From positions 434,001 to 498,000 of the forward strand of contig NZ_JACHCL010000003.1 in the NCBI RefSeq assembly GCF_014200725.1: 64,000 nt of DNA, given 5' to 3'. A model generated the notes under the pieces. It worked only from the letters and a program-made list of their open reading frames with translations. It was not told where the DNA came from and did not search any database. The DNA comes from Janthinobacterium silvisoli (GTDB taxonomy: Bacteria > Pseudomonadota > Gammaproteobacteria > Burkholderiales > Burkholderiaceae_D). This document shows, in pieces, positions 1 through 64,000 of this stretch (position 1 is its first letter; each line of letters opens with the position of its first letter). A program made the position numbers and the translations under genes.

Positions 1-3000
1 CGCTTGCAGTTCCAGCCGGCCGATCTTTTTATTGAACAATTCAAACTGCTCGGCGACGATATCGAGCGAGGGGATCGATTGTGCGCTGCTCTTGCCTTCC
101 AGCAGGTTTTTCACATCGTTTGCGGCCGATTCGGGAATGATCAGCGACGACAGCCGCGCCGTCATCTTGCCAAGGCCGGAAGGCGTTTCCAGCCAGGTTA
201 CATAACCGGATACTTGCTTGGCGTCGATATTGGCTTGCCACACATCCTTTTGATGCGTGGCGCCCACCACCACGTTTTCCAGTTTGCGCTCACCCAGCAT
301 CAGCTCGCTGGCGCGCGCCGCCATCACGTCCGGCACCACATATTGCGCAAAATCGGGCGCGTCGCCATCCGCGCCAGCATCGCTGCCCCCGGCCGTGCCG
401 CCGCCCGCGATTGCACTGCCGGCGGCGATCCAGCTGTCCACGTCGAGCGACTTCATGTTCACGTTGAGCATCATGCCGCTGTCCGGTTCAGGCGCCGGCA
501 CATTGACGCCGATGCCACCGCGCACCAGGCGCCAGGCTTCCTTGCCCTGTTTCTGGCGCTGGTAGCGCGCGGCGATGCCGTTTGCCAGATTGATGCGGAT
601 ATCGTCCGTGCGCAGACCGGCCGGGTTGGCGGCATTACCGGTCAAGGTAAAGCGCAGCGGCAGGCTGTCGCCGGCGGCCTTTTTCAGGGGCGCCGGGAAG
701 TCCAGGCCCAGGCCATTCAATGGCGATTCGACATTGACTACCAGCAAATGATCACGGGCGGTGATCAAGCCGTTATAGCGGGCGCCGCCATTCAAGTGTT
801 TCGCCAGCCGCTGCACCACAGGTGTGGGATAGGTTTTGCGCAAGCCATCGACCGTCATGTTGCCGGCGATCTTGACCTGGATGGAATTGTCGGGCTGCGT
901 ACCGCCCGAGACAGCCACCAACCCACCGAGCAGATTGCCGTTCAGACCGTTCAGGTTCACGCCCTTTTCGTTGAACTCGATCTTGCCTTGCGTGCCCAGC
1001 ACAGGGGGCATGTCATGGAACAACACCACGTCATTGCCGGCCAGCTGCAAACTGCCCTGCACGGTCGATTCCAGCAAGCGTTCGATCGGCAAGTGCAGTT
1101 TCAGGGCCAGCTTGGCGTTGCCGGTGGCCGTCGTTTCATCGGTGAAATGATCGATCCAGGCCAGCACCGGGCTGTCAGTCACGTATTTGAGAAATTCCTG
1201 CATCGGGCCGGCGGCGTTGCCATCGATATCGAGCAGGGTGTCGAAGACGGTCAGGTCCGGTATCACGGCTTTGACATTGCTCAGGGCCACGCCACCGGTG
1301 GTGGCCGTGTCGCCGCGAATTTCCATGCGCGCGCGCTCGAACAGAAAACTGCCCTTGATCTTTTCCGCCTGCGGCCACAGCGGCGCCTTGCCGGCCAGCG
1401 GCCCGCTTTCGGCAAATTCGCCAGGCGCGTAGTTGAGCTTGCCATTGTCGATCTTGCCGGCCACACGGAATTCACCACGGCTACGCTCTGCCGCCGTGTC
1501 GGCCTTGAACGGGAAATGATCGAGTTCGCCGCGCAGGCGCAAGGTCACGTCGCGCGCCACGCCGCCTTCCAGCGCGCCAGTCAGCCAATGGCGCAAGTGT
1601 TCTGGCGTTTGCACCGGCAGGTAGCGGCCGATGGTGTTGACTTCAAAATTATCGAGTGTGCCAGTCAGGTCCACTTCGCCCAGGTTGCTGCCATCGAGCG
1701 GCATGCGGTGCGTGCCGTGCAAGCTGGCACGCAAGCCTTGCTGGTTGAAGTCCAGTTTGTCCAGGTTGACTTGCAGCATGTTGTTCGCTTCGAAGTCCCA
1801 GCGCGCCTGCATCTGGAACTGTTCGAACGGCAAAGCCGGATCACTGAGATAACTGGGCAATTGCAAGACCAGGCCGTGGGCATCGATATCGATCTTGCCG
1901 CCCTTGTCGCTGGCGTCTATCGTGCCGCTGAGCTTATCGAAACCGGGAATCGCGGGCGCGGCAGCCTGCGCCGGGCTGGTGGCGGTTTTGGCCATGGCCA
2001 GGCGGGCCGGGCGCGCATTCAAGCCCAGTTCCACCAGGCGGCCGCGCACACGGTAGCTGCTGGCGGTGGCGAAATCGCCGTCCCATTGCGCCGAAAAATC
2101 CTGCAAGCTGCCGCGCGGCGCCATCGCTTCGAGATTCTCGCGCTGCTGTTGGCCAAGCGGTAATTTGTCCGCCAGTGCGGCCAGGGTTTGCAAGTCGAGC
2201 GTCTGGGCCGTAATTTCCGTATGCGCCGGCTTGCGTTTGGTGGCGGCTGTAAACCGTTCGGACAAGGTGGTCGGCGGCAAACTCAAGCCATCGCGCGTCT
2301 GCAGTGCAAAGTCAGTCAACTCGACTTGATGGCCGTTGGCGCCAAAAGTCGGCTTGCCAACTGGCGTTTGTGCCGACAGCTCTTCCTTTGCCGAAACACG
2401 GCCGCTGACCGACAGTAAATCGAGCGGTGCAATATGCTCGCCCAGCCTGGCCTGCACATCCGTCAACCCCACGTCAGCCGTAAAACCGGCCAGACGCGCA
2501 TGGTCCAGGTTAAGCCAGGCGCGCACGGCGCCCTTGCCCTGGCTCAGTTCAAACGGGTAATCGAGATAGCGGCGCCAGGCGGCCAGGTCAGCATTCTTCA
2601 GGTCGGCATACAGCTCGCCCTTCCACATGCCGACATCGGAAATGTGCGTACTGAAAGGCGGATGCACGAAGTGGGCGCGCACATCGATGGGCGCGGCCAG
2701 GCTGGCCGGCGGCGTCGCTTGCAAGCCCAGGCGATGGCTGCGCCAGCGATTGCGCAGCAATAAATTGACTTGCTCCAGCGCCAGCTCCGGCGTACCGCGC
2801 AACTCGTCCGTCCAGCGCACCTTGCCGTCGCGGATAATGATCTCATGCTGCGCCAGCAGCCAGTCGGCGCCCTTGCCGTCACCGCCCTGATTATTGTCGA
2901 CCAGCACGCCAGCCACATACAGCTTGCCATCTGCGCTGCGGCGCACGTCCAGGTCGGGGCGCGTGATTTCCAGTGTATCGAATCGCACTGAACCCAATAA

Positions 3001-3390
3001 GCTCCACCACGAGAGGGTGGCAGACACGCTGGGCAAACTCAGCGCCTGTCGGCCTGTCTTGTCGCGCAGGGTGACATCGCCGAGAAAAAGATTCGGCCGC
3101 AAGCCATGCCAGGAAGCATAAATACGGGCAATACTGACGGGATTGCCCAGCGCATGGCTGGCCGCCTGCTCGATATCGCTCTTGTAATAATCGATATTGG
3201 GCAGAATGAGGTAACGCAGGGACAGGAACAGTACAGCGAAAACAAAATAGACCAGCAACACAGCCTTGACCGTAAAGCCCAGCACATGGTGTGTGGCCAG
3301 ATTGGCCATGCGATAGGCGGCACGCAGCCGCTGCCAACGCTGGGCCAGTGGCACATGCTCGGTCTCGCTTGCTTCTGGCGGTTTTTGCAT
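1..3390 (-). CDS. yhdP: YhdP family AsmA-like envelope protein (3' end outside window)
   Basis: Reading the minus strand from ATG at 3390 gives an uninterrupted frame of 1130 codons that runs off the left edge. The start reads MQKPPEASETEH. A single hydrophobic segment lies at about residues 37-62, followed by a very long beta-rich region with many short hydrophobic alternations, as in the YhdP/TamB/AsmA (DUF3971) group of large inner-membrane-anchored periplasmic proteins. Family members are thought to help move phospholipid between inner and outer membranes; that role is family knowledge, not visible here. The gene is divergent from glnE, with about 250 bp between them. No strong ribosome binding site precedes the ATG, so the start is fairly but not fully certain. 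The long plus-strand frame opposite it is a shadow. Confidence 0.85.
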   Translation of the reverse strand, partial: MQKPPEASETEHVPLAQRWQRLRAAYRMANLATHHVLGFTVKAVLLVYFVFAVLFLSLRYLILPNIDYYKSDIEQAASHALGNPVSIARIYASWHGLRPNLFLGDVTLRDKTGRQALSLPSVSATLSWWSLLGSVRFDTLEITRPDLDVRRSADGKLYVAGVLVDNNQGGDGKGADWLLAQHEIIIRDGKVRWTDELRGTPELALEQVNLLLRNRWRSHRLGLQATPPASLAAPIDVRAHFVHPPFSTHISDVGMWKGELYADLKNADLAAWRRYLDYPFELSQGKGAVRAWLNLDHARLAGFTADVGLTDVQARLGEHIAPLDLLSVSGRVSAKEELSAQTPVGKPTFGANGHQVELTDFALQTRDGLSLPPTTLSERFTAATKRKPAHTEITAQTLDLQTLAALADKLPLGQQQRENLEAMAPRGSLQDFSAQWDGDFATASSYRVRGRLVELGLNARPARLAMAKTATSPAQAAAPAIPGFDKLSGTIDASDKGGKIDIDAHGLVLQLPSYLSDPALPFEQFQMQARWDFEANNMLQVNLDKLDFNQQGLRASLHGTHRMPLDGSNLGEVDLTGTLDNFEVNTIGRYLPVQTPEHLRHWLTGALEGGVARDVTLRLRGELDHFPFKADTAAERSRGEFRVAGKIDNGKLNYAPGEFAESGPLAGKAPLWPQAEKIKGSFLFERARMEIRGDTATTGGVALSNVKAVIPDLTVFDTLLDIDGNAAGPMQEFLKYVTDSPVLAWIDHFTDETTATGNAKLALKLHLPIERLLESTVQGSLQLAGNDVVLFHDMPPVLGTQGKIEFNEKGVNLNGLNGNLLGGLVAVSGGTQPDNSIQVKIAGNMTVDGLRKTYPTPVVQRLAKHLNGGARYNGLITARDHLLVVNVESPLNGLGLDFPAPLKKAAGDSLPLRFTLTGNAANPAGLRTDDIRINLANGIAARYQRQKQGKEAWRLVRGGIGVNVPAPEPDSGMMLNVNMKSLDVDSWIAAGSAIAGGGTAGGSDAGADGDAPDFAQYVVPDVMAARASELMLGERKLENVVVGATHQKDVWQANIDAKQVSGYVTWLETPSGLGKMTARLSSLIIPESAANDVKNLLEGKSSAQSIPSLDIVAEQFELFNKKIGRLELQA

Positions 3391-3644
3391 CAATAAGCTA
3401 ATAAACTGGCCTGGCGTCAAATAATGGCAAAAATCGTCTGAATTCTCAGTCTGCGGGCACGCCGCGAGGGCGTTTGCCGGCCTGCTTGCGCTTGCGTCTG
3501 CGCCTGGCCTCCCTTACCATCGTCCGGGAGGACCTGCCTGCAAGCAGGCAGCAAACTACCGGCGGCCCAATTTTACCGCATCCCCCGGCGTTCGCCGCCA
3601 CTTTACGCGTCTATACCCTGACAGAAACGATAGAAACCGCCACC

Positions 3645-6398
3645 ATGAGTCCTACGCCCCCGATCTCTGCCTCGCGTTTTTACCAGCGCTGGCTCAATGC
3701 TGCTCCCGAACGCGCCGCACAAGTAGCACAGTTAGTGCTTACTGCGCTCGATAAGACTGACTTTGTAAGCGCCCTGGCGGAACAGGCAAACGTTGTCAAT
3801 CCGCCGCTGCCGGCCGAGCGCGCCATGCGGCGCCTGCGCAATCTGCTGGTGTGCGGCTTGATCGAACGCGACCTGTCCGGCCAGGCTGATTTGCATGAAG
3901 TCGTCACCACCATGACAGGCTTTGCCGATTTCGCCATCCGCACGCACGTGCACGCCATCATGGCCGAGATGGTGGCCTTGCACGGCATGCCGGTGGGCGA
4001 GGAATCGGGGCAAACCCAGGAGTTGATGGTCCTGGCGATGGGCAAACAGGGCGGCGGCGAACTGAATGTCTCGTCCGACATCGACCTGATTTTTGTCTAC
4101 CCTGAAGACGGTGAAACGCACGCCACGCAGCCTGGCCAGCGCAACCTGTCCAACCACGAATTCTTCATTCGTATGGGCAAGAAACTGATCGCCGCCCTGG
4201 CCGAAATCACACAGGATGGCTTTACTTTCCGCGTCGATATGGCGCTGCGCCCGAATGGCAACTCGGGACCGCTGGCCGCCAGCCTGAGCATGGTGGAACA
4301 ATATCTGATCGTGCAGGGCCGCGAATGGGAGCGCTATGCCTGGGTCAAGGCGCGCGCCGTGACCGGCAAACCTGAAGATATCGCCGCGCTGGACGCCATC
4401 GTGCGCCCCTTTGTGTTCCGCCGCTATCTTGATTTCGGCGTAATCGACGCTATCCGTACCATGCACGGCCAGATCCGCGCCGAAGTCAACCGGCAAGAGC
4501 GCTTGCATCCAGACCGCAGCAATAACGTCAAGCTGGGCCGCGGCGGCATCCGCGAAATCGAATTCCTGGCGCAAGTCTTTCAATTGATACGGGGCGGGCG
4601 CGACGCCGATCTGCGCGACCGTTCCACGCGGACCACCCTGCGCACAGTTGCCGACAAAAATCTGCTAACACCAGCCATCGTCGACCAATTACTCGCTTCC
4701 TACACTTTTTTACGCAACCTGGAACACCGTCTGCAATATCTTGACGATGCGCAAACACATACCCTGCCCGCCAATGACGCCGACCGCCTGCTGGTGGCGC
4801 ACATGATGGGCTTGCCCGATACGGCCACCCTGCTGGCCCAGTTGGAAGCGCACCGCGTATTTGTCGCCGGCCAGTTCGACGAAATGTTCAGCGACAAGAG
4901 CAGTGGCACGCCGCCCGCCGACACCGGCATCGATCCGCAAAGCTCGAACGACTCCACCGCCTCGGACCAGCAGGAAGCCATCGAAGCGCGTTTTGCCGCC
5001 TTGGGTTTTGACGAACCGGCTGATTGCGCGCGGCGCCTGCTGGCCACCTGGCAGGCGCCGCGGCTGCAATCACTGCCGGAAGCGAGCCGCACACGCCTGG
5101 TCGCCCTGGTAAACTCTGCCCTGCCCCTGATTGCCGACTGTTCGATCAGCTCGGGAAAAGCCAGCCAATTGTCGACGTTAGGGCGATTACTGGACTTTTT
5201 AGAAGCCATTGCACGCCGTTCGGCGTATTTGTCGTTGCTGACAGAATACCCGCACACACTGGAAAGAGTGGTGCGCATGGTCTGCGCCAGCGGCTGGGCA
5301 GCCACTTTCCTCACCCAGCATCCGATACTGCTCGATGAATTGCTGGACGAACGCATCCGCCACAGCGTGCCCGATCCGGCTGCGCTGGCGCTGGATTTGC
5401 AACGCCAGCTCGATGACGCAGCGGGCGACACCGAGCGGCAAATGGATATCCTGCGCGAAATGCACCACGCGCAGCTGTTCCAATGTTTGGCGCAAGACCT
5501 GGCGGGCGACCTCAGCGTGGAAAAACTGGCCGATTACCTGTCGCAGCTGGCCGACATCATCGTCGCCGCCACCATCCCGGCCGCCTGGAAAACCGTGGCT
5601 ACCCGCCACCGCGAAGTGCCAAAATTTGCCGTCATCGCGTATGGCAAACTGGGCGGCAAGGAACTCGGTTATGTTTCCGACCTGGATGTGATTTTCCTGT
5701 TCGACGACGATGACCAGGAAGCGCCCGCCCTGTACGCCAGGCTGGCGCAACGCTTCATTACCTGGATGACCTCGCATACCTCGGCCGGCATCCTGTTCGA
5801 TATTGACATCGCGCTGCGCCCCGATGGCGCCTCCGGCATGCTGGTGTCCAGCGTGCAGGCGTTCGAGCGCTACCAAAGCAGCGCAGCCTGGGTGTGGGAA
5901 CACCAGGCGCTGACACGCGCGCGCTTTTGCGCCGGCGATGCCGGCATCGGCCAGCAATTCGAACGTATCCGCGACACCATCTTGCGCAAGGAGCGTCCAG
6001 AAAATGGCCCGCTGAAGGGCGAAGTGGTGGCCATGCGCAAGAAGATGCTCGACGCCCATCCACCGCGCGCCGGCTGGTTCGACCTGAAGCAGGATGCGGG
6101 CGGTATGATCGATATCGAATTCATGGTGCAATACCTGGTGCTGCAACATGCGGCCCGTTATCCGCAACTGACGTCCAACATGGGCAATATCGCCCTGCTG
6201 CGCCTGTGCGGCGAACTGGGACTGATCGACGCCAGCCTGGCCGCGCTGGTCGCCGACGCTTACCGCGCGCTGCGCAAGTTGCAGCATCAGTTGCGGCTGC
6301 AGGGACAAGACCTGGCCCGCGTGGAACCGGAGCGCGTACGCGTGCATGCGGACAACGTGCGGCGCCTGTGGCAAACGATTTTCCAAGAAACGCACTAA
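3645..6398 (+). CDS. glnE: Bifunctional glutamine synthetase adenylyltransferase/deadenylase
   Basis: 917 residues from ATG 3645 (MSPTPPISAS). The open frame continues upstream to 3474, but that extension has no family-like sequence. GlnE adds and removes AMP on the regulatory tyrosine of glutamine synthetase under PII control. Two nucleotidyltransferase domains are visible: the N-terminal deadenylase with GKQGGGEL near residue 133 and an SSDIDLIF Asp pair, and the C-terminal adenylyltransferase with GKLGGKELG near 667 followed by SDLDVIF. A linker of low similarity separates the halves, as in the family. Length matches betaproteobacterial GlnE. Its target glnA is also in this window (35580-36995). 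Start choice is by family length; the ribosome binding site is weak. Confidence 0.95.
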   Translation: MSPTPPISASRFYQRWLNAAPERAAQVAQLVLTALDKTDFVSALAEQANVVNPPLPAERAMRRLRNLLVCGLIERDLSGQADLHEVVTTMTGFADFAIRTHVHAIMAEMVALHGMPVGEESGQTQELMVLAMGKQGGGELNVSSDIDLIFVYPEDGETHATQPGQRNLSNHEFFIRMGKKLIAALAEITQDGFTFRVDMALRPNGNSGPLAASLSMVEQYLIVQGREWERYAWVKARAVTGKPEDIAALDAIVRPFVFRRYLDFGVIDAIRTMHGQIRAEVNRQERLHPDRSNNVKLGRGGIREIEFLAQVFQLIRGGRDADLRDRSTRTTLRTVADKNLLTPAIVDQLLASYTFLRNLEHRLQYLDDAQTHTLPANDADRLLVAHMMGLPDTATLLAQLEAHRVFVAGQFDEMFSDKSSGTPPADTGIDPQSSNDSTASDQQEAIEARFAALGFDEPADCARRLLATWQAPRLQSLPEASRTRLVALVNSALPLIADCSISSGKASQLSTLGRLLDFLEAIARRSAYLSLLTEYPHTLERVVRMVCASGWAATFLTQHPILLDELLDERIRHSVPDPAALALDLQRQLDDAAGDTERQMDILREMHHAQLFQCLAQDLAGDLSVEKLADYLSQLADIIVAATIPAAWKTVATRHREVPKFAVIAYGKLGGKELGYVSDLDVIFLFDDDDQEAPALYARLAQRFITWMTSHTSAGILFDIDIALRPDGASGMLVSSVQAFERYQSSAAWVWEHQALTRARFCAGDAGIGQQFERIRDTILRKERPENGPLKGEVVAMRKKMLDAHPPRAGWFDLKQDAGGMIDIEFMVQYLVLQHAARYPQLTSNMGNIALLRLCGELGLIDASLAALVADAYRALRKLQHQLRLQGQDLARVEPERVRVHADNVRRLWQTIFQETH

Positions 6399-6876
6399 CC
6401 CCCTTCCAGCCCCCACCGCGCCTGCCTGCAGGCGATCAATCAAAACACTTGGCAGCGGTTTAAACAGCCGCTGGCGCTCCCGCGCGCCTGCCGCATCCGG
6501 CGCAGGCAAACGCCGAATAAAAAATGCACGGATACAATTGTTCGTCAAGCATATTTTTCTCTGACCAAGGGAAAAATTACCGTTCAAGGCCTGTCGCTGG
6601 ACGATCCTGGCCAGCACCTTGTCAAACGGAAAATCAGAGTCCCATGCCCCGCAGCATCGGCAATCCACGCCATCGGCAATCTCTTTTTCAGTTACTAATA
6701 ATTACACAAAAAACCTTGAACATTACAAATGCGACACATTCCGTTACACATCGAGTGTTGTTTTTGTAATTGACTATTCGCAATTTTGCTCTAGCGATAA
6801 ATATAATCAAACTGCAGTTACACGATCTGTAACGCATAAAAACTTATATATAACTAAAGTTAAATCGGGAGTTTGG
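6399..6876. other. AT-rich intergenic region before TBDR 1
   Basis: The 478 bp between glnE and the receptor are GC-rich up to about 6520 and then clearly AT-rich. The frame of the receptor stays open through it, but the translation is low-complexity and unlike a protein family. A TATAAT hexamer lies at 6802-6807 without a well-spaced -35 box. A perfect inverted repeat, GTTACA-N5-TGTAAC, covers 6817-6833, about 43 bp before the start codon, and another GTTACA is at 6743-6748. No gene is supported here. Confidence 0.5.
6817..6833. promoter_or_regulatory. Perfect 17-bp inverted repeat upstream of TBDR 1
   Basis: GTTACA, a CGATC spacer and TGTAAC form a perfect palindrome with 6-bp arms between a TATAAT hexamer and the GTG start of the receptor. 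The position suits an operator for a dimeric regulator, but no regulator is identified. Related half-sites occur upstream of two other receptors (18836-18841 and 25991-26016). Confidence 0.4.
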
Positions 6877-9744
6877 GTGAAAAAAATCGCACTGAAACAA
6901 GGTGTTATCGCGGTTGCGTTAACGCTGGCATCCTCACACGTCGTATTGGCGCAAGACACCGACGCAGCGGGCAAACCGCTGGAAAAAGTCCTCGTGACAG
7001 GCTCCAACCTGAAACGCATCGACACGGAAACCGCAACGCCGGTACAGATCCTGAAACATGAAGACATCGTCCGCCTGGGCGTGAACTCGGTCAAGGAAGC
7101 GCTGGAAACGTTGACCGCCTCCACCGGCAGCCTGTCCGATATCGGCGGCTCGAACTCCTTCGCTGGCGGCGCATCGGCTGTTTCGCTGCGCAACCTGGGC
7201 AAGCAATCGACTCTGGTCTTGCTCAACTCGCGCCGCGTCGCTCCATATGCGCTGGCAGACTACAACGAGGTCTTCACCAACCTGGACTCGCTGCCGCTGG
7301 ACGCCATCGAACGCATCGAAGTACTGCGCAACGGCGGCTCGGCAATCTATGGCTCCGACGCCGTGGCCGGTGTGATCAACATCATCACGCGCTCCGATTA
7401 CCAGGGTGTGCAGGTACGCGCTGGCTACGACCAGTCGGTCGCCCATGAACAGTTCAACACCAAGACGGCCAGCATCACGGCCGGTGTGGGCGACTTCAGC
7501 ACGGATAAATACAATGTGCTGGCCAACCTCGAAGTGTTCAAGCGCGGCGAAGTGATGTGGCGCGACGTCGTCGACCACATCAACCCTACCTACGGCCAGA
7601 AATTCTCCGCTGTGGCACCCGGTAGCGGCCTGATGTTTGGCAACCGCGGCGCCCCATCGACCTTTTCCTATCCTGGCAACCTGATCGGCCAAGGTGCCGT
7701 ACCGGGCTGCACCACGCTCAATGCAGCAGGCTTGTGCGTATATGACCGCTTCTCGCGCTTTGAAGCCGTGCCGCAGGCGGACCGCGTGAATGCCTTGCTG
7801 TCGGGCAAACTGAATCTGGGTGGCGGTACCGAAAGCTTCTCCGAAGTGCTGTTTTCGCACACCAAGACCACCTACACCAACGCATTTGGTACTTACGGCT
7901 CAACCAGCCCAGATACGATCTGGGGCAACCCCAGCACTGGCCAGGGCAAGGACTTCACTTACCAATACCTGCCGAGCACGAACCCGCTCAACCACAGCGG
8001 CCAGGATATCGAGTTCCGCTACCGCTGGGCCGATGCACCGGCCTACCGCGAAACGAGCAGCGACCAGTATCGCGTACTGACGGGACTGAAAGGCCAGTGG
8101 AGCACCTTTGACTGGGAAAGCGCGGTCGGCGTGATGGGCAGCAAGACCAAGGACCGTACTTACGGCTCCCTGAGCGATAGCGGCTTCATCAAGGAAGTGG
8201 GCGACTATACCAAGGTTGACCCGAATACGGGTAGCGTGCTCGATCCGAACTTCTTCAATCATGGCTACAAGATTGGCCAAAAGAATTCGGCCGATGTGCT
8301 CAACACCTTGTTCCCCGCGCAAGGCTATGATGGCAAGATCACCCAATACTTCGCTGACGCCAAACTGAGCGGTGAAGTGGGCAAGATCGGTGACCGCGCC
8401 ATTGGCCTGGCGGTAGGGATGGAACTGCGCCACGAGAAGTTCCAGATCACGCCTACGGACAATCTGCTGTCCGGCGATATCGTCGGTTATGGCGTATCGT
8501 CGGCCGATGCCAGCCGTACGACGGAAGCGGCATTTACCGAAATCAACCTGCCGCTGACGTCTACCCTGGAGGCAGTGGGAGCAGCACGCATCGATAAATT
8601 CCCGGGCTTTAAAACCCATGCTTCGCCAAAAGTGTCCGCACGCTGGGAAGTCACGCCCACCCTGTTGTTCCGCGGCACCCTGGAATCCGGTTTCCGCGCG
8701 CCCAACCTGACCGAAAGCGCGCAGTCGACCAAGTTCGCCTTCGACAACGGTGTCGTCGATCCAAAACGCTGCGATCAGGCGCAAGCCTTGTCCAACGACT
8801 TGCAAGCGCAAGCCAAAGCCCTGCCGGCCAGCGATCCGAACAAAGCACTCTTGCTGGCACGCGCCGATACGGTTCAGGGTAGAGAGTGCGCTGCGGGCGT
8901 CGCCAGCATCGTGCGCAATAACCCGAACCTGAAGCCGGAAACCACGCATAGCGGCACCATTGGTTTCGTGATCGAGCCAATCAAGGGCACCAGCATTTCG
9001 CTGGACTACTGGAATATCCAGCGCAAGGATGAGATCGGCCTGAAATCCACGGACGACCTGCTGGCCGCGGAAGCGGATCAGGCACCGGGCGTCATCAACC
9101 GCCTACCGCTCTCGGCCGACAAGACCTTCACCGCCGCCGAACAAGCCAAGTACGGCGTCACCGCCGGCCCACTGGCATCGACCTCGGGCGAGTTCCTGAA
9201 CGTGTCGCGCACCAAGACCAGCGGCCTGGACCTGAGTGCCAATAGCCGTATTCCTACCCGCTTCGGCCGCCTCGACCTGAGCGCCAACGCGACCTACCTG
9301 TTGGATCTGAAAAACTTCAGCAGCACGCTGAACGGCTTCGGCGACAACCTGGCAGGCCGCTATGGTTACTCGAGAGTCTCGGCTAACGTTGGCGCATCCA
9401 TGCAGACCGGCAACTTCAGCAACAGCCTGCGTGTGACCTACCAAAGCAAGACCTCGCTCAACACCGACTACTTCGACACCACCTATACCATGGCGGGTTG
9501 CAGCGCGAAGAAATGGTCGGCCGATGATTGCCAGGTCAAGGCTTACGAGCGCCTGGACTATAACGTCAACTACACCGGCATCAAGGATCTGACCTTGTCG
9601 ATGTTTATCCGTAACGTCACCAACCGTCGTCCACCGGTGGACCTGCGCGCCTTCAATGCCAGTGGTGGCGGCGTGATTCCGCAAGACACGTCCGACGTCA
9701 GCGGCCGTGCCGTGCGCCTGACCGCGGAATACAAGTTCCGTTAA
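6877..9744 (+). CDS. TonB-dependent receptor 1
   Basis: 955 residues. I choose GTG at 6877 because CGGGAG lies just upstream and the next residues form a proper signal peptide (MKKIALKQGV, cleavage after ALTLASSHVVLA). The mature start carries the VLVTGSNLKR box typical of the large proteobacterial TBDR group, a plug domain at about 40-170 (SAIYGSDAVAGVINIITR) and a barrel to the C-terminus, which ends in YKFR rather than a terminal Phe. It should be an outer-membrane transporter energised by TonB/ExbBD; the ligand cannot be read from sequence. The signal peptide resembles that of TBDR 3 (15773-18628), suggesting paralogues. A strong terminator follows directly. Confidence 0.9.
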   Translation: MKKIALKQGVIAVALTLASSHVVLAQDTDAAGKPLEKVLVTGSNLKRIDTETATPVQILKHEDIVRLGVNSVKEALETLTASTGSLSDIGGSNSFAGGASAVSLRNLGKQSTLVLLNSRRVAPYALADYNEVFTNLDSLPLDAIERIEVLRNGGSAIYGSDAVAGVINIITRSDYQGVQVRAGYDQSVAHEQFNTKTASITAGVGDFSTDKYNVLANLEVFKRGEVMWRDVVDHINPTYGQKFSAVAPGSGLMFGNRGAPSTFSYPGNLIGQGAVPGCTTLNAAGLCVYDRFSRFEAVPQADRVNALLSGKLNLGGGTESFSEVLFSHTKTTYTNAFGTYGSTSPDTIWGNPSTGQGKDFTYQYLPSTNPLNHSGQDIEFRYRWADAPAYRETSSDQYRVLTGLKGQWSTFDWESAVGVMGSKTKDRTYGSLSDSGFIKEVGDYTKVDPNTGSVLDPNFFNHGYKIGQKNSADVLNTLFPAQGYDGKITQYFADAKLSGEVGKIGDRAIGLAVGMELRHEKFQITPTDNLLSGDIVGYGVSSADASRTTEAAFTEINLPLTSTLEAVGAARIDKFPGFKTHASPKVSARWEVTPTLLFRGTLESGFRAPNLTESAQSTKFAFDNGVVDPKRCDQAQALSNDLQAQAKALPASDPNKALLLARADTVQGRECAAGVASIVRNNPNLKPETTHSGTIGFVIEPIKGTSISLDYWNIQRKDEIGLKSTDDLLAAEADQAPGVINRLPLSADKTFTAAEQAKYGVTAGPLASTSGEFLNVSRTKTSGLDLSANSRIPTRFGRLDLSANATYLLDLKNFSSTLNGFGDNLAGRYGYSRVSANVGASMQTGNFSNSLRVTYQSKTSLNTDYFDTTYTMAGCSAKKWSADDCQVKAYERLDYNVNYTGIKDLTLSMFIRNVTNRRPPVDLRAFNASGGGVIPQDTSDVSGRAVRLTAEYKFR

Positions 9745-9759
9745 TCGCATCAGCCCGAA

Positions 9760-9798
9760 AAAAAACCCCTCCCGGTGCAAGCCGGGAGGGGTTTTTTT
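9760..9798. terminator. Bidirectional rho-independent terminator
   Basis: ACCCCTCCCGG (9765-9775) pairs with CCGGGAGGGGT (9782-9792) across a short loop, with an A-run before and a T-run after. It ends TBDR 1 and could also stop transcription from the minus-strand peptidase remnant. Confidence 0.9.
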
Positions 9799-9839
9799 AT
9801 GCTGCACCGGCGTCGCCGTCGCCGTTGCGCCTTGCTTGA

Positions 9840-10292
9840 TTACTGCTGGGCAGCCTTGCTGCCGGCCGCCTGACCAATGTAGCGGTCGATGAAGCGGTAG
9901 ACGGCTTCGCCCCATTTGATGTTATTGCTTTCCTTGGACCAGCCGTGGCCTTCACCCGTCATGACCATCCATTCGACGGTATTGCCCTGCTTGAGCAACT
10001 GATCACGCATTTTCTCGCCGTGGATCAGCGGCACGCGGCGGTCTTCACTGCCATAAGCCATCAGTACCGGCGCCTTGATCTTGTCTGCGTGCTCGATCGC
10101 CGACACTTTCTTGAAATAGGCTTCGTCGGTTTTAGGATCGCCATGCATTTTCGTGCCGATGTTATCCATCACCGGACCGGCCACATCCGACCAGTTGACG
10201 GTAAACAGCATTTTCACATCGGTCACGCCTACCCAGTTAATGCCGCATTTATACAAATCCGGATTTTTCACCAAACCATACATGGTGGCGTA
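9840..10292 (-). pseudogene. S9 prolyl oligopeptidase, C-terminal remnant
   Basis: About 150 codons ending at 9840 match the end of an alpha/beta-hydrolase S9 peptidase: ATMYGLVKNPDLYK, then APVLMAYGSEDRRVPLIHG with the catalytic Asp, then TGEGHGW with the catalytic His. The nucleophile Ser (normally in GGSYGG immediately upstream) and the whole propeller are missing. Upstream, the same reading frame breaks at 10290-10295 where receptor sequence of another frame begins. The internal ATG at 10283 could start a 147-residue product, but without the Ser it cannot be an active peptidase. I read it as a deletion remnant. Confidence 0.85.
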
Positions 10293-11452
10293 CGGTCAGC
10301 AACGGAAGCCATCTTACTGACAAAGACAGTATCTGCCGATAGCGCATATGCTGCTTTTCTCCAGGCCAGACCCAGGTTGGCCTGTACCGACGGAGTACCG
10401 CGGGTACCGGCGTACTCGATCAGGTCGTCTGTCGGCGACGGTGCATTCTTGAACGACTGCATATGGCTGACGTTCAAGGTTGGCTGCAAGGTGCCGTACT
10501 CGCCCATATTGATACGGCCAGTCAGTTTCAAGTCCACGCCGCGGATTTGCGTGACAGCGACGTTGGTCAGCAACATCTTGATGTTGGTGATTTCACCAGC
10601 AACTGCACCAGCAGCCTTGTCGGCGGCAGTCAGATCAGCACGCGTAATGGCAACGGCTGGGTCACCAGCGTAACGGCCCGGATCGGACAACACCTTGTCC
10701 AGATCATAGGTGCCGATTTCATTGACACGCTTGATCTGCCACAGGTCGACCGTTGCCAGGAACGAGGAGCTAGGCTCCCATGCCAGACCCAGGGTGTAGC
10801 TCTTCGCCGTTTCAGGTTTCAGGTCTGGATTGGCGCCGCTTTGATACGGGCTGGAAGTAGAGCAGCCCAGTTTGTATTGGGCGTTGCAACGGAACGGATC
10901 GCGGATCGAGACGAAGGCATTACGCACGTCGGTCGAGTTCTCTACCAAGGTTGGCGCACGGAAACCTTCGGCGTACGTACCACGTACCATGAAGGCTGGC
11001 GTAACACTCCATTTCAGGCCCACTTTCGGTGTAGTCGAATTACCATAGTCCGAGTAGTGGTCGTGGCGCACCGCCAGTTGCGCTTCGACAGACTTCAGCA
11101 GAGGCACTGTCGATTCTGCATAAATCGACGCAATGCGGCGGCTATTCGAGAAGCCTGGCGGCAATTGCGCCTGGTGATAGAACTCACCCTGGACAGCAAT
11201 CGGATCAGGATTGGTATCGAGCGACTCGCGACGGAATTCAGTACCGACGGCCAGGCCGACGGCGCCAGCTGGCAGGTTGAACAGTTCGCCGGAAATCTTG
11301 CCATCGATTTGCGTCAAGCCTGACTTGAACAGATTCGTGGAGTCGGCCGTGATCGAGTCATACAAGACCTGGTTGGCAGCACCGCTACCAAAGATAACGG
11401 AAGGCTTGAACGCAGCGGTAGCGATAGGGGCACCTGACTCACATTCAGACGG
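10293..11452 (-). pseudogene. TonB-dependent receptor, remnant lacking both ends
   Basis: About 385 codons of TBDR barrel are intact, with GLAVGTEFRRES, RGTYAEGFRAPTLVE and DLKPETAKSYTLG blocks in the usual order. There is no signal peptide and no plug, and the C-terminal strands are cut off after SKMASVADR at about 10295, where peptidase sequence starts. On the other side the sequence stops within a few bases of the T-run of the gap terminator. The open frame lacks stops, so the deletion looks recent. It cannot be an outer-membrane receptor in this state. Confidence 0.85.
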
Positions 11453-11453
11453 C

Positions 11454-11486
11454 AAAAAAAAACCGCCCTGGCATCAGCCAGGGCGG
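11454..11486 (-). terminator. gap transcription terminator
   Basis: CCGCCCTGGC (11463-11472), ATCA, GCCAGGGCGG (11477-11486) forms a perfect 10-bp stem. On the minus strand it is followed by nine T residues (the A-run at 11454-11462). It lies about 40 bp past the gap stop codon. Confidence 0.9.
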
Positions 11487-11525
11487 CATTACACCCCGCA
11501 GGGCGTGTTCAGCAATTGCCGGAAA

Positions 11526-12536
<1,011 letters not shown>

Positions 12537-12756
12537 ACTTTGCTCCTGATAGAAAAAAACCTGACACATTAAACATCTGGAAAAACCTGCTGCGCGTCGC
12601 GATTTGCGGCCTCCGATGCTCACTGTGCATCCGCACAGCTCCGCTTCTCAGCCACAACTCACTGCCGCTCGCTACGGTTTTCAGGTGTTACCAAAAATGC
12701 GTGCCGCCGCGCCCATCTGCGGGGCGCTGGCGGCAGGAACTTGCAACTAACTTCAA

Positions 12757-14754
12757 TTAGCCGGCGATAACAGCCTTGACCTTGGCCACGACGTTATCAA
12801 CCGTGAAGCCGAAGTGCTTGAACAGCACGCCAGCCGGGGCCGACTCACCAAAGGTGTCGATACCGACCACGGCGCCTTCCAGGCCCACGTATTTGTACCA
12901 GAAGCTGGTCACGCCCGCTTCGATGGCCACGCGTGGCACACCTTTGGTCAGCACGCTGGCCTTGTAGCCTGCATCCTGACGGTCATACACGTCGGTCGAC
13001 GGCATCGACACTACGCGCACGGCGATGCCTTCGGCAGCCAGCGCGCTGGCGGCCGCCACTGCCAGTTCCACTTCGGAACCGGTGGCGATCAGGATCGCCT
13101 TGGCATCGGCCACGTCGTTCAGCACATAGCCACCGCGGTAGATGTTGTTGATCTGTTCGGCGCTACGTTCCTGGTACGGCAGGTTCTGGCGCGAGAAGAT
13201 CAGGGTCGATGGACCATCCTTGCGGCGCACGGCGGCGCCCCAGGCAGCAGCCGACTCGACGGTGTCGCATGGACGCCAGTTGTCCAGGTTAGGAATCAAA
13301 CGCATCGACGAAACGTGCTCCACCGATTGGTGGGTCGGGCCGTCTTCGCCCAGGCCGATCGAATCGTGGGTGAACACGAAGATCGAACGCAGCTTCATCA
13401 GGGCTGCCATGCGCAGTGCATTGCGGCTGTAGTCGGAGAACGTCAGGAAGGTGGCGCCGAATGGAATGTAACCACCGTGCAAGGTGATACCGTTCATGAT
13501 GGCGCTCATGCCGAATTCGCGCACGCCGTAGTTGATATGGTTGCCAGGCTGGCCCGAACGCACGGCTACGCACTCTTTCCAGTTGGTCAGGTTCGAGCCG
13601 GTCAGGTCGGCCGAACCGCCCAGGAATTCTGGCAGCGACGACGCCAGTGCCTGGATGGCGTTCTGGCTAGCCTTGCGGGTCGCAATGTTTTCTTTCTTTT
13701 CCACGCAGGAAGCGATGGCAGCGCTCAAGGCCGCTTCAAATGCTTCTGGCAGCTCGCCCTTCATGCGGCGGTTCAGTTCAGCGGCTTGCTGCGGGAACTC
13801 GCGGCTGTAAGCGGCAAAACGGTCGTTCCAGTCTTTTTCCAGCAGGGCGCCCTGCTCTTTCGCATCCCAGGCGCCATACACGTCAGCTGGAATTTCAAAT
13901 GGTGCGGCGTCCCAGCCGATGTATTCACGTACGGCAGCAATTTCCTTGTCGCCCAGCGCGGCGCCGTGGACCTTGTCGCCGCCTTGCAGATTTGGCGAAC
14001 CCTTGCCGATGATGGTTTTGCAGCAGATCAGGGTTGGCTTCGTCGCGGTTTTCGCAGCGGCGATGGCGGCCGAGATGGCAGCAACGTCATGGCCGTCGAC
14101 GGCGCGGATCACGTTCCAGCCGTAGGCTTCGAAACGGGCCGGGGTGTCGTCGGTGAACCAGCCTTCGACTTTACCGTCGATGGAAATGCCATTGTCGTCG
14201 TACAGGGCGATCAGTTTGTTCAAGCCCAGGGTGCCGGCCAGTGCGCACACTTCGTGCGAAATACCTTCCATCAGGCAACCGTCGCCCAGGAAAGCGTAGG
14301 TGTAATGATTGACAATGTCGTGGCCAGGCTTGTTGAATTCAGCAGCCAGCAATTGTTCCGACAGAGCCATGCCGACGGCATTGGCAATACCCTGGCCCAG
14401 CGGGCCGGTGGTCGTTTCCACGCCTGGCGTGATATCGACTTCCGGATGGCCCGGGGTTTTCGAATGCATCTGGCGGAAAGCCTTGATGTCATCCATCGAC
14501 AGGTCGTAGCCGGTCAGGTGCAGCAAAGCGTAGTGCAGCATCGAGCCGTGGCCGTTCGACAACAGGAAACGGTCGCGGTTTTGCCATTTTGGATTGATTG
14601 GATTGTGGCGATAATGACCACTCCACAGGGCAACTGCGATCTCGGCCATGCCCATCGGCATGCCAGGATGGCCGGAATTGGCCTTTTGTACAGCGTCCAT
14701 TGCCAGTGCGCGGATCGCATTGGCCATTTTGGTAGTCGGGAGCGTAGTTGTCAT
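12757..14754 (-). CDS. tkt: Transketolase
   Basis: 665 residues from ATG 14754 ([12 protein letters not shown]). The thiamine-diphosphate enzyme transfers two-carbon units between sugar phosphates in the pentose phosphate pathway. Visible are [15 protein letters not shown] near 27-41, the TPP motif [12 protein letters not shown] near 155, and the pyrimidine domain with the [16 protein letters not shown] block. Length is normal for bacterial transketolase. There is an in-frame extension to 14832 that I reject because conservation starts at MTTT. The gene is divergent from rsmE (186 bp apart) and upstream of gap on the same strand. Confidence 0.97.
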
Positions 14755-14939
14755 GATGATGTGGGTCAGTCGCGAGTTTGGAATTCGTTTGCAGCAGCGC
14801 AGACAAGGAAGCCGGCTGCTTTCTGTAGTCAACTATTTTACCAGACTGGGGGGCTGCAAATTAGAATTGCGGCGTACTGGCCCGCCAACTCGCTATACTT
14901 TCACGTCTTTTACCCACTTTACCGCTGTCGAGGATTTGC

Positions 14940-15665
14940 ATGCCGCGTTTTTTCTGCCCCCAGCCGCTCGTCGCCGGCACCACCGTCGATCTGCCTGAAG
15001 CCGTTGCCCACCATATACAAGTGGTGCGCCTGGTTCCCGGTGACATCATTACCCTGTTCAATGGCGAAGGTGGTGAAGTGCAAGCTAGCCTGGTCAGCGT
15101 CGCCAAGCGCAGCGTAACGGCTGAAATACAAGCGCATGTGGCGCGCGAAGCGGAGCTGCCTTACGCGGTAACGCTGGCGCAAGCCTTGCCGGAAGCGTCG
15201 AAAATGGACTGGATTATTGAAAAAGCCATCGAACTGGGCGCGGCCGGCATCGTGCCGCTGGCGGCGCAGCGCTGCGTGGTGCGCTTGTCCGCCGAACGAG
15301 CGGAAAAGAAACTTGCTCATTGGCAAGGCATCATCGTCTCGGCCTCGGAACAGAGCGGGCGTAACCGCCTGGCCCAACTGGCGCCGCTGCAAGATTTTAA
15401 TAGCTGGAGCAGCCAGCAAGACCTGCACAAACGTATCATTCTGACACCGCGCGCGGACCAGTCGCTGGCCGACTGGGCGCGTCACCAGCCGCCACAAGCC
15501 ATCACCCTGATGGTAGGACCGGAAGGCGGTTTTTCGGAAGCGGAAGAAAAGGCCGCACTGGCCGCCGGCGCCATCGGTCTATCGATGGGACCCCGCATCC
15601 TGCGCACGGAAACGGCGGGATTGACGGCGCTGGCGACCTTGAGCGCGCTGTGGGGCGGCATGTAA
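14940..15665 (+). CDS. rsmE: 16S rRNA (uracil-1498-N3)-methyltransferase
   Basis: 241 residues from ATG 14940, with GAGGA five bases upstream. RsmE methylates U1498 of 16S rRNA using S-adenosylmethionine. An N-terminal PUA-like part (HHIQVVRLVPGD) is followed by a SPOUT domain with the knot motifs MVGPEGGFSEAE and the near-terminal GPRILRTETAGL, which bind the cofactor. Length is typical. It is monocistronic and ends in a bidirectional terminator shared with TBDR 3. Confidence 0.95.
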   Translation: MPRFFCPQPLVAGTTVDLPEAVAHHIQVVRLVPGDIITLFNGEGGEVQASLVSVAKRSVTAEIQAHVAREAELPYAVTLAQALPEASKMDWIIEKAIELGAAGIVPLAAQRCVVRLSAERAEKKLAHWQGIIVSASEQSGRNRLAQLAPLQDFNSWSSQQDLHKRIILTPRADQSLADWARHQPPQAITLMVGPEGGFSEAEEKAALAAGAIGLSMGPRILRTETAGLTALATLSALWGGM

Positions 15666-15684
15666 GGCACAGCCAGCTCAGCAA

Positions 15685-15722
15685 TAAAAAAAGCCATCCG
15701 GAAGAAAACCGGATGGCTTTTC
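15685..15722. terminator. Bidirectional terminator between rsmE and TBDR 3
   Basis: AAAGCCATCCGG and CCGGATGGCTTT form a 12-bp stem around an A-rich loop, with A-run and T-run on either side. It serves both convergent genes. Confidence 0.9.
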
Positions 15723-15772
15723 ATATCATGCATTCAGGTTGGCCAGCGTGCTGCCACGCCGGCCACTACGTA

Positions 15773-18628
15773 TTACATGAAGTGGTAGTTGGCACTGACG
15801 CGGAAGTAACGGCCTTGGCCGTTGTGCAACTGCGTGTTGAAGCCTTCGGTTGGGTAACGTGGGTCGTATGGCGCTTTCACGTCAAAGATGTTTCTGACGT
15901 TAAACGACAAGGTCAAATCCTTGAAACCCGTGTAGGAATACGCCACACCCGTGGTAGTCCAGCTTTTCACATCGCAGCTGCTGATGTAATTGCTGAACTT
16001 CGGCAAACCACCGAGCTGGTATGCGGTCGATGGCTGGCCAGTACCATACTGGCAGTACGGTTCGGCGTAAGTCACATCATTGTCACTGCGGCGCAGCAAG
16101 GAGACAGGGCCGACGAAGTCTACCGAGGTGGTCAGCGAATGATCGCCACGCGTCCAGTTGACGGACAGGTTGCCGCGATTCTTAGGATTGTCGCCAACCG
16201 ACGTCGACCAGTCCGAAATACCACCAGCGGAACCAGCGGTATTGGCCGCTACCTCGCCTGGGCGCTCAGCGCGCCGGAAACTGATCAGATAGCTCCAGTT
16301 CAGGTTGGCGGTCAGGCGGCCCATGTCACCCAGGGACTTGCGGAACGCTACTTCAAAATCGACGCCCTTCACTTCCGTGCTGCCCTGGTTCACATACGAA
16401 CGGTTGACTTGATAGATCGGGCCGCTATTCGGAATAGGGTTCCCCTTGCCGTCGACCAGCTGGTTGGCCGGGTTAGGATCGCGAACCACGCTGGTTGGGT
16501 AGCTGCTGCTGTGATCGATCATGTATTGCGCGCTGAACAAGGCGGTTTCATCCACCTTCTTGATACGGTAGTAATCGATCAGCACATCGATGTCCTTGGT
16601 CGGCGCCAAGATCAGGCCCAGGGAGTAGCTCTTGGACTTTTCAGGGCGCAGGTCAGGGGTAGCCGACGACAAGCTGGAAATACCCTTGGCGCAATCGGTA
16701 CGGTCCGCACCGGCCACTGGGTTAACACCGTCCGGGCAGCGAAGCGAGTCGGTGACCGTCTGGAAGGACTGCACACCACCCGGCGACACTTGCGTCAGGG
16801 CTGGGGCCCGGAAGCCTTCAGCGTAGGTGCTGCGGATCGCTACCTTATCGTTGACCGTCAGTTTGCCGCCGACTTTCGGGACGAAATTACCCTTCAGTTG
16901 CGGGTATTTATCGTAACGGCCAGCAAAGTCCATTTCAAAGTTCTTGGTCCATGGCGTACGCACTTCGAAGAAAGCGGAGCTGACGTTGCGCTGGCCATCG
17001 GCCAGCGAATTGGCCAGGCCAATGATATCGCCACGCTGGGTTGCGTCGTCTGGCGTCAGGCCGATTTTCTCTTGACGGAATTCGGCGCCGAATGCCACGC
17101 CGACCTGGCCGCCGTCCAGTTGACCGAAGGCCGAGCTGGCTTTGGCGTCAACTTGCGACACTTGGGCATAACCACGGTTGACCAGGTCGCGCGTCACGGT
17201 AGGATCCGCATTAACCTGGGCCAGGGTCCAGCCTTGCGTCATGACCTTTTCCAGGGTTGGGCGATACAGCATGCCCTTCCACTCTTCCTTGCGCTCCGAG
17301 CGGTTCCACAGGATGCCGGTCTCCCAATCCCAGGTACCGACGGTGCCGCGCAAGCCGGCCAGCAAACGGTAGCTTTCATTGGTATTGACTGCACCGCCAG
17401 GCGCGCTGACGCGGTAGCCGACAGCGGAACGCTGGTTCGGGAACGGATTGTCAGGATGGCCCACCGGCAAAATCAGCTGGAATTGCTGGGGAGCACCGTC
17501 CAGCATGAACACCGTGGTCGATGCCGTACTGCGGAATGCCGATGGCGGGCGCAGGTAAGTACGCTCCGAACGGCTATAGCCGGCTTCAGCAAAAGCGGTC
17601 ACATCCGAATTGATTTCAAATGTGGCGCGCGACAGCACGTTGGCGTCCTTGCCCGCGCTTTGTACTTCGGAATAGTCGTTGAGATTGATATTACAGAAGG
17701 TGCGGCCAATCAGGGTATCGGTTGACGACAGGTTATGCAGGGCGCGGTCGCCGGTGATCTGTTCCGATGCGGGGCAATCCAGGCGGTTCTTGACCAGGTC
17801 GCGCAAGGCATAGGTATTGGCAAAGTTCTTGCCACCTGGCGTACGCTCGGCATAGAAGAATGGCGAAGTGGTCAGGCTGCTCGAGAACGGGTTCAGGCGG
17901 CCGTTGATGTCGGCATACATGCCTTTTTCAACGTCGTTGACGTTCTTGATCAGGGTGCTGTCACGCTTGGCGACGTCGAAACTGACGAAGCCATTGAAAC
18001 GGTCCTGGCCGAAACCGAAGATACCGCTGAGGTTTTGACGTCCGAACTCGCCATCATCGTTGGCACTGACACTGGCAGTCAGTTCGGCGCCCGTGTACTT
18101 GGTTTTGGTAATGAAGTTGACCACGCCGGCGATCGCGTCGGAGCCGTACACAGCCGAAGCGCCATCCTTGAATACTTCAACGCGTTCGATTGCGGACACG
18201 GGAATGCTGTTCAAGTCATACACCGCCGATTTACCCTGGTTCGGGTCGGCATAAGCGGAAGCGGTGATGCGGCGGCCGTTCAACAAGATCAGGGTAGACG
18301 AAGAACCCAGGCCACGCAGGGAAGCCGTTGCCGCGCCGCGCGAAAAGCCGCCATCGGTGATGTCAACCGACGAACCCGAGCCGAAAGCAGGAATCGAGTG
18401 CAGCAGTTCAGCCACGGTATTGGCACCGGTGGCAGCGATCTGCTTGGCATTGAAGATTTGAACCGGCGATGAACCCTCTTTTTCCGAGCGCTTGATGTTT
18501 GAACCCGTAACCAGCACTTTTTGTACCGCTGGTTCAGTGGACACTTCTTGTGCAAAAACTACATGGGACGAGGACAGTGTCAGAGCCACCGCCACGACGC
18601 TACGCTTCAATACGATTTTTTTAATCAT
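15773..18628 (-). CDS. TonB-dependent receptor 3
   Basis: 951 residues from ATG 18628, preceded by GGAGAAG. The signal peptide MIKKIVLKRSVVAVALTLSS is close to that of TBDR 1, and the mature protein begins with VLVTGSNIKRSEKEG. The plug contains SSTLILLNGRRITASAYADP and SAVYGSDAIAGVVNFITK; the barrel holds the family blocks STYAEGFRAPALTQ and DLRPEKSKSYSLG. It should be an outer-membrane active transporter of an unknown ligand, possibly a glycan or peptide by analogy with this TBDR subgroup. The C-terminus reads ANYHFM, one residue past the usual aromatic end. A lone GTTACA half-site lies about 210 bp upstream. Confidence 0.9.
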   Translation of the reverse strand: MIKKIVLKRSVVAVALTLSSSHVVFAQEVSTEPAVQKVLVTGSNIKRSEKEGSSPVQIFNAKQIAATGANTVAELLHSIPAFGSGSSVDITDGGFSRGAATASLRGLGSSSTLILLNGRRITASAYADPNQGKSAVYDLNSIPVSAIERVEVFKDGASAVYGSDAIAGVVNFITKTKYTGAELTASVSANDDGEFGRQNLSGIFGFGQDRFNGFVSFDVAKRDSTLIKNVNDVEKGMYADINGRLNPFSSSLTTSPFFYAERTPGGKNFANTYALRDLVKNRLDCPASEQITGDRALHNLSSTDTLIGRTFCNINLNDYSEVQSAGKDANVLSRATFEINSDVTAFAEAGYSRSERTYLRPPSAFRSTASTTVFMLDGAPQQFQLILPVGHPDNPFPNQRSAVGYRVSAPGGAVNTNESYRLLAGLRGTVGTWDWETGILWNRSERKEEWKGMLYRPTLEKVMTQGWTLAQVNADPTVTRDLVNRGYAQVSQVDAKASSAFGQLDGGQVGVAFGAEFRQEKIGLTPDDATQRGDIIGLANSLADGQRNVSSAFFEVRTPWTKNFEMDFAGRYDKYPQLKGNFVPKVGGKLTVNDKVAIRSTYAEGFRAPALTQVSPGGVQSFQTVTDSLRCPDGVNPVAGADRTDCAKGISSLSSATPDLRPEKSKSYSLGLILAPTKDIDVLIDYYRIKKVDETALFSAQYMIDHSSSYPTSVVRDPNPANQLVDGKGNPIPNSGPIYQVNRSYVNQGSTEVKGVDFEVAFRKSLGDMGRLTANLNWSYLISFRRAERPGEVAANTAGSAGGISDWSTSVGDNPKNRGNLSVNWTRGDHSLTTSVDFVGPVSLLRRSDNDVTYAEPYCQYGTGQPSTAYQLGGLPKFSNYISSCDVKSWTTTGVAYSYTGFKDLTLSFNVRNIFDVKAPYDPRYPTEGFNTQLHNGQGRYFRVSANYHFM

Positions 18629-19157
18629 TTTTCTTCTCCGTACAAGCCATTCTCAGAGCTTGTCTTTTTGCAGACAAAACTGTTGAAACAGGAAAATTGT
18701 GGGTGCAATCACCTGTCAACCCGACCTAGTTTTTCGCCGTTCATACCCGGCTTTTTTTGCAAAATGTGATAAACAATTTGCCTAGAAACACATGAAAACA
18801 TTTTTGTTTTAATTCTGTCAAATAAATCCAGCGCCGTTACACTTTTTTACAACAGTAAATTTTTTTCCAACAAAAAATGCAAAGGCGATAAGCTAAATAG
18901 CCTTGCATTAACGTCCGCAGAGGGACGACAGGGAAGAGGATAAGAGGAGTGATATCACGCAGGATCGACCTGAAATTACTTTCATGACAGTAGCTAGTCC
19001 CGCAGGAAGAGTTAATCATGCAGCAATAACAGCGTCAACGAAAAAGAAACGTTGTTACCCATAAGTTTCTATAAAACAACAGTTTTTCACCGGCATGCAC
19101 GCCTTGTCGCAACATCGCCGGCGCGCAGAAAAAACAGCACCCGGCACCGGTCAGTAC
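18629..19157. other. AT-rich intergenic region upstream of TBDR 3
   Basis: About 530 bp between the receptor and the first recognisable transposase codons. Short open frames on both strands give no family-like protein. The 18700-18870 part is rich in A and T and probably holds the receptor promoter, with GTTACA at 18836-18841. I could not identify the left inverted repeat of the IS3 relic. Confidence 0.4.
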
Positions 19158-19989
19158 AGGAAAAACCGCCTTTACACGCCGGAGCTTCGCGAGGAGGCGG
19201 TTAAGCTGGTCTTGGCCCAAGGCCTGACGCTTGAAGATACGGCAGCGCGCAGCACCATTCCGAAGGGGACTTCAGCCAATTGGGTAAGTGCAGCAAAGCT
19301 CGGGATAACGCCCAGCGCCGCGCCGAGAAGCTGCACTGTGCCCGAGTTGGAAGCGGAGAATGCAAAGCTGCGTAAGGAGCTCGCTGAAGCCCGTATTGAG
19401 CGAGATATCGTAAAAGGCGGCAGCGTACTTTGCGCGGGAGTCGCTGCCAAGTACGCGGTGATGAGGGCGATGATACTCGAATATCCGATTACCGTTATGT
19501 GCCAAGTGTTTAGGGTTTCGCGCAGTGGCCACTAAGCTTGGGCGAGTGGCGCATTGCCACCGCGTGTGCAGGTCGATGAACGTCTGAAGGTCGCGATCAA
19601 AGCAGTCCACTGCGTATGCAGCCAGAGCTTGCGGCACAAGGCTTTAAGGCTGGCCGTGACCACATTGCCCGCCTGCGCCGCGAACTGGCCTTGCGCTGCA
19701 ATCAGAAGCGCAAATTCAAGGCCACGACGAACTCGAGCAATGACCTGCCAGTGGCCGACAATTTGCTGAACCAGACGTTCACGCCCACCCGACCGAAGCC
19801 TGGGTGACTGATATCACGTACATTCAGACTGGCGAGGGATGGTCCTACCTAGCCGGCGTGAAGGACGTGTTCATCTGTGAAATCGTCGGCTATGCCATGG
19901 GTGATCGTATGATACAGGCCCTTTGGCGCGCCGCAACCAATATGCGGCCAGCGCCAGGATTGACTCATCACTCAGACCGAGGGAGCCAA
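19158..19989 (+). pseudogene. IS3-family transposase relic (orfA + orfB)
   Basis: The pieces follow the order of an IS3-family element. OrfA begins RKNRLYTPELREEAVKLVL and has the helix-turn-helix and the leucine-rich ELEAENAKLRKELAEAR tail. OrfB continues with YAVMRAMILEYPITVMCQVF, then PRVQVDERLKVAIKA, LAAQGFKAGRDHIARLRREL, VADNLLNQTF, and the integrase core VTDITYIQTGEGWSYLAGVKD up to THHSDRGSQ. These lie in three different frames with a stop at about 19534 and frameshifts near 19610 and 19800. The core ends abruptly at 19989 where an IS30-type end begins, so the third catalytic residue is lost. Not functional. Confidence 0.85.
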
Positions 19990-20016
19990 GGCGGATTCAA
20001 CAGGTCCTCGCAACAC
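19990..20016. repeat. IS30-family left terminal inverted repeat
   Basis: 27 bp beginning GGCGGATTC and ending CTCGCAACAC. It matches the reverse complement of 20871-20897 except at two positions. Confidence 0.85.
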
Positions 20017-20226
20017 CTTTAATCGAGGAGGTGTTTATGGGTAGACCGGCAAGGTGGATGAACAAGTTGACTGGTCGAGCGGCGGTTCTGGGAACAAATA
20101 GCAACGGGGATTACAAGCGAAAAAGCTGCTGAAGCAGTTGGCGTGTCGCAGGCAGTCGGGACGCGTTGGTTTCGTCATAATGGCGGCATGCCACTTTCTA
20201 TGTTGAGCCCAATATCTGGAAGGTAA

Positions 20227-20384
20227 GAGCCTATCCCAGTAGATGAATACGCCCCCTGCAGGCGCCCCTCAGAAGCGGGGACTGTGTTGCTCGTCGTCGC
20301 ATGGCTAGCCATGCGTCCTCCTCATGCCTTGCCCGCGCTCCCGATGAGCTGCCGGCAGAAGGTGCTCACTACTGGGATAGGCTC
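20227..20384. mobile_element. MITE-like element with 16-bp inverted repeats
   Basis: GAGCCTATCCCAGTAG at 20227-20242 is perfectly repeated in reverse complement at 20369-20384. The 158-bp unit is flanked on both sides by TAA (20224-20226 and 20385-20387), consistent with a 3-bp target duplication. The interior has no coding capacity and contains the 18-bp palindrome CGCATGGCTAGCCATGCG at 20298-20315. Structure suggests a non-autonomous element moved in trans, perhaps by an IS5-type transposase (inference from the TAA duplication). Confidence 0.7.
20298..20315. repeat. 18-bp perfect palindrome inside the MITE-like element
   Basis: CGCATGGCTAGCCATGCG is self-complementary over its whole length and lies near the middle of the element. 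Confidence 0.8.
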
Positions 20385-20870
20385 TAAATCGGTCTGCGAT
20401 CGGACCGCTAATTGAGCGCTCAAGCAGATTCACCATACTTGTCCACCTACCTCGCGAGGAAGGCTACGGATTGATACCCAGGACGAAAAATGGCCCTGCG
20501 TTGGCTGGCTACGGAGCTGTCACGATGACTAATACGCTCAAGAATACTGTGACGGACATGCCCACCCTTTTGTGGCAGTCATTGACCTGGGATAGCGGCA
20601 AAGAACTGTCTGAGCATGCCCGCTTCACGGTCGAGTCCGGGGTGAAGGTATTCTTCGCAGACCCGCATAGCCCATGGCAGCGCGGCGCTAAAGAAAACAC
20701 GAATGGCCTATTGCAGCAGTACTTCCCAAAGGGTACAGACTTGTCTCGGTGGAGCCCTCGAGAAATCCAGACCGTTGCCAATGCACTGAATTCTAGACCC
20801 CGAAAAACGCTTGGTTGGAAGACCTCGGCAGAAGTACTGGACGAATACCTACAATTTGTTCAACAATCTA

Positions 20871-20897
20871 GTGTTGCGAGGACCGGTTTAATCCGCC
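20871..20897. repeat. IS30-family right terminal inverted repeat
   Basis: GTGTTGCGAGGACC to AATCCGCC, the inverted partner of 19990-20016. Confidence 0.85.
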
Positions 20898-21281
20898 TAA
20901 CCGCCAGCGGCGTCATTCACGCCTTGGTAATGTTCCGCCAGCGTTGTTCGCTGAATCCTTCAGCAAACAGCTGCAGGCGCCTTAAAACAAGAGTGTCCGC
21001 TATTGACAGTACACCTCAGTCCATATCACTTGTCCTTTTTAGTACATTGGATATCGTTTCAAGACGCCTGACAAATCCATGGTGCTTGAACATGAGCCCT
21101 GCAAAGGCACTGAGTCCTGCGCCACCACCTCTCCCACTTCTGCATAGCAAGCGACGGTCCGCTCCTCACTTCATCAATATGCAGCGCAACAGGTAAAATA
21201 GCATCCTGATGACACTGCCCAAGCGGTCTCTCACAGACTCTCCGCTAGATACGGAGCCCGACATCTTTACAAAGACATACC
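20898..21281. other. Intergenic region after the nested IS elements
   Basis: 384 bp without a supported gene. The plus frame of the transposase stays open into it by chance. On the minus strand, a short frame ending near 20914 reads EGFSEQRWRNITKA before a stop. This looks like the C-terminus of some protein and may be the tail of a gene destroyed by the insertions, but I do not recognise it. The rest of the IS3 relic is not found here. Confidence 0.3.
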
Positions 21282-22913
21282 ATGTTGCGACTCAACGAAG
21301 TAAAACTCCCCCTTGAACACGACGAAGCGGCCCTGCCCGCCGCCATCCTGGCGCGCCTCGGCATCACTGCCGCCGACCTGGTCAGCTACACCGTTTTCAA
21401 GCGCAGTTATGACGCGCGCAAGCGCAGCGCCGTGGTGTTGATTTACTCACTGCACGTTGAAGTCAAGAATGAAGCAGCCGTACTGGCGCGCCTGCAGCAC
21501 GATATCCATCTGATGCCTGCACCGGACACCGACTATAAATTCGTTGCCGGCGGTGAACAATTGGCGGGCCATACCAATCAGCCACGTCCCATTGTCATCG
21601 GCACCGGTCCCTGCGGCCTGTTTGTGGCGCTGATCCTGGCGCAGATGGGCTTGCGTCCGATCATCCTGGAACGGGGTAAGCAGGTGCGCGAACGCACGGT
21701 CGACACCTTCGGTTTCTGGCGCAAGCGCGAGCTGAACCCTGAGTCGAACGTGCAGTTCGGTGAAGGCGGCGCGGGCACGTTCTCGGACGGCAAGCTGTAT
21801 AGCCAGATCAAGGACCCGAAACACTATGGCCGCAAGGTACTGACGGAATTCGTCAAGGCCGGCGCGCCCGAAGAAATCATGTATGTGAGCAAACCGCACA
21901 TCGGTACCTTCCGCCTGGTCAAGATGGTGGAAGAAATGCGCGCCAATATCGAGCAACTGGGCGGCGAATACCGCTTTGAAAGCAAAGTAGTCGACCTCAC
22001 TATCGAACCTGGCAGCGATGGCGGCCAGGTGCGTGGCGTGGTGCTCGCCAGCGGCGAGACCCTCGCCAGCAACCATGTGGTGCTGGCGATCGGCCATAGC
22101 GCGCGCGACACCTTCGAGATGCTGCATCAGCGCGGCGTCTACATCGAGGCGAAACCCTTCTCGATCGGTTTCCGCGTGGAACACCCGCAATCGCTGATCG
22201 ATAGCTGCCGCTTCGGCCCCAGCGCCGGCCACCCGATTTTGGGTGCAGCCGACTACAAGCTGGTGCACCACGCCAGCAATGGCCGCTCTGTCTACAGCTT
22301 CTGCATGTGCCCGGGCGGCACGGTGGTGGCCGCCGCATCGGAACCGGGCCGTCTGGTAACGAACGGCATGAGCCAGTATTCGCGCAATGAACGCAACGCC
22401 AACAGCGCCATCGTGGTTGGCATAACGCCGGCTGACTACCCTGGTGGTCCGCTGGCCGGCATCGCCCTGCAGCGCGAACTGGAAGAACGCGCCTTCGCCT
22501 TGGGCGGCGGTAACTACGATGCACCAGGGCAACTGGTCGGCGATTTTGTGGCAGGCCGCGCTTCGACCGAATTTGGCGGCGTAGTGCCATCGTACAAGCC
22601 GGCCGTGCACTTGACGGACCTGGCACCATCACTGCCCGAATACGCGATCACGGCCCTGCGCGAAGCCTTCCCGGCATTCAACAAGCAGATCAAGGGGTAT
22701 TACAAGGCCGACGCCGTGCTGACGGGCGTGGAGACGCGCACCTCATCGCCGATCCGCATCAAGCGCCGCGATGATGACTTGCAAAGCCTGAACACGCGCG
22801 GCCTGTTCCCGGCTGGCGAAGGCGCCGGCTACGCAGGCGGCATTCTGTCGGCGGCCGTCGATGGCATCAAGGTGGCCGAAGCGGTGGCGCTGTCAATGGC
22901 AGCACGCGGCTGA
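21282..22913 (+). CDS. FAD-dependent oxidoreductase (COG2509 type)
   Basis: 543 residues. After an N-terminal segment of about 100 residues (FKRSYDARKRSAVVLIYS) comes the FAD-binding dinucleotide fold IVIGTGPCGLFVALILA near residues 105-120. It is followed by the conserved block NVQFGEGGAGTFSDGKLYSQ and, near the C-terminus, GLFPAGEGAGYAGGILSA, which closes the FAD site. This is the family of uncharacterised NAD(P)/FAD-dependent dehydrogenases found across bacteria; the substrate is unknown. The ribosome binding site is weak, but family similarity begins within the first residues. A terminator follows, shared with TBDR 4. Confidence 0.88.
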   Translation: MLRLNEVKLPLEHDEAALPAAILARLGITAADLVSYTVFKRSYDARKRSAVVLIYSLHVEVKNEAAVLARLQHDIHLMPAPDTDYKFVAGGEQLAGHTNQPRPIVIGTGPCGLFVALILAQMGLRPIILERGKQVRERTVDTFGFWRKRELNPESNVQFGEGGAGTFSDGKLYSQIKDPKHYGRKVLTEFVKAGAPEEIMYVSKPHIGTFRLVKMVEEMRANIEQLGGEYRFESKVVDLTIEPGSDGGQVRGVVLASGETLASNHVVLAIGHSARDTFEMLHQRGVYIEAKPFSIGFRVEHPQSLIDSCRFGPSAGHPILGAADYKLVHHASNGRSVYSFCMCPGGTVVAAASEPGRLVTNGMSQYSRNERNANSAIVVGITPADYPGGPLAGIALQRELEERAFALGGGNYDAPGQLVGDFVAGRASTEFGGVVPSYKPAVHLTDLAPSLPEYAITALREAFPAFNKQIKGYYKADAVLTGVETRTSSPIRIKRRDDDLQSLNTRGLFPAGEGAGYAGGILSAAVDGIKVAEAVALSMAARG

Positions 22914-22934
22914 TACCTGAGACCTGATACACAA

Positions 22935-22970
22935 TAAAAATGGGCACCCGAAGGTGCCCATTTTTTTATT
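22935..22970. terminator. Bidirectional terminator
   Basis: AAAAATGGGCACC, CGAA loop, GGTGCCCATTTTT: a 13-bp perfect stem with a tetraloop and a T-run on both strands, between convergent genes. Confidence 0.92.
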
Positions 22971-23025
22971 GCTGGCACATTGATTTCCTGTGCCAGACCT
23001 GTATTTCCCTAATACAACATTCCGA

Positions 23026-25908
23026 TTAGAACGTGTAGTTCGCGCCCAGCGAGAAGAAGCGGCCAACAGCGCCAGCTTGATGCAAGGAAGCGTTGTACGA
23101 AGTTTGAGGACCGGAATTGCCGTAGGTTGCAACGTCGAATGGTGGCTGCTTGTCGAACACGTTCAGGATCGAAGCGCGCAGGGTCAGATTCGGCGTAGCT
23201 TTGTACTGCACGTTCAGGTTCGTGGTGGTGAACGACGATACGCGGCAGAAGCGACCTGGCTGGACAAGGTTCTGGAAGTATGTACGACCGCCTACATCTA
23301 AGCCACTCGAATCGCAGCTATCGCCACCGATCGAAGGATCCAGCGTCGAGAACGAACTGACGTAGTTCATCGTACCGGTGATATCGAGCGGACCACGGTT
23401 CCAGTTCAGGGTGAACTGGGCACGGTCTTTCGGATTGCCGGTAGCACCCGACACGCTCGATGGACCCTGCGTACCGGCCAGCTCATAGCTGACACCACCC
23501 GATTCAGTCTTATAGCTCAGCACGTGAGTGACGTTCAGGCCCGCTTTCAGCGTACCCAGGTCACCCAGGCGCCAGCGATAATTGATATCCGCTTCCAGGC
23601 CATCGGTCTTGGTCGAACCGGCGTTGACATATGGTGAAATCGCGTAAGCGATCGGGCCAACGCTAGGCGTACCAAGCGCCGTGCCAGTACCTACGCCAGT
23701 GGCGATATCGACAGGCGTTGCTGGCGTGCGCACAAAGGTTGGAACGAAGCCTGGCAAACCACCAGCGGCCGTCACGATCTGGTTGTTCACTTCGATGCGG
23801 TAGTAATCCAGGGTCGCGTTCAAGCCTTTGACTGGTTCGAGAATGATACCGAAGGTGTAGGACTTCGATTTCTCAGGCGACAGATCCTTGTTGGTGGTCT
23901 GTACATAGGTCGGGTTGATCCCACAAGCGGCAGGTACGTTGCCCTTGGTAGTTTGCTTGCCGTCGGCGCACAGAATCGGATCGTTGATCGCGTTAAACGT
24001 GAAGAACGAACCGGCATTGCCCACTTCGGCCGGATTCGGCGCACGGAAACCACGTGCAAACGAGCCGCGGAAACCCAGTTCCTTCATCGGCGCCCACTTG
24101 AAGCTGGTCGCAGGAGTAAACGAATTGCCGTAGGTATCGTAATGGTCATAACGACCCGACAGGTGCAATTCCAGATCCTTGATCGGCGTCGCTTGCAACT
24201 CGGAGAACAAAGCGGTGTTCGTCTCATTACCAACCGTGAAGGCGGTCGTATTGGCAACCTGGCCAGTCAGGGTAGGACCTGGCGGCGGCGAGTTTTGTTC
24301 ACGCTTGTGCCAATGCAAACCAACCGCCAGCGCTACCGGGCCTGCGCCCCACTGAAACACTTCGCGCGAACCTACTACGTCACCGTAGTTCAATTTTGAC
24401 GTCAACGAATTGCTGAAAGTCGGCGAAATAGCTGCCAGCACCGCTGGAGAATTGTTGCCCAAAGGATTGAAACTACCGTTGTTGAGCGCAGTGTACAGCG
24501 CGCCGCGATCGATATAACCACTGTAGTCGATATTGGTCTTGACTTCGGTCGCGCCAATACCGCCATTGATATCCCAGCCATATGCCGTGCCGTGGATGTC
24601 GGCGGCGAAACGGGTGGTTTTCGACGTGTTGTCTTGCGTTTGGTTGGCAGCGATACCAGGAATATAACCGTACAGGCGGGCAGCGCCACCCAGGCCATTG
24701 ACTACACCAGGTCCCAGCGCAGCGCCCGGCTGGAACAGGGTGGTCGGTACGCGATTGACACCCGTCGTCAAGACACCGTTAACCAAGGTGGTGTTACCAG
24801 CGAAGGTACTCGGCGAGAAAGTTAATGGTACGCCACGGTCATTGATGCTGTTACGCTGGAACAGCGAAGCCTTCAGGTTCAGTTCCCAGTCCTCGCCCAG
24901 CTTCTTGGTCACGCCCACCAGGACGTTGACGTTTTCCGTTGGCGGCTGGATGTTCGAAACCGTATCGCGCACCGAGCAGGCACCGGCACGGTACTTTTGG
25001 AAATTGCAGCTTGGGTCGAGGAATTGATAGTTGGCCGGATTATTGACGTTAGACACGCCTGCCGGATTGTTCGGGTTGGCCGGGTTGTACAGGAAAGGCG
25101 AGCTAGGCGCGACCAGGAAGCTATTCAGGTTGGTTGGCACGCCCAGGGTCAGGTCGTTACCGCCGCGCGAGCGCCAATCGCGGTTGGCCCACGCGTATTG
25201 ATCACGGTCAGAAATCTTGATCGCGTCCTGGCGGCGCCACTCGGCGCTGATGAAGGCATTGTAGCCATCATTATCCAAATCGCCGGTACCTACACTGATC
25301 GAGGCACGGTTGGTCTTGCCACCACCATGCTGGGTCTTGCCCGAGTCTGCATTGAGGCGCACACCGGTCAGGTTCTTTTTCAGCTTGATGTTGACCACAC
25401 CGGCAATCGCGTCCGAACCATACAGGGACGAGGCGCCGCTTTTCAGAATTTCAATGCTTTCGATGGCATCAAATGGAATCGATGAAACGTCGACGAAGGA
25501 GCGCTGGGAGTCATCCGACAGTGGGTACGGTGCCAAACGGTGACCATCGACCAGTACCAGGGTTGCGCCCACGGTCAGGCCGCGCAGCGAAATGCCAGAG
25601 GCGCCATTGGCAAACGCGCCGGAGAATCCACTACCCAGGGTACCGGCGCCGTTGGCAGCGAGTTCACTGAGCAATTCAGCCACAGAGGTTTTACCACTGC
25701 GTTGGATATCTTGCGCGGTCAGCACTTGCACCGGCGTCGCGGTTTCAGTGTCGGTACGGCTAATCAGCGAACCGGTCACAACGACCCGCTGAGGCTCACT
25801 GGTTGCTGTTTGCTGAGCCATTGCCGGAGCAAGGGCAGCGACGGAAAACGCACCACTTGCAATAACTTGCAAGATCGCAACTGGCATAGGTTTGACACGT
25901 AACTTCAT
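23026..25908 (-). CDS. TonB-dependent receptor 4
   Basis: 960 residues. I choose ATG 25908 because AGGAG lies seven bases upstream and the signal peptide begins there (MKLRVKPMPVAILQVIASGA, cleavage after APAMA); the frame is open for 41 more codons upstream. The mature N-terminus has RVVVTGSLISRTDTETATPV, the plug carries SSLYGSDAIAGVVNIKLKK, and the barrel has GSFARGFRAPNPAEV and DLSPEKSKSYTFG blocks and ends LGANYTF with the usual terminal Phe. It is an outer-membrane TonB-dependent transporter of unknown substrate. It is next to TBDR 5 on the same strand, but about 600 bp separate them. Confidence 0.9.
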   Translation of the reverse strand: MKLRVKPMPVAILQVIASGAFSVAALAPAMAQQTATSEPQRVVVTGSLISRTDTETATPVQVLTAQDIQRSGKTSVAELLSELAANGAGTLGSGFSGAFANGASGISLRGLTVGATLVLVDGHRLAPYPLSDDSQRSFVDVSSIPFDAIESIEILKSGASSLYGSDAIAGVVNIKLKKNLTGVRLNADSGKTQHGGGKTNRASISVGTGDLDNDGYNAFISAEWRRQDAIKISDRDQYAWANRDWRSRGGNDLTLGVPTNLNSFLVAPSSPFLYNPANPNNPAGVSNVNNPANYQFLDPSCNFQKYRAGACSVRDTVSNIQPPTENVNVLVGVTKKLGEDWELNLKASLFQRNSINDRGVPLTFSPSTFAGNTTLVNGVLTTGVNRVPTTLFQPGAALGPGVVNGLGGAARLYGYIPGIAANQTQDNTSKTTRFAADIHGTAYGWDINGGIGATEVKTNIDYSGYIDRGALYTALNNGSFNPLGNNSPAVLAAISPTFSNSLTSKLNYGDVVGSREVFQWGAGPVALAVGLHWHKREQNSPPPGPTLTGQVANTTAFTVGNETNTALFSELQATPIKDLELHLSGRYDHYDTYGNSFTPATSFKWAPMKELGFRGSFARGFRAPNPAEVGNAGSFFTFNAINDPILCADGKQTTKGNVPAACGINPTYVQTTNKDLSPEKSKSYTFGIILEPVKGLNATLDYYRIEVNNQIVTAAGGLPGFVPTFVRTPATPVDIATGVGTGTALGTPSVGPIAYAISPYVNAGSTKTDGLEADINYRWRLGDLGTLKAGLNVTHVLSYKTESGGVSYELAGTQGPSSVSGATGNPKDRAQFTLNWNRGPLDITGTMNYVSSFSTLDPSIGGDSCDSSGLDVGGRTYFQNLVQPGRFCRVSSFTTTNLNVQYKATPNLTLRASILNVFDKQPPFDVATYGNSGPQTSYNASLHQAGAVGRFFSLGANYTF

Positions 25909-26475
25909 GTAAAAACTCCTTCTGAGCATGGCCCTGATTTTTTTGTAAGAAATCCCTGGGTAAAGGATTTCCTGATAAATGTGTCCACATGTTACAGATG
26001 TGACGCAGTGGTTACATGGAACCATACGCATAATACGAATGTCAATTTATTGGCTTGAAGACACCACAGCAAAACAACACATTAATTTTCATAAGAGGTT
26101 TTACGCCATAGCTTATTCGAAAATCCCTCAAAAAATCCCCAAATAAGTGCTATAGCGCCCATTTTTGGTGCAGTGATATTTATATTGCAATGCAGCAAAA
26201 AAATATTAATTCTCAACAAAAATCGTTACAACTTGATCGGAAAAGGGTATTTTTTCATCTCTTTCATATTGCGGATAAAGTTAGTCTTTTTAATAATTTA
26301 AATTGTGCAAACGCAGCAAAAAGAAATTCTTCCGCACCAATATGTGGCAACCCAAAAAGTGCTGACAGCAGCACAGGCTACGTGTTGTTTTTTAGCATCA
26401 AAATTTCGTCGATACCGAAGTACACGGACCTGCCCATCTTGAGTCATGCAGCAATGTGCTATCCATGCAAACAAC
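25909..26475. other. AT-rich intergenic region upstream of TBDR 4
   Basis: About 570 bp, much more AT-rich than the surroundings, with no supported gene. At 25991-26016 it holds GTTACA, then TGTGAC-N6-GTTACA, related to the perfect GTTACA/TGTAAC palindrome before TBDR 1. The remaining sequence is A/T-rich runs. Confidence 0.4.
25991..26016. promoter_or_regulatory. GTTACA/TGTGAC half-site cluster upstream of TBDR 4
   Basis: GTTACA (25991-25996), TGTGAC (25999-26004) and GTTACA (26011-26016). The last two form an inverted repeat with one mismatch and a 6-bp spacer. It lies about 85-110 bp before the start codon on the upstream side. Similar to the repeat at 6817-6833. Confidence 0.3.
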
Positions 26476-26504
26476 AAAAAACCGGCACGCATGCCGGTTT
26501 TTTT
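26476..26504. terminator. Terminator after TBDR 5
   Basis: ACCGGCA, CGCA loop, TGCCGGT, with an A-run before and a T-run after; works on the minus strand for the receptor ending at 26538. Confidence 0.85.
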
Positions 26505-26537
26505 GGGGCTGCGCCAGGCACAGCCGTTCAAGCAAGC

Positions 26538-29360
26538 TTAGAACTTGTACGAAGCATTCAGGTAAGCGGTGCGGCCACGTGGATCATAGTAGCGGTCGTC
26601 ATAACCAAATTGCTGGCCGCGATTCGCGCCTGAAGTTGACGGTACAAACGGTGGGCTCTTGTCAGCCAGATTCAGCACGCCAGCCGTAATCGCCCAGCTT
26701 TTGCCCGGTGTCCAGACCGTTTGCCAGTCCAGGGTGGAATAAAAGCCGACGCGCAGACGGATATCTTCCTGGCCCGTCACGGCGCCAGAGGCATCGAGCA
26801 CATCGACTGTCGTTTCCTGATCCTTGTAACCTGACTGGAAATTGACGGTCAGCGAGTTGGCCCAATTACCCGTTTTCAAGGTATTGGTCCACTGGCCACG
26901 GGTACGGAAGGTGACGGTTCCCAGTTCCGCAAAGTTGCCTAAAGCGGAATAATATGGGCCATTGCGTTCAAGCTGTATCTGTTCGCGCAGCATCTGCGTT
27001 GCCGTCAGCTGCGACGTGAACAGGCCGATACCGGAACGATAGCGGGCACTGATATCGATATCGACCCCCGTGGAGAAAGATTTACCCAGGTTCTGATTGT
27101 CTGCCAGGAAAGCCAGATACGTGGCGCCCGTTCCTACGTCCGTATTAACGCCCCAGGATTTGGGATAAGCGGCCGGGTTGGCAAACACCAACTGCTCGCT
27201 CAACTGGCCAAAGGAATCCCTGATCTGCACATGCCACAGGTCGGCGCCCAAGGTAATGGCGCTAATGGGCTCATAACGGAAGCCCAGGGTCGCCTGCTTC
27301 GATTTTTCCGGTTGCAAATCACGGTTACCGCCAGCCAACTGATCGTATTGCCGGCTACCTGGCTGACATTGTGCATTCAGCCGGGTGGCGATGGCTTGCA
27401 ATGCCGGCGTACACGCGTACTTGTCGCTGGTCACGCCATAGCCACGCTGCGAGGCGTTGACCTGTGGCACTGTCGGAGCGTGAAAACCATTCCCCACCGA
27501 ACCACGAATGAGCAAGGTCGATGCCGGCGTCCACTTGAAGCTGGCCTTGCCCGTGGTAGCGCCGCCAAAGTCAGAAAACTCATCGAAGCGCAAGGCGGCC
27601 CCCAGTTCCAGCTCTTTCAGCACTGGGGCGATAATTTCGCCAAAGATACCCTTCGAAGTCCGGCTGGCACTGTACGGCGAACTGCTGGCGGCATCGCCAA
27701 ATCGCTGATCACATTCCAGCCCCGTCGTCGGGCCACACAAGGTGCCTTTCACGGGATCGGCCAGAATACCCTGCGCAAACGGGCTAGGCTGGGCAGAGAA
27801 TTGCTCGCGGTTGATATTAGCGCCCAACCCCAGCATCATGGCGCCACCAGGCAAGCGCCGGATTTCCCTCGATCCATTGACGTTAATGGTGTTTAACTTC
27901 GACGTGCCGCCATCCCAGTAACCGGAAAAAGTGGCCGCCTTGATGGCTGCCTGTGCAGCAGCAGATTGCTGGCCAGGGCCGACGAAGGGATCGAGCAAGC
28001 CGCTCGATGTCAGGTTATTCACGGCAATCGCGCCAGGATAACCAGAGATATTGCCTTTTACGCGACTTTCAGAGAAGTTGTAGGATGCATTGTAGTCCCA
28101 GCCGGCGGCAATCCCGCGCGTGCCAACGACGACACTGGCGAAATCAGCCGTGTCGTCAGAGGTACGCGGCCCCATGTCGAACAGTCGGTAGAAGGCGACG
28201 CTATCACCGGTGATGCCAATTGGCAGCAAATACTTGTCGTGCAAGGCCGTTCCCGCATCGACAGCAATCGCGCCAGGCACGGGAGCGATGCGCGATGTCT
28301 GCTTGGTGCGCGACAACAAGACATCGGAATATACTTCGTGACCGGCGATTTTGAACGTCCCCGATGCCATGAAGTTGTCGCGCTTGCGTTCCGGATAGAT
28401 TTCCAGATCCTTGGTGAAATCATAGCCGCAATAATCATTCAGCCGTGGCGTGCCATCCGTATCCTGATACGGCTCCAGCACGCGGAAAGTCTTGACCGGA
28501 CAAGCGCCGGTGGTTTTTTGATAAGGACTGATCAGCTGTCCCACGTCATCGAGGGCATTGGCCGGAATGGGACTACCCGAAAACTGCTGCTTGAGGTAAC
28601 GTTTCCCGTTGGCCGAGAACTCCACCTGGCCCGTGCTGGCAAACGAGCGATCCACCGAGTTCAGCTTGGTACGCTCGTCGTGGCCAAAGGTCAGCACCAC
28701 ATTGTAGCCATCATCATCGAGATTACCGAAGCCCTTGGTGGCGCTCATGCGTTTCTCACGCGCACCATTTTTCGGTGCGGAATAACCGATGGTCACGTCG
28801 CCTTCTGTCGTGTCGTGCTTGGTAATAAAGTTGACCACGCCGGCAATGGCGTCTGCGCCATACAGTGCCGACGCGCCGTCCGTGAGCAGCTCCACCCGCT
28901 CAATCGCCGAAATAGGGATGGAATTCAAGTCGAAGCCAGCCGCGAAACCCGTCAGTGTCTGGCCACCAAATTGGGCCAGGCGCTTGCCGTTGAGCAGTAC
29001 CAGCGTGCGTGTTTCACCCACGTTGTGCACCGAGATGCCCGAGAAACCAAAGGTACTGCCACCGACCGATGCGCTCTCGCTGGTTGCCCCCTGGGCGGCG
29101 GACAGTTTCTTGACCAAATCCGTGACCGAGGTCGCGCCGGAGGTACGGATGGCGGCAGCGGTCAGTACCGTAACTGGCAAGGCGCCTTCGGCGGCGATAC
29201 GTTTGATGGATGAGCCGGTAATTTCCACACGCTGTATCTGCGGATCAGTACTCTGTGCATCTTGTGCGATTGCCGACTGCGAGGCAATGGAGACGGCGGC
29301 AACCATACCACTGGTGCACACCATGCGAACGGCACGGGAGATGACGGTTTCTTTAAGCAT
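26538..29360 (-). CDS. TonB-dependent receptor 5
   Basis: 940 residues from ATG 29360 (AAGGG upstream). The signal peptide MLKETVISRAVRMVCTSGMV is cleaved after SAIA, then RVEITGSSIKRIAAEGALPV. The plug has TRTLVLLNGKRLAQFGG and SALYGADAIAGVVNFITK; the barrel has GSVGNGFHAPTVPQ, DLQPEKSKQATLG and a C-terminus LNASYKF. The VGNGFHAP variant instead of EGFRAP sets it apart from TBDRs 1, 3 and 4 and resembles the receptor at 59344. Outer-membrane TonB-dependent transporter; ligand unknown. Confidence 0.9.
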   Translation of the reverse strand: MLKETVISRAVRMVCTSGMVAAVSIASQSAIAQDAQSTDPQIQRVEITGSSIKRIAAEGALPVTVLTAAAIRTSGATSVTDLVKKLSAAQGATSESASVGGSTFGFSGISVHNVGETRTLVLLNGKRLAQFGGQTLTGFAAGFDLNSIPISAIERVELLTDGASALYGADAIAGVVNFITKHDTTEGDVTIGYSAPKNGAREKRMSATKGFGNLDDDGYNVVLTFGHDERTKLNSVDRSFASTGQVEFSANGKRYLKQQFSGSPIPANALDDVGQLISPYQKTTGACPVKTFRVLEPYQDTDGTPRLNDYCGYDFTKDLEIYPERKRDNFMASGTFKIAGHEVYSDVLLSRTKQTSRIAPVPGAIAVDAGTALHDKYLLPIGITGDSVAFYRLFDMGPRTSDDTADFASVVVGTRGIAAGWDYNASYNFSESRVKGNISGYPGAIAVNNLTSSGLLDPFVGPGQQSAAAQAAIKAATFSGYWDGGTSKLNTINVNGSREIRRLPGGAMMLGLGANINREQFSAQPSPFAQGILADPVKGTLCGPTTGLECDQRFGDAASSSPYSASRTSKGIFGEIIAPVLKELELGAALRFDEFSDFGGATTGKASFKWTPASTLLIRGSVGNGFHAPTVPQVNASQRGYGVTSDKYACTPALQAIATRLNAQCQPGSRQYDQLAGGNRDLQPEKSKQATLGFRYEPISAITLGADLWHVQIRDSFGQLSEQLVFANPAAYPKSWGVNTDVGTGATYLAFLADNQNLGKSFSTGVDIDISARYRSGIGLFTSQLTATQMLREQIQLERNGPYYSALGNFAELGTVTFRTRGQWTNTLKTGNWANSLTVNFQSGYKDQETTVDVLDASGAVTGQEDIRLRVGFYSTLDWQTVWTPGKSWAITAGVLNLADKSPPFVPSTSGANRGQQFGYDDRYYDPRGRTAYLNASYKF

Positions 29361-29669
29361 ATCGAACCCTTTTCATTTTGTACGTTGTATAAGTTCCAGA
29401 TTTGGTATCCGGATTACATGCATTGATCCAAAGGCACTATCGCATCGCATGCCTTGCAGCGGACGCCATCCTTGCAGTGACATTCATACAGGCGCATGAC
29501 GATGCAAAAAAGTTCTGGTTAGCTATATATCAACCAGGAAATCCCATAGGATCACGGAGGCAATCTTGATGTCAATTGAACTCGCCACCGTATGGCATAT
29601 ATACAACATTGCAAAAAAAAGAAACGATATTTGGCAAGCTGATGACAGGCGCGGGGACAGGTATGTCCT
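29361..29669. other. Intergenic region between TBDR 5 and a histidine kinase
   Basis: About 310 bp holding the promoter region of TBDR 5 on the minus strand and, on the plus strand, a short open frame with a strong ribosome binding site (29569-29697, listed separately). No terminator of the kinase gene was found. Confidence 0.4.
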
Positions 29670-29697
29670 TCAGCTTGCCAGTGGCAGTCTGATGTGA
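29569..29697 (+). CDS. Possible 42-residue small protein
   Basis: ATG 29569 has GGAGG eight bases upstream (29556-29560), the best match to a ribosome binding site in this gap. The product starts MSIELATVWHIYNIAKKRND and is charged with no membrane segment. Its last nine codons overlap the end of the histidine kinase on the opposite strand. I do not recognise it, and a chance frame is quite possible. Confidence 0.22.
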   Translation: MSIELATVWHIYNIAKKRNDIWQADDRRGDRYVLQLASGSLM

Positions 29698-31040
29698 ATG
29701 TGGCAACCAGGCGCGGCGTCGGTGGCGCGTACCTGGCCACCGAGTTGCTGCACGATGGTGTAGACGATATGCATGCCCAGGCCGGAGCCGCCCTGGCCCC
29801 GCTTGGTCGTGAAGAAGGGTTCGAACATATGCTCGCGCACGGCAGGCGCCAGGCCGACGCCGTCATCGGAAAATTCCAGCGACAGCCATTGCCGGCCATC
29901 ACTTTCCTCAGTCTCGATTTGTGCGCGTATCGTGATCCGCCCCGGCCCGCCTTGCGGATAGCCGTGGCGGGCGCTGTTCATCAGCAGGTTCGACAGGATT
30001 TGCGACAGCTTGCCGGCCGCCAGGCGCACGCGGCAATCTGGCGCAATATCGAGCTCCACGCGCAAAGCCGCCTTGCGCAATTCCGGGCTGTGCGCCGACA
30101 CCAGGCCGTGCACATATTCATGCAGCGCCAGGTCGGCCACGTACTCGCTGACCTGGTCCACTGCCAGCTGCTTGAAATTGCCGATCAATTCAGCGGCCCG
30201 CGCCAGGTTGCGCTCGACCAGCGCGGCCGCCCCCTTCAAGGCGTCGGCAAGGTCGATCAATTCGGCGCGGCTGACCTTGGCGCCGCCCAGCAGTTGCACC
30301 ATCTGGTCGGCATAACTGCCCATGCTCGACGCCGCCGTCAGCGCCACGCCGACCGGCGTATTGACTTCATGCGATACGCCAGCCACCAGTGAGCCGAGCG
30401 CGGCCATCTGCTCCTGTTCGATCAGGTTAGCCTGCGCCGCCAGCAACGATTCGGTACGCTGGCGTACCATGTCTTCCAGTTGCCGGGTCTGTTCCTGGTG
30501 CTGCAGTTCCGCCGCGCCGCGCGCCGAAAAGATCGACAGCAGCAATAGTGCCAGCAGGCGCTTGTTTTCATCGATAGGGCGCGTGTCGATGGCCGAAAGG
30601 ATGCCCAGAATGTTGCCGTCGGTATCGACTAGCGGCATGCCGACATAGCTTTGGGCCCGCATGTCGACCAGCATCGTATCGAGGGGAAAGCGCAGCTGGA
30701 TATCGCTGCCGTGAAAACACATACTCTGCTGCGTCACATCCTCGCAAGGCGTGTGCCGTAAGCTGTATTCCACGTTCGGCTGATAGGTACCGCCGCCCCA
30801 CAGGGCCAGGGTGCGCACGCCTTCGCTGCCATCGTCCAGCTTGACCAGCCGCCCGGCGAGCACATAGTGCACATCGAGCGCTTCGGCCAGTTCCTTGACG
30901 AGGATGCGCAGGAAATCATCGCCGCGCGCCCGCGCCGTCGATGCCGTGATCGATCGCAGGGCCGCTTCCGCCAGGGTGCGCCGCTGCTCGGGATCGAACA
31001 GGGGCTCTTGCGAATTCACATCGAATAGCGGAATACTCAT
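29670..31040 (-). CDS. Sensor histidine kinase with GAF domain
   Basis: 456 residues from ATG 31040 (AGGAG upstream). A GAF-type sensor domain spans about residues 35-180 (SYVGMPLVDTDGNILGILSA). A coiled linker follows (EQTRQLEDMVRQRTESLL), then the phosphoacceptor block SLVAGVSHEVNTPVGVA with His224, and a catalytic ATPase domain with N box LMNSARHGYPQGG, G1 box FSDDGVGL, F box MFEPFFTTKRG and G2 box GSGLGMHIV. There is no membrane segment, so it is likely cytosolic. No response regulator is adjacent; it is an orphan kinase sensing an unknown small molecule or redox signal. Confidence 0.88.
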   Translation of the reverse strand: MSIPLFDVNSQEPLFDPEQRRTLAEAALRSITASTARARGDDFLRILVKELAEALDVHYVLAGRLVKLDDGSEGVRTLALWGGGTYQPNVEYSLRHTPCEDVTQQSMCFHGSDIQLRFPLDTMLVDMRAQSYVGMPLVDTDGNILGILSAIDTRPIDENKRLLALLLLSIFSARGAAELQHQEQTRQLEDMVRQRTESLLAAQANLIEQEQMAALGSLVAGVSHEVNTPVGVALTAASSMGSYADQMVQLLGGAKVSRAELIDLADALKGAAALVERNLARAAELIGNFKQLAVDQVSEYVADLALHEYVHGLVSAHSPELRKAALRVELDIAPDCRVRLAAGKLSQILSNLLMNSARHGYPQGGPGRITIRAQIETEESDGRQWLSLEFSDDGVGLAPAVREHMFEPFFTTKRGQGGSGLGMHIVYTIVQQLGGQVRATDAAPGCHIHIRLPLAS

Positions 31041-31174
31041 GAATGCTCCTGCGCAACATGGCAAGCGCAAGCAACACTGCCGGCGCGGCAATCCTCATCA
31101 TAGACCCGCTACTGCAAGCCTGCCGCGATTGTACCCCCGGATATTGCTTAATAATACAGATTCATGTGAAATTT

Positions 31175-32140
31175 TTATAGCCAGCCAGCACGTTTGAACT
31201 TGGTATACATATAACCACAAACGCAGGACATGACAGCCACGGCGACCGGATAACCATATTTCCAGTCCAATTCCGGCATCACCTTGAAATTCATGCCCCA
31301 GACACCGGCAAAGGCGGTAAACACGGCAAAAATAGCCGCCCAGGCTGCCAACTGCTTGTTCACTTCGCTTTCATCGATGGCCACCATCGACAAATTGACC
31401 TGGATGGCCGTGCTGATGGTGTCGCGGATGGTGTCGAGCGTGCCGTTGATGCGGGCCAGGTGATCGTGGACATCGCGGAAATACTCCTGGGTATCGTGGC
31501 ACAGCGGCGGCACCCGGCCGCCATGCAGCTTGCCCACCGCTTCCATCAAGGGCGACACCACATGGCGCAAGACCATCACCTTGCGCTTCAACTGATACAG
31601 CCGCTCGATGTTGTCGCGCTCGCTGCCGCGGTCAAAGATGCGGTCTTCGATCAATTCCAGTTCCGATTCCAGCGCGTCGAGCACGGGGAAATAGCGGTCG
31701 ACGACGGCATCCATCAATGCATACAGCACGAAGGCTGACCCTTGGCGCAGCAAATGCGGTTCACGCTCGGCGCGCGCGCGGACACCCAGGAAACCTTGCG
31801 AACTATTGCTGCGCACGGACAGCACGTAATTGGCGCCGACAAAGATATCGACTTCGCCCAGCACCAGCTCGTCATCGACCATTTCCACGGTTTTCACCAC
31901 CGCAAACAGCGAATCGCCATATTCCTCGATCTTGGGACGCTGGTGACCCCGCTGCGCATCTTCCACGGCCAGCTCGTGCAAGTTGAACTCGTGGCGCATC
32001 TCACCGAGTTCATCGGGCGTGGCGTCGCGCAGGGCGACCCAGACGAAGCAATCGGGCCGCTCGACGTAATCGCTGATGTCCGCAATCGGCAAATCGGCCA
32101 GTTTTTTGCCATCCTGATAGGCTACACAGTTAATCAGCAT
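31175..32140 (-). CDS. corA: CorA-type magnesium/cobalt transporter
   Basis: 321 residues. CorA forms a pentameric inner-membrane channel for Mg2+. The long cytosolic N-terminal domain is followed by two C-terminal membrane segments, the first ending in the signature GMN (residues 282-284, in AGVWGMNFKV) and the second VAVAVMSCVCGYMYTKF. The loop MPELDWKYG after GMN and the basic tail fit the family. It stands alone between the kinase and ntrC, with no operon partner. The start at 32140 has only a weak ribosome binding site. Confidence 0.93.
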   Translation of the reverse strand: MLINCVAYQDGKKLADLPIADISDYVERPDCFVWVALRDATPDELGEMRHEFNLHELAVEDAQRGHQRPKIEEYGDSLFAVVKTVEMVDDELVLGEVDIFVGANYVLSVRSNSSQGFLGVRARAEREPHLLRQGSAFVLYALMDAVVDRYFPVLDALESELELIEDRIFDRGSERDNIERLYQLKRKVMVLRHVVSPLMEAVGKLHGGRVPPLCHDTQEYFRDVHDHLARINGTLDTIRDTISTAIQVNLSMVAIDESEVNKQLAAWAAIFAVFTAFAGVWGMNFKVMPELDWKYGYPVAVAVMSCVCGYMYTKFKRAGWL

Positions 32141-32284
32141 ACAGTTTCACAATTCATGAGTAAGGACAGGCCGGACGAAACAGCCCGGCAAGCGCCAGCT
32201 TACCTTATCGTGGGAAATTGTTGTGCCTTGTAGAGAGCAATAGCAGGGAAATGGACGGAGCGAACGCCCCGTCCGGGAACAGCG

Positions 32285-33778
32285 TCAGTCGTCCTTGGCG
32301 CCGTCGATGCCCAGTTCCGATATCTTGCGCGTGATGGTGTTGCGGCCTATGCCCAGGCGCACGGCGGCGTCATTCTTGCGCCCATGCGTATGCTTGAGCG
32401 CCGTCTTGATCAGCGCCGATTCAAACTGGCGGCCCAGCACGGCCATGACTTCCTGCTGCCCCGCACCCAGCATGCCGGCGGCCTGCAATTCCAGCAAACC
32501 AATCCAGCCTGGCGGCGCGCCATTGGCCGGTGTGGCCACGTCGAACACCTGGCCACCCTGAGTATGCCCCTGCGCAGGTGCTGCGGCCGGCTCGCCAGCG
32601 ACGGACGGCGCCACGCCGTCCCCCTTGCCTTGCGTCAAGTCGAGTGGCAAGTCCTTCACTTCTACCGTCTGGCCTGGCGCCATCACGGTAATCCAGTTGC
32701 ACAGGTTTTCCAGTTGGCGCACATTGCCCGGCAAATCGAGGCCGCTTAAAAATTGCATGGTGGACTCGCTCATGCGTTTCGCTTCGACACCTAGCTGGCG
32801 CGCACTCTGCACCAGGAAATGACGCACCAAAATGGGGATATCTTCGCGCCGCTCCCTCAAACTGGGCACGCGCAAGCGGATCACGTTCAGGCGGTGATAC
32901 AAGTCTTCCCGGAACAGGCCATCGCGCACGCGCTGTTCCAGGTTTTGATGGGTGGCCGTAATCACGCGCACGTTCGCCTTCATGGGCTGATGTCCGCCGA
33001 CACGGTAAAAATGCCCGTCGGACAGCACGCGCAACAGCCGCGTCTGCAAATCGAACGGCATGTCGCCGATTTCGTCTAAAAACAAAGTGCCGTTTTCAGC
33101 CTGTTCAAAGCGACCCCGGCGCGTGGTTTGCGCGCCCGTAAAGGCGCCGCGTTCATGGCCAAACAACTCCGATTCCAGCAAATCCTTGGGGATGGCGGCC
33201 GTATTGAGGGCGATGAACGGTTGTGCGGCACGGGGGCTGTGCTTGTGCAGCGCGCGTGCCACCAATTCCTTGCCGGAACCCGATTCACCCGTGATCAGCA
33301 CCGTCACATTCGATTGCGACAAGCGGCCGATGGCGCGAAACACTTCCTGCATGGCGGGCGCCTGGCCCAGGATTTCCGGGGTTTCCGAGGGACCCGACTC
33401 GACGCTGGTCTCGCGCAGGCTTTCATCGAGCGCGCGGCGTATCAATTCCACTGCCTTGTCGATATCAAACGGCTTGGCCAGATATTCGAAGGCCCCGCCC
33501 TGGAAGGCGGCGACGGCCGAATCGAGGTCGGAAAAGGCCGTGATGATAATCACCGGCAAGCCCGGAAAGCGGGCCTTGACCGTTTGCAATAGTTCCAGCC
33601 CGGATGCGCCCGGCATGCGGATATCGGACACGAGCACTTGCGGCGTGTCAAATTCCAGCGCGGTGATGGCATCGCGCGCATTGGCAAAACTCTTGGTGGC
33701 GAGGTTTTCCCGCGCCAGGGCTTTTTCCAGTACCCAGCGGATTGATTCGTCGTCGTCGACTATCCAGATTGGCTTCAT
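32285..33778 (-). CDS. ntrC: Nitrogen regulation response regulator NtrC
   Basis: 497 residues. NtrC activates sigma-54 promoters when phosphorylated by NtrB under nitrogen limitation. The receiver domain has WIVDDDES near residue 8 and phospho-Asp52 in SDIRMPGAS. The AAA+ domain has GESGSGKE (164-171), the sigma-54 contact GAFTGA (211-216) and the Walker B TLFLDEIGD (231-239). The C-terminal Fis-type helix-turn-helix covers about 455-495 (AVRLGIGRNTITRKISELGI). It is the last gene of DUF4124-ntrB-ntrC, 48 bp after ntrB. Three candidate binding sites are present upstream of glnA. Confidence 0.96.
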   Translation of the reverse strand: MKPIWIVDDDESIRWVLEKALARENLATKSFANARDAITALEFDTPQVLVSDIRMPGASGLELLQTVKARFPGLPVIIITAFSDLDSAVAAFQGGAFEYLAKPFDIDKAVELIRRALDESLRETSVESGPSETPEILGQAPAMQEVFRAIGRLSQSNVTVLITGESGSGKELVARALHKHSPRAAQPFIALNTAAIPKDLLESELFGHERGAFTGAQTTRRGRFEQAENGTLFLDEIGDMPFDLQTRLLRVLSDGHFYRVGGHQPMKANVRVITATHQNLEQRVRDGLFREDLYHRLNVIRLRVPSLRERREDIPILVRHFLVQSARQLGVEAKRMSESTMQFLSGLDLPGNVRQLENLCNWITVMAPGQTVEVKDLPLDLTQGKGDGVAPSVAGEPAAAPAQGHTQGGQVFDVATPANGAPPGWIGLLELQAAGMLGAGQQEVMAVLGRQFESALIKTALKHTHGRKNDAAVRLGIGRNTITRKISELGIDGAKDD

Positions 33779-33826
33779 TAGTGTGTGCGTCCCGCAATGG
33801 ATTTCATGGGTGGGATACTCCCCCGC

Positions 33827-34915
33827 TTATGGCAAAGGTAAAACGATCCTGAAATCGGTGTATCCAGGCCGGCTTTCGCACTCGATCACGCCCAGGTGCT
33901 GTTGCACGAAGGTTTGCGCCAAAGTCAGCCCCAGGCCGCTGCCACCTTCCCGTCCCGACACCAGCGGATAGAAAATGCGGTCACGGATCTGGGGCGCGAT
34001 GCCCGGTCCATTGTCAATGATATGCAAGTCTAATGCCAGCCCGTAGCGAACCTTGGCCAGGGTCACCTGGCGCGCTACCCGGGTCTTGAAAATCAGTTCG
34101 GCATCGCCCGCTTCGATGCGTTCGCACAAGGCTTGCGCCGCGTTATGGGCGATATTAAGCACGGTCTGTATCAATTGCTCCTTGTCGCCGCGAAACTCGG
34201 GGATCGAGGCGTCGTAGTCGCGCAAGATGGTCAGGCCAGTGGGAAACTCGGCCAGGATCAGGCTGCGCACCCTTTCGCACACTTCATGGATATTCACGTC
34301 GCCCACGATATGCGGCCGCCGGTGCGGCGCCAGCAGGCGGTCGACCAGCGTTTGCAAACGGTCTGCTTCCTTGATGATGACCTGGGTATATTCGCGCAGC
34401 TCGCTCAGGTACAGCGCCGGCAATTCCATTTCCAGCAACTGCGCCGCGCCGCGGATGCCGCCCAGCGGGTTCTTGATTTCATGCGCCAGGTTGCGAATCA
34501 GTTCCTTGTTGACCTGGCTCTGGTCGAGGATACGTTCCTCGCGGTCCAGTTTGAGCTGCTGCACGTTTTCGCGCAGCTCGATCAGGATGCTGTCGTCCGG
34601 ACCATCGAGCGCGCTGATGATGCTGTGCACGCGCAATGGTTCGCGTCCCAGGCGCTCCAGGTTCAAGTCCTGGCGCAAGTCGGAAAATTTATGCTCGAGC
34701 GCCTGCGCGCATATACTGGCCAGCTCATCGGAATTGAGGAACAGCGCCGTCAGCTTTTGCCGCGATAGCGCTTTCAAGGAGCTTTCCAGCAGGTTTTCTG
34801 CCGCCGCGTTGGCGTAGCTGATGCGGCCATCGGCGTCGAGCACGATCACGGCCGAAGCCAGCAAATCAAGGCCGGCCAGGTGGCTGGGACGGCTGGAGTG
34901 GGGTTCTGTCGTCAT
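33827..34915 (-). CDS. ntrB: Nitrogen regulation histidine kinase NtrB
   Basis: 362 residues. NtrB phosphorylates NtrC, controlled by PII protein. A PAS domain occupies about 15-85 (SAVIVLDADGRISYANAAAE), the phosphoacceptor is His145 in RNLAHEIKNPLGGIRGA, and the ATPase domain has NIAHNAAQAL, IDNGPGIAPQ, IFYPLVSGREGGSGLGL. The ATG overlaps the stop of the upstream DUF4124 gene in an ATGA, which suggests coupled translation. Soluble, as expected for NtrB. Confidence 0.96.
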   Translation of the reverse strand: MTTEPHSSRPSHLAGLDLLASAVIVLDADGRISYANAAAENLLESSLKALSRQKLTALFLNSDELASICAQALEHKFSDLRQDLNLERLGREPLRVHSIISALDGPDDSILIELRENVQQLKLDREERILDQSQVNKELIRNLAHEIKNPLGGIRGAAQLLEMELPALYLSELREYTQVIIKEADRLQTLVDRLLAPHRRPHIVGDVNIHEVCERVRSLILAEFPTGLTILRDYDASIPEFRGDKEQLIQTVLNIAHNAAQALCERIEAGDAELIFKTRVARQVTLAKVRYGLALDLHIIDNGPGIAPQIRDRIFYPLVSGREGGSGLGLTLAQTFVQQHLGVIECESRPGYTDFRIVLPLP

Positions 34916-35418
34916 CGGATATTGGCGATCTCGCGTTTCAGCGCTTCGACGTTTTGCTGCGTCCGGTTGATATTGTCTTTCATTTGCGCCACCCGTTCCT
35001 GATACTTGGCATAGTTGCGCTCATTGCCCTGGCGTTCGGGCTGGCCTTCATTCATTTCCTGGCGCTGCGCCGCCAGCTTCTGTTCTTCGCTGCGCAATTC
35101 ATCCTGCAAGATCTGGCGCCGGTCCAGGTCGCGTGCACGCTGTTCGGCGCCATCGACGCGGGGAAAGGCGCCGGGTGCTGGCGCCACGCTGCCAGCCGCC
35201 TGTACCGCTGGTTTGGCCGAGCCCGCCAGCGGCCCCGTCTTGCGTGGCGGCTCCGTGATGGCGCCAGGCAAGTCGAGCAGCTTGCAAGCGGGATTACGCC
35301 GCACATCGGTCAATTCCTTGTGGCCTTGCGCATCGGTGCACATGAAAATCTGCGCCTGGGCCGGCGCTGCCATGCAGAGCAACACTGCGGCCCAAGCCAT
35401 TCTGCCTTGCTTCGTCAA
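34912..35418 (-). CDS. DUF4124-domain secreted protein
   Basis: 168 residues from TTG 35418. TTG is chosen because AGGAG sits at the right distance, while the in-frame ATG at 35400 has no good site; both give a signal peptide (WAAVLLCMAAPAQAQ). The mature protein begins with the DUF4124 motif IFMCTDAQGHKELTDV, then a Pro/Ala-rich linker and a coiled coil near 105-165 (RQILQDELRSEEQKLAAQR, VAQMKDNINRTQQNVEALKR). Function unknown; the family is periplasmic. It is the first gene of the ntrB-ntrC operon and overlaps ntrB by four bases, common in Burkholderiales but unexplained. Confidence 0.85.
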   Translation of the reverse strand: MTKQGRMAWAAVLLCMAAPAQAQIFMCTDAQGHKELTDVRRNPACKLLDLPGAITEPPRKTGPLAGSAKPAVQAAGSVAPAPGAFPRVDGAEQRARDLDRRQILQDELRSEEQKLAAQRQEMNEGQPERQGNERNYAKYQERVAQMKDNINRTQQNVEALKREIANIR

Positions 35419-35506
35419 TCTTTACTCCTGTCAGCTCTCATCGCGCTCGCGCGGTCCCGGTCCATCGGTCCTGGACTGACTATACAACATCGCACTGGCC
35501 CGCTAA

Positions 35507-35549
35507 TGAAAAAACGCGGGGAAGACCATCGCCTCACCCCGCGTTTTTT
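35507..35549. terminator. glnA terminator
   Basis: AAAAAACGCGGGG and CCCCGCGTTTTTT form a 13-bp stem around a 15-base loop. It separates glnA from the DUF4124-ntrBC operon, so the latter needs its own promoter in the 90 bp before 35418. Confidence 0.88.
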
Positions 35550-35579
35550 ATACCCTACCGGCGTACCGGCAAGCCGCCA

Positions 35580-36995
35580 TTACAGCGAATAGTACATATC
35601 GAATTCGGCAGGATGCGTGGTCATGCGCATGCGCTGCACGTCTTGCATTTTCAATTCGATGTAAGCGTCGATCATGGAATCGCTGAATACGCCGCCACGG
35701 GTCAGGAACTCGCGGTCTTTATTCAGTGCGTCCAGTGCCTCTTCCAGCGAAGCGCAGACGGTAGGGATCAGTGCATCTTCCTCAGGCGGCAGATGGTACA
35801 GATCTTTCGAGGCTGCTTCGCCTGGATGGATCTTGTTGGCAACGCCGTCCAGGCCGGCCATCAGCAGTGCTGCGAAGCACAGGTATGGGTTAGCCAGTGG
35901 ATCCGGGAAACGTGCTTCCACACGACGGCCTTTTGGATTGGCAACGTGTGGAATACGGATCGAAGCGGAACGGTTTTTCGCCGAGTAAGCCAGTTTCACT
36001 GGAGCTTCATAGCCTGGCACCAGGCGCTTGTACGAGTTGGTGCCCGGGTTGGTGATCGCGTTCAGTGCCTTGGCATGCTTGATGATGCCGCCGATGTAAT
36101 ACAGGGCGAAATCGGACAGGCCGGCATAGCCGTCGCCAGCGAACAGGTTTTTGCCATCTTTCCATACGGATTGGTGCACGTGCATGCCCGAACCATTGTC
36201 GCCAACGATAGGTTTTGGCATGAAGGTAGCGGTCTTGCCATAGCTGTGCGCCACGTTCCAGACCACGTATTTCAGGTTTTGCGTCCAGTCGGCGCGCTCG
36301 ACCAGGGTCGAGAACTTGGTGCCGATTTCATTCTGGCCAGCGCCAGCAACTTCGTGGTGGTGCACTTCGACTGGAATGCCCAGCGATTCCAGGATCAGAC
36401 ACATTTCCGAACGCATGTCCTGGAAGCTGTCTACTGGTGGCACTGGGAAATAACCGCCTTTGACCGTAGGACGGTGGCCGCTGTTGCCGCCTTCGATGTC
36501 CTTGCCGGTCGACCAGGAACCTTCGTCCGAACCGATCTTGACGAAGCAGCCCGACATGTCGATTTTCCAGCGTACGTTGTCGAAGATAAAGAATTCTGGC
36601 TCAGGGCCAAAGTAGGCGGTATCGCCGATGCCCGACGATTTCAGGTAGGCTTCAGCGCGTTTCGCGATCGAGCGCGGGTCGCGGTCGTAGCCCTTGCCGT
36701 CCGACGGCTCAATCACGTCGCACTGCATGAACAGCGTCGTTTCTTCCATGAATGGGTCGATATTGGCGGTGTTTGGATCCGGCAGCAAGATCATGTCGGA
36801 TGCTTCAATACCCTTCCAGCCAGCGATCGAGGAACCGTCGAAGGCATGGCCCGATTCGAATTTGTCCATATCGAAGTGCGACACGGGAACCGTCACGTGC
36901 TGCTCTTTACCACGGGTGTCGGCAAAGCGGAAATCAACGAATTTGACTTCGTTTTCTTCTACCATCTTCAAGACTTCTGCGGCTGTCATTGCCAT
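35580..36995 (-). CDS. glnA: Glutamine synthetase, type I
   Basis: 471 residues from ATG 36995, with AGGAG upstream. It makes glutamine from glutamate, ammonia and ATP, the main ammonium assimilation step. Visible are [27 protein letters not shown] near residue 55, the metal-site blocks PEPEFFIFD and [24 protein letters not shown], and the adenylylation site [10 protein letters not shown] with Tyr400, the target of GlnE (3645-6398). Length is normal for GSI-beta. Upstream lie a sigma-54-like promoter and three NtrC-type sites, indicating nitrogen control. Confidence 0.98.
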
Positions 36996-37094
36996 GCGTA
37001 TCTCCTAAATGAATGTGGGGTGAGCCGACCAAGTGCGTCTGGGCTGATGAAGCGAAGCAAACATTGCGTGCCACCAAAACTCAACAAGGATCAT

Positions 37095-37110
37095 AGCAGA
37101 TTCCATGCCA
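37095..37110 (-). promoter_or_regulatory. Sigma-54 promoter for glnA
   Basis: On the minus strand TGGCATGGAATCTGCT matches the -24/-12 consensus TGGCACG-N4-TTGCT with two mismatches and the strict GG-N10-GC spacing. It lies about 100 bp before the glnA start, downstream of three NtrC sites. Confidence 0.7.
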
Positions 37111-37210
37111 GCCTCTGATGGGCCCCGGCCGGCAGCGGCAAGGCGCTGAAATCACAGTGGAATTGTCCATCCTGCGATTTTTTTGAGTCGCATCTGCGAT
37201 GCATCAAAAA

Positions 37211-37227
37211 TGCACTATGCAAGTGCG
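37211..37227. promoter_or_regulatory. NtrC-type site 1
   Basis: TGCACTATGCAAGTGCG fits the NtrC palindrome TGCACC-N5-GGTGCA with three mismatches, symmetrically placed for two of them. About 105-130 bp upstream of the sigma-54 element, a usual enhancer distance. Confidence 0.6.
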
Positions 37228-37239
37228 AAAATCAAATAA

Positions 37240-37256
37240 CGCACCATTATCGTGCA
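37240..37256. promoter_or_regulatory. NtrC-type site 2
   Basis: CGCACCATTATCGTGCA matches TGCACC-N5-GGTGCA at 10 of 12 half-site bases. Confidence 0.65.
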
Positions 37257-37278
37257 TTTCATCAGAAAAACCCACTGA

Positions 37279-37295
37279 TGTACCATTCTGGTGCA
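37279..37295. promoter_or_regulatory. NtrC-type site 3
   Basis: TGTACCATTCTGGTGCA matches TGCACC-N5-GGTGCA at 11 of 12 half-site bases, the best of the three. Centres of the three sites are about 29 and 39 bp apart. Confidence 0.7.
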
Positions 37296-37370
37296 TCTGC
37301 TTTTCACCGTTGCATGCCATCGATGGCGCACTATAATCGTTCACACCTTTCCACTTTCATCGAGGACGCC

Positions 37371-37832
37371 ATGACTACCGCCGCCGATATCCTGAACACT
37401 GCCCGCAGCCGCGCCAATGAGGGGATGCCCTACGCGGGCGCCGTCACGCCAGAGGAAGCATATGCATTGCTGCAAGTCGATGCCGCCGTCAAGCTGGTCG
37501 ACGTGCGCACCAATGCCGAGCGCGACTGGGTAGGGCGGACCGACATCGCCGATACCCAGCATGGTGCGGTGCAATGGGCCACCTATCCTGGCGGCGTGCC
37601 CAATCCCGACTTCCTGGCACAGCTGGCCAGCTGCGCCGGCAAGGATGAGGTGCTGCTGTTCCTGTGCCGCTCCGGCGTGCGCTCGCGCCACGCGGCCAAG
37701 CTGGCGACAGAAAACGGCTATACAAACTGCTACGACATCCTCGAAGGTTTCGAAGGCGACAAGGATGCAGACGGCCACCGCAAGCAAGTAGGTGGCTGGT
37801 GCAAGGCCGGCCTGCCGTGGCTGGGCGCCTGA
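37371..37832 (+). CDS. Rhodanese-like domain protein
   Basis: 153 residues from ATG 37371 with GAGG upstream. A single rhodanese domain: LVDVRTNAERDWVG near residue 42, and the active loop LLFLCRSGVRSRHAAK with Cys99 and the CRSGVRS pattern. Such proteins carry sulfur from thiosulfate or persulfide donors; the partner is unknown. It is divergent from glnA across the NtrC-site region, an arrangement seen in related Burkholderiales, so it may also respond to nitrogen status (inference). Confidence 0.88.
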   Translation: MTTAADILNTARSRANEGMPYAGAVTPEEAYALLQVDAAVKLVDVRTNAERDWVGRTDIADTQHGAVQWATYPGGVPNPDFLAQLASCAGKDEVLLFLCRSGVRSRHAAKLATENGYTNCYDILEGFEGDKDADGHRKQVGGWCKAGLPWLGA

Positions 37833-37944
37833 CCTGAAATTTAACTGCACCGTGTTTGATCTGGCGGACCCCGCCCCCGCCTGACATCGTTTACAACAAT
37901 CCATGGCCGCTTTTTGAATAGCGGCGCAAATTCTCCTTGCGAGT

Positions 37945-37964
37945 AAGTACCTTATATAGTACAA
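37945..37964. promoter_or_regulatory. Possible toxin/antitoxin operator
   Basis: GTAC at 37947-37950 and 37959-37962 flank an AT-rich core (CTTATATA) just before the toxin start, overlapping a likely -10 region. A spot where an antitoxin could repress its own operon. Confidence 0.3.
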
Positions 37965-37978
37965 CATAGGGGTGCGCC

Positions 37979-38326
37979 ATGGATGCTTCCGACTTACGGC
38001 AGATTAATCTGCTGTTTTATGCCAATGGCAATGGCGGCGAACCCGTACGGGACTGGCTCAAAGCGCTGCCTGCCGACGAACGCCACGCCATCGGGCAAGA
38101 CTTGATGCACGCGCAATGGCGTTGGCCCGTGGGCATGCCGCTGTGCCGCCACCTGGGGCAGGGTTTGTCCGAAATACGCAGCAGCCTGCCCGGCAACCGT
38201 ATCGCCCGCGTACTGATTTGCCAACATGGCGCTTGCCTGGTGGCGCTGCATGGCTTTATCAAGAAAACCCGCACTACCCCAGACGACGATCTGGCACTGG
38301 CCCGGAAACGTTTAAAGGAACTGTGA
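37979..38326 (+). CDS. RelE/HigB-like toxin (Gp49-type)
   Basis: 115 residues, ATG 37979 with AGGGG six bases upstream. It has the phage-derived Gp49-like/HigB fold pattern: an early aromatic strand (LLFYANGNGGEPVRDWLKAL), DERHAIGQDLMHAQW, then GLSEIRSSLPGNRIARVLIC and the end LVALHGFIKKTRTTPDDDLALARKR. Such proteins are mRNA interferases acting on ribosomes. The stop TGA overlaps the antitoxin ATG by one base (TGATG), so the toxin comes first, as in higBA. Size fits the family. Activity is inferred only. Confidence 0.85.
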   Translation: MDASDLRQINLLFYANGNGGEPVRDWLKALPADERHAIGQDLMHAQWRWPVGMPLCRHLGQGLSEIRSSLPGNRIARVLICQHGACLVALHGFIKKTRTTPDDDLALARKRLKEL

Positions 38327-38610
38327 TGGAAACGACAAACAGCCATATCGGCAGCAGTCTCGACGACTTCCTGAAAGAAGAAGGCATCTTCGAGCAAACC
38401 CAAACCCAGGCCGTCAAGGAAGTAATCGTCTGGCAACTGACACAGGCGATGGAACAGCAATCGCTGTCAAAAACACGCATGGCCGCCATGCTGCAGACAA
38501 GCCGCTCGCAACTCGACCGCCTGCTCGATCCGCACAGCGACGTGACCCTGTCCACCCTGGAGCGGGCCGCCGCGCTGGTAGGACGCAAGCTGTCAATTAC
38601 CCTGGTGTAA
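38326..38610 (+). CDS. HigA-like helix-turn-helix antitoxin
   Basis: 94 residues from ATG 38326, overlapping the toxin stop. The C-terminal half is a Cro/C1-type helix-turn-helix: SKTRMAAMLQTSRSQLDRLLDP then DVTLSTLERAAALVGRKL. The N-terminal part (SLDDFLKEEGIFEQTQTQAV) is typical of antitoxins paired with Gp49-like toxins. It should neutralise the toxin and repress the operon. A longer frame exists upstream but overlaps the toxin and is rejected. Confidence 0.86.
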   Translation: METTNSHIGSSLDDFLKEEGIFEQTQTQAVKEVIVWQLTQAMEQQSLSKTRMAAMLQTSRSQLDRLLDPHSDVTLSTLERAAALVGRKLSITLV

Positions 38611-38613
38611 AAG

Positions 38614-39987
38614 TTAAGCCAGGGCGTCCAGCTCGGCCACAGGCGATTCGCCCATCAAAGTCAGAATGCGCTTGCGCACGAAATTGATATGGCTGCGCAA
38701 GCCATACAAGCCATCGGCAAATGACAAAGGAATTGAAATCTGGTTGACCATGTCTTCGATCTGGTCCAGCCGCTTCAATTGCTCCGCATACACTTGCGCA
38801 CGCCGCTCTTCCGGCACGTCTTCCAGCGCCTGTTCCACCGTGCGCAACTGGCCATACCAGCGATACACGCGCGAACGGATGCGCCACACATACAGCGGCG
38901 GCACGACCCGCGACAGCGGCAGGATCAAGGCGCCCAGCGCCACCACCAGCACCCACATGCGGTCAAAGAAATTGGCCAGCCAAAAGCTCATGTAACGCTG
39001 CAGCACCGGAGCGCCATCCTTGTAGAATTTCAAGGCTTCCGGCGCCACGGGAATTTCCGTGTAGCGGGCCGAGGGGAATTGCCCCTGTTGCTGGAACCAG
39101 CCCGTGCCGCCATGGATACCGGCCGCGGCCTGCACGAACAGGTCGATCAGGGCTGGATGCAAGTCTTCGCGCGCCACCAAAGTGGCCGTCGGTGCGATCA
39201 ATTGATAATCCTGCGGCGGCAAGTCGCGGCCCAGATCGACGATGCCGCGCGGCAGCACCACATGGGTCAGGAAAGGCAAACGCCGCGTGTACGCTTCTGC
39301 CTGGGAAAAATCGAACAGCTTGATGCCCGGCGTTTGCAGCAACATCTGGATCAGCGGCGCTTCCGGCGCCGAACTGAACACCAGCCCATCGATGCGCCCT
39401 TCCAGCAACTCCACCGTGGCCGGCGTGTTTTGCAAGTCGCTGACGGTCAACTCATTGGCTTCGACACCATTGACCGATAGCAACTGGCGAAACAGGCTGG
39501 GTACGCCCGTACCCTCCGGCCCCAGGTTGATCTTCAAACCCTTCAATTGCGTCAGTTCCGTCACGGCCTTGTCTTCGCGCATGAACAGCCATACAGGTTC
39601 CGTAAACAAGCTGCCCAGTGAAATCAAGCCATGCCGTTCCGCCTCGGCGTGTTCGGTCGAACCGCTTTGCACGAAGGCGATATCGGTGCTGCCACTATTT
39701 AAGCGCTGCAGGTTTTCCTGCGAACCCAGCGATGGCTTCAAGGTCACCTTGATGCCGTGCTTCGCCAGCGCGGCCGCGTATTTCTTGCCGAATTCTTCAT
39801 AGGCGCTGTTTTCCTGTCCGGTCGACAAGGTCACCTGGCGCGGCGGCGCCGGATCGACCAGCCAGTACGCCAACGCGCAGACGGCGGCGATCAGCAGCAA
39901 GGTGGGGCCAGCCGTGGCGAGGAAATCACGCACGGAAAAACGGCTGAAGGTGAGGATTTTGGACATCTGGTCGCGCATAGGTTTCAT
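38614..39987 (-). CDS. TAXI-family TRAP-type binding protein with membrane anchors
   Basis: 457 residues. A membrane segment near residues 25-45 ([17 protein letters not shown]) is followed by a TAXI-type periplasmic binding domain: [57 protein letters not shown] second hydrophobic stretch near 330-355 ([21 protein letters not shown]) leads to a cytosolic helical tail with [19 protein letters not shown]. Classic TAXI proteins are secreted partners of TRAP permeases; this one is tethered at both ends and no permease gene is near. Its job is unknown. Confidence 0.8.
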
Positions 39988-40095
39988 GGCGGCTACGATG
40001 CCAAGAAAAACTCAACTATGCAAGGCACTTTCGCATGCACAGCACCCTTGCTTGCGCTAGAGTGGCATAAAAAACCACCTATCACGGAGCCGCGC

Positions 40096-40701
40096 ATGTT
40101 GAAAATTCTTGGAAAAGCCGCCTCGATCAATGTCCACAAAGTCATCTGGACTTGCGACGAGCTCAATCTGCCTTTCGAGCGCGAAGACTGGGGTGCGGGT
40201 TTTCGTGCCACCGACGACCCGGCCTTCCTGCGCCTCAATCCCAACGCCATGGTACCCGTGCTGATCGATGATGAGCTGGTGCTGTGGGAATCGAACACCA
40301 TCTGCCGCTACCTGTGCGCCAAAACCGGCCGCGACGACTTGCTACCCAGCCATCCCCGCGCCCGGGCGGAAGTGGAAAAATGGATGGATTGGCAGATGGG
40401 CGACCTGAACAACAGCTGGCGCTACGCCTTTATGTCTTTGGTGCGCAACAGCCCCTCGCACCAGGATCCCGCACAACTGGCGGCTGGCATCGCGGGCTGG
40501 AACAGGATGATGGGTGTCCTGGAACAGCAGCTACAGCAAACGGGCTCCCATGTGTGCGGCGAGCAGTTCACACTCGCCGACATCGTGCTGGGCCTGTCCG
40601 TCAAGCGCTGGCTGAAGGCGCCCATGCAGCGCCCCGGGTATCCGGCGATTGCCGCCTACGGTGCGCGGCTGGCCGGAAAAACAGCCGCATTCAACGGCTA
40701 A
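40096..40701 (+). CDS. Glutathione S-transferase family protein
   Basis: 201 residues from ATG 40096 with GGAG upstream. The thioredoxin-like N-terminal domain has [20 protein letters not shown] and the cis-Pro/Glu-Ser block [20 protein letters not shown], which binds glutathione. The all-alpha C-terminal domain has [18 protein letters not shown]. Likely detoxification; substrate unknown. It is convergent with the penicillin-binding protein gene, the two ends touching. Confidence 0.88.
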
Positions 40702-43700
40702 TCAATTACCGCACTGCTTGAGTACTGCATCCTTCTGGGCCGGCGGCTCGATCAGCGGCATCAAACTGGGCGCCAGCGAGACCAGCAATTGCACCGGCAA
40801 GGCGCTGGTGAAGTCATAGTTCTTCGATTCCGGTCCCCGCACATAGGCCGTCATGCTGCCATAGAAACGCTCGCCGATATTGAACACAAACGTCGCCGAG
40901 CGGTTCACATAACGCGACTCGATCAGGCGGCCGCCTGCGCCATACACATCGAAACGCTGGTCGCCGGTGCCCGTCTTGCCGCCCATCGGAATAGGCTGGC
41001 CATCGGTGCCGATAAACGCAGTTTTCGCCCGCTTGGCCGTGCCGTCCGACACTACTTCGCGGATCGCCTTGGCCACGGCACGCGCCACGTCCGGCGACAG
41101 CACTTGCTCTGCCTTCGCCTTGGCGTCGCGCTTGACCAGCGTGTCGTACGGCGTATCGGCCGCAAAATGCATGGAATCGATGCGCACGCTCGGTTTGCGC
41201 ACGCCGTCGTTGATGATGATACCCATCAACTCGGCCAGCGCTGCCGGCCGGTCTGCCGAAGCGCCCAGGGTGGTGGCGTACGATGGCACCAGGGAATCGA
41301 ATGGATACCCCATCTTTTTCCACTGGCGGTGAATTTCCAGGAAACCTTCGACTTCCAGCAAGTTGGCGATGCGTCGGTCCTGCGCATGCTTGCGGTGCGT
41401 ATTGAACAGCCATTTGTACACTTGCTGGCGCTCCTTCTCGCTGGCCGCCACCATCTGCGCCAGGGTCGAACCTTCATGCTGGCGCAAATAGGCCACCATC
41501 CACAGTTCCAGCGGATGCACATTGGCCAGGTAACCACGGTCGGCCAGCGACCAGTTTTCCATCGCATATTGCTGGTACATCTTGGCCACGCGCTCGGGCG
41601 GCACTTCATTTTGCGATGGCAGGTTGGCGCCGAGGAAATCGCTGAACTCTGCCAGCGTGCCTTGCGGATTGATGGTGCGGTAAATATTGGCCAGACGCAC
41701 TGGCGTCGGACGTATGCTGGCCAGCAAGACTTTCTCTTGCTCATCGACACTCTTGCCACGGTACTTCTGATAGAAGCGGTGCAGGAATTCGCGCCCTTCC
41801 TTGTCGGCAAAACGACTCAGGTATTGGGCGCGGCGCGGATCGTCGGCGTCGGCCAGCAGCGAGGCCGAGGAATCGGGACGCGAGAACATGTAGTAGCGGG
41901 CCACGTCGCGCATCAGGCGCACGAACACCAGATTGGTCGACTGGCGCAACGCTTGCTGCACCGTCAGGATACGGCTGTCGTCGAGCTTAGAGAAGTTGCC
42001 GAAATGATGCAAACCGCCGCCCGTGAAAAAGCCTTCGTTGGGGCTGCCAGAATACTTGCGCTCCATGGCGGCGGCCAGCATGGCTGGCAAGTTGCGCGCC
42101 TCGCCCAGCGGCAAGGGTTTGAAGTAGGCAATCGCCCATTGCGACAGCAAGTCTTTTGGATCGACGGCGACCTTGTTCAGCTCGGCGGCGCTCATGCCGC
42201 TGTAGCGCTGCTGCAACTGGTCCATGATGTCCAGATACGTGACCAGGGTGCGCAGCTTGGCGGTGGAACCGAGGTCCAGCTTCGCGCCTTCATTGATGTC
42301 AAGCGGCTGGTCATAGTTATCAGTCTGCACGCGCAGCAAGTTGGCCTTGTCGCCTTTTTGCAGCAAGGTAAAGCTGTAGACCACATTGGCCGGATCGCCA
42401 TTGCCCAGCATACCCTTGCCCGTCAGGCCAGCCGCTTTCGCCGCTTCCGGGTCGCGCAACTCGCGCAGCACTTTGGTGACGGCATTTTGCGCTTGCGCAT
42501 CAAGCGTACTGACCACGTTCAAGTCCAGACGGTCCAGGTTATACAGGCGCGGATCGCCCAACATGCTGGCCAGGTGATTGCGCACGGCGTTCGAGGCCTT
42601 GCGCGTGACAAACGAAGTGGCCGCTTCGGACTGCACGCCGCTGGCCATCGACGGGTGCAGCGGCTGGGCAATGGCGGCGTCGCGCAGTTGCGGCGAAATC
42701 ACACCTGCCTGCGCCAGCAAGCGCAAATGGCTGTTGGTCAACGCTTCCAGGTCGGCGCCACCGGCCACCAGATAATGCGAAGGTCGGCGCTGGGCGATCA
42801 GCAAACTCAGCGCTTCCTTGTAGGCCAGCGCACTGCCCGGCTGATCGAGCTTGCCGTTGAGCAAGGTTTTCACCTCGTCGAACGGGCGGCCATACCAGAC
42901 CCACATGCCGTCGCCAATGCCATTGACTTCACCAAAACCACTTTTTGCCGATAGCGGCACCGTATTGAGGTAGTTGACGACGATCTTGCGACGCGCCGCC
43001 ACCGTGTTCTCGCCGTCCTGGTAAGAACGCAGGCTGGCCGACATCATCTGGAACAGTTTGTCTTTCATCGAGCTGGTGCGGCCATCCTCGGAATGGCGGT
43101 ATTTCTCGATCTGCGTGGCCAGGGTACTGCCGCCGCCACCGCGATGGCCGCCAAACAGATTCAGCGCCTTGTCGAGAATCGCCTTGCTCAGGCGGTCCCA
43201 CTCGACGGCGGGATTACGCTGCGGCGTGCCGGGATCGAGCAATTCGCGGTTTTCAATGAACAGCAGGCTTTGCACCAGCGCGGGCGGCGCTTCGTCAAAA
43301 CCATTGAACATGCGTTCCGGATAACTGGCGGCAAACAAAGGCTGGGCGCGGCAATCGAGAATGGTCAAGCCAGCCCGGTTTTTCTCGTGATAGGTGGCAA
43401 AGACGCCCATATCGGCCAGTTGCACCATCTTGGCCGACATGCGCGCCTGCGCCGTGACGGCGTAGTCGCGCGCATTCAATTTGCTGAGGTAGTCGGGCAG
43501 GCTGGCATAGCCGAGACGCTCATCGTAGGGGCCATGCTGCGGATAACGTACGGTGCCCTCAGGTGCGGGGCCCGCTTCAACCTTGTACGTCAGTTGACGG
43601 CTGAGGCGATTGAAGAACTCCGCCTGCAGGGCCGAGGTGCGCACTTCGCGCAGCACGAACCAGGCCACGCCGGCGATCAGCGCCAGCAGCAGGATCAGGA

Positions 43701-43827
43701 AGATCGGCCAGATCCTCGAGCGGCGCCGCTTTTGCGGACCGGCAGGCGGTGGCGCATCAGGCCCGGATTCGGGTTCGGAATTTGGCCGCGCTTGGGCATG
43801 GGCCAGGTGTACGCCAGTGTCTTTCAT
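40702..43827 (-). CDS. Large class A-type penicillin-binding protein
   Basis: 1041 residues from ATG 43827. A proline-rich cytosolic tail and one membrane segment (about 39-58) precede a GT51 glycosyltransferase domain with a catalytic-Glu region LFIENRELL near 192 and GGGGSTLATQIEKYRHS near 230. A penicillin-binding domain follows with STAK (Ser521), STN (from Ser630) and KTGTG (Lys951). It should polymerise and cross-link peptidoglycan in the periplasm. It is longer than typical PBP1 (about 800), with about 300 extra residues between the STN and KTGT motifs. A 41-codon frame upstream ends in an ATGA overlapping this ATG. No strong ribosome binding site. Confidence 0.87.
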   Translation of the reverse strand: MKDTGVHLAHAQARPNSEPESGPDAPPPAGPQKRRRSRIWPIFLILLLALIAGVAWFVLREVRTSALQAEFFNRLSRQLTYKVEAGPAPEGTVRYPQHGPYDERLGYASLPDYLSKLNARDYAVTAQARMSAKMVQLADMGVFATYHEKNRAGLTILDCRAQPLFAASYPERMFNGFDEAPPALVQSLLFIENRELLDPGTPQRNPAVEWDRLSKAILDKALNLFGGHRGGGGSTLATQIEKYRHSEDGRTSSMKDKLFQMMSASLRSYQDGENTVAARRKIVVNYLNTVPLSAKSGFGEVNGIGDGMWVWYGRPFDEVKTLLNGKLDQPGSALAYKEALSLLIAQRRPSHYLVAGGADLEALTNSHLRLLAQAGVISPQLRDAAIAQPLHPSMASGVQSEAATSFVTRKASNAVRNHLASMLGDPRLYNLDRLDLNVVSTLDAQAQNAVTKVLRELRDPEAAKAAGLTGKGMLGNGDPANVVYSFTLLQKGDKANLLRVQTDNYDQPLDINEGAKLDLGSTAKLRTLVTYLDIMDQLQQRYSGMSAAELNKVAVDPKDLLSQWAIAYFKPLPLGEARNLPAMLAAAMERKYSGSPNEGFFTGGGLHHFGNFSKLDDSRILTVQQALRQSTNLVFVRLMRDVARYYMFSRPDSSASLLADADDPRRAQYLSRFADKEGREFLHRFYQKYRGKSVDEQEKVLLASIRPTPVRLANIYRTINPQGTLAEFSDFLGANLPSQNEVPPERVAKMYQQYAMENWSLADRGYLANVHPLELWMVAYLRQHEGSTLAQMVAASEKERQQVYKWLFNTHRKHAQDRRIANLLEVEGFLEIHRQWKKMGYPFDSLVPSYATTLGASADRPAALAELMGIIINDGVRKPSVRIDSMHFAADTPYDTLVKRDAKAKAEQVLSPDVARAVAKAIREVVSDGTAKRAKTAFIGTDGQPIPMGGKTGTGDQRFDVYGAGGRLIESRYVNRSATFVFNIGERFYGSMTAYVRGPESKNYDFTSALPVQLLVSLAPSLMPLIEPPAQKDAVLKQCGN

Positions 43828-43949
43828 GGGATGCACGAGAAAAGTGGGGTGTGGACGGCGTCCGGTATGCCCTCGGCAACAGCAGTGGCAAAGGCGGTGC
43901 AAGGTGCGGCGGCCCAATGGGGCCGGAGGAAACTAAACTTGCTCAACAT
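43824..43949 (-). CDS. Possible 41-residue leader frame of the penicillin-binding protein gene
   Basis: ATG 43949 opens a frame of 41 codons whose TGA (43826-43824) overlaps the ATG of the downstream gene in ATGA. The product is nondescript (MLSKFSFLRPHWAAAPC) and its ribosome binding site is weak. It could couple translation of the large protein or be chance. Confidence 0.2.
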   Translation of the reverse strand: MLSKFSFLRPHWAAAPCTAFATAVAEGIPDAVHTPLFSCIP

Positions 43950-44233
43950 GATGTCCAGACCGGTGATTCAAACGAACTATTTCAGAGTCAGCCAAGCAGT
44001 AAAGCACGCAGGCGCTGCAGGACAAGTCTGATTTTTCTTTCAAGAAGCCCTACTTACCATTGCACCACATCGGCGCGAAAACGACGGTCGAGCGCACACA
44101 AAAATCATGCTTCTGTGCAGATTTTCGCAAAAAAACAACGTCTGGGGTCGCGCGCCTTGGAAAGTAGCGTTGACGGAGCGCAAAGCGGGCTACGCGCCGG
44201 GCAGCAAACTGCCGGCGCGGGACTGGCGGAAAG
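43828..44233. other. Intergenic region before the penicillin-binding protein gene
   Basis: About 400 bp on the minus strand between the CinA-like gene and the penicillin-binding protein. It holds the leader frame above and an imperfect inverted repeat GCACA...TGTGC near 44095-44120. On the minus strand GGTGCA occurs inside a weak NtrC-like half-palindrome near 44060, not strong enough to call. No gene is supported. Confidence 0.35.
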
Positions 44234-45019
44234 TCAGATTTTGACGTATTCGGCGTGCATGCTGTCGAGCTCGGCACACATCTCGGTGTAGGCGGCGGCG
44301 GCCTGTGCCGGCTCGCCTTTTACGCCCAGTTCGATATGGCGGCGGGTGACGGCATCGCCCACGCTGGGCAAGCTGAACACCTTGATCAGCGGATATTGCG
44401 CTTCCAGCCGCACCATCAGCGGCGTCAGCAACGATTCGGCCGTTTCATACACCAGCAAGGCGTGTTCCGCATGCGCCACCTGGTTGAACAAATGCGCGTA
44501 ATGGGTATCGAGCACCCATTCGATCATCGGCCAGGACATGACGGGAAAGCCCGGTACAAAGTAATGCTCGCGCACGGCAAAACCGGCGATCTTGTTGTAG
44601 GGATTCGGAATCAGGTCCGCGCCCTGCACGAATTCGGCCATTTTCAGACGGTGCAGGTTTTCCGGCGAATTCAAATCGGCCGGCACACCCGCCTCCAGGC
44701 CCATTTCCGTGATGCGCTGCTCGATATTGAGCTTGCCCTGCGGATGCAACACCAGCGGCAAGCCCAGCGCGTCGGCGGCGGCCTGGCGCGTATGGTCGTC
44801 CGGCGTGGCGCCGATACCACCAAAACAGAACACGATATCGCCGCTGGCGAAGGTGCGCTTGAGCAAGGCAACGATGCGCTCGGGCTCGTCGCCCACATAC
44901 TCCGCCCAGTTCAAATGCAAGCCGCGCGCCTTGAGCATGCTCACTACTTTCGGGAAATGCTGGTCCGTCCGCTTGCCTGACAGAATTTCGTCGCCGATGA
45001 TGATCAGTCCGATAGCCAT
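44234..45019 (-). CDS. CinA-like molybdopterin-binding domain protein
   Basis: 261 residues. The first 170 residues form the MoaB/Mog-like domain seen at the N-terminus of CinA: GLIIIGDEILSGKRTDQHFP, DIVFCFGGIGATPDDHTRQA, GADLIPNPYNKIAGF, YFVPGFPVMSWPMIEWV. The C-terminal nicotinamide-nucleotide deamidase domain of full CinA is absent. Stand-alone versions are widespread with unknown function. Last gene of a compact minus-strand cluster, 57 bp after the EI24 gene. Confidence 0.87.
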   Translation of the reverse strand: MAIGLIIIGDEILSGKRTDQHFPKVVSMLKARGLHLNWAEYVGDEPERIVALLKRTFASGDIVFCFGGIGATPDDHTRQAAADALGLPLVLHPQGKLNIEQRITEMGLEAGVPADLNSPENLHRLKMAEFVQGADLIPNPYNKIAGFAVREHYFVPGFPVMSWPMIEWVLDTHYAHLFNQVAHAEHALLVYETAESLLTPLMVRLEAQYPLIKVFSLPSVGDAVTRRHIELGVKGEPAQAAAAYTEMCAELDSMHAEYVKI

Positions 45020-45076
45020 GAAACTTCCTTAAATTTTGTAAACTAAGTTCTATAAATTAAGTTCTGTAAATTCAGA

Positions 45077-45904
45077 TCAGAGGTCGGCCGGCGCCACATC
45101 CCGCATGCCGCGCAGACCACGCAGGGCCGACAGCGCTTCCAGGCAGTAATACTGGAACCACAGGCCTGTAAAAATAAAGATCAGCACATACAGCCAGATC
45201 GCGAACGCCGCGATAAAGGGGAAAAACACCACCGACATCACACCGCCCATCCATAGCAAGCCCGGTACGGAACCAGCCGCGCCCGAGACCATGCCAATCG
45301 CCAGCAGCGGCCAGCGCCGCGCGCGCGTGACAGCCTGCCGCTCTTCGGTAGTAGCGTAATCGGCCAGCGCGTCATACGCCATCACGCGGTAAGTGAGCCA
45401 GCCCCACAGCACAGCCTGCGCCACCAGGGCGGCCGGCGGAAACACATACAGGGGCAGCAAGACCAGCCACGCCAGGATAAAAATCACAAAAGTGGCCAGG
45501 GCCGTGCCCACACTGCCCAGCAGGCTGCCACCATGCTTTTTTTCCAGTTGCGGAAAATGCCGGCCGCCCACATGGCGCGAAATCACCGGCATGGCGAACA
45601 AGCCCATGAAGATCAACGCCGTCAATATCATCAGCGGCAACAATAAAAACATGGCGATCAGGGGCACGACCACGGTTTTCAGCATGCCCAGACCCACCAT
45701 GGCCAGTATCTGGCCACTGGCATGGAAGAAATCATGGTCGGTAAACAAGGCGTGCAAGTTGTCGATCAGCGGTTGCAGCCCCACCCACAACAATGCGCCC
45801 CACAATACCAGCGACAGCAGGAATGGCAACACGCTCAGCAGCAGCATCTTGCCGTGCAGCTGAGACAGAAAAGCGCGGCCATAGGAATTAAATACATTGC
45901 GCAT
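45077..45904 (-). CDS. EI24-domain multi-pass membrane protein
   Basis: 275 residues from ATG 45904, which overlaps the stop of the sterol-desaturase gene (TGATG). Four to five hydrophobic segments are visible (MLLLSVLPFLLSLVLWGALL, VVVPLIAMFLLLPLMILTAL, FVIFILAWLVLLPLYVFPP and two near the C-terminus). The pattern with VISRHVGGRHFP and WGWLTYRVMAYDALADYAT fits the EI24/CysZ-like domain. Bacterial members are uncharacterised or, as CysZ, carry sulfate. Function here is not established. Confidence 0.8.
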   Translation of the reverse strand: MRNVFNSYGRAFLSQLHGKMLLLSVLPFLLSLVLWGALLWVGLQPLIDNLHALFTDHDFFHASGQILAMVGLGMLKTVVVPLIAMFLLLPLMILTALIFMGLFAMPVISRHVGGRHFPQLEKKHGGSLLGSVGTALATFVIFILAWLVLLPLYVFPPAALVAQAVLWGWLTYRVMAYDALADYATTEERQAVTRARRWPLLAIGMVSGAAGSVPGLLWMGGVMSVVFFPFIAAFAIWLYVLIFIFTGLWFQYYCLEALSALRGLRGMRDVAPADL

Positions 45905-46926
45905 CAAGAACGTCCTTTTTTTCTTGCAAATTCCACCATGCGGCGTAGGCCCAGCCATTGTTGTTGCCAGAAGCCGCGTCCATAGTTGCGCCCCGGCCGG
46001 CCGATGCCATTGCGGTCGATGCGGGCCAGCTGGTCGCGCACCCCCGTACGTGCATAGTCGGTGGAGAAATTGGCGGTGCCCAGCAGCATATCCCAAATTG
46101 GCAGGACGACGCCAAAGTTGCAGCCGCCCATGCTGCCTTTGCCCTTCGATTCATGTCCTATTCCAATCGCATGGTGGGTGCGGTGAAAACGGGGCGATAC
46201 CAGCAAGCGCTCGCCAATGCGGCCGAAGTGCATCCTTACATTGGAGTGCTGCAAGCTTTGCAAAATGCGCGAAATCGATACCAGCAAGATATATTGGCCA
46301 GGCGGCACGCCGATGCCCAGGGCGATCACAGCCATCACCACATCGCGCAGCAAGTCGTCGAGCAAGTGGTTGCGGTTATCACTCCACAGATTCAGGTTTT
46401 GCTGGCTGTGGTGCAAGCTGTGCAAGCCCCACCACCAGCCGAAATGGTGGGAAGCGCGGTGGTAGCAATAGTCGACAAAGTCCAGCAGAACAAAATAAAT
46501 CAGGAAGCTGGCGAGCGGACTGATGCCAGGCAGCAGCGTTTCCAGATGCAGCGGACGTACATTGTCGAAGCGCAAGGCGCCAGCCAGGCTATCCATCAGC
46601 GGATCGAGCGTGAAGAAAATCAGCACGGAAAACAGGCCGATACGGTGCAGCACGGTATAGATAAAATCGTTCCAGCGCGCACGCGGATCGGTGATTTTTT
46701 GCGCGGGGATCAAGGCTTCCATCGGCCGCAGCACCAGGAATAGCAGTAGCAACTCGCAGATGCCGATCAACAACCACTCCGTGCCTTCGAATGCTTCCTC
46801 GGTAAATTCGCCAAAGCCCAAGTGATACACGACAGGATTGACGACATGCTGGAATAGCCAGCCTTGCGCTTGTCCAAAGGTATCGACCACCGCGGCAACG
46901 ATGGGAGCAAGCAAGGCATCTATCAT
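45904..46926 (-). CDS. Sterol desaturase/fatty acid hydroxylase family protein
   Basis: 340 residues. A membrane-bound di-iron oxygenase: histidine clusters DYCYHRASHHFGW, GLHSLHHSQQNLN and SPRFHRTHHAIG are all present, with hydrophobic segments before and between them. Family members hydroxylate or desaturate lipid chains or isoprenoid lipids; the substrate here is unknown. It starts two bases after the deacetylase stop and overlaps the EI24 gene by one base, so they are surely co-transcribed. All iron ligands seem intact. Confidence 0.9.
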   Translation of the reverse strand: MIDALLAPIVAAVVDTFGQAQGWLFQHVVNPVVYHLGFGEFTEEAFEGTEWLLIGICELLLLFLVLRPMEALIPAQKITDPRARWNDFIYTVLHRIGLFSVLIFFTLDPLMDSLAGALRFDNVRPLHLETLLPGISPLASFLIYFVLLDFVDYCYHRASHHFGWWWGLHSLHHSQQNLNLWSDNRNHLLDDLLRDVVMAVIALGIGVPPGQYILLVSISRILQSLQHSNVRMHFGRIGERLLVSPRFHRTHHAIGIGHESKGKGSMGGCNFGVVLPIWDMLLGTANFSTDYARTGVRDQLARIDRNGIGRPGRNYGRGFWQQQWLGLRRMVEFARKKGRS

Positions 46927-46928
46927 GG

Positions 46929-47702
46929 CTAATCTTTCTTTTTTACATAGTCAGGGTGTTCACGCAGGGTGGCGAAGCAAAAACCCCGGTCTTGCAAGCC
47001 CGTGACCAGGGCATCGAGGTTGGCGGGCGCCCACGCATCCTTGCGCGACCAGATACCCATGTGGGCAATAAAAATATCGCCGCTGCGCAAGTTCGCCAGG
47101 GCTTTTTTCAGCAGCATGGCGTTCGGATACTTGTCACTGGGCAGTTCATCTCCCGAATAACCGGCTGGCGCCCAGCCCGCGTGGCGATAGCCGCAAGTAT
47201 TACCCGCAGCCAAAGTGCGGGGCGAAGTATAACCGCCAGGCGCGCGCCAGAACGGATCGAGCGGACGCCCGGTCAATTCCTTGAACCGTGTATCGACACG
47301 GCGCAACTCTGTACAAAACTGTTCTGGCGTGATGGATGCCAGCTTGCCGCCATCCTTGCCAAACTGGGGCTTGACCTGGATCAAGCCATTGGGCAGATCC
47401 TTTTTCCAGTACACGTGGTCAAACGTATGCGTGCCAAATGCATGGCCTTCGGCTACGCGGGCTTGCCAGTACGGCGCCCAGCTGGGATCGAGCGAATAAT
47501 CTCCGCGCGTGGTTTTTTCATTGGCCAGGAAAAAAGTGGCTTTGACATGGTACTTGTTGAGCACGTCGGCAATCAACTGGGCTTGCGACTGGCTGCCAGT
47601 GTCGAAGGTCAGGTAAATCGTGCCCTTGCAGACCGGCGCGGCCGCTTGTGCCGGCAGGCTGGTCAACGCCAGCGCCAGCGAGACGAAGGAAAGGGAGCGC
47701 AT
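46929..47702 (-). CDS. Secreted polysaccharide deacetylase family protein
   Basis: 257 residues from ATG 47702, with signal peptide LSFVSLALALTSLPAQAA. The NodB-type motifs are partly changed: the first reads LTFDTGSQSQ with Asp34 but Thr in place of the metal-binding second Asp, while the second, THTFDH (His92, His96), is complete. The WRAPGGY motif (third) is also present. Family enzymes remove acetyl groups from cell-wall or exopolysaccharide; the FDTG variant is known in a subgroup of uncertain activity. The ribosome binding site is weak. Gene lies 17 bp after the beta-propeller gene. Confidence 0.87.
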   Translation of the reverse strand: MRSLSFVSLALALTSLPAQAAAPVCKGTIYLTFDTGSQSQAQLIADVLNKYHVKATFFLANEKTTRGDYSLDPSWAPYWQARVAEGHAFGTHTFDHVYWKKDLPNGLIQVKPQFGKDGGKLASITPEQFCTELRRVDTRFKELTGRPLDPFWRAPGGYTSPRTLAAGNTCGYRHAGWAPAGYSGDELPSDKYPNAMLLKKALANLRSGDIFIAHMGIWSRKDAWAPANLDALVTGLQDRGFCFATLREHPDYVKKKD

Positions 47703-47719
47703 GCTGACGGACTGCCTAC

Positions 47720-48685
47720 TTACATACGCGGCGAATGGCGCGAGAAATACACGCCGTGCGGCGAGCGGCCCACGGGAATCAGCTTGATCACCTTGCGGCT
47801 GGGAATATCGATCACGGCCACTTTCTTGATCCAGCGCAGGGTTACCCACATGGTCTTGCCATCGGGCGTGATTTCCATGCAATCGGGGCCGCCCGGCACA
47901 TTGATGGTGCCCACGTTTTCCAGGGTGGTCTGGTCGATGATATTGATGGTGTTCGACACGCGGTTCGACACAAACGTCATGCGCCGGTCACCGAGTGCAC
48001 GGAAATTATGCGCGCCGGCGCCGGCCTTGATGCGCTTGATGCTTTTTTGCGCGCGCCAGTCGATCACTTCCACATAATCGCTGCCCATGATGCCGACCAG
48101 CAGATACTTGCCGTCCGGCGTCACCGTAATGCCGGCCGGCGCGGGGCCGACGGGCATGGTCCATTTCACCGTTTGCGTGGCCAGGTCGATGGCGCTGACC
48201 TGGTTGCTGCCCTGTTGCGTAATAAAGGCCATGGTACTGTCTTCCGTAAATGCCATATGGCTGGGCATTTTCGGCAGCGCAATACGCTTGGCCAGGGTCA
48301 GATTGGTGCCGTCATAGCGATACAGGTCGATACGGTCCAGGCGCAGGGAATTGGAGATGAACCATTTCTGGTCTGGCGAAAAACCGATCTGGTAAGGGTC
48401 GAGGATATTGCCGATGCGGCGCTGGATCTGACCCGACACGGGGTCGAGGAAGATCAATTCATTGCCGACAGCACTGGCGACGATCAGCGACTTGCCATCC
48501 GGCGTCTCCATCAAATGGTGCGGCTCCTTGCCAACGGAAAAGGTCGACAGCGATGCATACGTCTTTTGATCCAGTAGTTGCACCGTGGCGTCACGGGAAT
48601 TGAGCACCACCACGACTTCGGCTTGCGCCGTGGACAGGAAGCAAAGCAGGCACAGTACGGACAGGCGGCAAAGGCGACGGAGCAT
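47720..48685 (-). CDS. Secreted YncE-like beta-propeller protein
   Basis: 321 residues with signal peptide LSVLCLLCFLSTAQAE. Seven or so repeats of the YVTN/YncE type can be followed (VGKEPHHLMETPDGKSLIVAS, GPAPAGITVTPDGKYLLVG, GGPDCMEITPDGKTMWVTL, VGRSPHGVYFSRHSP). Such propellers bind partners in the periplasm; none has a clear enzymatic role. It is the first gene of the five-gene cluster, so the cluster promoter should lie in the 190 bp upstream. Confidence 0.86.
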   Translation of the reverse strand: MLRRLCRLSVLCLLCFLSTAQAEVVVVLNSRDATVQLLDQKTYASLSTFSVGKEPHHLMETPDGKSLIVASAVGNELIFLDPVSGQIQRRIGNILDPYQIGFSPDQKWFISNSLRLDRIDLYRYDGTNLTLAKRIALPKMPSHMAFTEDSTMAFITQQGSNQVSAIDLATQTVKWTMPVGPAPAGITVTPDGKYLLVGIMGSDYVEVIDWRAQKSIKRIKAGAGAHNFRALGDRRMTFVSNRVSNTINIIDQTTLENVGTINVPGGPDCMEITPDGKTMWVTLRWIKKVAVIDIPSRKVIKLIPVGRSPHGVYFSRHSPRM

Positions 48686-48879
48686 GAGGAGTCACTGTTA
48701 ATTACAAAACAGCTATTTTACGTGGAAACACTGTTTTTTTTGAATAAATTCCCCTGCTGTGCGAATGATGGCCGGGCAGCACGTCCGTTCGTGTTATTTA
48801 GCGTACCAGGGCCTGTCTTGGCGCTTTGGCGGCGCTTGCACTACAATCTGAAGCTTTTATCCGAACCATAAGGAATAGT

Positions 48880-49236
48880 ATGTCCACCATCACCACGGCC
48901 TCCGGCCTGCAATACATCGACACCGTCATCGGCGAAGGCGCTGAAGCCCAGGCGGGCAACAATGTTGTCGTGCATTACACGGGCTGGCTGCAAAACGACG
49001 ATGGCAGCGCCGGTTCGAAATTCGATTCGAGCAAGGACCGCAACGATCCATTCGAATTCCCGCTGGGCGCCGGCCGCGTCATCCAGGGCTGGGACGAAGG
49101 CGTGCAAGGCATGAAAGTGGGCGGCACCCGCCAGCTGATCATCCCATCGGCACTGGGCTACGGCACGCGCGGCGCCGGCGGCGTGATTCCACCGAATGCA
49201 ACCCTGATTTTTGACGTCGAACTGCTGGGCGTCTAA
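48880..49236 (+). CDS. FKBP-type peptidyl-prolyl cis-trans isomerase
   Basis: 118 residues from ATG 48880, AAGGA upstream. Single FKBP domain: VVVHYTGWLQNDDGSAGSKF, PFEFPLGAGRVIQGWDEGV, GGTRQLIIPSALGYGTRGAG, IPPNATLIFDVELLGV, all key pocket residues (Tyr, Phe, Val-Ile-Trp, Tyr) present. No signal peptide, so cytosolic. Catalyses proline isomerisation in protein folding. Monocistronic with its own terminator. Confidence 0.95.
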   Translation: MSTITTASGLQYIDTVIGEGAEAQAGNNVVVHYTGWLQNDDGSAGSKFDSSKDRNDPFEFPLGAGRVIQGWDEGVQGMKVGGTRQLIIPSALGYGTRGAGGVIPPNATLIFDVELLGV

Positions 49237-49253
49237 GCGTTGACTGTATCGAG

Positions 49254-49276
49254 CGCCGCCAGCAGGCGGCGTTTTT
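49254..49276 (+). terminator. FKBP gene terminator
   Basis: CGCCGCC, AGCA, GGCGGCG followed by TTTTT, 17 bp after the stop. Confidence 0.85.
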
Positions 49277-49435
49277 CATGGAAGCGCTGTTTTGAGTGTC
49301 CCCTCTAATGCAGGACACGTTTTTTTCACTATGATGTCAAACATGCGGCACGCACGGTGGCCACTCCGCCGGGCCTGCGCAGCCATATATCACTACGATA
49401 CATCACAGCGATTCATCCAGCCCACAGGAGATACC

Positions 49436-49690
49436 ATGAGTCTACAAGAGCAATTCGAACAGGCGCAGCTCGATTCCAAGACCTTGTCCGAACGTCCGGA
49501 CAATATGACCTTGCTGAAAATCTACGCACTGTTCAAGCAAGCCTCCAGCGGCGACGCCACCGGCGAGCGCCCTGGCATGACCGATTTCGTCAACCGCGCC
49601 AAGTTTGACGCATGGACAGCCCTGGCTGGCACCTCGAAAGAAGATGCGCAGCAACAATACATCGATCTGATCGAAGATTTGAAAGACTGA
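49436..49690 (+). CDS. Acyl-CoA-binding protein
   Basis: 84 residues from ATG 49436, with CAGGAG upstream. The ACBP fold is recognisable: LQEQFEQAQLDSKTLSERP, NMTLLKIYALFKQASSGDA, GMTDFVNRAKFDAWTALAG, SKEDAQQQYIDLIEDL. It binds long-chain acyl-CoA in the cytosol. Size is normal. Flanked by FKBP and GNAT genes with a terminator after it. Confidence 0.93.
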   Translation: MSLQEQFEQAQLDSKTLSERPDNMTLLKIYALFKQASSGDATGERPGMTDFVNRAKFDAWTALAGTSKEDAQQQYIDLIEDLKD

Positions 49691-49696
49691 TCTCAG

Positions 49697-49735
49697 TTTT
49701 ACCTGTCCCGGCGGCACCGCCTGGGCAGGTTTTTT
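49697..49735 (+). terminator. Terminator after the acyl-CoA-binding protein gene
   Basis: ACCTGTCCCGGCGG pairs imperfectly with CCGCCTGGGCAGGT and is followed by six T residues. Confidence 0.82.
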
Positions 49736-49745
49736 AGTATGTTGT

Positions 49746-50207
49746 ATGAACCAGCACACCATCACACTCGCCCAAGCCACCGATCTGCCACGACTGTTCG
49801 ACGTCTGGCATCGCGCCGTCGTCGCAACCCACGATTTCCTGAGTCCCGTCGATATCGACTTCCTCAGTCCCTTTGTACGCATCGAACTGGAGCGCGTCGT
49901 GCGCGAACAGTTATTGCACGTATTGCGCGATACCAGTGATGAGGTATACGCCTTTTTATGCGTCGAAAAACACAAAATCGAGATGTTATTCGTGCATCCC
50001 GAGCAGCGCGGCAACGGTGCTGGCCGTCACCTGGTGACGTTTGCCATCGCATCTTTGGGTGCAATGGCCGTCGATGTGAACGAACACAACGGTTTAGGCC
50101 ACGGTTTTTACCTTCATTTGGGTTTTATCGAGGAAAGCAGGTCCGAATTGGACCCTTTTGGCAAACCTTTCCCCATTTTGCACCTGGAATTGGCCAAAAA
50201 AGGCTAA
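49746..50207 (+). CDS. GNAT-family N-acetyltransferase
   Basis: 153 residues. GNAT fold: N-terminal ITLAQATDLPRLFDVWHRAV, the acetyl-CoA loop VHPEQRGNGAGRHLVTFAI (pattern Q/RxxGxG/A), and the C-terminal VDVNEHNGLGHGFYLHLGF. This resembles the YjaB group of acetyltransferases with unknown substrate. The start has no obvious ribosome binding site and lies just after a terminator hairpin, so the start is moderately sure. Confidence 0.85.
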   Translation: MNQHTITLAQATDLPRLFDVWHRAVVATHDFLSPVDIDFLSPFVRIELERVVREQLLHVLRDTSDEVYAFLCVEKHKIEMLFVHPEQRGNGAGRHLVTFAIASLGAMAVDVNEHNGLGHGFYLHLGFIEESRSELDPFGKPFPILHLELAKKG

Positions 50208-50367
50208 AAAATCACCAAAAACCACAAAAACAGCAGAAAACCACCATAGTGACTACCGAAACAGTAGGTACTGAATCAGCACTTTTTCAGGCTGTTTTTC
50301 ACTTTTTGGCGTAAAACGGCTAAAAACAGGCTGAAAACAGTAAAAAAATCACCAAAAACCACAAAAA
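50206..50367. repeat. Direct repeat of an A-rich 25-mer in a low-GC spacer
   Basis: A 25-base unit (six A, TCACC, then AAAAACCACAAAAA) occurs at 50206-50230 and again at 50343-50367, 137 bp apart. The intervening sequence is rich in similar CTAAAAACAGG-type words, unlike the GC-rich neighbours. It lies between the GNAT gene and the proX terminator; no coding frame fits. Confidence 0.7.
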
Positions 50368-50385
50368 TAGCCTGTAAACGCAAAA

Positions 50386-50408
50386 GTGGCTACCGACCCG
50401 GTAGCCAC
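50386..50408 (-). terminator. proX terminator
   Basis: GTGGCTACCG, ACC, CGGTAGCCAC: perfect 10-bp stem, with a T-rich stretch (TTTTGCGTTT) after it on the minus strand, 25 bp beyond the proX stop. A degraded relative, AGTGACTACCG...CAGTAGGTACT, lies at about 50248-50272. Confidence 0.75.
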
Positions 50409-50432
50409 TCAATGCTGATGCTAAAGAAGCTG

Positions 50433-51485
50433 TTATTTCTTCGCAGCCTCTAACGCCTGGGCTATCCAGCCGTCGAACGTTTTCTGGTGGAACTTGATCC
50501 AGCCATCCGTGTGCCGTGCGATATCCTGCTGCGTGTTTTCGCCGCTGCGCATGCGCTCGTTTTGCGCATTGATGTCGGCCACCGGCAATTGCATCACCTC
50601 GAACAGCTTGGCCGCCGCCGGGTTTTTCTCTACCCATGCTTTATTGGCCACGATACGGGCCGTGTTGACGGCAAAACCGTAATCGCTGCCATCATCGAGG
50701 CGGGTATTCACATGGTCCGGATTGGCGGAAAACGGCACCTTGAGCCAAACCACATCGCGCCCCGGCACCAGCACGCCACTGACCCAGTACGGGGTCCACG
50801 TGTAATACAGGATCGGTTCGCCACGCTTGTAACGGCCCAGGGTGTCGGCGATCAGCGCCGCATAACTACCTTGCACGTGCTTGACCGTGTCGCGCAATTT
50901 ATACGCATCCATATGGTGCTCGATCAGCGCTTCGCAGCCCCAGCCAGGGTTGCAGCCCGTCAAGTCAGCCTTGCCATCGCCGTCATGGTCGAACAGCTTG
51001 GCCAGGTTAGGGTCGCGCAACTGGTCGATATTGGTGATGTTGTACTTTTCCGAAGTCGCCTTGTCGATCAGATAACCTTGCGCGGCCGGGCCAGCATATT
51101 GCCCGGTGCGCGACAGCTTGGCGTCGCCGCCCGCATTGTTATAAAAATCCTTGTGCATCGGATCCCAGTGCACGGCCATGAAGGTCGCGTCGCCATTGGC
51201 AATGGCGATATGCGCGGTCGGATATTCCACCTCCTTGATTGGCTGCACATCGTAGCCGAGCTTTTCCAGCGCGCGGTCAACCAGCATGGTCTGGAAAGTT
51301 TCTTCCGCGATCGAGCTTTGCAGCGGCTGCACCTTGATGCCAGCGCCGGGCAAGCTGGCATTGGCTGGCGCCTGCGCCATGGCCAGGCTGGTGGTCAGGG
51401 CCAGGGCGGCCAGCGCCAGGGCCGAAATCCATTTGAAGCGGCGTTGCGATTTTTGCGTTTCTTTAAAATGTTTAGTTTGATGCAT
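50433..51485 (-). CDS. proX: Glycine betaine ABC transporter, binding protein
   Basis: 350 residues with a signal peptide ([20 protein letters not shown]). ProX-type periplasmic protein that delivers glycine betaine or proline betaine to ProVW. Visible are the ligand-box aromatics ([47 protein letters not shown]). Length fits. Third gene of proV-proW-proX, 12 bp after proW, followed by a terminator. Confidence 0.93.
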
Positions 51486-51497
51486 GCGGTTCCTTTC

Positions 51498-52628
51498 TTA
51501 TTGTGCGTTGGCAAGCGTCGCTTGCTGCGTAGTTTGTTCTTCACGGCGGGCCGGGTTGCCGCGCACCAGGCGCAGCACAAAACCGGCTGGGCCCGTCTGG
51601 TACCAGTGGCGCACGCCACGGCGTGGCTGGCCCATGGCTTGCGTCAGGCGGTCCAGCGTAATGGCCAGCAGCACGATGCCCAGGCCACCCACCGTTGCCA
51701 GGCCCATGTCCAGGCGGCCAATGCCGCGCAATACCATTTGACCCAGGCCACCAACGGCGATCATCGAAGCAATCACCACCATCGACAAGGACAGCATCAG
51801 CGACTGGTTAATACCGGCCATAATCGATGGCATGGCCAGCGGAAATTGCACGCGGGTCAGCAATTGCCACGGCGAGGCACCATATGCGCGGGCCGCTTCG
51901 ATCAGGTCGGGACGCACCTGGCGGATACCCAGGTTGGTCAGGCGCACCAGTGGCGGCAAGGCAAAGATAATCGTGACGATCACGCCAGGCGCATTACCGA
52001 TACCAAACAGCATCACCACCGGCACCAGATACACGAAGGCGGGCGTAGTCTGCATGGCGTCCAGCACCGGGCGCAGGAAATTTTGCGCGCGGTCGCTGCT
52101 GGCGAGGAAAATACCCAGCGGCAAACCGATCGCCAGGCAGAAGGCGAGCGAGGTCAGCACCAGCGACAAGGTCACCATGGCTTCCGGCCAGATACCCAGC
52201 ATCGACACTACCAGCAGCGCCAGCACGGTGCCGACGGCCAGGGTGCGGCTGGTAAATTGCCAGGCCAGCAGGCCGATAATGGCGATCAGGCTCAGCGATG
52301 GCACTGCCATCAGCACATCTTGCACACCGTTCAAGGTGCTGTCGATCGGCGCGCGCACGGCCTGGAAAAACGGGCGGAAATGGGTCACCACCCAACCCAG
52401 GCCCTGATTGATCCAGCTTTCCAGTGGCAGCGAACCGTCAAAAATTTGCGTCAAATGGAAACCGGAAACATGTTCTGGCGATACGGCAGGTGTCGCAGCA
52501 TCGAGCCAGGCAGTGCTGCCGGCCGGTGGCGGCGTCATGGCCCAGGGGTTGATTTGCGGTGCGTGTACAACGGCAGTGCTTGCTTGTTCGACGACGGGTT
52601 CGATTACGCTAACGTTATCTGGATTCAT
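51498..52628 (-). CDS. proW: Glycine betaine ABC transporter, permease
   Basis: 376 residues. A long hydrophilic N-terminus (about 110 residues) precedes the membrane domain with segments such as [19 protein letters not shown] and [20 protein letters not shown]. The cytosolic EAA loop that contacts the ATPase reads [20 protein letters not shown]. This is the BPD_transp_1 fold of ProW. Start ATG overlaps the proV stop (ATGA), indicating tight coupling. Imports osmoprotectants under osmotic stress. Confidence 0.94.
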
Positions 52629-53860
52629 GCTTGTCCTTTCTGTAATTGTGGCTCGGCAATGGCTGGCGTATCGCGGTCGAGGAACTTCAGCAAAGTTGTC
52701 TTGCTGATGGCGCCGCGGAAGCTGCCATCATTGGCCACCACAGGCACGGCGTACGGCAGTTGTGCCACCTGGCCAAACAGGCCGGCTACGGGTTCATCGG
52801 CATTAATCGTCTGTACTTCAGGCAGGTAGGCATGCTGCAGGCCCAGCGGTCCCACGTGGCCGTCGAGCGCGTCGCGCAGCGAATCGGCCGACACCACGCC
52901 CAGGAATTTTTTCTGCGGACAAACCACATAAGCATAGGCCCGGTCCTGGTCTTCCAGCATCGTCAGCGCGGCGCGCGAACCGCGGGTCGGCGATTCGGAG
53001 ACCACCACCTGGCTCTTGCGGGCAATATCGCTGGCCTTGAAGACCGCCGCCGCATCGACACCGCGCACAAAGTTGCGCACATAATCGTTGGCCGGTTTGC
53101 GCAGGATTTCTTCGGGCGTGCCCACCTGTACCACATGGCCATCTTTCATGATGGCAACACGGTCGCCAATGCGCATCGCTTCATCGAGGTCATGCGAAAT
53201 GAAGACGATGGTGCGGCGCTTGATCTGCTGCAAACGCAGCAGTTCCGATTGCATTTCCGTACGGATGATGGGATCGAGGGCGGAAAACGCTTCGTCCATC
53301 AGCAAAATCGATGGATCGCAGGCGAGCGCGCGGGCCAGGCCCACACGCTGCTGCATGCCGCCCGACAATTCGTCGGGATAGCTGGCGCCGTAGCCAGCCA
53401 GCCCCACCTGTTCCAGCGCCTGCTGGGCCAGCGCATGGCGCTCGGCCTTGGGCATCCCGGCCAGTTCCATGCCGAAGGCGGTATTGTCGAGTACGGTAAT
53501 TTGCGGCAGCAAAGCGAACGACTGGAACACCATGCTGATGTCCTTGCGGCGCAGCGCGCGCAACTGGGAATCGGGCAAGGTATTGATATCGTTGCCGTCG
53601 ATCAGGATCTTGCCCGCCGTCGGCTCGATCAGCCGGTTCAGCATGCGAACAAGCGTGGACTTGCCGGAACCGGACAGGCCCATGATGACGAAAATCTCAC
53701 CTGCTTCAATCGTAAAGCTGGCGTCGAACACGCCGATGGTACAGCCGGTCCTGGCCAGGATGTCTTGTTTGCTGGCGCCCTGGTGGACGAGTTCCAGTGC
53801 AGTATCGGGCTGGTCGCCGAACACCTTGAATACATGGTCGATAATGATTTGTTTTGCCAC
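52625..53860 (-). CDS. proV: Glycine betaine ABC transporter, ATPase
   Basis: 411 residues from GTG 53860. GTG is chosen because GGGAG lies nine bases upstream and the family begins [12 protein letters not shown]; the frame is open 35 codons further. The ABC domain has Walker [10 protein letters not shown] (61-69), signature [14 protein letters not shown] and Walker [13 protein letters not shown], with the switch His in [11 protein letters not shown]. Two CBS domains follow (from about 280), which in ProV/OpuA sense ionic strength. First gene of proVWX. Confidence 0.95.
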
Positions 53861-54434
53861 GTTGTGGTTCTCCCTCGATTTGACGAATGGAATGACACCT
53901 TGCAAGCATGCAAGCTTGCGCCAGGTATCAGCAAACCCTGCTCCGTCGGCTACGCAACGGCGCAATGCGCACGGGAGCGACAGATGGCAGGGATGACACG
54001 CGTGTGACCGGCATATGGATAAGCCATGCCGGGGTGCCCAGTGCGTGCTAAAAGAGGCTGTGGTTCAGGACTTTTAGCGACGCTGGCGCCATAAATACAT
54101 GGCACCAAATGTATCTAACCGAAAAAATCGGTCAAAAACGATTAAGCGGATGCGGGTGTTATAACCCGAAGAAATATTAACCAAACGACTATGAAAAGTC
54201 AGTGGAAAAGTACTGCGAAGCAGAAGATGATGCGATGAAGCTGTTGTAAATATGCGTCAAGTATAACGCAAAAAGACAGCAAAGTCCAATGGCTTTCTAA
54301 ATTGAAACATGGTAGTAATGTGCGGCAACGCACAGTCAACCGTAAAAACCTCACTAAAACGGGCGGATGGCACGGCCAGCCGCCTGCTGATTAACTACCT
54401 GCCTTTACCATTGAACATGGCGTCAGACAAGGCC
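53861..54434. other. proVWX upstream region
   Basis: About 570 bp. Two near-palindromes stand out: ATACAT-N8-ATGTAT at 54095-54114 and CGGGTGTTATAACCCG at 54153-54168. They lie about 235 and 295 bp before proV and may be operators. No coding sequence is supported. Confidence 0.35.
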
Positions 54435-54719
54435 TCAAGCCTGCTCTGTAAACACCTTGCGCATCTTTTCAGCGATCTTGCCTTCGATCGTGGAAGCAAA
54501 GGCGCTGAGCATGAAACCGAGCTTGATTGTCAGCTGGGCCTGCTCTTTGCCCAGGGTCAGCGCACCGTCGACACCACTGCGCTCGAAGCGCAGCACATCA
54601 CCATCCCATGCACACGCCAGATCAAACTCCCGCGCCAGCTTGTCAGCCACTTGCTGCGCCGCTGCACGGGCTTTTTCTGCTGTCAGCTGATGCTGCTGAA
54701 CTATATTGATATCCGCCAT
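54435..54719 (-). CDS. PHA granule-associated system small protein
   Basis: 94 residues from ATG 54719, AGGA upstream. It fits the polyhydroxyalkanoic acid system family (PHA_gran_rgn): DINIVQQHQLTAEKARAAA, ACAWDGDVLRFERSGVDG, IKLGFMLSAFASTIEGKIAEKM. The role is unclear, but it is linked to PHA granule genes in many proteobacteria. A PHB depolymerase gene lies 2.6 kb away (57348). Confidence 0.8.
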   Translation of the reverse strand: MADINIVQQHQLTAEKARAAAQQVADKLAREFDLACAWDGDVLRFERSGVDGALTLGKEQAQLTIKLGFMLSAFASTIEGKIAEKMRKVFTEQA

Positions 54720-54884
54720 CAAACTATCCTTTTATTAAAAACGGGTACGACACGGCCAGCATGATAACAGCCGGAAAGCCGCCCTCTCCGACATCCGCTT
54801 GCGCCGCATCAAACCTGCCAGGGCCGTGCGGGCAGATGATTTGACTTCCAGCTGTCGCTTGTCGTGTTGTCGTGGAGAGTCGCC

Positions 54885-56306
54885 ATGGACCAGAAAGTCA
54901 TCGTGCCGGTCGAAGCCGTACTGACCCAATGCGTTTCCCTGCCCATCGGCTACGTGCCCACGCCGTCGGCGCCCTACCGCCAGCACCGCAAGAACGCCCA
55001 GCTGACCTTGCAGCCTGGTCCGCCACGCCTGAACGACATCAGCGGGCGTGTACTGGCTGCCGTGCCCGTCGGCTCGCGCATGCTGATCTGGAAGCAAGAC
55101 CCGTCCGTGAGCGAGCTGGGCACGCGCAAGGCCTTCGTGCCTGGGCTGATACTACAAGGCCCGCGCGATGCGCGTATCACGTTTGGCGAACCGGGTATCG
55201 CCCAGGTCAGCCCCAACGCCTTCGGCGACTTCATCGTCTCGCCCAATACCGACCAGTTCGACGCCGTGCACACCTTTGCCATCGTGCGCATGACCCTCAC
55301 CATGTATCAGCGCGCACTGGCCAGCATAGGCACGCCTTCGCCACTGCCCTGGCAATGGAATAGCGCCAGCAATACCGCCCCCTTGTCCGTATTTCCGCAC
55401 GGCTTGCCCAACGTCATGAACGCGTATTACAGCCGCAGCGACAAAGCCCTCAAGTTCGGCGACTTCATCCCCAGCGGCGCTACCGAACGTGTGTACACTT
55501 GCCGCTCGCTCGACATCGTCTCGCATGAAACGGGGCACGCCGTGCTCGATGGATTGAAACCACAGTGGCTGCTCAGCAACAACCCGCCGCAGACGGGCGG
55601 CTTGCACGAATCGTTCGGCGACCTGACGGCCATCTTCCTGGCCCTGTCGCAGCTGGACCAGGTGGAAGCAGTGATCGCCCAGACCAAATCCGACTTGCAC
55701 GATAAAACCTTCCTGGCCGACCTGGCCGAACAGTTCGGCCTGGCGCTGGGCCGCCCGAATGGCTTGCGCAACGCCGACAATGACATCAAGCTGTCTGAAG
55801 CGGGCACGGAAGTGCATGCGATTTCACAAGTCTTTACGGGCGCCATCTATGACATCCTGGCCGACATCTTTTCCCATGAACGCCAGCCGCAGGTGGAAGA
55901 CGACGCCGCCGTGCTGCACCGCTGCGGCGACTACCTGCGCGGCCTGGTGCTACGCGCCCTGCTGGCCTCCCCCAACCAGGCGGCCAGCTATGCCGATGTG
56001 GCAAACCATATGCTGGCCATCGCCAGCGCTGACGGCAAGGGTGGCTATCTCGATTTCATCCACAGCAGTTTCACGCGGCGCGAAGTACTTAGCGACACGC
56101 TCAGTGCAGGCGTGGGCGTGGACATGGGCGGCGAACATACAGGCTATGCTCCTGGCATCGTCGATGAAGCCGGCGCCGTACAAGACCGGCGCGCCTGCTG
56201 CGGCACCATGAACCACGCCCAATACAGCACATCGGACGAGGAACTCGATGCGGAACGGGCCGCGCTGGCCGCCTGGTGCCGCGACTATGCCTGCAGAACC
56301 GAGTAA
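54885..56306 (+). CDS. M4-like (gluzincin) metalloprotease, no signal peptide
   Basis: 473 residues from ATG 54885 with GGAG upstream. A zinc-protease site is clear: VSHETGHAVLD with His214, Glu215 and His218, and a third ligand Glu242 in GGLHESFGDLTAIF, like the NEAFSD motif of thermolysin relatives. N-terminal 150 residues carry no signal peptide or propeptide hallmark, so it may act in the cytosol or leave by another route. The next gene encodes an emfourin-like inhibitor, only 22 bp on, as in protealysin operons. Unusual: ligand spacing is longer than in thermolysin and the length differs from protealysin (about 340). Confidence 0.8.
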   Translation: MDQKVIVPVEAVLTQCVSLPIGYVPTPSAPYRQHRKNAQLTLQPGPPRLNDISGRVLAAVPVGSRMLIWKQDPSVSELGTRKAFVPGLILQGPRDARITFGEPGIAQVSPNAFGDFIVSPNTDQFDAVHTFAIVRMTLTMYQRALASIGTPSPLPWQWNSASNTAPLSVFPHGLPNVMNAYYSRSDKALKFGDFIPSGATERVYTCRSLDIVSHETGHAVLDGLKPQWLLSNNPPQTGGLHESFGDLTAIFLALSQLDQVEAVIAQTKSDLHDKTFLADLAEQFGLALGRPNGLRNADNDIKLSEAGTEVHAISQVFTGAIYDILADIFSHERQPQVEDDAAVLHRCGDYLRGLVLRALLASPNQAASYADVANHMLAIASADGKGGYLDFIHSSFTRREVLSDTLSAGVGVDMGGEHTGYAPGIVDEAGAVQDRRACCGTMNHAQYSTSDEELDAERAALAAWCRDYACRTE

Positions 56307-56328
56307 CCCACCCATCACAGGGAGCGCC

Positions 56329-56616
56329 ATGAAAATCTCAGCAAGCAGCAGCGGCGGCTTTGCCGGCCTGCATGAACACTATGAAATCGATACACAAACC
56401 CATCCTTCCGGCCACAAGCTCGAAGCAGCGCTGGCCAGCAGCGGTTTCTTCAATGGCAGCATGGCAAGCGAAACCGCCGTGGGGGCAGACATGGTCCATT
56501 GGCGCATCACCGTCGACGCTCCCGATGCACGCCGCACGATCAGCTTTGCCGAAGATGGCAGCGCTGAAAATACCCGCTGGCAAACCCTGGTGGCGCAAAT
56601 CCGCGCCGCCAACTGA
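56329..56616 (+). CDS. Emfourin-like metalloprotease inhibitor
   Basis: 95 residues from ATG 56329, GGGAG upstream. The opening [19 protein letters not shown] and the later ADMVHWRITVDA and RRTISFAEDG fit emfourin, the small cytosolic inhibitor of protealysin that is encoded directly after the protease. Placement and size agree. I base this on the family pattern and context. It may protect the cell from the protease upstream. Confidence 0.75.
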   Translation: MKISASSSGGFAGLHEHYEIDTQTHPSGHKLEAALASSGFFNGSMASETAVGADMVHWRITVDAPDARRTISFAEDGSAENTRWQTLVAQIRAAN

Positions 56617-56800
56617 AATACCTGCCCATCTGCACGTACAGCCGTGGCGCCAGTGAAAAAAGAATTTACTTATGCGTATTGTATCTAAGCCCGATTTGTG
56701 AGAAATAGCGAATTGCCTTAAAATACGAGGCTTTGCTTTAGTATGCGCCGCCGACGTTCCTTCAGGCGCTACAGCACCTCCCAATATTGATAGGACTGTT

Positions 56801-57124
56801 ATGACCCACGTTGTCACCGAATCCTGCATCGCTTGTCGTTACACCGACTGCGTCGATGTCTGCCCGGTAGATTGTTTCCGGGAAGGCCCCAATTTCCTGG
56901 CAATCGATCCGGACGAATGTATTGACTGCGCAGTATGCGTGGCAGAGTGCCCGGTGAACGCGATTTTTGCGGAAGAAGACGTGCCTGGCGACCAGCAAGC
57001 CTTCATCAAGATTAACGTCGACCTGGCCCGTAACTGGCCGTCGATTACCAAGACCAAGCCTGCATTGCCGGAAGCCGAGCAATACAAGGACGTCAAGGAT
57101 AAACTGGACATGCTGGTACGCTAA
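56801..57124 (+). CDS. fdxA: 7Fe ferredoxin
   Basis: 107 residues, AGGA before the ATG. Cys9, Cys17 and Cys50 fit the [3Fe-4S] ligands and Cys21/40/43/46 the [4Fe-4S] ligands of Azotobacter-type FdI; Cys12 and Cys25 are also present. Motifs [20 protein letters not shown] and [20 protein letters not shown] soluble low-potential electron carrier; its partner is unknown here. A terminator follows. Confidence 0.94.
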
Positions 57125-57146
57125 GACGCATCGATGCAACAATATG

Positions 57147-57174
57147 AAAAAAGCAGCGGAAACGCTGCTTTTTT
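57147..57174 (+). terminator. fdxA terminator
   Basis: AAAAAAGCAGCG, GAAA loop, CGCTGCTTTTTT: 12-bp stem, 22 bp after the stop. Confidence 0.92.
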
Positions 57175-57347
57175 GCTTTAAAAACATGATTAATGATCTT
57201 TTCATACAAGTGTGGCGCATAAACACACTAGGGCGCAAAGTGTGGCCCTGTGCGCGGTAAAGCACATTTTGTCCTCTCCATCTATCGTAGAATTAGATTA
57301 TGATATTTGAGCCGATATTGGCGCTTGGAATTAAACAAGGACTCTAT

Positions 57348-58568
57348 ATGCTTTACCAACTGCACGAACTGCAACGCTCCTTCCTCACCCCGGTGATGCA
57401 ATGGGCAGACATGTCCTCCAAGTTATTTACCAACCCGGTTTCCCCTCTGGCCCACACCCCGTTTTCGCAACGCATCGCAGCCGGTTACGAGCTGATGTAC
57501 CGCCTTGGCAAAGACTATGAAAAACCGCAATTTGACATAAAATCCGTGCTCGTCAAGGGCGAGAGCGTCGACATCCTCGAACACGTTGTCGTGACCAAAC
57601 CGTTTTGCCGTTTGATCCATTTCAAGAAAGAAGCCACTGGCTTGCAACAGCCTAAGGTTTTGCTGGTTGCCCCCCTGTCCGGTCACCATTCAACCCTGCT
57701 GCGCGATACGGTGCGCAGCTTGCTGGCCGAGCACGATGTCTACGTCACCGACTGGACCGACGCGCGCATGGTTCCGCTGACGCAAGGCCCGTTCCACCTG
57801 GATGATTACATTTACTATGTGCAAGAGTTCATCCGCCTGCTGGCGCCCGACCTGCACGTGATCTCTGTCTGTCAGCCAACCGTGCCGGTGCTGGCCGCCA
57901 TCTCGCTGATGGCGACTGCCAACGATCCGCACATGCCAAAGACCATGACGATGATGGGCGGCCCGATCGATCCGCGCCGCTCGCCCACGCAAGTAAACAA
58001 CCTGGCGACGGAAAAGAAATTCTCGTGGTTTGAAAACACCGTGATCTACGCAGTGCCGCCGAATTACCCGGGCTTTGGCCGCAAGGTCTATCCGGGCTTC
58101 CTACAGCACGCGGGCTTTATCGCCATGAATCCCGGCCGCCACGCACAAAGCCACCGCGAGTTCTATATGCACCTGGTGACGGGCGACGACGAACCGGCGG
58201 AAGGCCATCGCCAGTTCTACAATGAGTACAACGCGGTGCTGGACATGCCGGCCGAATACTATCTGGAAACGATTAAAACTGTCTTCCAGGAATTCAGCCT
58301 GCCGAAAGGCACCTGGAAAGTAGGCGGCCAGCTGGTGCGTCCGCAAGACATCACCAACGTGGCGCTATTCACGGTAGAAGGCGAGCTGGACGATATTTCC
58401 GGCGCTGGCCAGACACAGGCGGCCCACGATCTGTGCAGCAGCATCCCCGCACACATGCAGCAAGACTTCGTGGCGCCGAAATGCGGCCACTACGGCATCT
58501 TCTCGGGCCGCCGCTGGCGTGAAATCATTTGCCCGAAAATCGGCGAATTCATCCAGAAGCATGGCTAA
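57348..58568 (+). CDS. phaZ: Intracellular polyhydroxybutyrate depolymerase
   Basis: 406 residues from ATG 57348, preceded by AAGGA; the frame is open for 16 codons upstream without similarity. An alpha/beta-hydrolase of the intracellular PHB depolymerase family: the nucleophile elbow is VISVCQPTVP with Cys175, the residue used by the Ralstonia enzyme, and a C-terminal His in APKCGHYGIF. It breaks down stored PHB in granules. Consistent with the PHA-system small protein at 54435. Ends in a terminator shared with the dioxygenase-family gene. Confidence 0.92.
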   Translation: MLYQLHELQRSFLTPVMQWADMSSKLFTNPVSPLAHTPFSQRIAAGYELMYRLGKDYEKPQFDIKSVLVKGESVDILEHVVVTKPFCRLIHFKKEATGLQQPKVLLVAPLSGHHSTLLRDTVRSLLAEHDVYVTDWTDARMVPLTQGPFHLDDYIYYVQEFIRLLAPDLHVISVCQPTVPVLAAISLMATANDPHMPKTMTMMGGPIDPRRSPTQVNNLATEKKFSWFENTVIYAVPPNYPGFGRKVYPGFLQHAGFIAMNPGRHAQSHREFYMHLVTGDDEPAEGHRQFYNEYNAVLDMPAEYYLETIKTVFQEFSLPKGTWKVGGQLVRPQDITNVALFTVEGELDDISGAGQTQAAHDLCSSIPAHMQQDFVAPKCGHYGIFSGRRWREIICPKIGEFIQKHG

Positions 58569-58579
58569 TCTGGAGCACT

Positions 58580-58621
58580 GAAAAAACGGCACGCCAGCGC
58601 AAGCTGACGTGCCGTTTTTTT
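58580..58621. terminator. Bidirectional terminator after phaZ
   Basis: AAAAAACGGCACG...CAGC, GCAA loop, GCTG...CGTGCCGTTTTTT. A long stem with one mismatch, T-runs on both strands. Confidence 0.88.
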
Positions 58622-59303
58622 ATGCGCGCGAGGTTTCTACCTTTACCGTCGGGCGCGTATTGACATAGATCTGTTCCACCCGCGGCTCACCCGGCCCCGG
58701 CTTCTTCATCGCGTAACCATTCACGGGTTGCGAGCGGTTCACCCACAGCGCGTAATACAAATGGTCAGCGCGCGGATCATCGGTGTTCGGATGGATCAGG
58801 ATAGTCAGGCCCAGGCTGTTCAATTGCAGCCATGGCACGATCACGGGCAGCAAGTCATTGGTGAAACCAAAATAAAACGACGGCGTCACGTGCGGGCCGC
58901 GCGGCTCCAGGTTCCAGTCGCCCAGTTCGACCGAGAAACGCTCGGCCGCCCATTTTCGTATCAGCGCCGCCTTCTGGTAAGTATCTTCGTCAAAATAGAT
59001 ATGCGCGTGATAGCTCTCGATATCGGTATAGGCGCGCGGTTTCGTTGGCAAGGTTTCTTCGCCAGGGCGTACGCTGACGGGGCGCGGCGTGGGTGCCGTA
59101 TCTGTATGTTCGCCCCACGGGCTTTTGCCGGGCGCCGGTTTCACGCGTGCAGGCTTGGCCTCTTGCGCCAGGGCCGTGCCCGCCAGGCCGGAAGCGGCCA
59201 GGGCCGCCACCAGGCCGCCGCCGCGCAATACCTTGCGGCGTTGCGGCGATAATAAATTAGCCCATTCCAGGTCGATGGCGGCGTGTTCAGTATGGTCAGA
59301 CAT
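58620..59303 (-). CDS. Tat-exported DOPA 4,5-dioxygenase-family protein
   Basis: 227 residues from ATG 59303, AGGA upstream. A twin-arginine signal is visible: SPQRRKVLRGGG (Arg22-Arg23), a hydrophobic stretch and ALA-Q cleavage near 46. The C-terminal 130 residues match the DOPA-dioxygenase family: ESYHAHIYFDED with His99 and His101, RGPHVTPSFYFGF with His138, TILIHPNTDD and RADHLYYALWVN. Usual members are cytosolic and about 110 residues; this one adds a Tat signal and a linker, placing the putative ring-cleaving domain in the periplasm. It follows the TBDR at 59344 by 40 bp. Confidence 0.83.
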   Translation of the reverse strand: MSDHTEHAAIDLEWANLLSPQRRKVLRGGGLVAALAASGLAGTALAQEAKPARVKPAPGKSPWGEHTDTAPTPRPVSVRPGEETLPTKPRAYTDIESYHAHIYFDEDTYQKAALIRKWAAERFSVELGDWNLEPRGPHVTPSFYFGFTNDLLPVIVPWLQLNSLGLTILIHPNTDDPRADHLYYALWVNRSQPVNGYAMKKPGPGEPRVEQIYVNTRPTVKVETSRA

Positions 59304-59343
59304 GTGGTTTCCTGTTCTTGATTATCAGTAATGGAGGAATAAA

Positions 59344-61899
59344 TTAAAAACGGACGGTGGCGCGGGCGTAGTAATAGCCGCCCAGCACACCCAATGGTCC
59401 CGAGTTGTCATAGGCGCCCGTGTATTGCGCCAGATTCGAGGCGCTGCGCGCTTCACGCGGCACCTGGCTCGGCTTCTGGTTGAAGACGTTGTTGGCGCCC
59501 ACAGTCACGTTGATGCGCTTGCTGATGTCGTAGCCCAGGCTCAAGTCCGTCACGAACGCCGCTTTCAGCTGATAGTCGCCACCCGTGATGGCGTTCAGGC
59601 GTTTCAGCTTGCCGTAGCGCGTCTCGCGCAGATTGAAAGTCCAGCCTGCCTTTTCATAGGCCATAGTGACGATTTCCTTGTCGCGTGGTGCGCGGTACAG
59701 CAAATCGTATTCGGCCGATTTGCTGAGCGTGCCGATATTGGGCAAGCCTTGCAGCACGGCCGGCAAGTCTGCCTTGCTCACCAGGCTCGTATGATTGAAA
59801 TTGGCGGCCGCCGTCCAGCGCAGCTTGCCATCGGCCAGGCGCAGCACATCTTCCGCCGTCAGATCGATGCCACGCGTGCGTGTGTCGCCCACGTTGGTGA
59901 AGTAATGCGCGACCAGGCCATTGCCGACCGTCAAGCCCGCCGAGCGCAGCAGGTTTTCGATGGTGGCCGCCTGCGCCGCCGTCAGCGGCCGTCCGCTGCC
60001 ATCGAGCGCCACGCCCGAACTGCGGTCGATGCCAATATTCGACGATACGCCCAGGCGATCGCTGACCTTGATCTGGTAAGCATCGACGGCAAAGCGCAGG
60101 GTCGACGTCGGGTTGAAAGTCAGGCCAGCCGAAAAATTGGTCGATTTTTCCGGTTGTAAAGGCTGTGCTCCCAACGCCTTGGCGGCAGCCGAGCTCGGTT
60201 GTGCAAGGGTATAAGGCACGCCCGCGTGGTCCGAGGTATTCGAATACGACTGCGTCACCAGGCTGGGCGCATGGAAACCATTGCTGACCGTGCCGCGCAC
60301 GGCAAACGCGGGATCAATGTCATAGCGCGCCGACAAGCGGCCCGTACTCTTGCTGCCAAAGTCCGAGTATTTTTCCGCACGCAAGGCGGTATCAACCAGC
60401 AACTGCGGCGTGACCTTTGTTCCCAGGCCGATGTAGGCGGCGTAGCTGTGGCGCGCCGTGTCCGATGCATCGACGGGCAAATAACCGGCCAGCGCCGAGG
60501 AACCGCTGCCCTGGTAAGAAGCCGGTTCGCCGGGACTGCGCTGCTGCGTTTCATGCGAGTATTCCAGGCCGATGCTCAAATCTGCAGGCTCGGCCAGGCC
60601 CAGCGCCACCGGGCGGCGCACGTCGAAATTGCTGGTCGAACGGCTATAGCGCTGGTTGCCGATATAAAAACTGGTTTGTCCACCCGGGTAGCTGAGCGAG
60701 TAATTGGCGGAACTCTCCACGCCGACATCGATATCGTCACGGCCATAGGTGGTGCTGAAATCCCAGGCCCAGCCCGCCGCTTCGCCCTTGAGACCACCCG
60801 TCAGCGAAAAATCGTCTTCGCTGGTGGTTTCATAGGGCGTAAAGCCGTCCGGATAGACGGACAGCAAGCCACGGTTGTTATTGAAAATGGTGTTAGGCAG
60901 GCGGAAATTCTGCGCCGAGCGGGCATTGCGGTGGGCATAAGTGCCGAAACCGTAGACTTGTACCTCGTCCGACACCTCATACCCGAGGTTGGCGCTGAGC
61001 GAGGCGGTGCTGCTTTCCGGCACGCCCGTATTGCGCCACGGGTTGCTGTTGCGCGTCGCTTCGGCCGGGTTCGGCGAAGCGCCGGCCGGCAAGCTATTGT
61101 TCGGTCCCAGGCGCACCAATTGTCCATCGCTGTTGCGCAAGGCCGGGTACGACAGATAGCCAGGATTCAAGCCGAAATTGCGCACGGCAATACCCTGGCG
61201 CTGGTATTCGGCGCCGAAGTGGGCAAAGCCCCGCTCGCCTAAACGCGTGCCGCCATCCACACGCACGTAGCCGTTGGCGCCATCGCCCGCATTGGTGGAG
61301 CCCGCTTGCGTACTGGCAGTGAAGCTGTCATCGGATTTCAGGATGATGTTGATCACGCCGGCAATCGCATCGGAGCCGTAGATGGCCGAGGCGCCATCGC
61401 GCAAGATTTCCACCCGCGCAATCGCGCCCGTGGGTATCAAGGCCAGATCGGTGGCCACCGAACCCGGGAAGCCATCTTCATTGACGATAGCCGTCGTATG
61501 CCGGCGCTTGCCGTTGACCAGCACCAGAGTATGCGAAGGATCAAGATTGCGCAGCTGGCCGGCGCGCACGATGCTACCCAGGTCAGGCTGCACCCTGGCC
61601 GGTAAATTAAACGAGGGCAAGGCCGAGTCGAGCGCATCGAGCAAATTGAGCTTGCCGGTCGCCACCAGCTGCTGCGCGCTGATCACATCGACAGGCGCGG
61701 CACTGTTATCGACGGTGCGGCCCGAACCACGCGCGCCGGTGACGATCACGGCATCGAGCGGGTTGGCGGCGGTATCGGCGGATACTTGCGCATGGGCAAT
61801 ACCAACCTGCGCCAGCAACAACACGGCGACTGACACCGCCTCTGCCAGCCGCCGTAAACGTGGTGCGGAGGAACGCACGGAATCAGACAACACTTGCAT
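59344..61899 (-). CDS. TonB-dependent receptor 6
   Basis: 851 residues from ATG 61899, AGGA upstream; the frame reaches 61926 but this ATG has the better site. Signal peptide LAEAVSVAVLLLAQVGIAHA, then DAVIVTGARGSGRTVDNSAA. Plug with SHTLVLVNGKRRHTTAIVNE and SAIYGSDAIAGVINIILK; barrel with GTVSNGFHAPSLVTQ, LQPEKSTNFSAGLTF and C-terminal ARATVRF. It is followed by the Tat-dioxygenase gene, so the pair may take up and process one compound (inference). Ligand unknown. Confidence 0.9.
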   Translation of the reverse strand: MQVLSDSVRSSAPRLRRLAEAVSVAVLLLAQVGIAHAQVSADTAANPLDAVIVTGARGSGRTVDNSAAPVDVISAQQLVATGKLNLLDALDSALPSFNLPARVQPDLGSIVRAGQLRNLDPSHTLVLVNGKRRHTTAIVNEDGFPGSVATDLALIPTGAIARVEILRDGASAIYGSDAIAGVINIILKSDDSFTASTQAGSTNAGDGANGYVRVDGGTRLGERGFAHFGAEYQRQGIAVRNFGLNPGYLSYPALRNSDGQLVRLGPNNSLPAGASPNPAEATRNSNPWRNTGVPESSTASLSANLGYEVSDEVQVYGFGTYAHRNARSAQNFRLPNTIFNNNRGLLSVYPDGFTPYETTSEDDFSLTGGLKGEAAGWAWDFSTTYGRDDIDVGVESSANYSLSYPGGQTSFYIGNQRYSRSTSNFDVRRPVALGLAEPADLSIGLEYSHETQQRSPGEPASYQGSGSSALAGYLPVDASDTARHSYAAYIGLGTKVTPQLLVDTALRAEKYSDFGSKSTGRLSARYDIDPAFAVRGTVSNGFHAPSLVTQSYSNTSDHAGVPYTLAQPSSAAAKALGAQPLQPEKSTNFSAGLTFNPTSTLRFAVDAYQIKVSDRLGVSSNIGIDRSSGVALDGSGRPLTAAQAATIENLLRSAGLTVGNGLVAHYFTNVGDTRTRGIDLTAEDVLRLADGKLRWTAAANFNHTSLVSKADLPAVLQGLPNIGTLSKSAEYDLLYRAPRDKEIVTMAYEKAGWTFNLRETRYGKLKRLNAITGGDYQLKAAFVTDLSLGYDISKRINVTVGANNVFNQKPSQVPREARSASNLAQYTGAYDNSGPLGVLGGYYYARATVRF

Positions 61900-62139
61900 A
61901 CAAACATCCTTTTTAATAGTCAACAAGACAATGTCTGCAGACTAAGGGATGGACAAACAAACAAGAACGAATGGTTTCGTATTAGGTTATTTCGTTTTGG
62001 CAAGACGCAACAGTTGGTGAGAATTGAGTGGTGCACGCAGACGGCGTATTCCCTTCCATACAACAGGGTTTTTTACTTGTGTTTACTTGTATATGGCCCG
62101 GATGGCCGATAATGGCGTTTTAGCGTATTGAAGAAGACC

Positions 62140-62883
62140 GTGCCACACCCAGCTCCCCCATCACTTGCCGACCAGATTGAAGACTTGCTGCCGCAAACGC
62201 AGTGCACCAAATGCGGTTACAGCGGTTGCCGCCCGTATGCCGATGCAATCGCCGCAGGCAGCGCCGAGATCAACCAGTGCCCGCCCGGCGGCGCACAGGG
62301 CGTGGTCCGCATGGCCAGCCTGCTGGGCAAAAAAGTCATTCCCCTCAATCCAGTCAATGGCTATGAACGCCCGCGCTCGCTGGCCTACATCGATGAGTCG
62401 CTGTGTATCGGCTGCACCCTGTGTATCCAGGCTTGCCCGGTTGACGCCATCGTCGGTGCGGCCAAGCAGATGCATACGGTGGTAAGCGAGCTGTGCACGG
62501 GCTGCGACCTGTGCGTGGCGCCCTGTCCCGTCGATTGCATCGTCATGTACCCGGTCAGCGGCGAGGCCACCGGCTGGGACGCCTGGAGCCAGGCCGAAGC
62601 CGACGATGCACGCGCGCGCCACGACTTGCGCACGCAGCGCTTGCGCCGTGAGGCGGAAGAAAACGAAGCGCGCCTGGCCGCCAAGGCCGTCGCCAAGATG
62701 CAGGAAGTGACACAGGAAGTAGCGGTCACGCCCGAAGAAACCGCCGAAAAGGAACGCAAGCGCGCCATCATCGCCGCCGCCATGGAGCGCGCGCGCGCCA
62801 AGGCCGCCGCTGCAGCAACCAGCGCCAGCACGAACGAACCGCCAGCCCCTGACGTATCCACCGTACCGAAAAAAGACGCATGA
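62140..62883 (+). CDS. rsxB: RnfB/RsxB-type iron-sulfur protein
   Basis: About 247 residues from GTG 62140; a TTG at 62128 is also possible. The N-terminal 4Fe domain has Cys22, Cys25, Cys30 and Cys47 ([18 protein letters not shown]), then two 4Fe-4S ferredoxin motifs [16 protein letters not shown] and [17 protein letters not shown] long Ala/Glu/Arg-rich tail follows. The N-terminal membrane anchor of true RnfB is missing and no other rnf gene is near, so it may be a soluble electron carrier. Its stop overlaps the nth start. Confidence 0.85.
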
Positions 62884-63527
62884 ACGCTGCCAAACGACTG
62901 GAAATTTTTACGCGCTTCCGCGCTGCCAATCCTTCGCCCAAGACCGAGCTGGAATACACTACGCCATTCGAACTGCTGATCGCCGTGCTGCTGTCGGCGC
63001 AGGCCACCGACGTCTCCGTCAACAAGGCTACGCGTGTGTTGTATCCAGTGGCCAATACGCCAGCGAGCATACTGGCGCTGGGCGTCGATGAATTGACGCA
63101 ATATATTCGCACCATCGGCCTGTTCCGCACCAAGGCGAAGAACGTCATCGCCACCTGCCAGATCCTGCTCGACCAGCATGGCGGCGAAGTGCCGCGCGAC
63201 CGCGCCTCGCTGGAAGCCTTGCCCGGCGTGGGCCGCAAGACGGCCAACGTGGTGATGAACACAGCGTTTGGCGAGCCGACCATGGCGGTCGACACGCACA
63301 TCTTCCGCGTCTCGAACCGCACCGGCATTGCACCAGGCAAGAATGTCGATATCGTCGAGCAAAAGCTGCTCAAGTTCGTGCCCAAGGAGTTTCTGCACGA
63401 TGCCCACCACTGGTTGATTTTGCACGGCCGCTACACCTGCATCGCCCGCAAACCCCAGTGCTGGAATTGCATGATCGCCGACCTGTGCGATTACAAGGAT
63501 AAATCGCCGATGCCGGCATTGACATAA
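62880..63527 (+). CDS. nth: Endonuclease III
   Basis: 215 residues; ATG overlaps the rsxB stop (ATGA). A DNA glycosylase/AP-lyase for oxidised pyrimidines. The helix-hairpin-helix [12 protein letters not shown] carries the catalytic Lys120, the Asp138 is in AVDTHIFRV, and the 4Fe-4S cluster Cys187, Cys194, Cys197 and Cys203 are all in the positions of the E. coli enzyme. Coupling to an iron-sulfur ferredoxin-like gene is common in Burkholderiales. Confidence 0.96.
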
Positions 63528-63528
63528 G

Positions 63529-63546
63529 TTTTACCTCACGGTAAAA
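63529..63546. repeat. Short hairpin after nth
   Basis: TTTTACC, TCAC, GGTAAAA. A small stem with no T-run; a possible weak terminator or operator. Confidence 0.35.
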
Positions 63547-63720
63547 AGCGCCTTCAAAAAACTTTCTATCTATCAATGTATATTAACGTAGCTCCATGTA
63601 AGCTTTTGTAATGTGGGTCAACGGACTTGCCTATGATCACGTTTTTGCGCACAGCGGTATGAAATCACTACCACCAATCAGCACAACAACGCCGATCCGG
63701 TAAAACAGTCTTTTTATAAT

Positions 63721-64000
63721 ATGTTAAAAAAAACACTAGACCTGCTTGCCTGTCCCGCTTGTCGTATTGGCCTGCAAGCACCTAGCCTATCTGATACCGG
63801 CAAACGCTTGATGCACGGCTGGCTTGAATGCCCGCAATGCGCAGTGCAAGTGCCGGTAGTGCAGGGCTTTGCGATGTTTACTGAAGCCACTCCAGCCGGA
63901 AATACAGGCCTGACGCAAAAACTGGCCGCGCTGGACCAGCAACTGAATCCATCGCGCGATTACATTTCCTTTGTCCATCACCGCCATATCCGTCGCATTC
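63721..64000 (+). CDS. Trm112-like zinc-ribbon protein (3' end outside window)
   Basis: From ATG 63721 the frame is open to the window end (93 codons). Four cysteines in two pairs (LLACPACRIGL and WLECPQCAVQVPV) fit a Trm112-type zinc ribbon, often at the N-terminus of a methyltransferase or of a small stand-alone protein. The rest is outside the window, so the function is open. The ribosome binding site is weak. Confidence 0.6.
   Translation, partial: MLKKTLDLLACPACRIGLQAPSLSDTGKRLMHGWLECPQCAVQVPVVQGFAMFTEATPAGNTGLTQKLAALDQQLNPSRDYISFVHHRHIRRI

Follow-up and report, generated by a model that had tools for sequence, protein, structure and literature searches.

A TonB-dependent receptor gene and a gene for a twin-arginine-signal protein of the DOPA 4,5-dioxygenase family, adjacent in the window (the whole 64,000-nucleotide stretch of Janthinobacterium silvisoli DNA analysed here), probably form a two-gene operon of a sulfur-starvation regulon that would serve organosulfur uptake and periplasmic processing. 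We regard this assignment as the most likely one because the pair is headed by a box common to sulfur genes, because no Fur-like box was found there, and because the exported protein of Sphingobium lies in a sulfonate-type gene island. The gene order, the Tat-type signal, the conserved pairing, the box with its genomic company and the sulfur-type islands near some relatives can be established from the sequence; the data suggest an undescribed route to scavenge sulfur, not iron.

Layout of the locus

The arrangement described in the earlier note, a Tat-signal DOPA-dioxygenase protein encoded 40 bp behind a TonB-dependent receptor, was confirmed from the open reading frames and the domain matches, and the two genes are co-directional in the ORF list. 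The features, in window coordinates and with their basis, are the following.

59344-61899, minus strand: TonB-dependent receptor, 851 aa from ATG, with Plug and barrel and a TonB-box-like DAVIVTGA, the latter by eye (ORF and domain search)
58620-59303, minus strand: Tat-signal DOPA 4,5-dioxygenase-family protein, 227 aa (ORF, PF08883, AF2 model)
59166-59303, minus strand: residues 1-46 with the twin-arginine signal, RR at positions 22-23 and a likely cleavage site at ALA/Q (read from sequence)
58719-59012, minus strand: PF08883 domain, residues 98-195, with H99, H101, H138, H171 and H181 kept, and N131 (Pfam and alignment)
59304-59343, minus strand: gap of 40 bp from receptor stop to dioxygenase start (ORF coordinates)
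61966-61990, minus strand: sulfur-type operator-like box ATAW-N6-RCGAAANNATTCGTT, 25 bp, 66 bp before the receptor start (motif comparison)
58584-58619, no strand assigned: stem-loop, with T-runs on either strand, in the interval that separates the dioxygenase gene from a convergent PHB-depolymerase-like gene (read from sequence)

The stem-loop is likely a terminator common to the dioxygenase and PHB-depolymerase-like genes. The 851-aa protein matches the Plug domain with 66.5 bits (cut-off 23.9) and the barrel model TonB_dep_Rec_b-barrel with 127.7 bits (cut-off 27), while all 21 of its NCBIfam matches fall under their cut-offs. Comparison with the PDB and NCBIfam gave plug-level or partial likeness only, to CirA, PirA, FepA and BtuB, and the assignment of a receptor subtype or substrate on this basis was dropped. 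Receptors about 46-48% identical to that of the window (49-51% in another comparison) occur at three loci (L178-L180) with no adjoining dioxygenase gene; receptor homology alone is therefore no marker of the system. At L178, the receptor gene is adjoined by DUF6644 and M19 genes.

The exported protein and its fixed changes

By Pfam score, fold and five-histidine motifs, the 227-aa protein is a member of the PF08883 family. The DOPA_dioxygen match covers residues 98-195 (3.3e-24, 85.6 bits, cut-off 25), and the AF2 model has a mean pLDDT of 77.3, with 10-residue blocks at 86-98 across residues 91-220. In Foldseek and VIA-align comparisons, only 2peb (Z 18.8, rmsd 1.6, 115 aligned), 2p8i (Z 17.1, rmsd 1.4, 114 aligned) and 2nyh (Z 17.1) stood well above a background of ferredoxin-like and CutA folds. 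By eye, the N-terminus shows LSPQRRKVLRGGG with its twin arginines, a run of hydrophobic residues and an ALA/Q site; our call of a Tat signal combines a pattern with reading by eye for an RR motif, a hydrophobic stretch and an AxA site, all of which are present. By pattern, the domain is preceded by an RR motif in 37 of the 40 named loci of the exported clade that could be assessed, the exceptions being L161 and L162, which have KR, and L160, where none was found. The clade itself has an SH-aLRT support of 91 in a quick tree with long branches.

The earlier note had taken loss of the metal-binding histidines in orthologues as the observation that would speak against it. In the alignment, five are kept, in HAH, GPH, HPxT and DH motifs: H99 in 45/46 exported rows and H101, H138, H171 and H181 in 46/46 each, the same residues being found in 51/51 rows of other family members except for H181 (48/50). 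These five are candidate metal ligands; PMC12186922 was drawn on for histidine residues only. A sixth histidine, frequent in the family, is replaced by Asn in the exported clade: position 131 reads Asn in all 46 exported rows that have a residue at this column and His in 46/51 other rows, although this His is not family-defining, since 2peb has Phe at the equivalent position. R135, T140, F143, Y144 and G146 are also fixed or nearly fixed differently in the exported clade. With Asn131 and these other changes, DOPA-type chemistry is therefore not to be assumed.

Pairing across genomes

Dioxygenase matches were found in 27 of 40 genomes of the genus (that of G021 spanning 35 residues only) and the receptor, at 87% identity or more, in 24 of the 40; by coordinates, it adjoins the dioxygenase gene in every one of these 24. 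The Fisher p of 5e-9 (table 24/2/0/14, with G021 scored as lacking the dioxygenase) is not a true probability because the genomes are related. Among the 40 assessable named loci of exported proteins, genus included, a receptor lies directly upstream on the same strand in 22 and is absent from that position in 18. The conserved pairing, for which the earlier note had proposed a genome survey, holds for all 24 of these receptors in the genus, and beyond it the pairing is real, yet not universal. Two receptor lineages about 32% alike adjoin the exported protein, the window type in Oxalobacteraceae, Rudaea and Acetobacter and the other in Brevundimonas, and the pairing label switches at least seven times on the tree. 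Plasmid-borne relatives comprise 13 records, all below 60% identity; one of them (H12) is the Acinetobacter locus L234 described below, H11 offered nothing helpful, and H1 and H2 have no annotation near the match.

A promoter box common to sulfur genes

The 25-bp box ahead of the pair has a palindromic core and recurs at a number of sulfur genes, ssu and sbp among them. Its exact core occurs at three sites in the 5.9-Mb genome, with none for the reversed control and about 0.15 expected from base composition. These sites are the receptor/dioxygenase operon, the divergent promoter between ssuE-ssuA-ssuD and a DszC/SfnB-like gene, and an EAL/GATase-II promoter that lies some 2 kb, at a distance of two genes, from the gene of a sulfate-binding protein; SsuE, SsuA and SsuD of this genome score above their NCBIfam cut-offs. 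With up to two mismatches, the genome has eight sites, some of which may be chance matches because the control gave three; those added lie at sbp, at an operon with cystathionine-beta-synthase-like and gamma-lyase-like genes, at an amino-acid ABC gene and at another receptor gene, which is accompanied by that of an M14 peptidase.

Across five further Oxalobacteraceae genomes, the box was found at 20 sites with one mismatch or fewer (control 2), and BLAST to the box-linked proteins of the window genome assigned five to this operon (one per genome), five to ssu-type genes, two to sbp, three to the EAL gene and one to the second receptor, the one with the M14 peptidase, while the other four lie at nothing recognised. 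The box precedes the operon in all 38 Oxalobacteraceae loci examined, exactly in 32, and where the receptor is missing it stands directly ahead of the dioxygenase gene. The operon thus carries the operator-like box of the predicted sulfur-starvation regulon of Oxalobacteraceae. Outside this family, the box was found, at up to three mismatches, in none of 21 exported-clade loci, of which L153, L155 and L159 start at the gene. At 18 loci of other family members, it was absent upstream on the strand of the gene; a single weak match, at up to three mismatches, lies elsewhere in the locus of L117.

Gene context in relatives

In Sphingobium (L205, L206 and L212), the exported protein adjoins an NtaA/DmoA-type monooxygenase, and SsuC-, SsuB-, SsuD- and SsuA-like, CDO-family, rhodanese and receptor genes lie within about 23 kb. 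The predicted functions of these neighbours make the locus a sulfonate-type gene island, a sulfur context that supports our assignment independently of the box. At L209, the gene is followed by ATP-grasp and LLM monooxygenase genes and, further on, by a receptor and a peptide-type ABC importer, and three LLM genes lie near the exported protein of A. malorum. The sulfur context outside Oxalobacteraceae is patchy: BLAST with 17 sulfur-type query proteins gave no match in the locus DNA of 17 of the 21 exported-clade loci there. The mere presence of LLM genes was dropped as a marker, as they occur in all 15 non-Oxalobacteraceae genomes searched; only close linkage therefore counts, and it is seen at L147, L149 and L163.

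Other surroundings are of a different kind. At Acinetobacter L234, a receptor is paired with a family member of cytosolic type and accompanied by an ABC importer of the SBP_bac_6 type and an amidohydrolase (Amidohydro_2), with no recognised sulfur gene in the locus. At UBA2369 L162, the family member has ALDH, Amidohydro_2, LigB and HpcH genes as neighbours, an aromatic-cleavage-type cluster. By their predicted gene functions, both would fit plain aromatic catabolism.

Proposed function and alternatives

In the scheme that we infer, from the regulator and its induction through the direction of transport, the metal, the reaction and the substrate to the later steps, a shortage of sulfate and cysteine would cause a LysR regulator, presumably of the CysB/SsuR type, to act at the 25-bp box and to induce both genes. 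An organosulfur compound would pass the outer membrane through the receptor. The PF08883 protein would fold and load its metal in the cytoplasm before Tat export, and would then open or oxidise the compound in the periplasm. A smaller product could enter the cytoplasm through an ABC importer, where flavin monooxygenases of the Ssu/Sfn/Dsz type would free the sulfur. The substrate is perhaps catechol-like, our leading guess being a sulfur-joined catechol, either S-cysteinyl or S-glutathionyl catechol or a sulfated or sulfonated one. The fully specified version, in which sulfur hunger leads to receptor-mediated import of an organosulfur compound bound to a catechol (for example a thiol-quinone adduct of the S-cysteinyl or S-glutathionyl kind, or a sulfated catechol), ring opening by the Tat-exported DOPA-dioxygenase relative and recovery of the sulfur by ABC importers and flavin monooxygenases, is put forward tentatively, as one possibility.

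A less likely hypothesis is that proteins of the exported clade have given up ring cleavage and serve for binding or perform other iron or thiol chemistry, such as sulfur oxidation, on an organosulfur compound. The uniform Asn131, against a prevailing His elsewhere in the family, and the five further fixed or nearly fixed differences would be accounted for in this way, whereas the five conserved histidines and a fold matching 2peb and 2nyh at Z 17-19 speak against it.

A carbon-source pathway, in which the receptor would import a catechol or lignin-type aromatic for ring cleavage by the exported enzyme, the box being incidental or belonging to a wider regulator, appears rather unlikely. No ring-cleavage pathway gene was recognised among the window neighbours scanned, and the box is common to ssu, sbp and cystathionine genes; such a pathway would nonetheless agree with the gene sets at L162 and L234, and with the cleavage of L-DOPA by the PF08883 enzyme GdDODA (PMC6426604, from the part available).

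The earlier note had envisaged the import of a catechol-type compound or siderophore followed by ring cleavage in the periplasm. Import followed by periplasmic processing is partly supported as the natural reading, by the pairing, the prevalence of the RR motif and the five histidines; the siderophore variant was not supported. An iron-acquisition system, in which a ferric catecholate imported by the receptor would release its iron after cleavage of the catechol by the periplasmic enzyme, might be expected from the plug-level likeness to CirA, PirA and FepA and from the importer at L234, the SBP_bac_6 type including ferric ones. It was rejected as improbable: the best Fur-box match in 61900-62127 reaches 9/19, against a shuffled mean of 11 (one consensus only), the siderophore model TIGR01783 gives the receptor 40 bits against a cut-off of 223.5, and the promoter box is the one common to sulfur genes. 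That the two genes are chance neighbours with unrelated functions is very improbable, for all that 18 of 40 loci lack the receptor, given the 24 of 24 adjoining receptors in the genus, the two divergent receptor lineages, the repeated switches on the tree and a box whose place in front of the operon is the same whether the receptor is present or not.

Relation to known systems

Much soil sulfur is organic, and the crossing of the outer membrane by larger organosulfur compounds is poorly understood. The sulfur-starvation assignment would give the exported enzyme clade a physiological setting where it had none before, and the combination of a receptor, an exported protein from a family with known ring-opening activity of the betalain type, a sulfur box and the Sphingobium island makes the pair a testable candidate for a new substrate class. 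The ssuEADCB and sfn systems have the box in common with the operon, and their LLM monooxygenase and importer genes have counterparts near the exported protein in Sphingobium and at L209; to our knowledge, textbook ssu systems have neither a receptor of their own nor an exported protein of the ring-cleaving type. SftP of Pseudomonas, a sulfate-ester receptor induced by sulfate starvation, is likewise an outer-membrane receptor for an organosulfur compound, but its partner is a sulfatase, not a PF08883 protein. The S-conjugate salvage of Bacillus, a Gram-positive, frees sulfur with an importer and an LLM monooxygenase, as may occur at L209 and L210, but involves no receptor and no exported dioxygenase-type protein. 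The secreted intradiol dioxygenase of Streptomyces also cleaves aromatic rings outside the cytoplasm; it is intradiol, Gram-positive and directed at lignin carbon.

Searches aimed at a receptor paired with an exported dioxygenase gave no literature, although they may miss papers with the comma-spelled '4,5-dioxygenase'; a broader one listed a single paper (PMC6110883), and the accessible portions of PMC5443232 and PMC12654741 contain nothing on such a pair. Similarly, the sections available of PMC12581299 and PMC2996968, on sulfur starvation or chromate, name no DOPA-dioxygenase protein. An Acinetobacter gene of the DOPA 4,5-dioxygenase family stands with sfnG, tauD, ssuD and dszC in a table of indole-raised oxygenases and is absent from a further list with tauD, ssuD and dszC, as far as the excerpted text goes (PMC11434297); this co-listing lends at most weak support to a sulfur link.

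Among characterised enzymes, the L-DOPA 4,5-dioxygenase GdDODA of Gluconacetobacter diazotrophicus belongs to the same small-enzyme family, and its closest solved relative, 2NYH (46%), also matches the window model (PMC6426604, in part). The window protein differs in having about 80 more residues ahead of the HAH motif (Tat signal and linker), in N131 and other fixed changes, and in standing behind a receptor; GdDODA has no room for such a signal, because its first peptide starts 18 residues ahead of HAH in the portion of PMC6426604 available. The structures 2nyh and 2p8i (Burkholderia xenovorans) and 2peb (Nostoc punctiforme), which carry no firmer label in the PDB than putative dioxygenase, are 32-38% identical to the window protein over the domain, at the Z of 17-19 given above, but their chains of 115-122 residues leave no room for an export signal.

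Results

On the minus strand of the window, a TonB-dependent receptor gene is followed, after a gap of 40 bp, by a gene of the DOPA 4,5-dioxygenase family (PF08883), in the following setting.

54864-56306, M4-peptidase-like gene (18.8 bits, under the Pfam cut-off)
56248-56616, emfourin gene
57300-58568, plus strand, PHB-depolymerase-like gene, flanking the pair
58620-59303, minus strand, ORF of the PF08883 protein (227 aa; DOPA_dioxygen at residues 98-195)
59344-61899, minus strand, ORF of the TonB-dependent receptor (851 aa; plug and barrel domains)
61966-61990, box, ATAW-N6-RCGAAANNATTCGTT, 66 bp ahead of the receptor start
62128-62883, plus strand, ferredoxin-type Fe-S protein gene, flanking the pair

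The earlier note's description of a PF08883 protein with a twin-arginine signal, 40 bp behind a receptor, is upheld by the agreement of the ORFs, the domain match (85.6 bits; cut-off 25) and the RR-type N-terminus. The signal, as read from the sequence, comprises the first 46 residues (LSPQRRKVLRGGG ... TALA, followed by Q), and the gene is the only PF08883 gene found in a search of the window's genome. Because both flanking genes are oppositely oriented, the two genes probably form a single operon; 3' of the PF08883 gene lies a stem-loop that has T-runs on both strands. Ahead of the twin arginines, at residues 11-23, the window protein and its relatives (alignment A1) share the motif D-x-x-WA-x-x-L-[SA]P-x-RR, present in alpha-, beta- and gammaproteobacterial members and absent from the Brevundimonas type; odd for a signal peptide, it is perhaps a chaperone site. 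The overlapping M4-peptidase-like and emfourin genes are taken by us to resemble a protealysin-inhibitor pair.

An AlphaFold2 model of the PF08883 protein, built from 31 aligned sequences, has a mean pLDDT of 77.3, with 10-residue blocks of 86-98 across residues 91-220 and values below 50 at residues 30-53 and 71-77. Structure comparison pairs its domain with 2peb at Z 18.8 and with 2p8i/2nyh at Z 17.1. According to PMC6426604, the PF08883 enzyme GdDODA of Gluconacetobacter diazotrophicus opens L-DOPA. The earlier note had held that loss of metal-binding His in orthologues would count against its reading. The five family His are retained in the exported clade (most members of which carry a Tat-type signal), which makes metal binding likely, but position 131, His in 46 of 51 other family rows, is Asn in 46/46 exported rows. 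The exported clade also departs from the other rows, with little or no variation of its own, at positions 135 (R; V in others), 144 (Y; Q in others), 140, 143, 145 and 146. Together with Asn131, these changes point to a substrate, and perhaps also a reaction, unlike that of DOPA dioxygenase; changed chemistry of the exported clade also stands as a rival explanation of the pair. Tat export would suit a protein that acquires its metal in the cytoplasm.

Conservation of the pairing, on which the earlier note's reading leaned, is borne out in a genus sample of 40 genomes, whose named relatives are Janthinobacterium: 24 carry the receptor, at an identity of at least 87%, and every one of these receptors adjoins the PF08883 gene. 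The PF08883 protein is matched in 27, once as a 35-residue remnant only, and two genomes (G002, G033) carry its gene without the receptor. Any PF08883 match occurs in 53 of 244 genomes of the family, and the window protein is matched, mostly by the domain only, in 64 of 397 genomes of an even phylum sample. A scan of named genomes yielded 57 loci, and an identity of at least 54% places 44 of them in the exported clade. After removal of three cut by contig ends and of the broken L166, 22 of the 40 assessable loci have a receptor immediately upstream in the same orientation (with called starts overlapping or no more than 310 bp away), and 18 have none there. The pairing uses two receptor lineages, about 32% alike: the window type (Oxalobacteraceae, Rudaea at 57%, Acetobacter malorum at 60%) and the Brevundimonas type, which in Caulobacter segnis stands divergently 2.3 kb from the PF08883 gene, separated from it by an M19 dipeptidase gene. 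All 52 exported rows fall in a single clade (SH-aLRT 91) of the 103-row PF08883 tree, over which the pairing label has to change seven times. These counts, lineages and changes make the exported protein the constant member and the receptor its frequent partner. Two labels look doubtful on this tree: L147, recorded as a Candidatus Eremiobacteraeota MAG contig, clusters with Dyella, and L158, recorded as a 'Bordetella' MAG contig, with Brevundimonas.

An alignment of the region upstream of the receptor in 18 sequences (the window and 17 loci) contains a conserved block in all except the Rudaea row. With at most two mismatches, the box occurs, correctly oriented, ahead of the first gene of the operon in 38/38 Oxalobacteraceae loci (sets of 12 and 26, sharing at least five genomes), exactly in 32; where the receptor is missing, it lies directly ahead of the PF08883 gene. 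That gene is broken in two of these loci, L166 and L113 (genome G021), the latter keeping the box and the last ~35 codons and having lost the receptor and the remaining gene. None of the 21 exported-clade loci from other families, of which three lack upstream DNA, has the box, and it is missing from its usual place in 18/18 loci of other PF08883 family members.

The 15-bp core occurs three times in the window's genome (reversed control, 0): at the receptor/PF08883 operon, at a divergent promoter between ssuE-ssuA-ssuD and a DszC/SfnB-like gene, and at an EAL/class-II glutamine amidotransferase promoter, with a sulfate-binding-protein gene ~2 kb and two genes off. The ssuE, ssuA and ssuD genes exceed their NCBIfam cut-offs and precede permease and ATPase genes read as ssuC-ssuB; the DszC/SfnB-like gene, under both of its cut-offs, has downstream of it a gene read by eye as MetQ-like and one for an NtaA/DmoA-type monooxygenase. 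At up to two mismatches there are eight places (control, three, so that some may be due to chance). Those beyond the three core sites are a further, degenerate copy of the box at the EAL promoter; sbp, which is followed by genes for serine hydrolase, peroxiredoxin and ABC permease proteins and, ~2 kb beyond, by a LysR gene; an operon of cystathionine beta-synthase-like and gamma-lyase-like genes; the gene of an amino-acid ABC binding protein; and a different receptor accompanied by an M14 carboxypeptidase gene. Five more Oxalobacteraceae genomes hold 20 places at up to one mismatch (control, 2): five receptor/PF08883 operons, three ssuE-ssuA, one ssuA-like, one ssuB/ssuC-like, two sbp, three EAL genes, one second receptor and four with nothing recognised. 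On sequence grounds, the box has the hallmarks of a site for a sulfur regulator, and this regulator would be CysB or an SsuR-like protein.

Outside Oxalobacteraceae, the exported protein of Sphingobium limneticum adjoins an NtaA/DmoA-type monooxygenase and an FAD protein, and within ~23 kb are SsuC-, SsuB-, SsuD- and SsuA-like genes (one SsuA above its subfamily cut-off, the others below), cysteine-dioxygenase-family and rhodanese genes, and the gene of a receptor that shares 33% identity with that of the window. The contig of L147 (L209) carries genes for the exported protein, an ATP-grasp protein and an LLM (flavin) monooxygenase and, on the same strand after one opposite-strand ORF, a receptor and a peptide-type ABC importer. 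In Sphingopyxis, a Brevundimonas-type receptor (56%) at L210 accompanies peroxiredoxin-like and M19 genes, and the divergent side carries an ATP-grasp-like gene, Met-type ABC genes and an LLM gene that shares 73% identity with its L147 counterpart (partly by eye); the exported protein lies on another contig (L146). The A. malorum pair (L149) has three LLM genes nearby, together with a gene for a cytosolic PF08883 protein that is accompanied by an MFS gene. This context is supportive, not general, since BLAST with 17 sulfur-type query proteins gave no match in the locus DNA of 17/21 exported-clade loci and LLM genes occur in 15/15 searched non-Oxalobacteraceae genomes with the exported protein.

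Discussion

The best-supported account of the pair is a sulfur-starvation unit. We propose that the receptor would import an organosulfur compound, which the exported protein would process in the periplasm, with later uptake and then desulfurisation in the cytoplasm. Since a catechol-enzyme fold and sulfur control both need explaining, catechol-bound sulfur may be guessed as the substrate; conjugates of cysteine or glutathione would, as another guess, fit the M19 dipeptidases and the peptide- or Met-type importers that accompany some relatives. Organosulfur scavenging via an outer-membrane receptor is known in outline; to our knowledge, neither an exported PF08883 component nor a sulfur box for it has been described. 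No paper describing the receptor and exported PF08883 pair was found in the literature searched, which takes in few subscription papers.

Aromatic carbon use is a rival explanation, favoured by the gene settings of L162 and of L234 in Acinetobacter. The latter, on plasmid NZ_CP015595.1, is one run of receptor, ABC importer (SBP_bac_6), amidohydrolase, cytosolic PF08883 protein and ABC transporter, and is an independent operon of a receptor with the DOPA-dioxygenase family. The siderophore or iron variant of the earlier note is the weakest of the rivals named here, as the promoter scan revealed no Fur-like site before the receptor and the box is common to sulfur genes.

Beyond the sulfur-starvation unit proposed here, a 905-aa receptor with an M14 carboxypeptidase-like gene (G000:C4:19001-31000, L201, in the window's genome) bears the same box with one mismatch, and a 68% relative of it in genome G464 (L230) is box-bearing; it is likely another sulfur-linked uptake unit. 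An EAL-domain gene carries a sulfur-type box in four genomes (G000:C1:528543-528635, L191; L219; L220; L233), possibly tying c-di-GMP to sulfur supply, and in three of the four it is divergent from a class-II glutamine amidotransferase gene.
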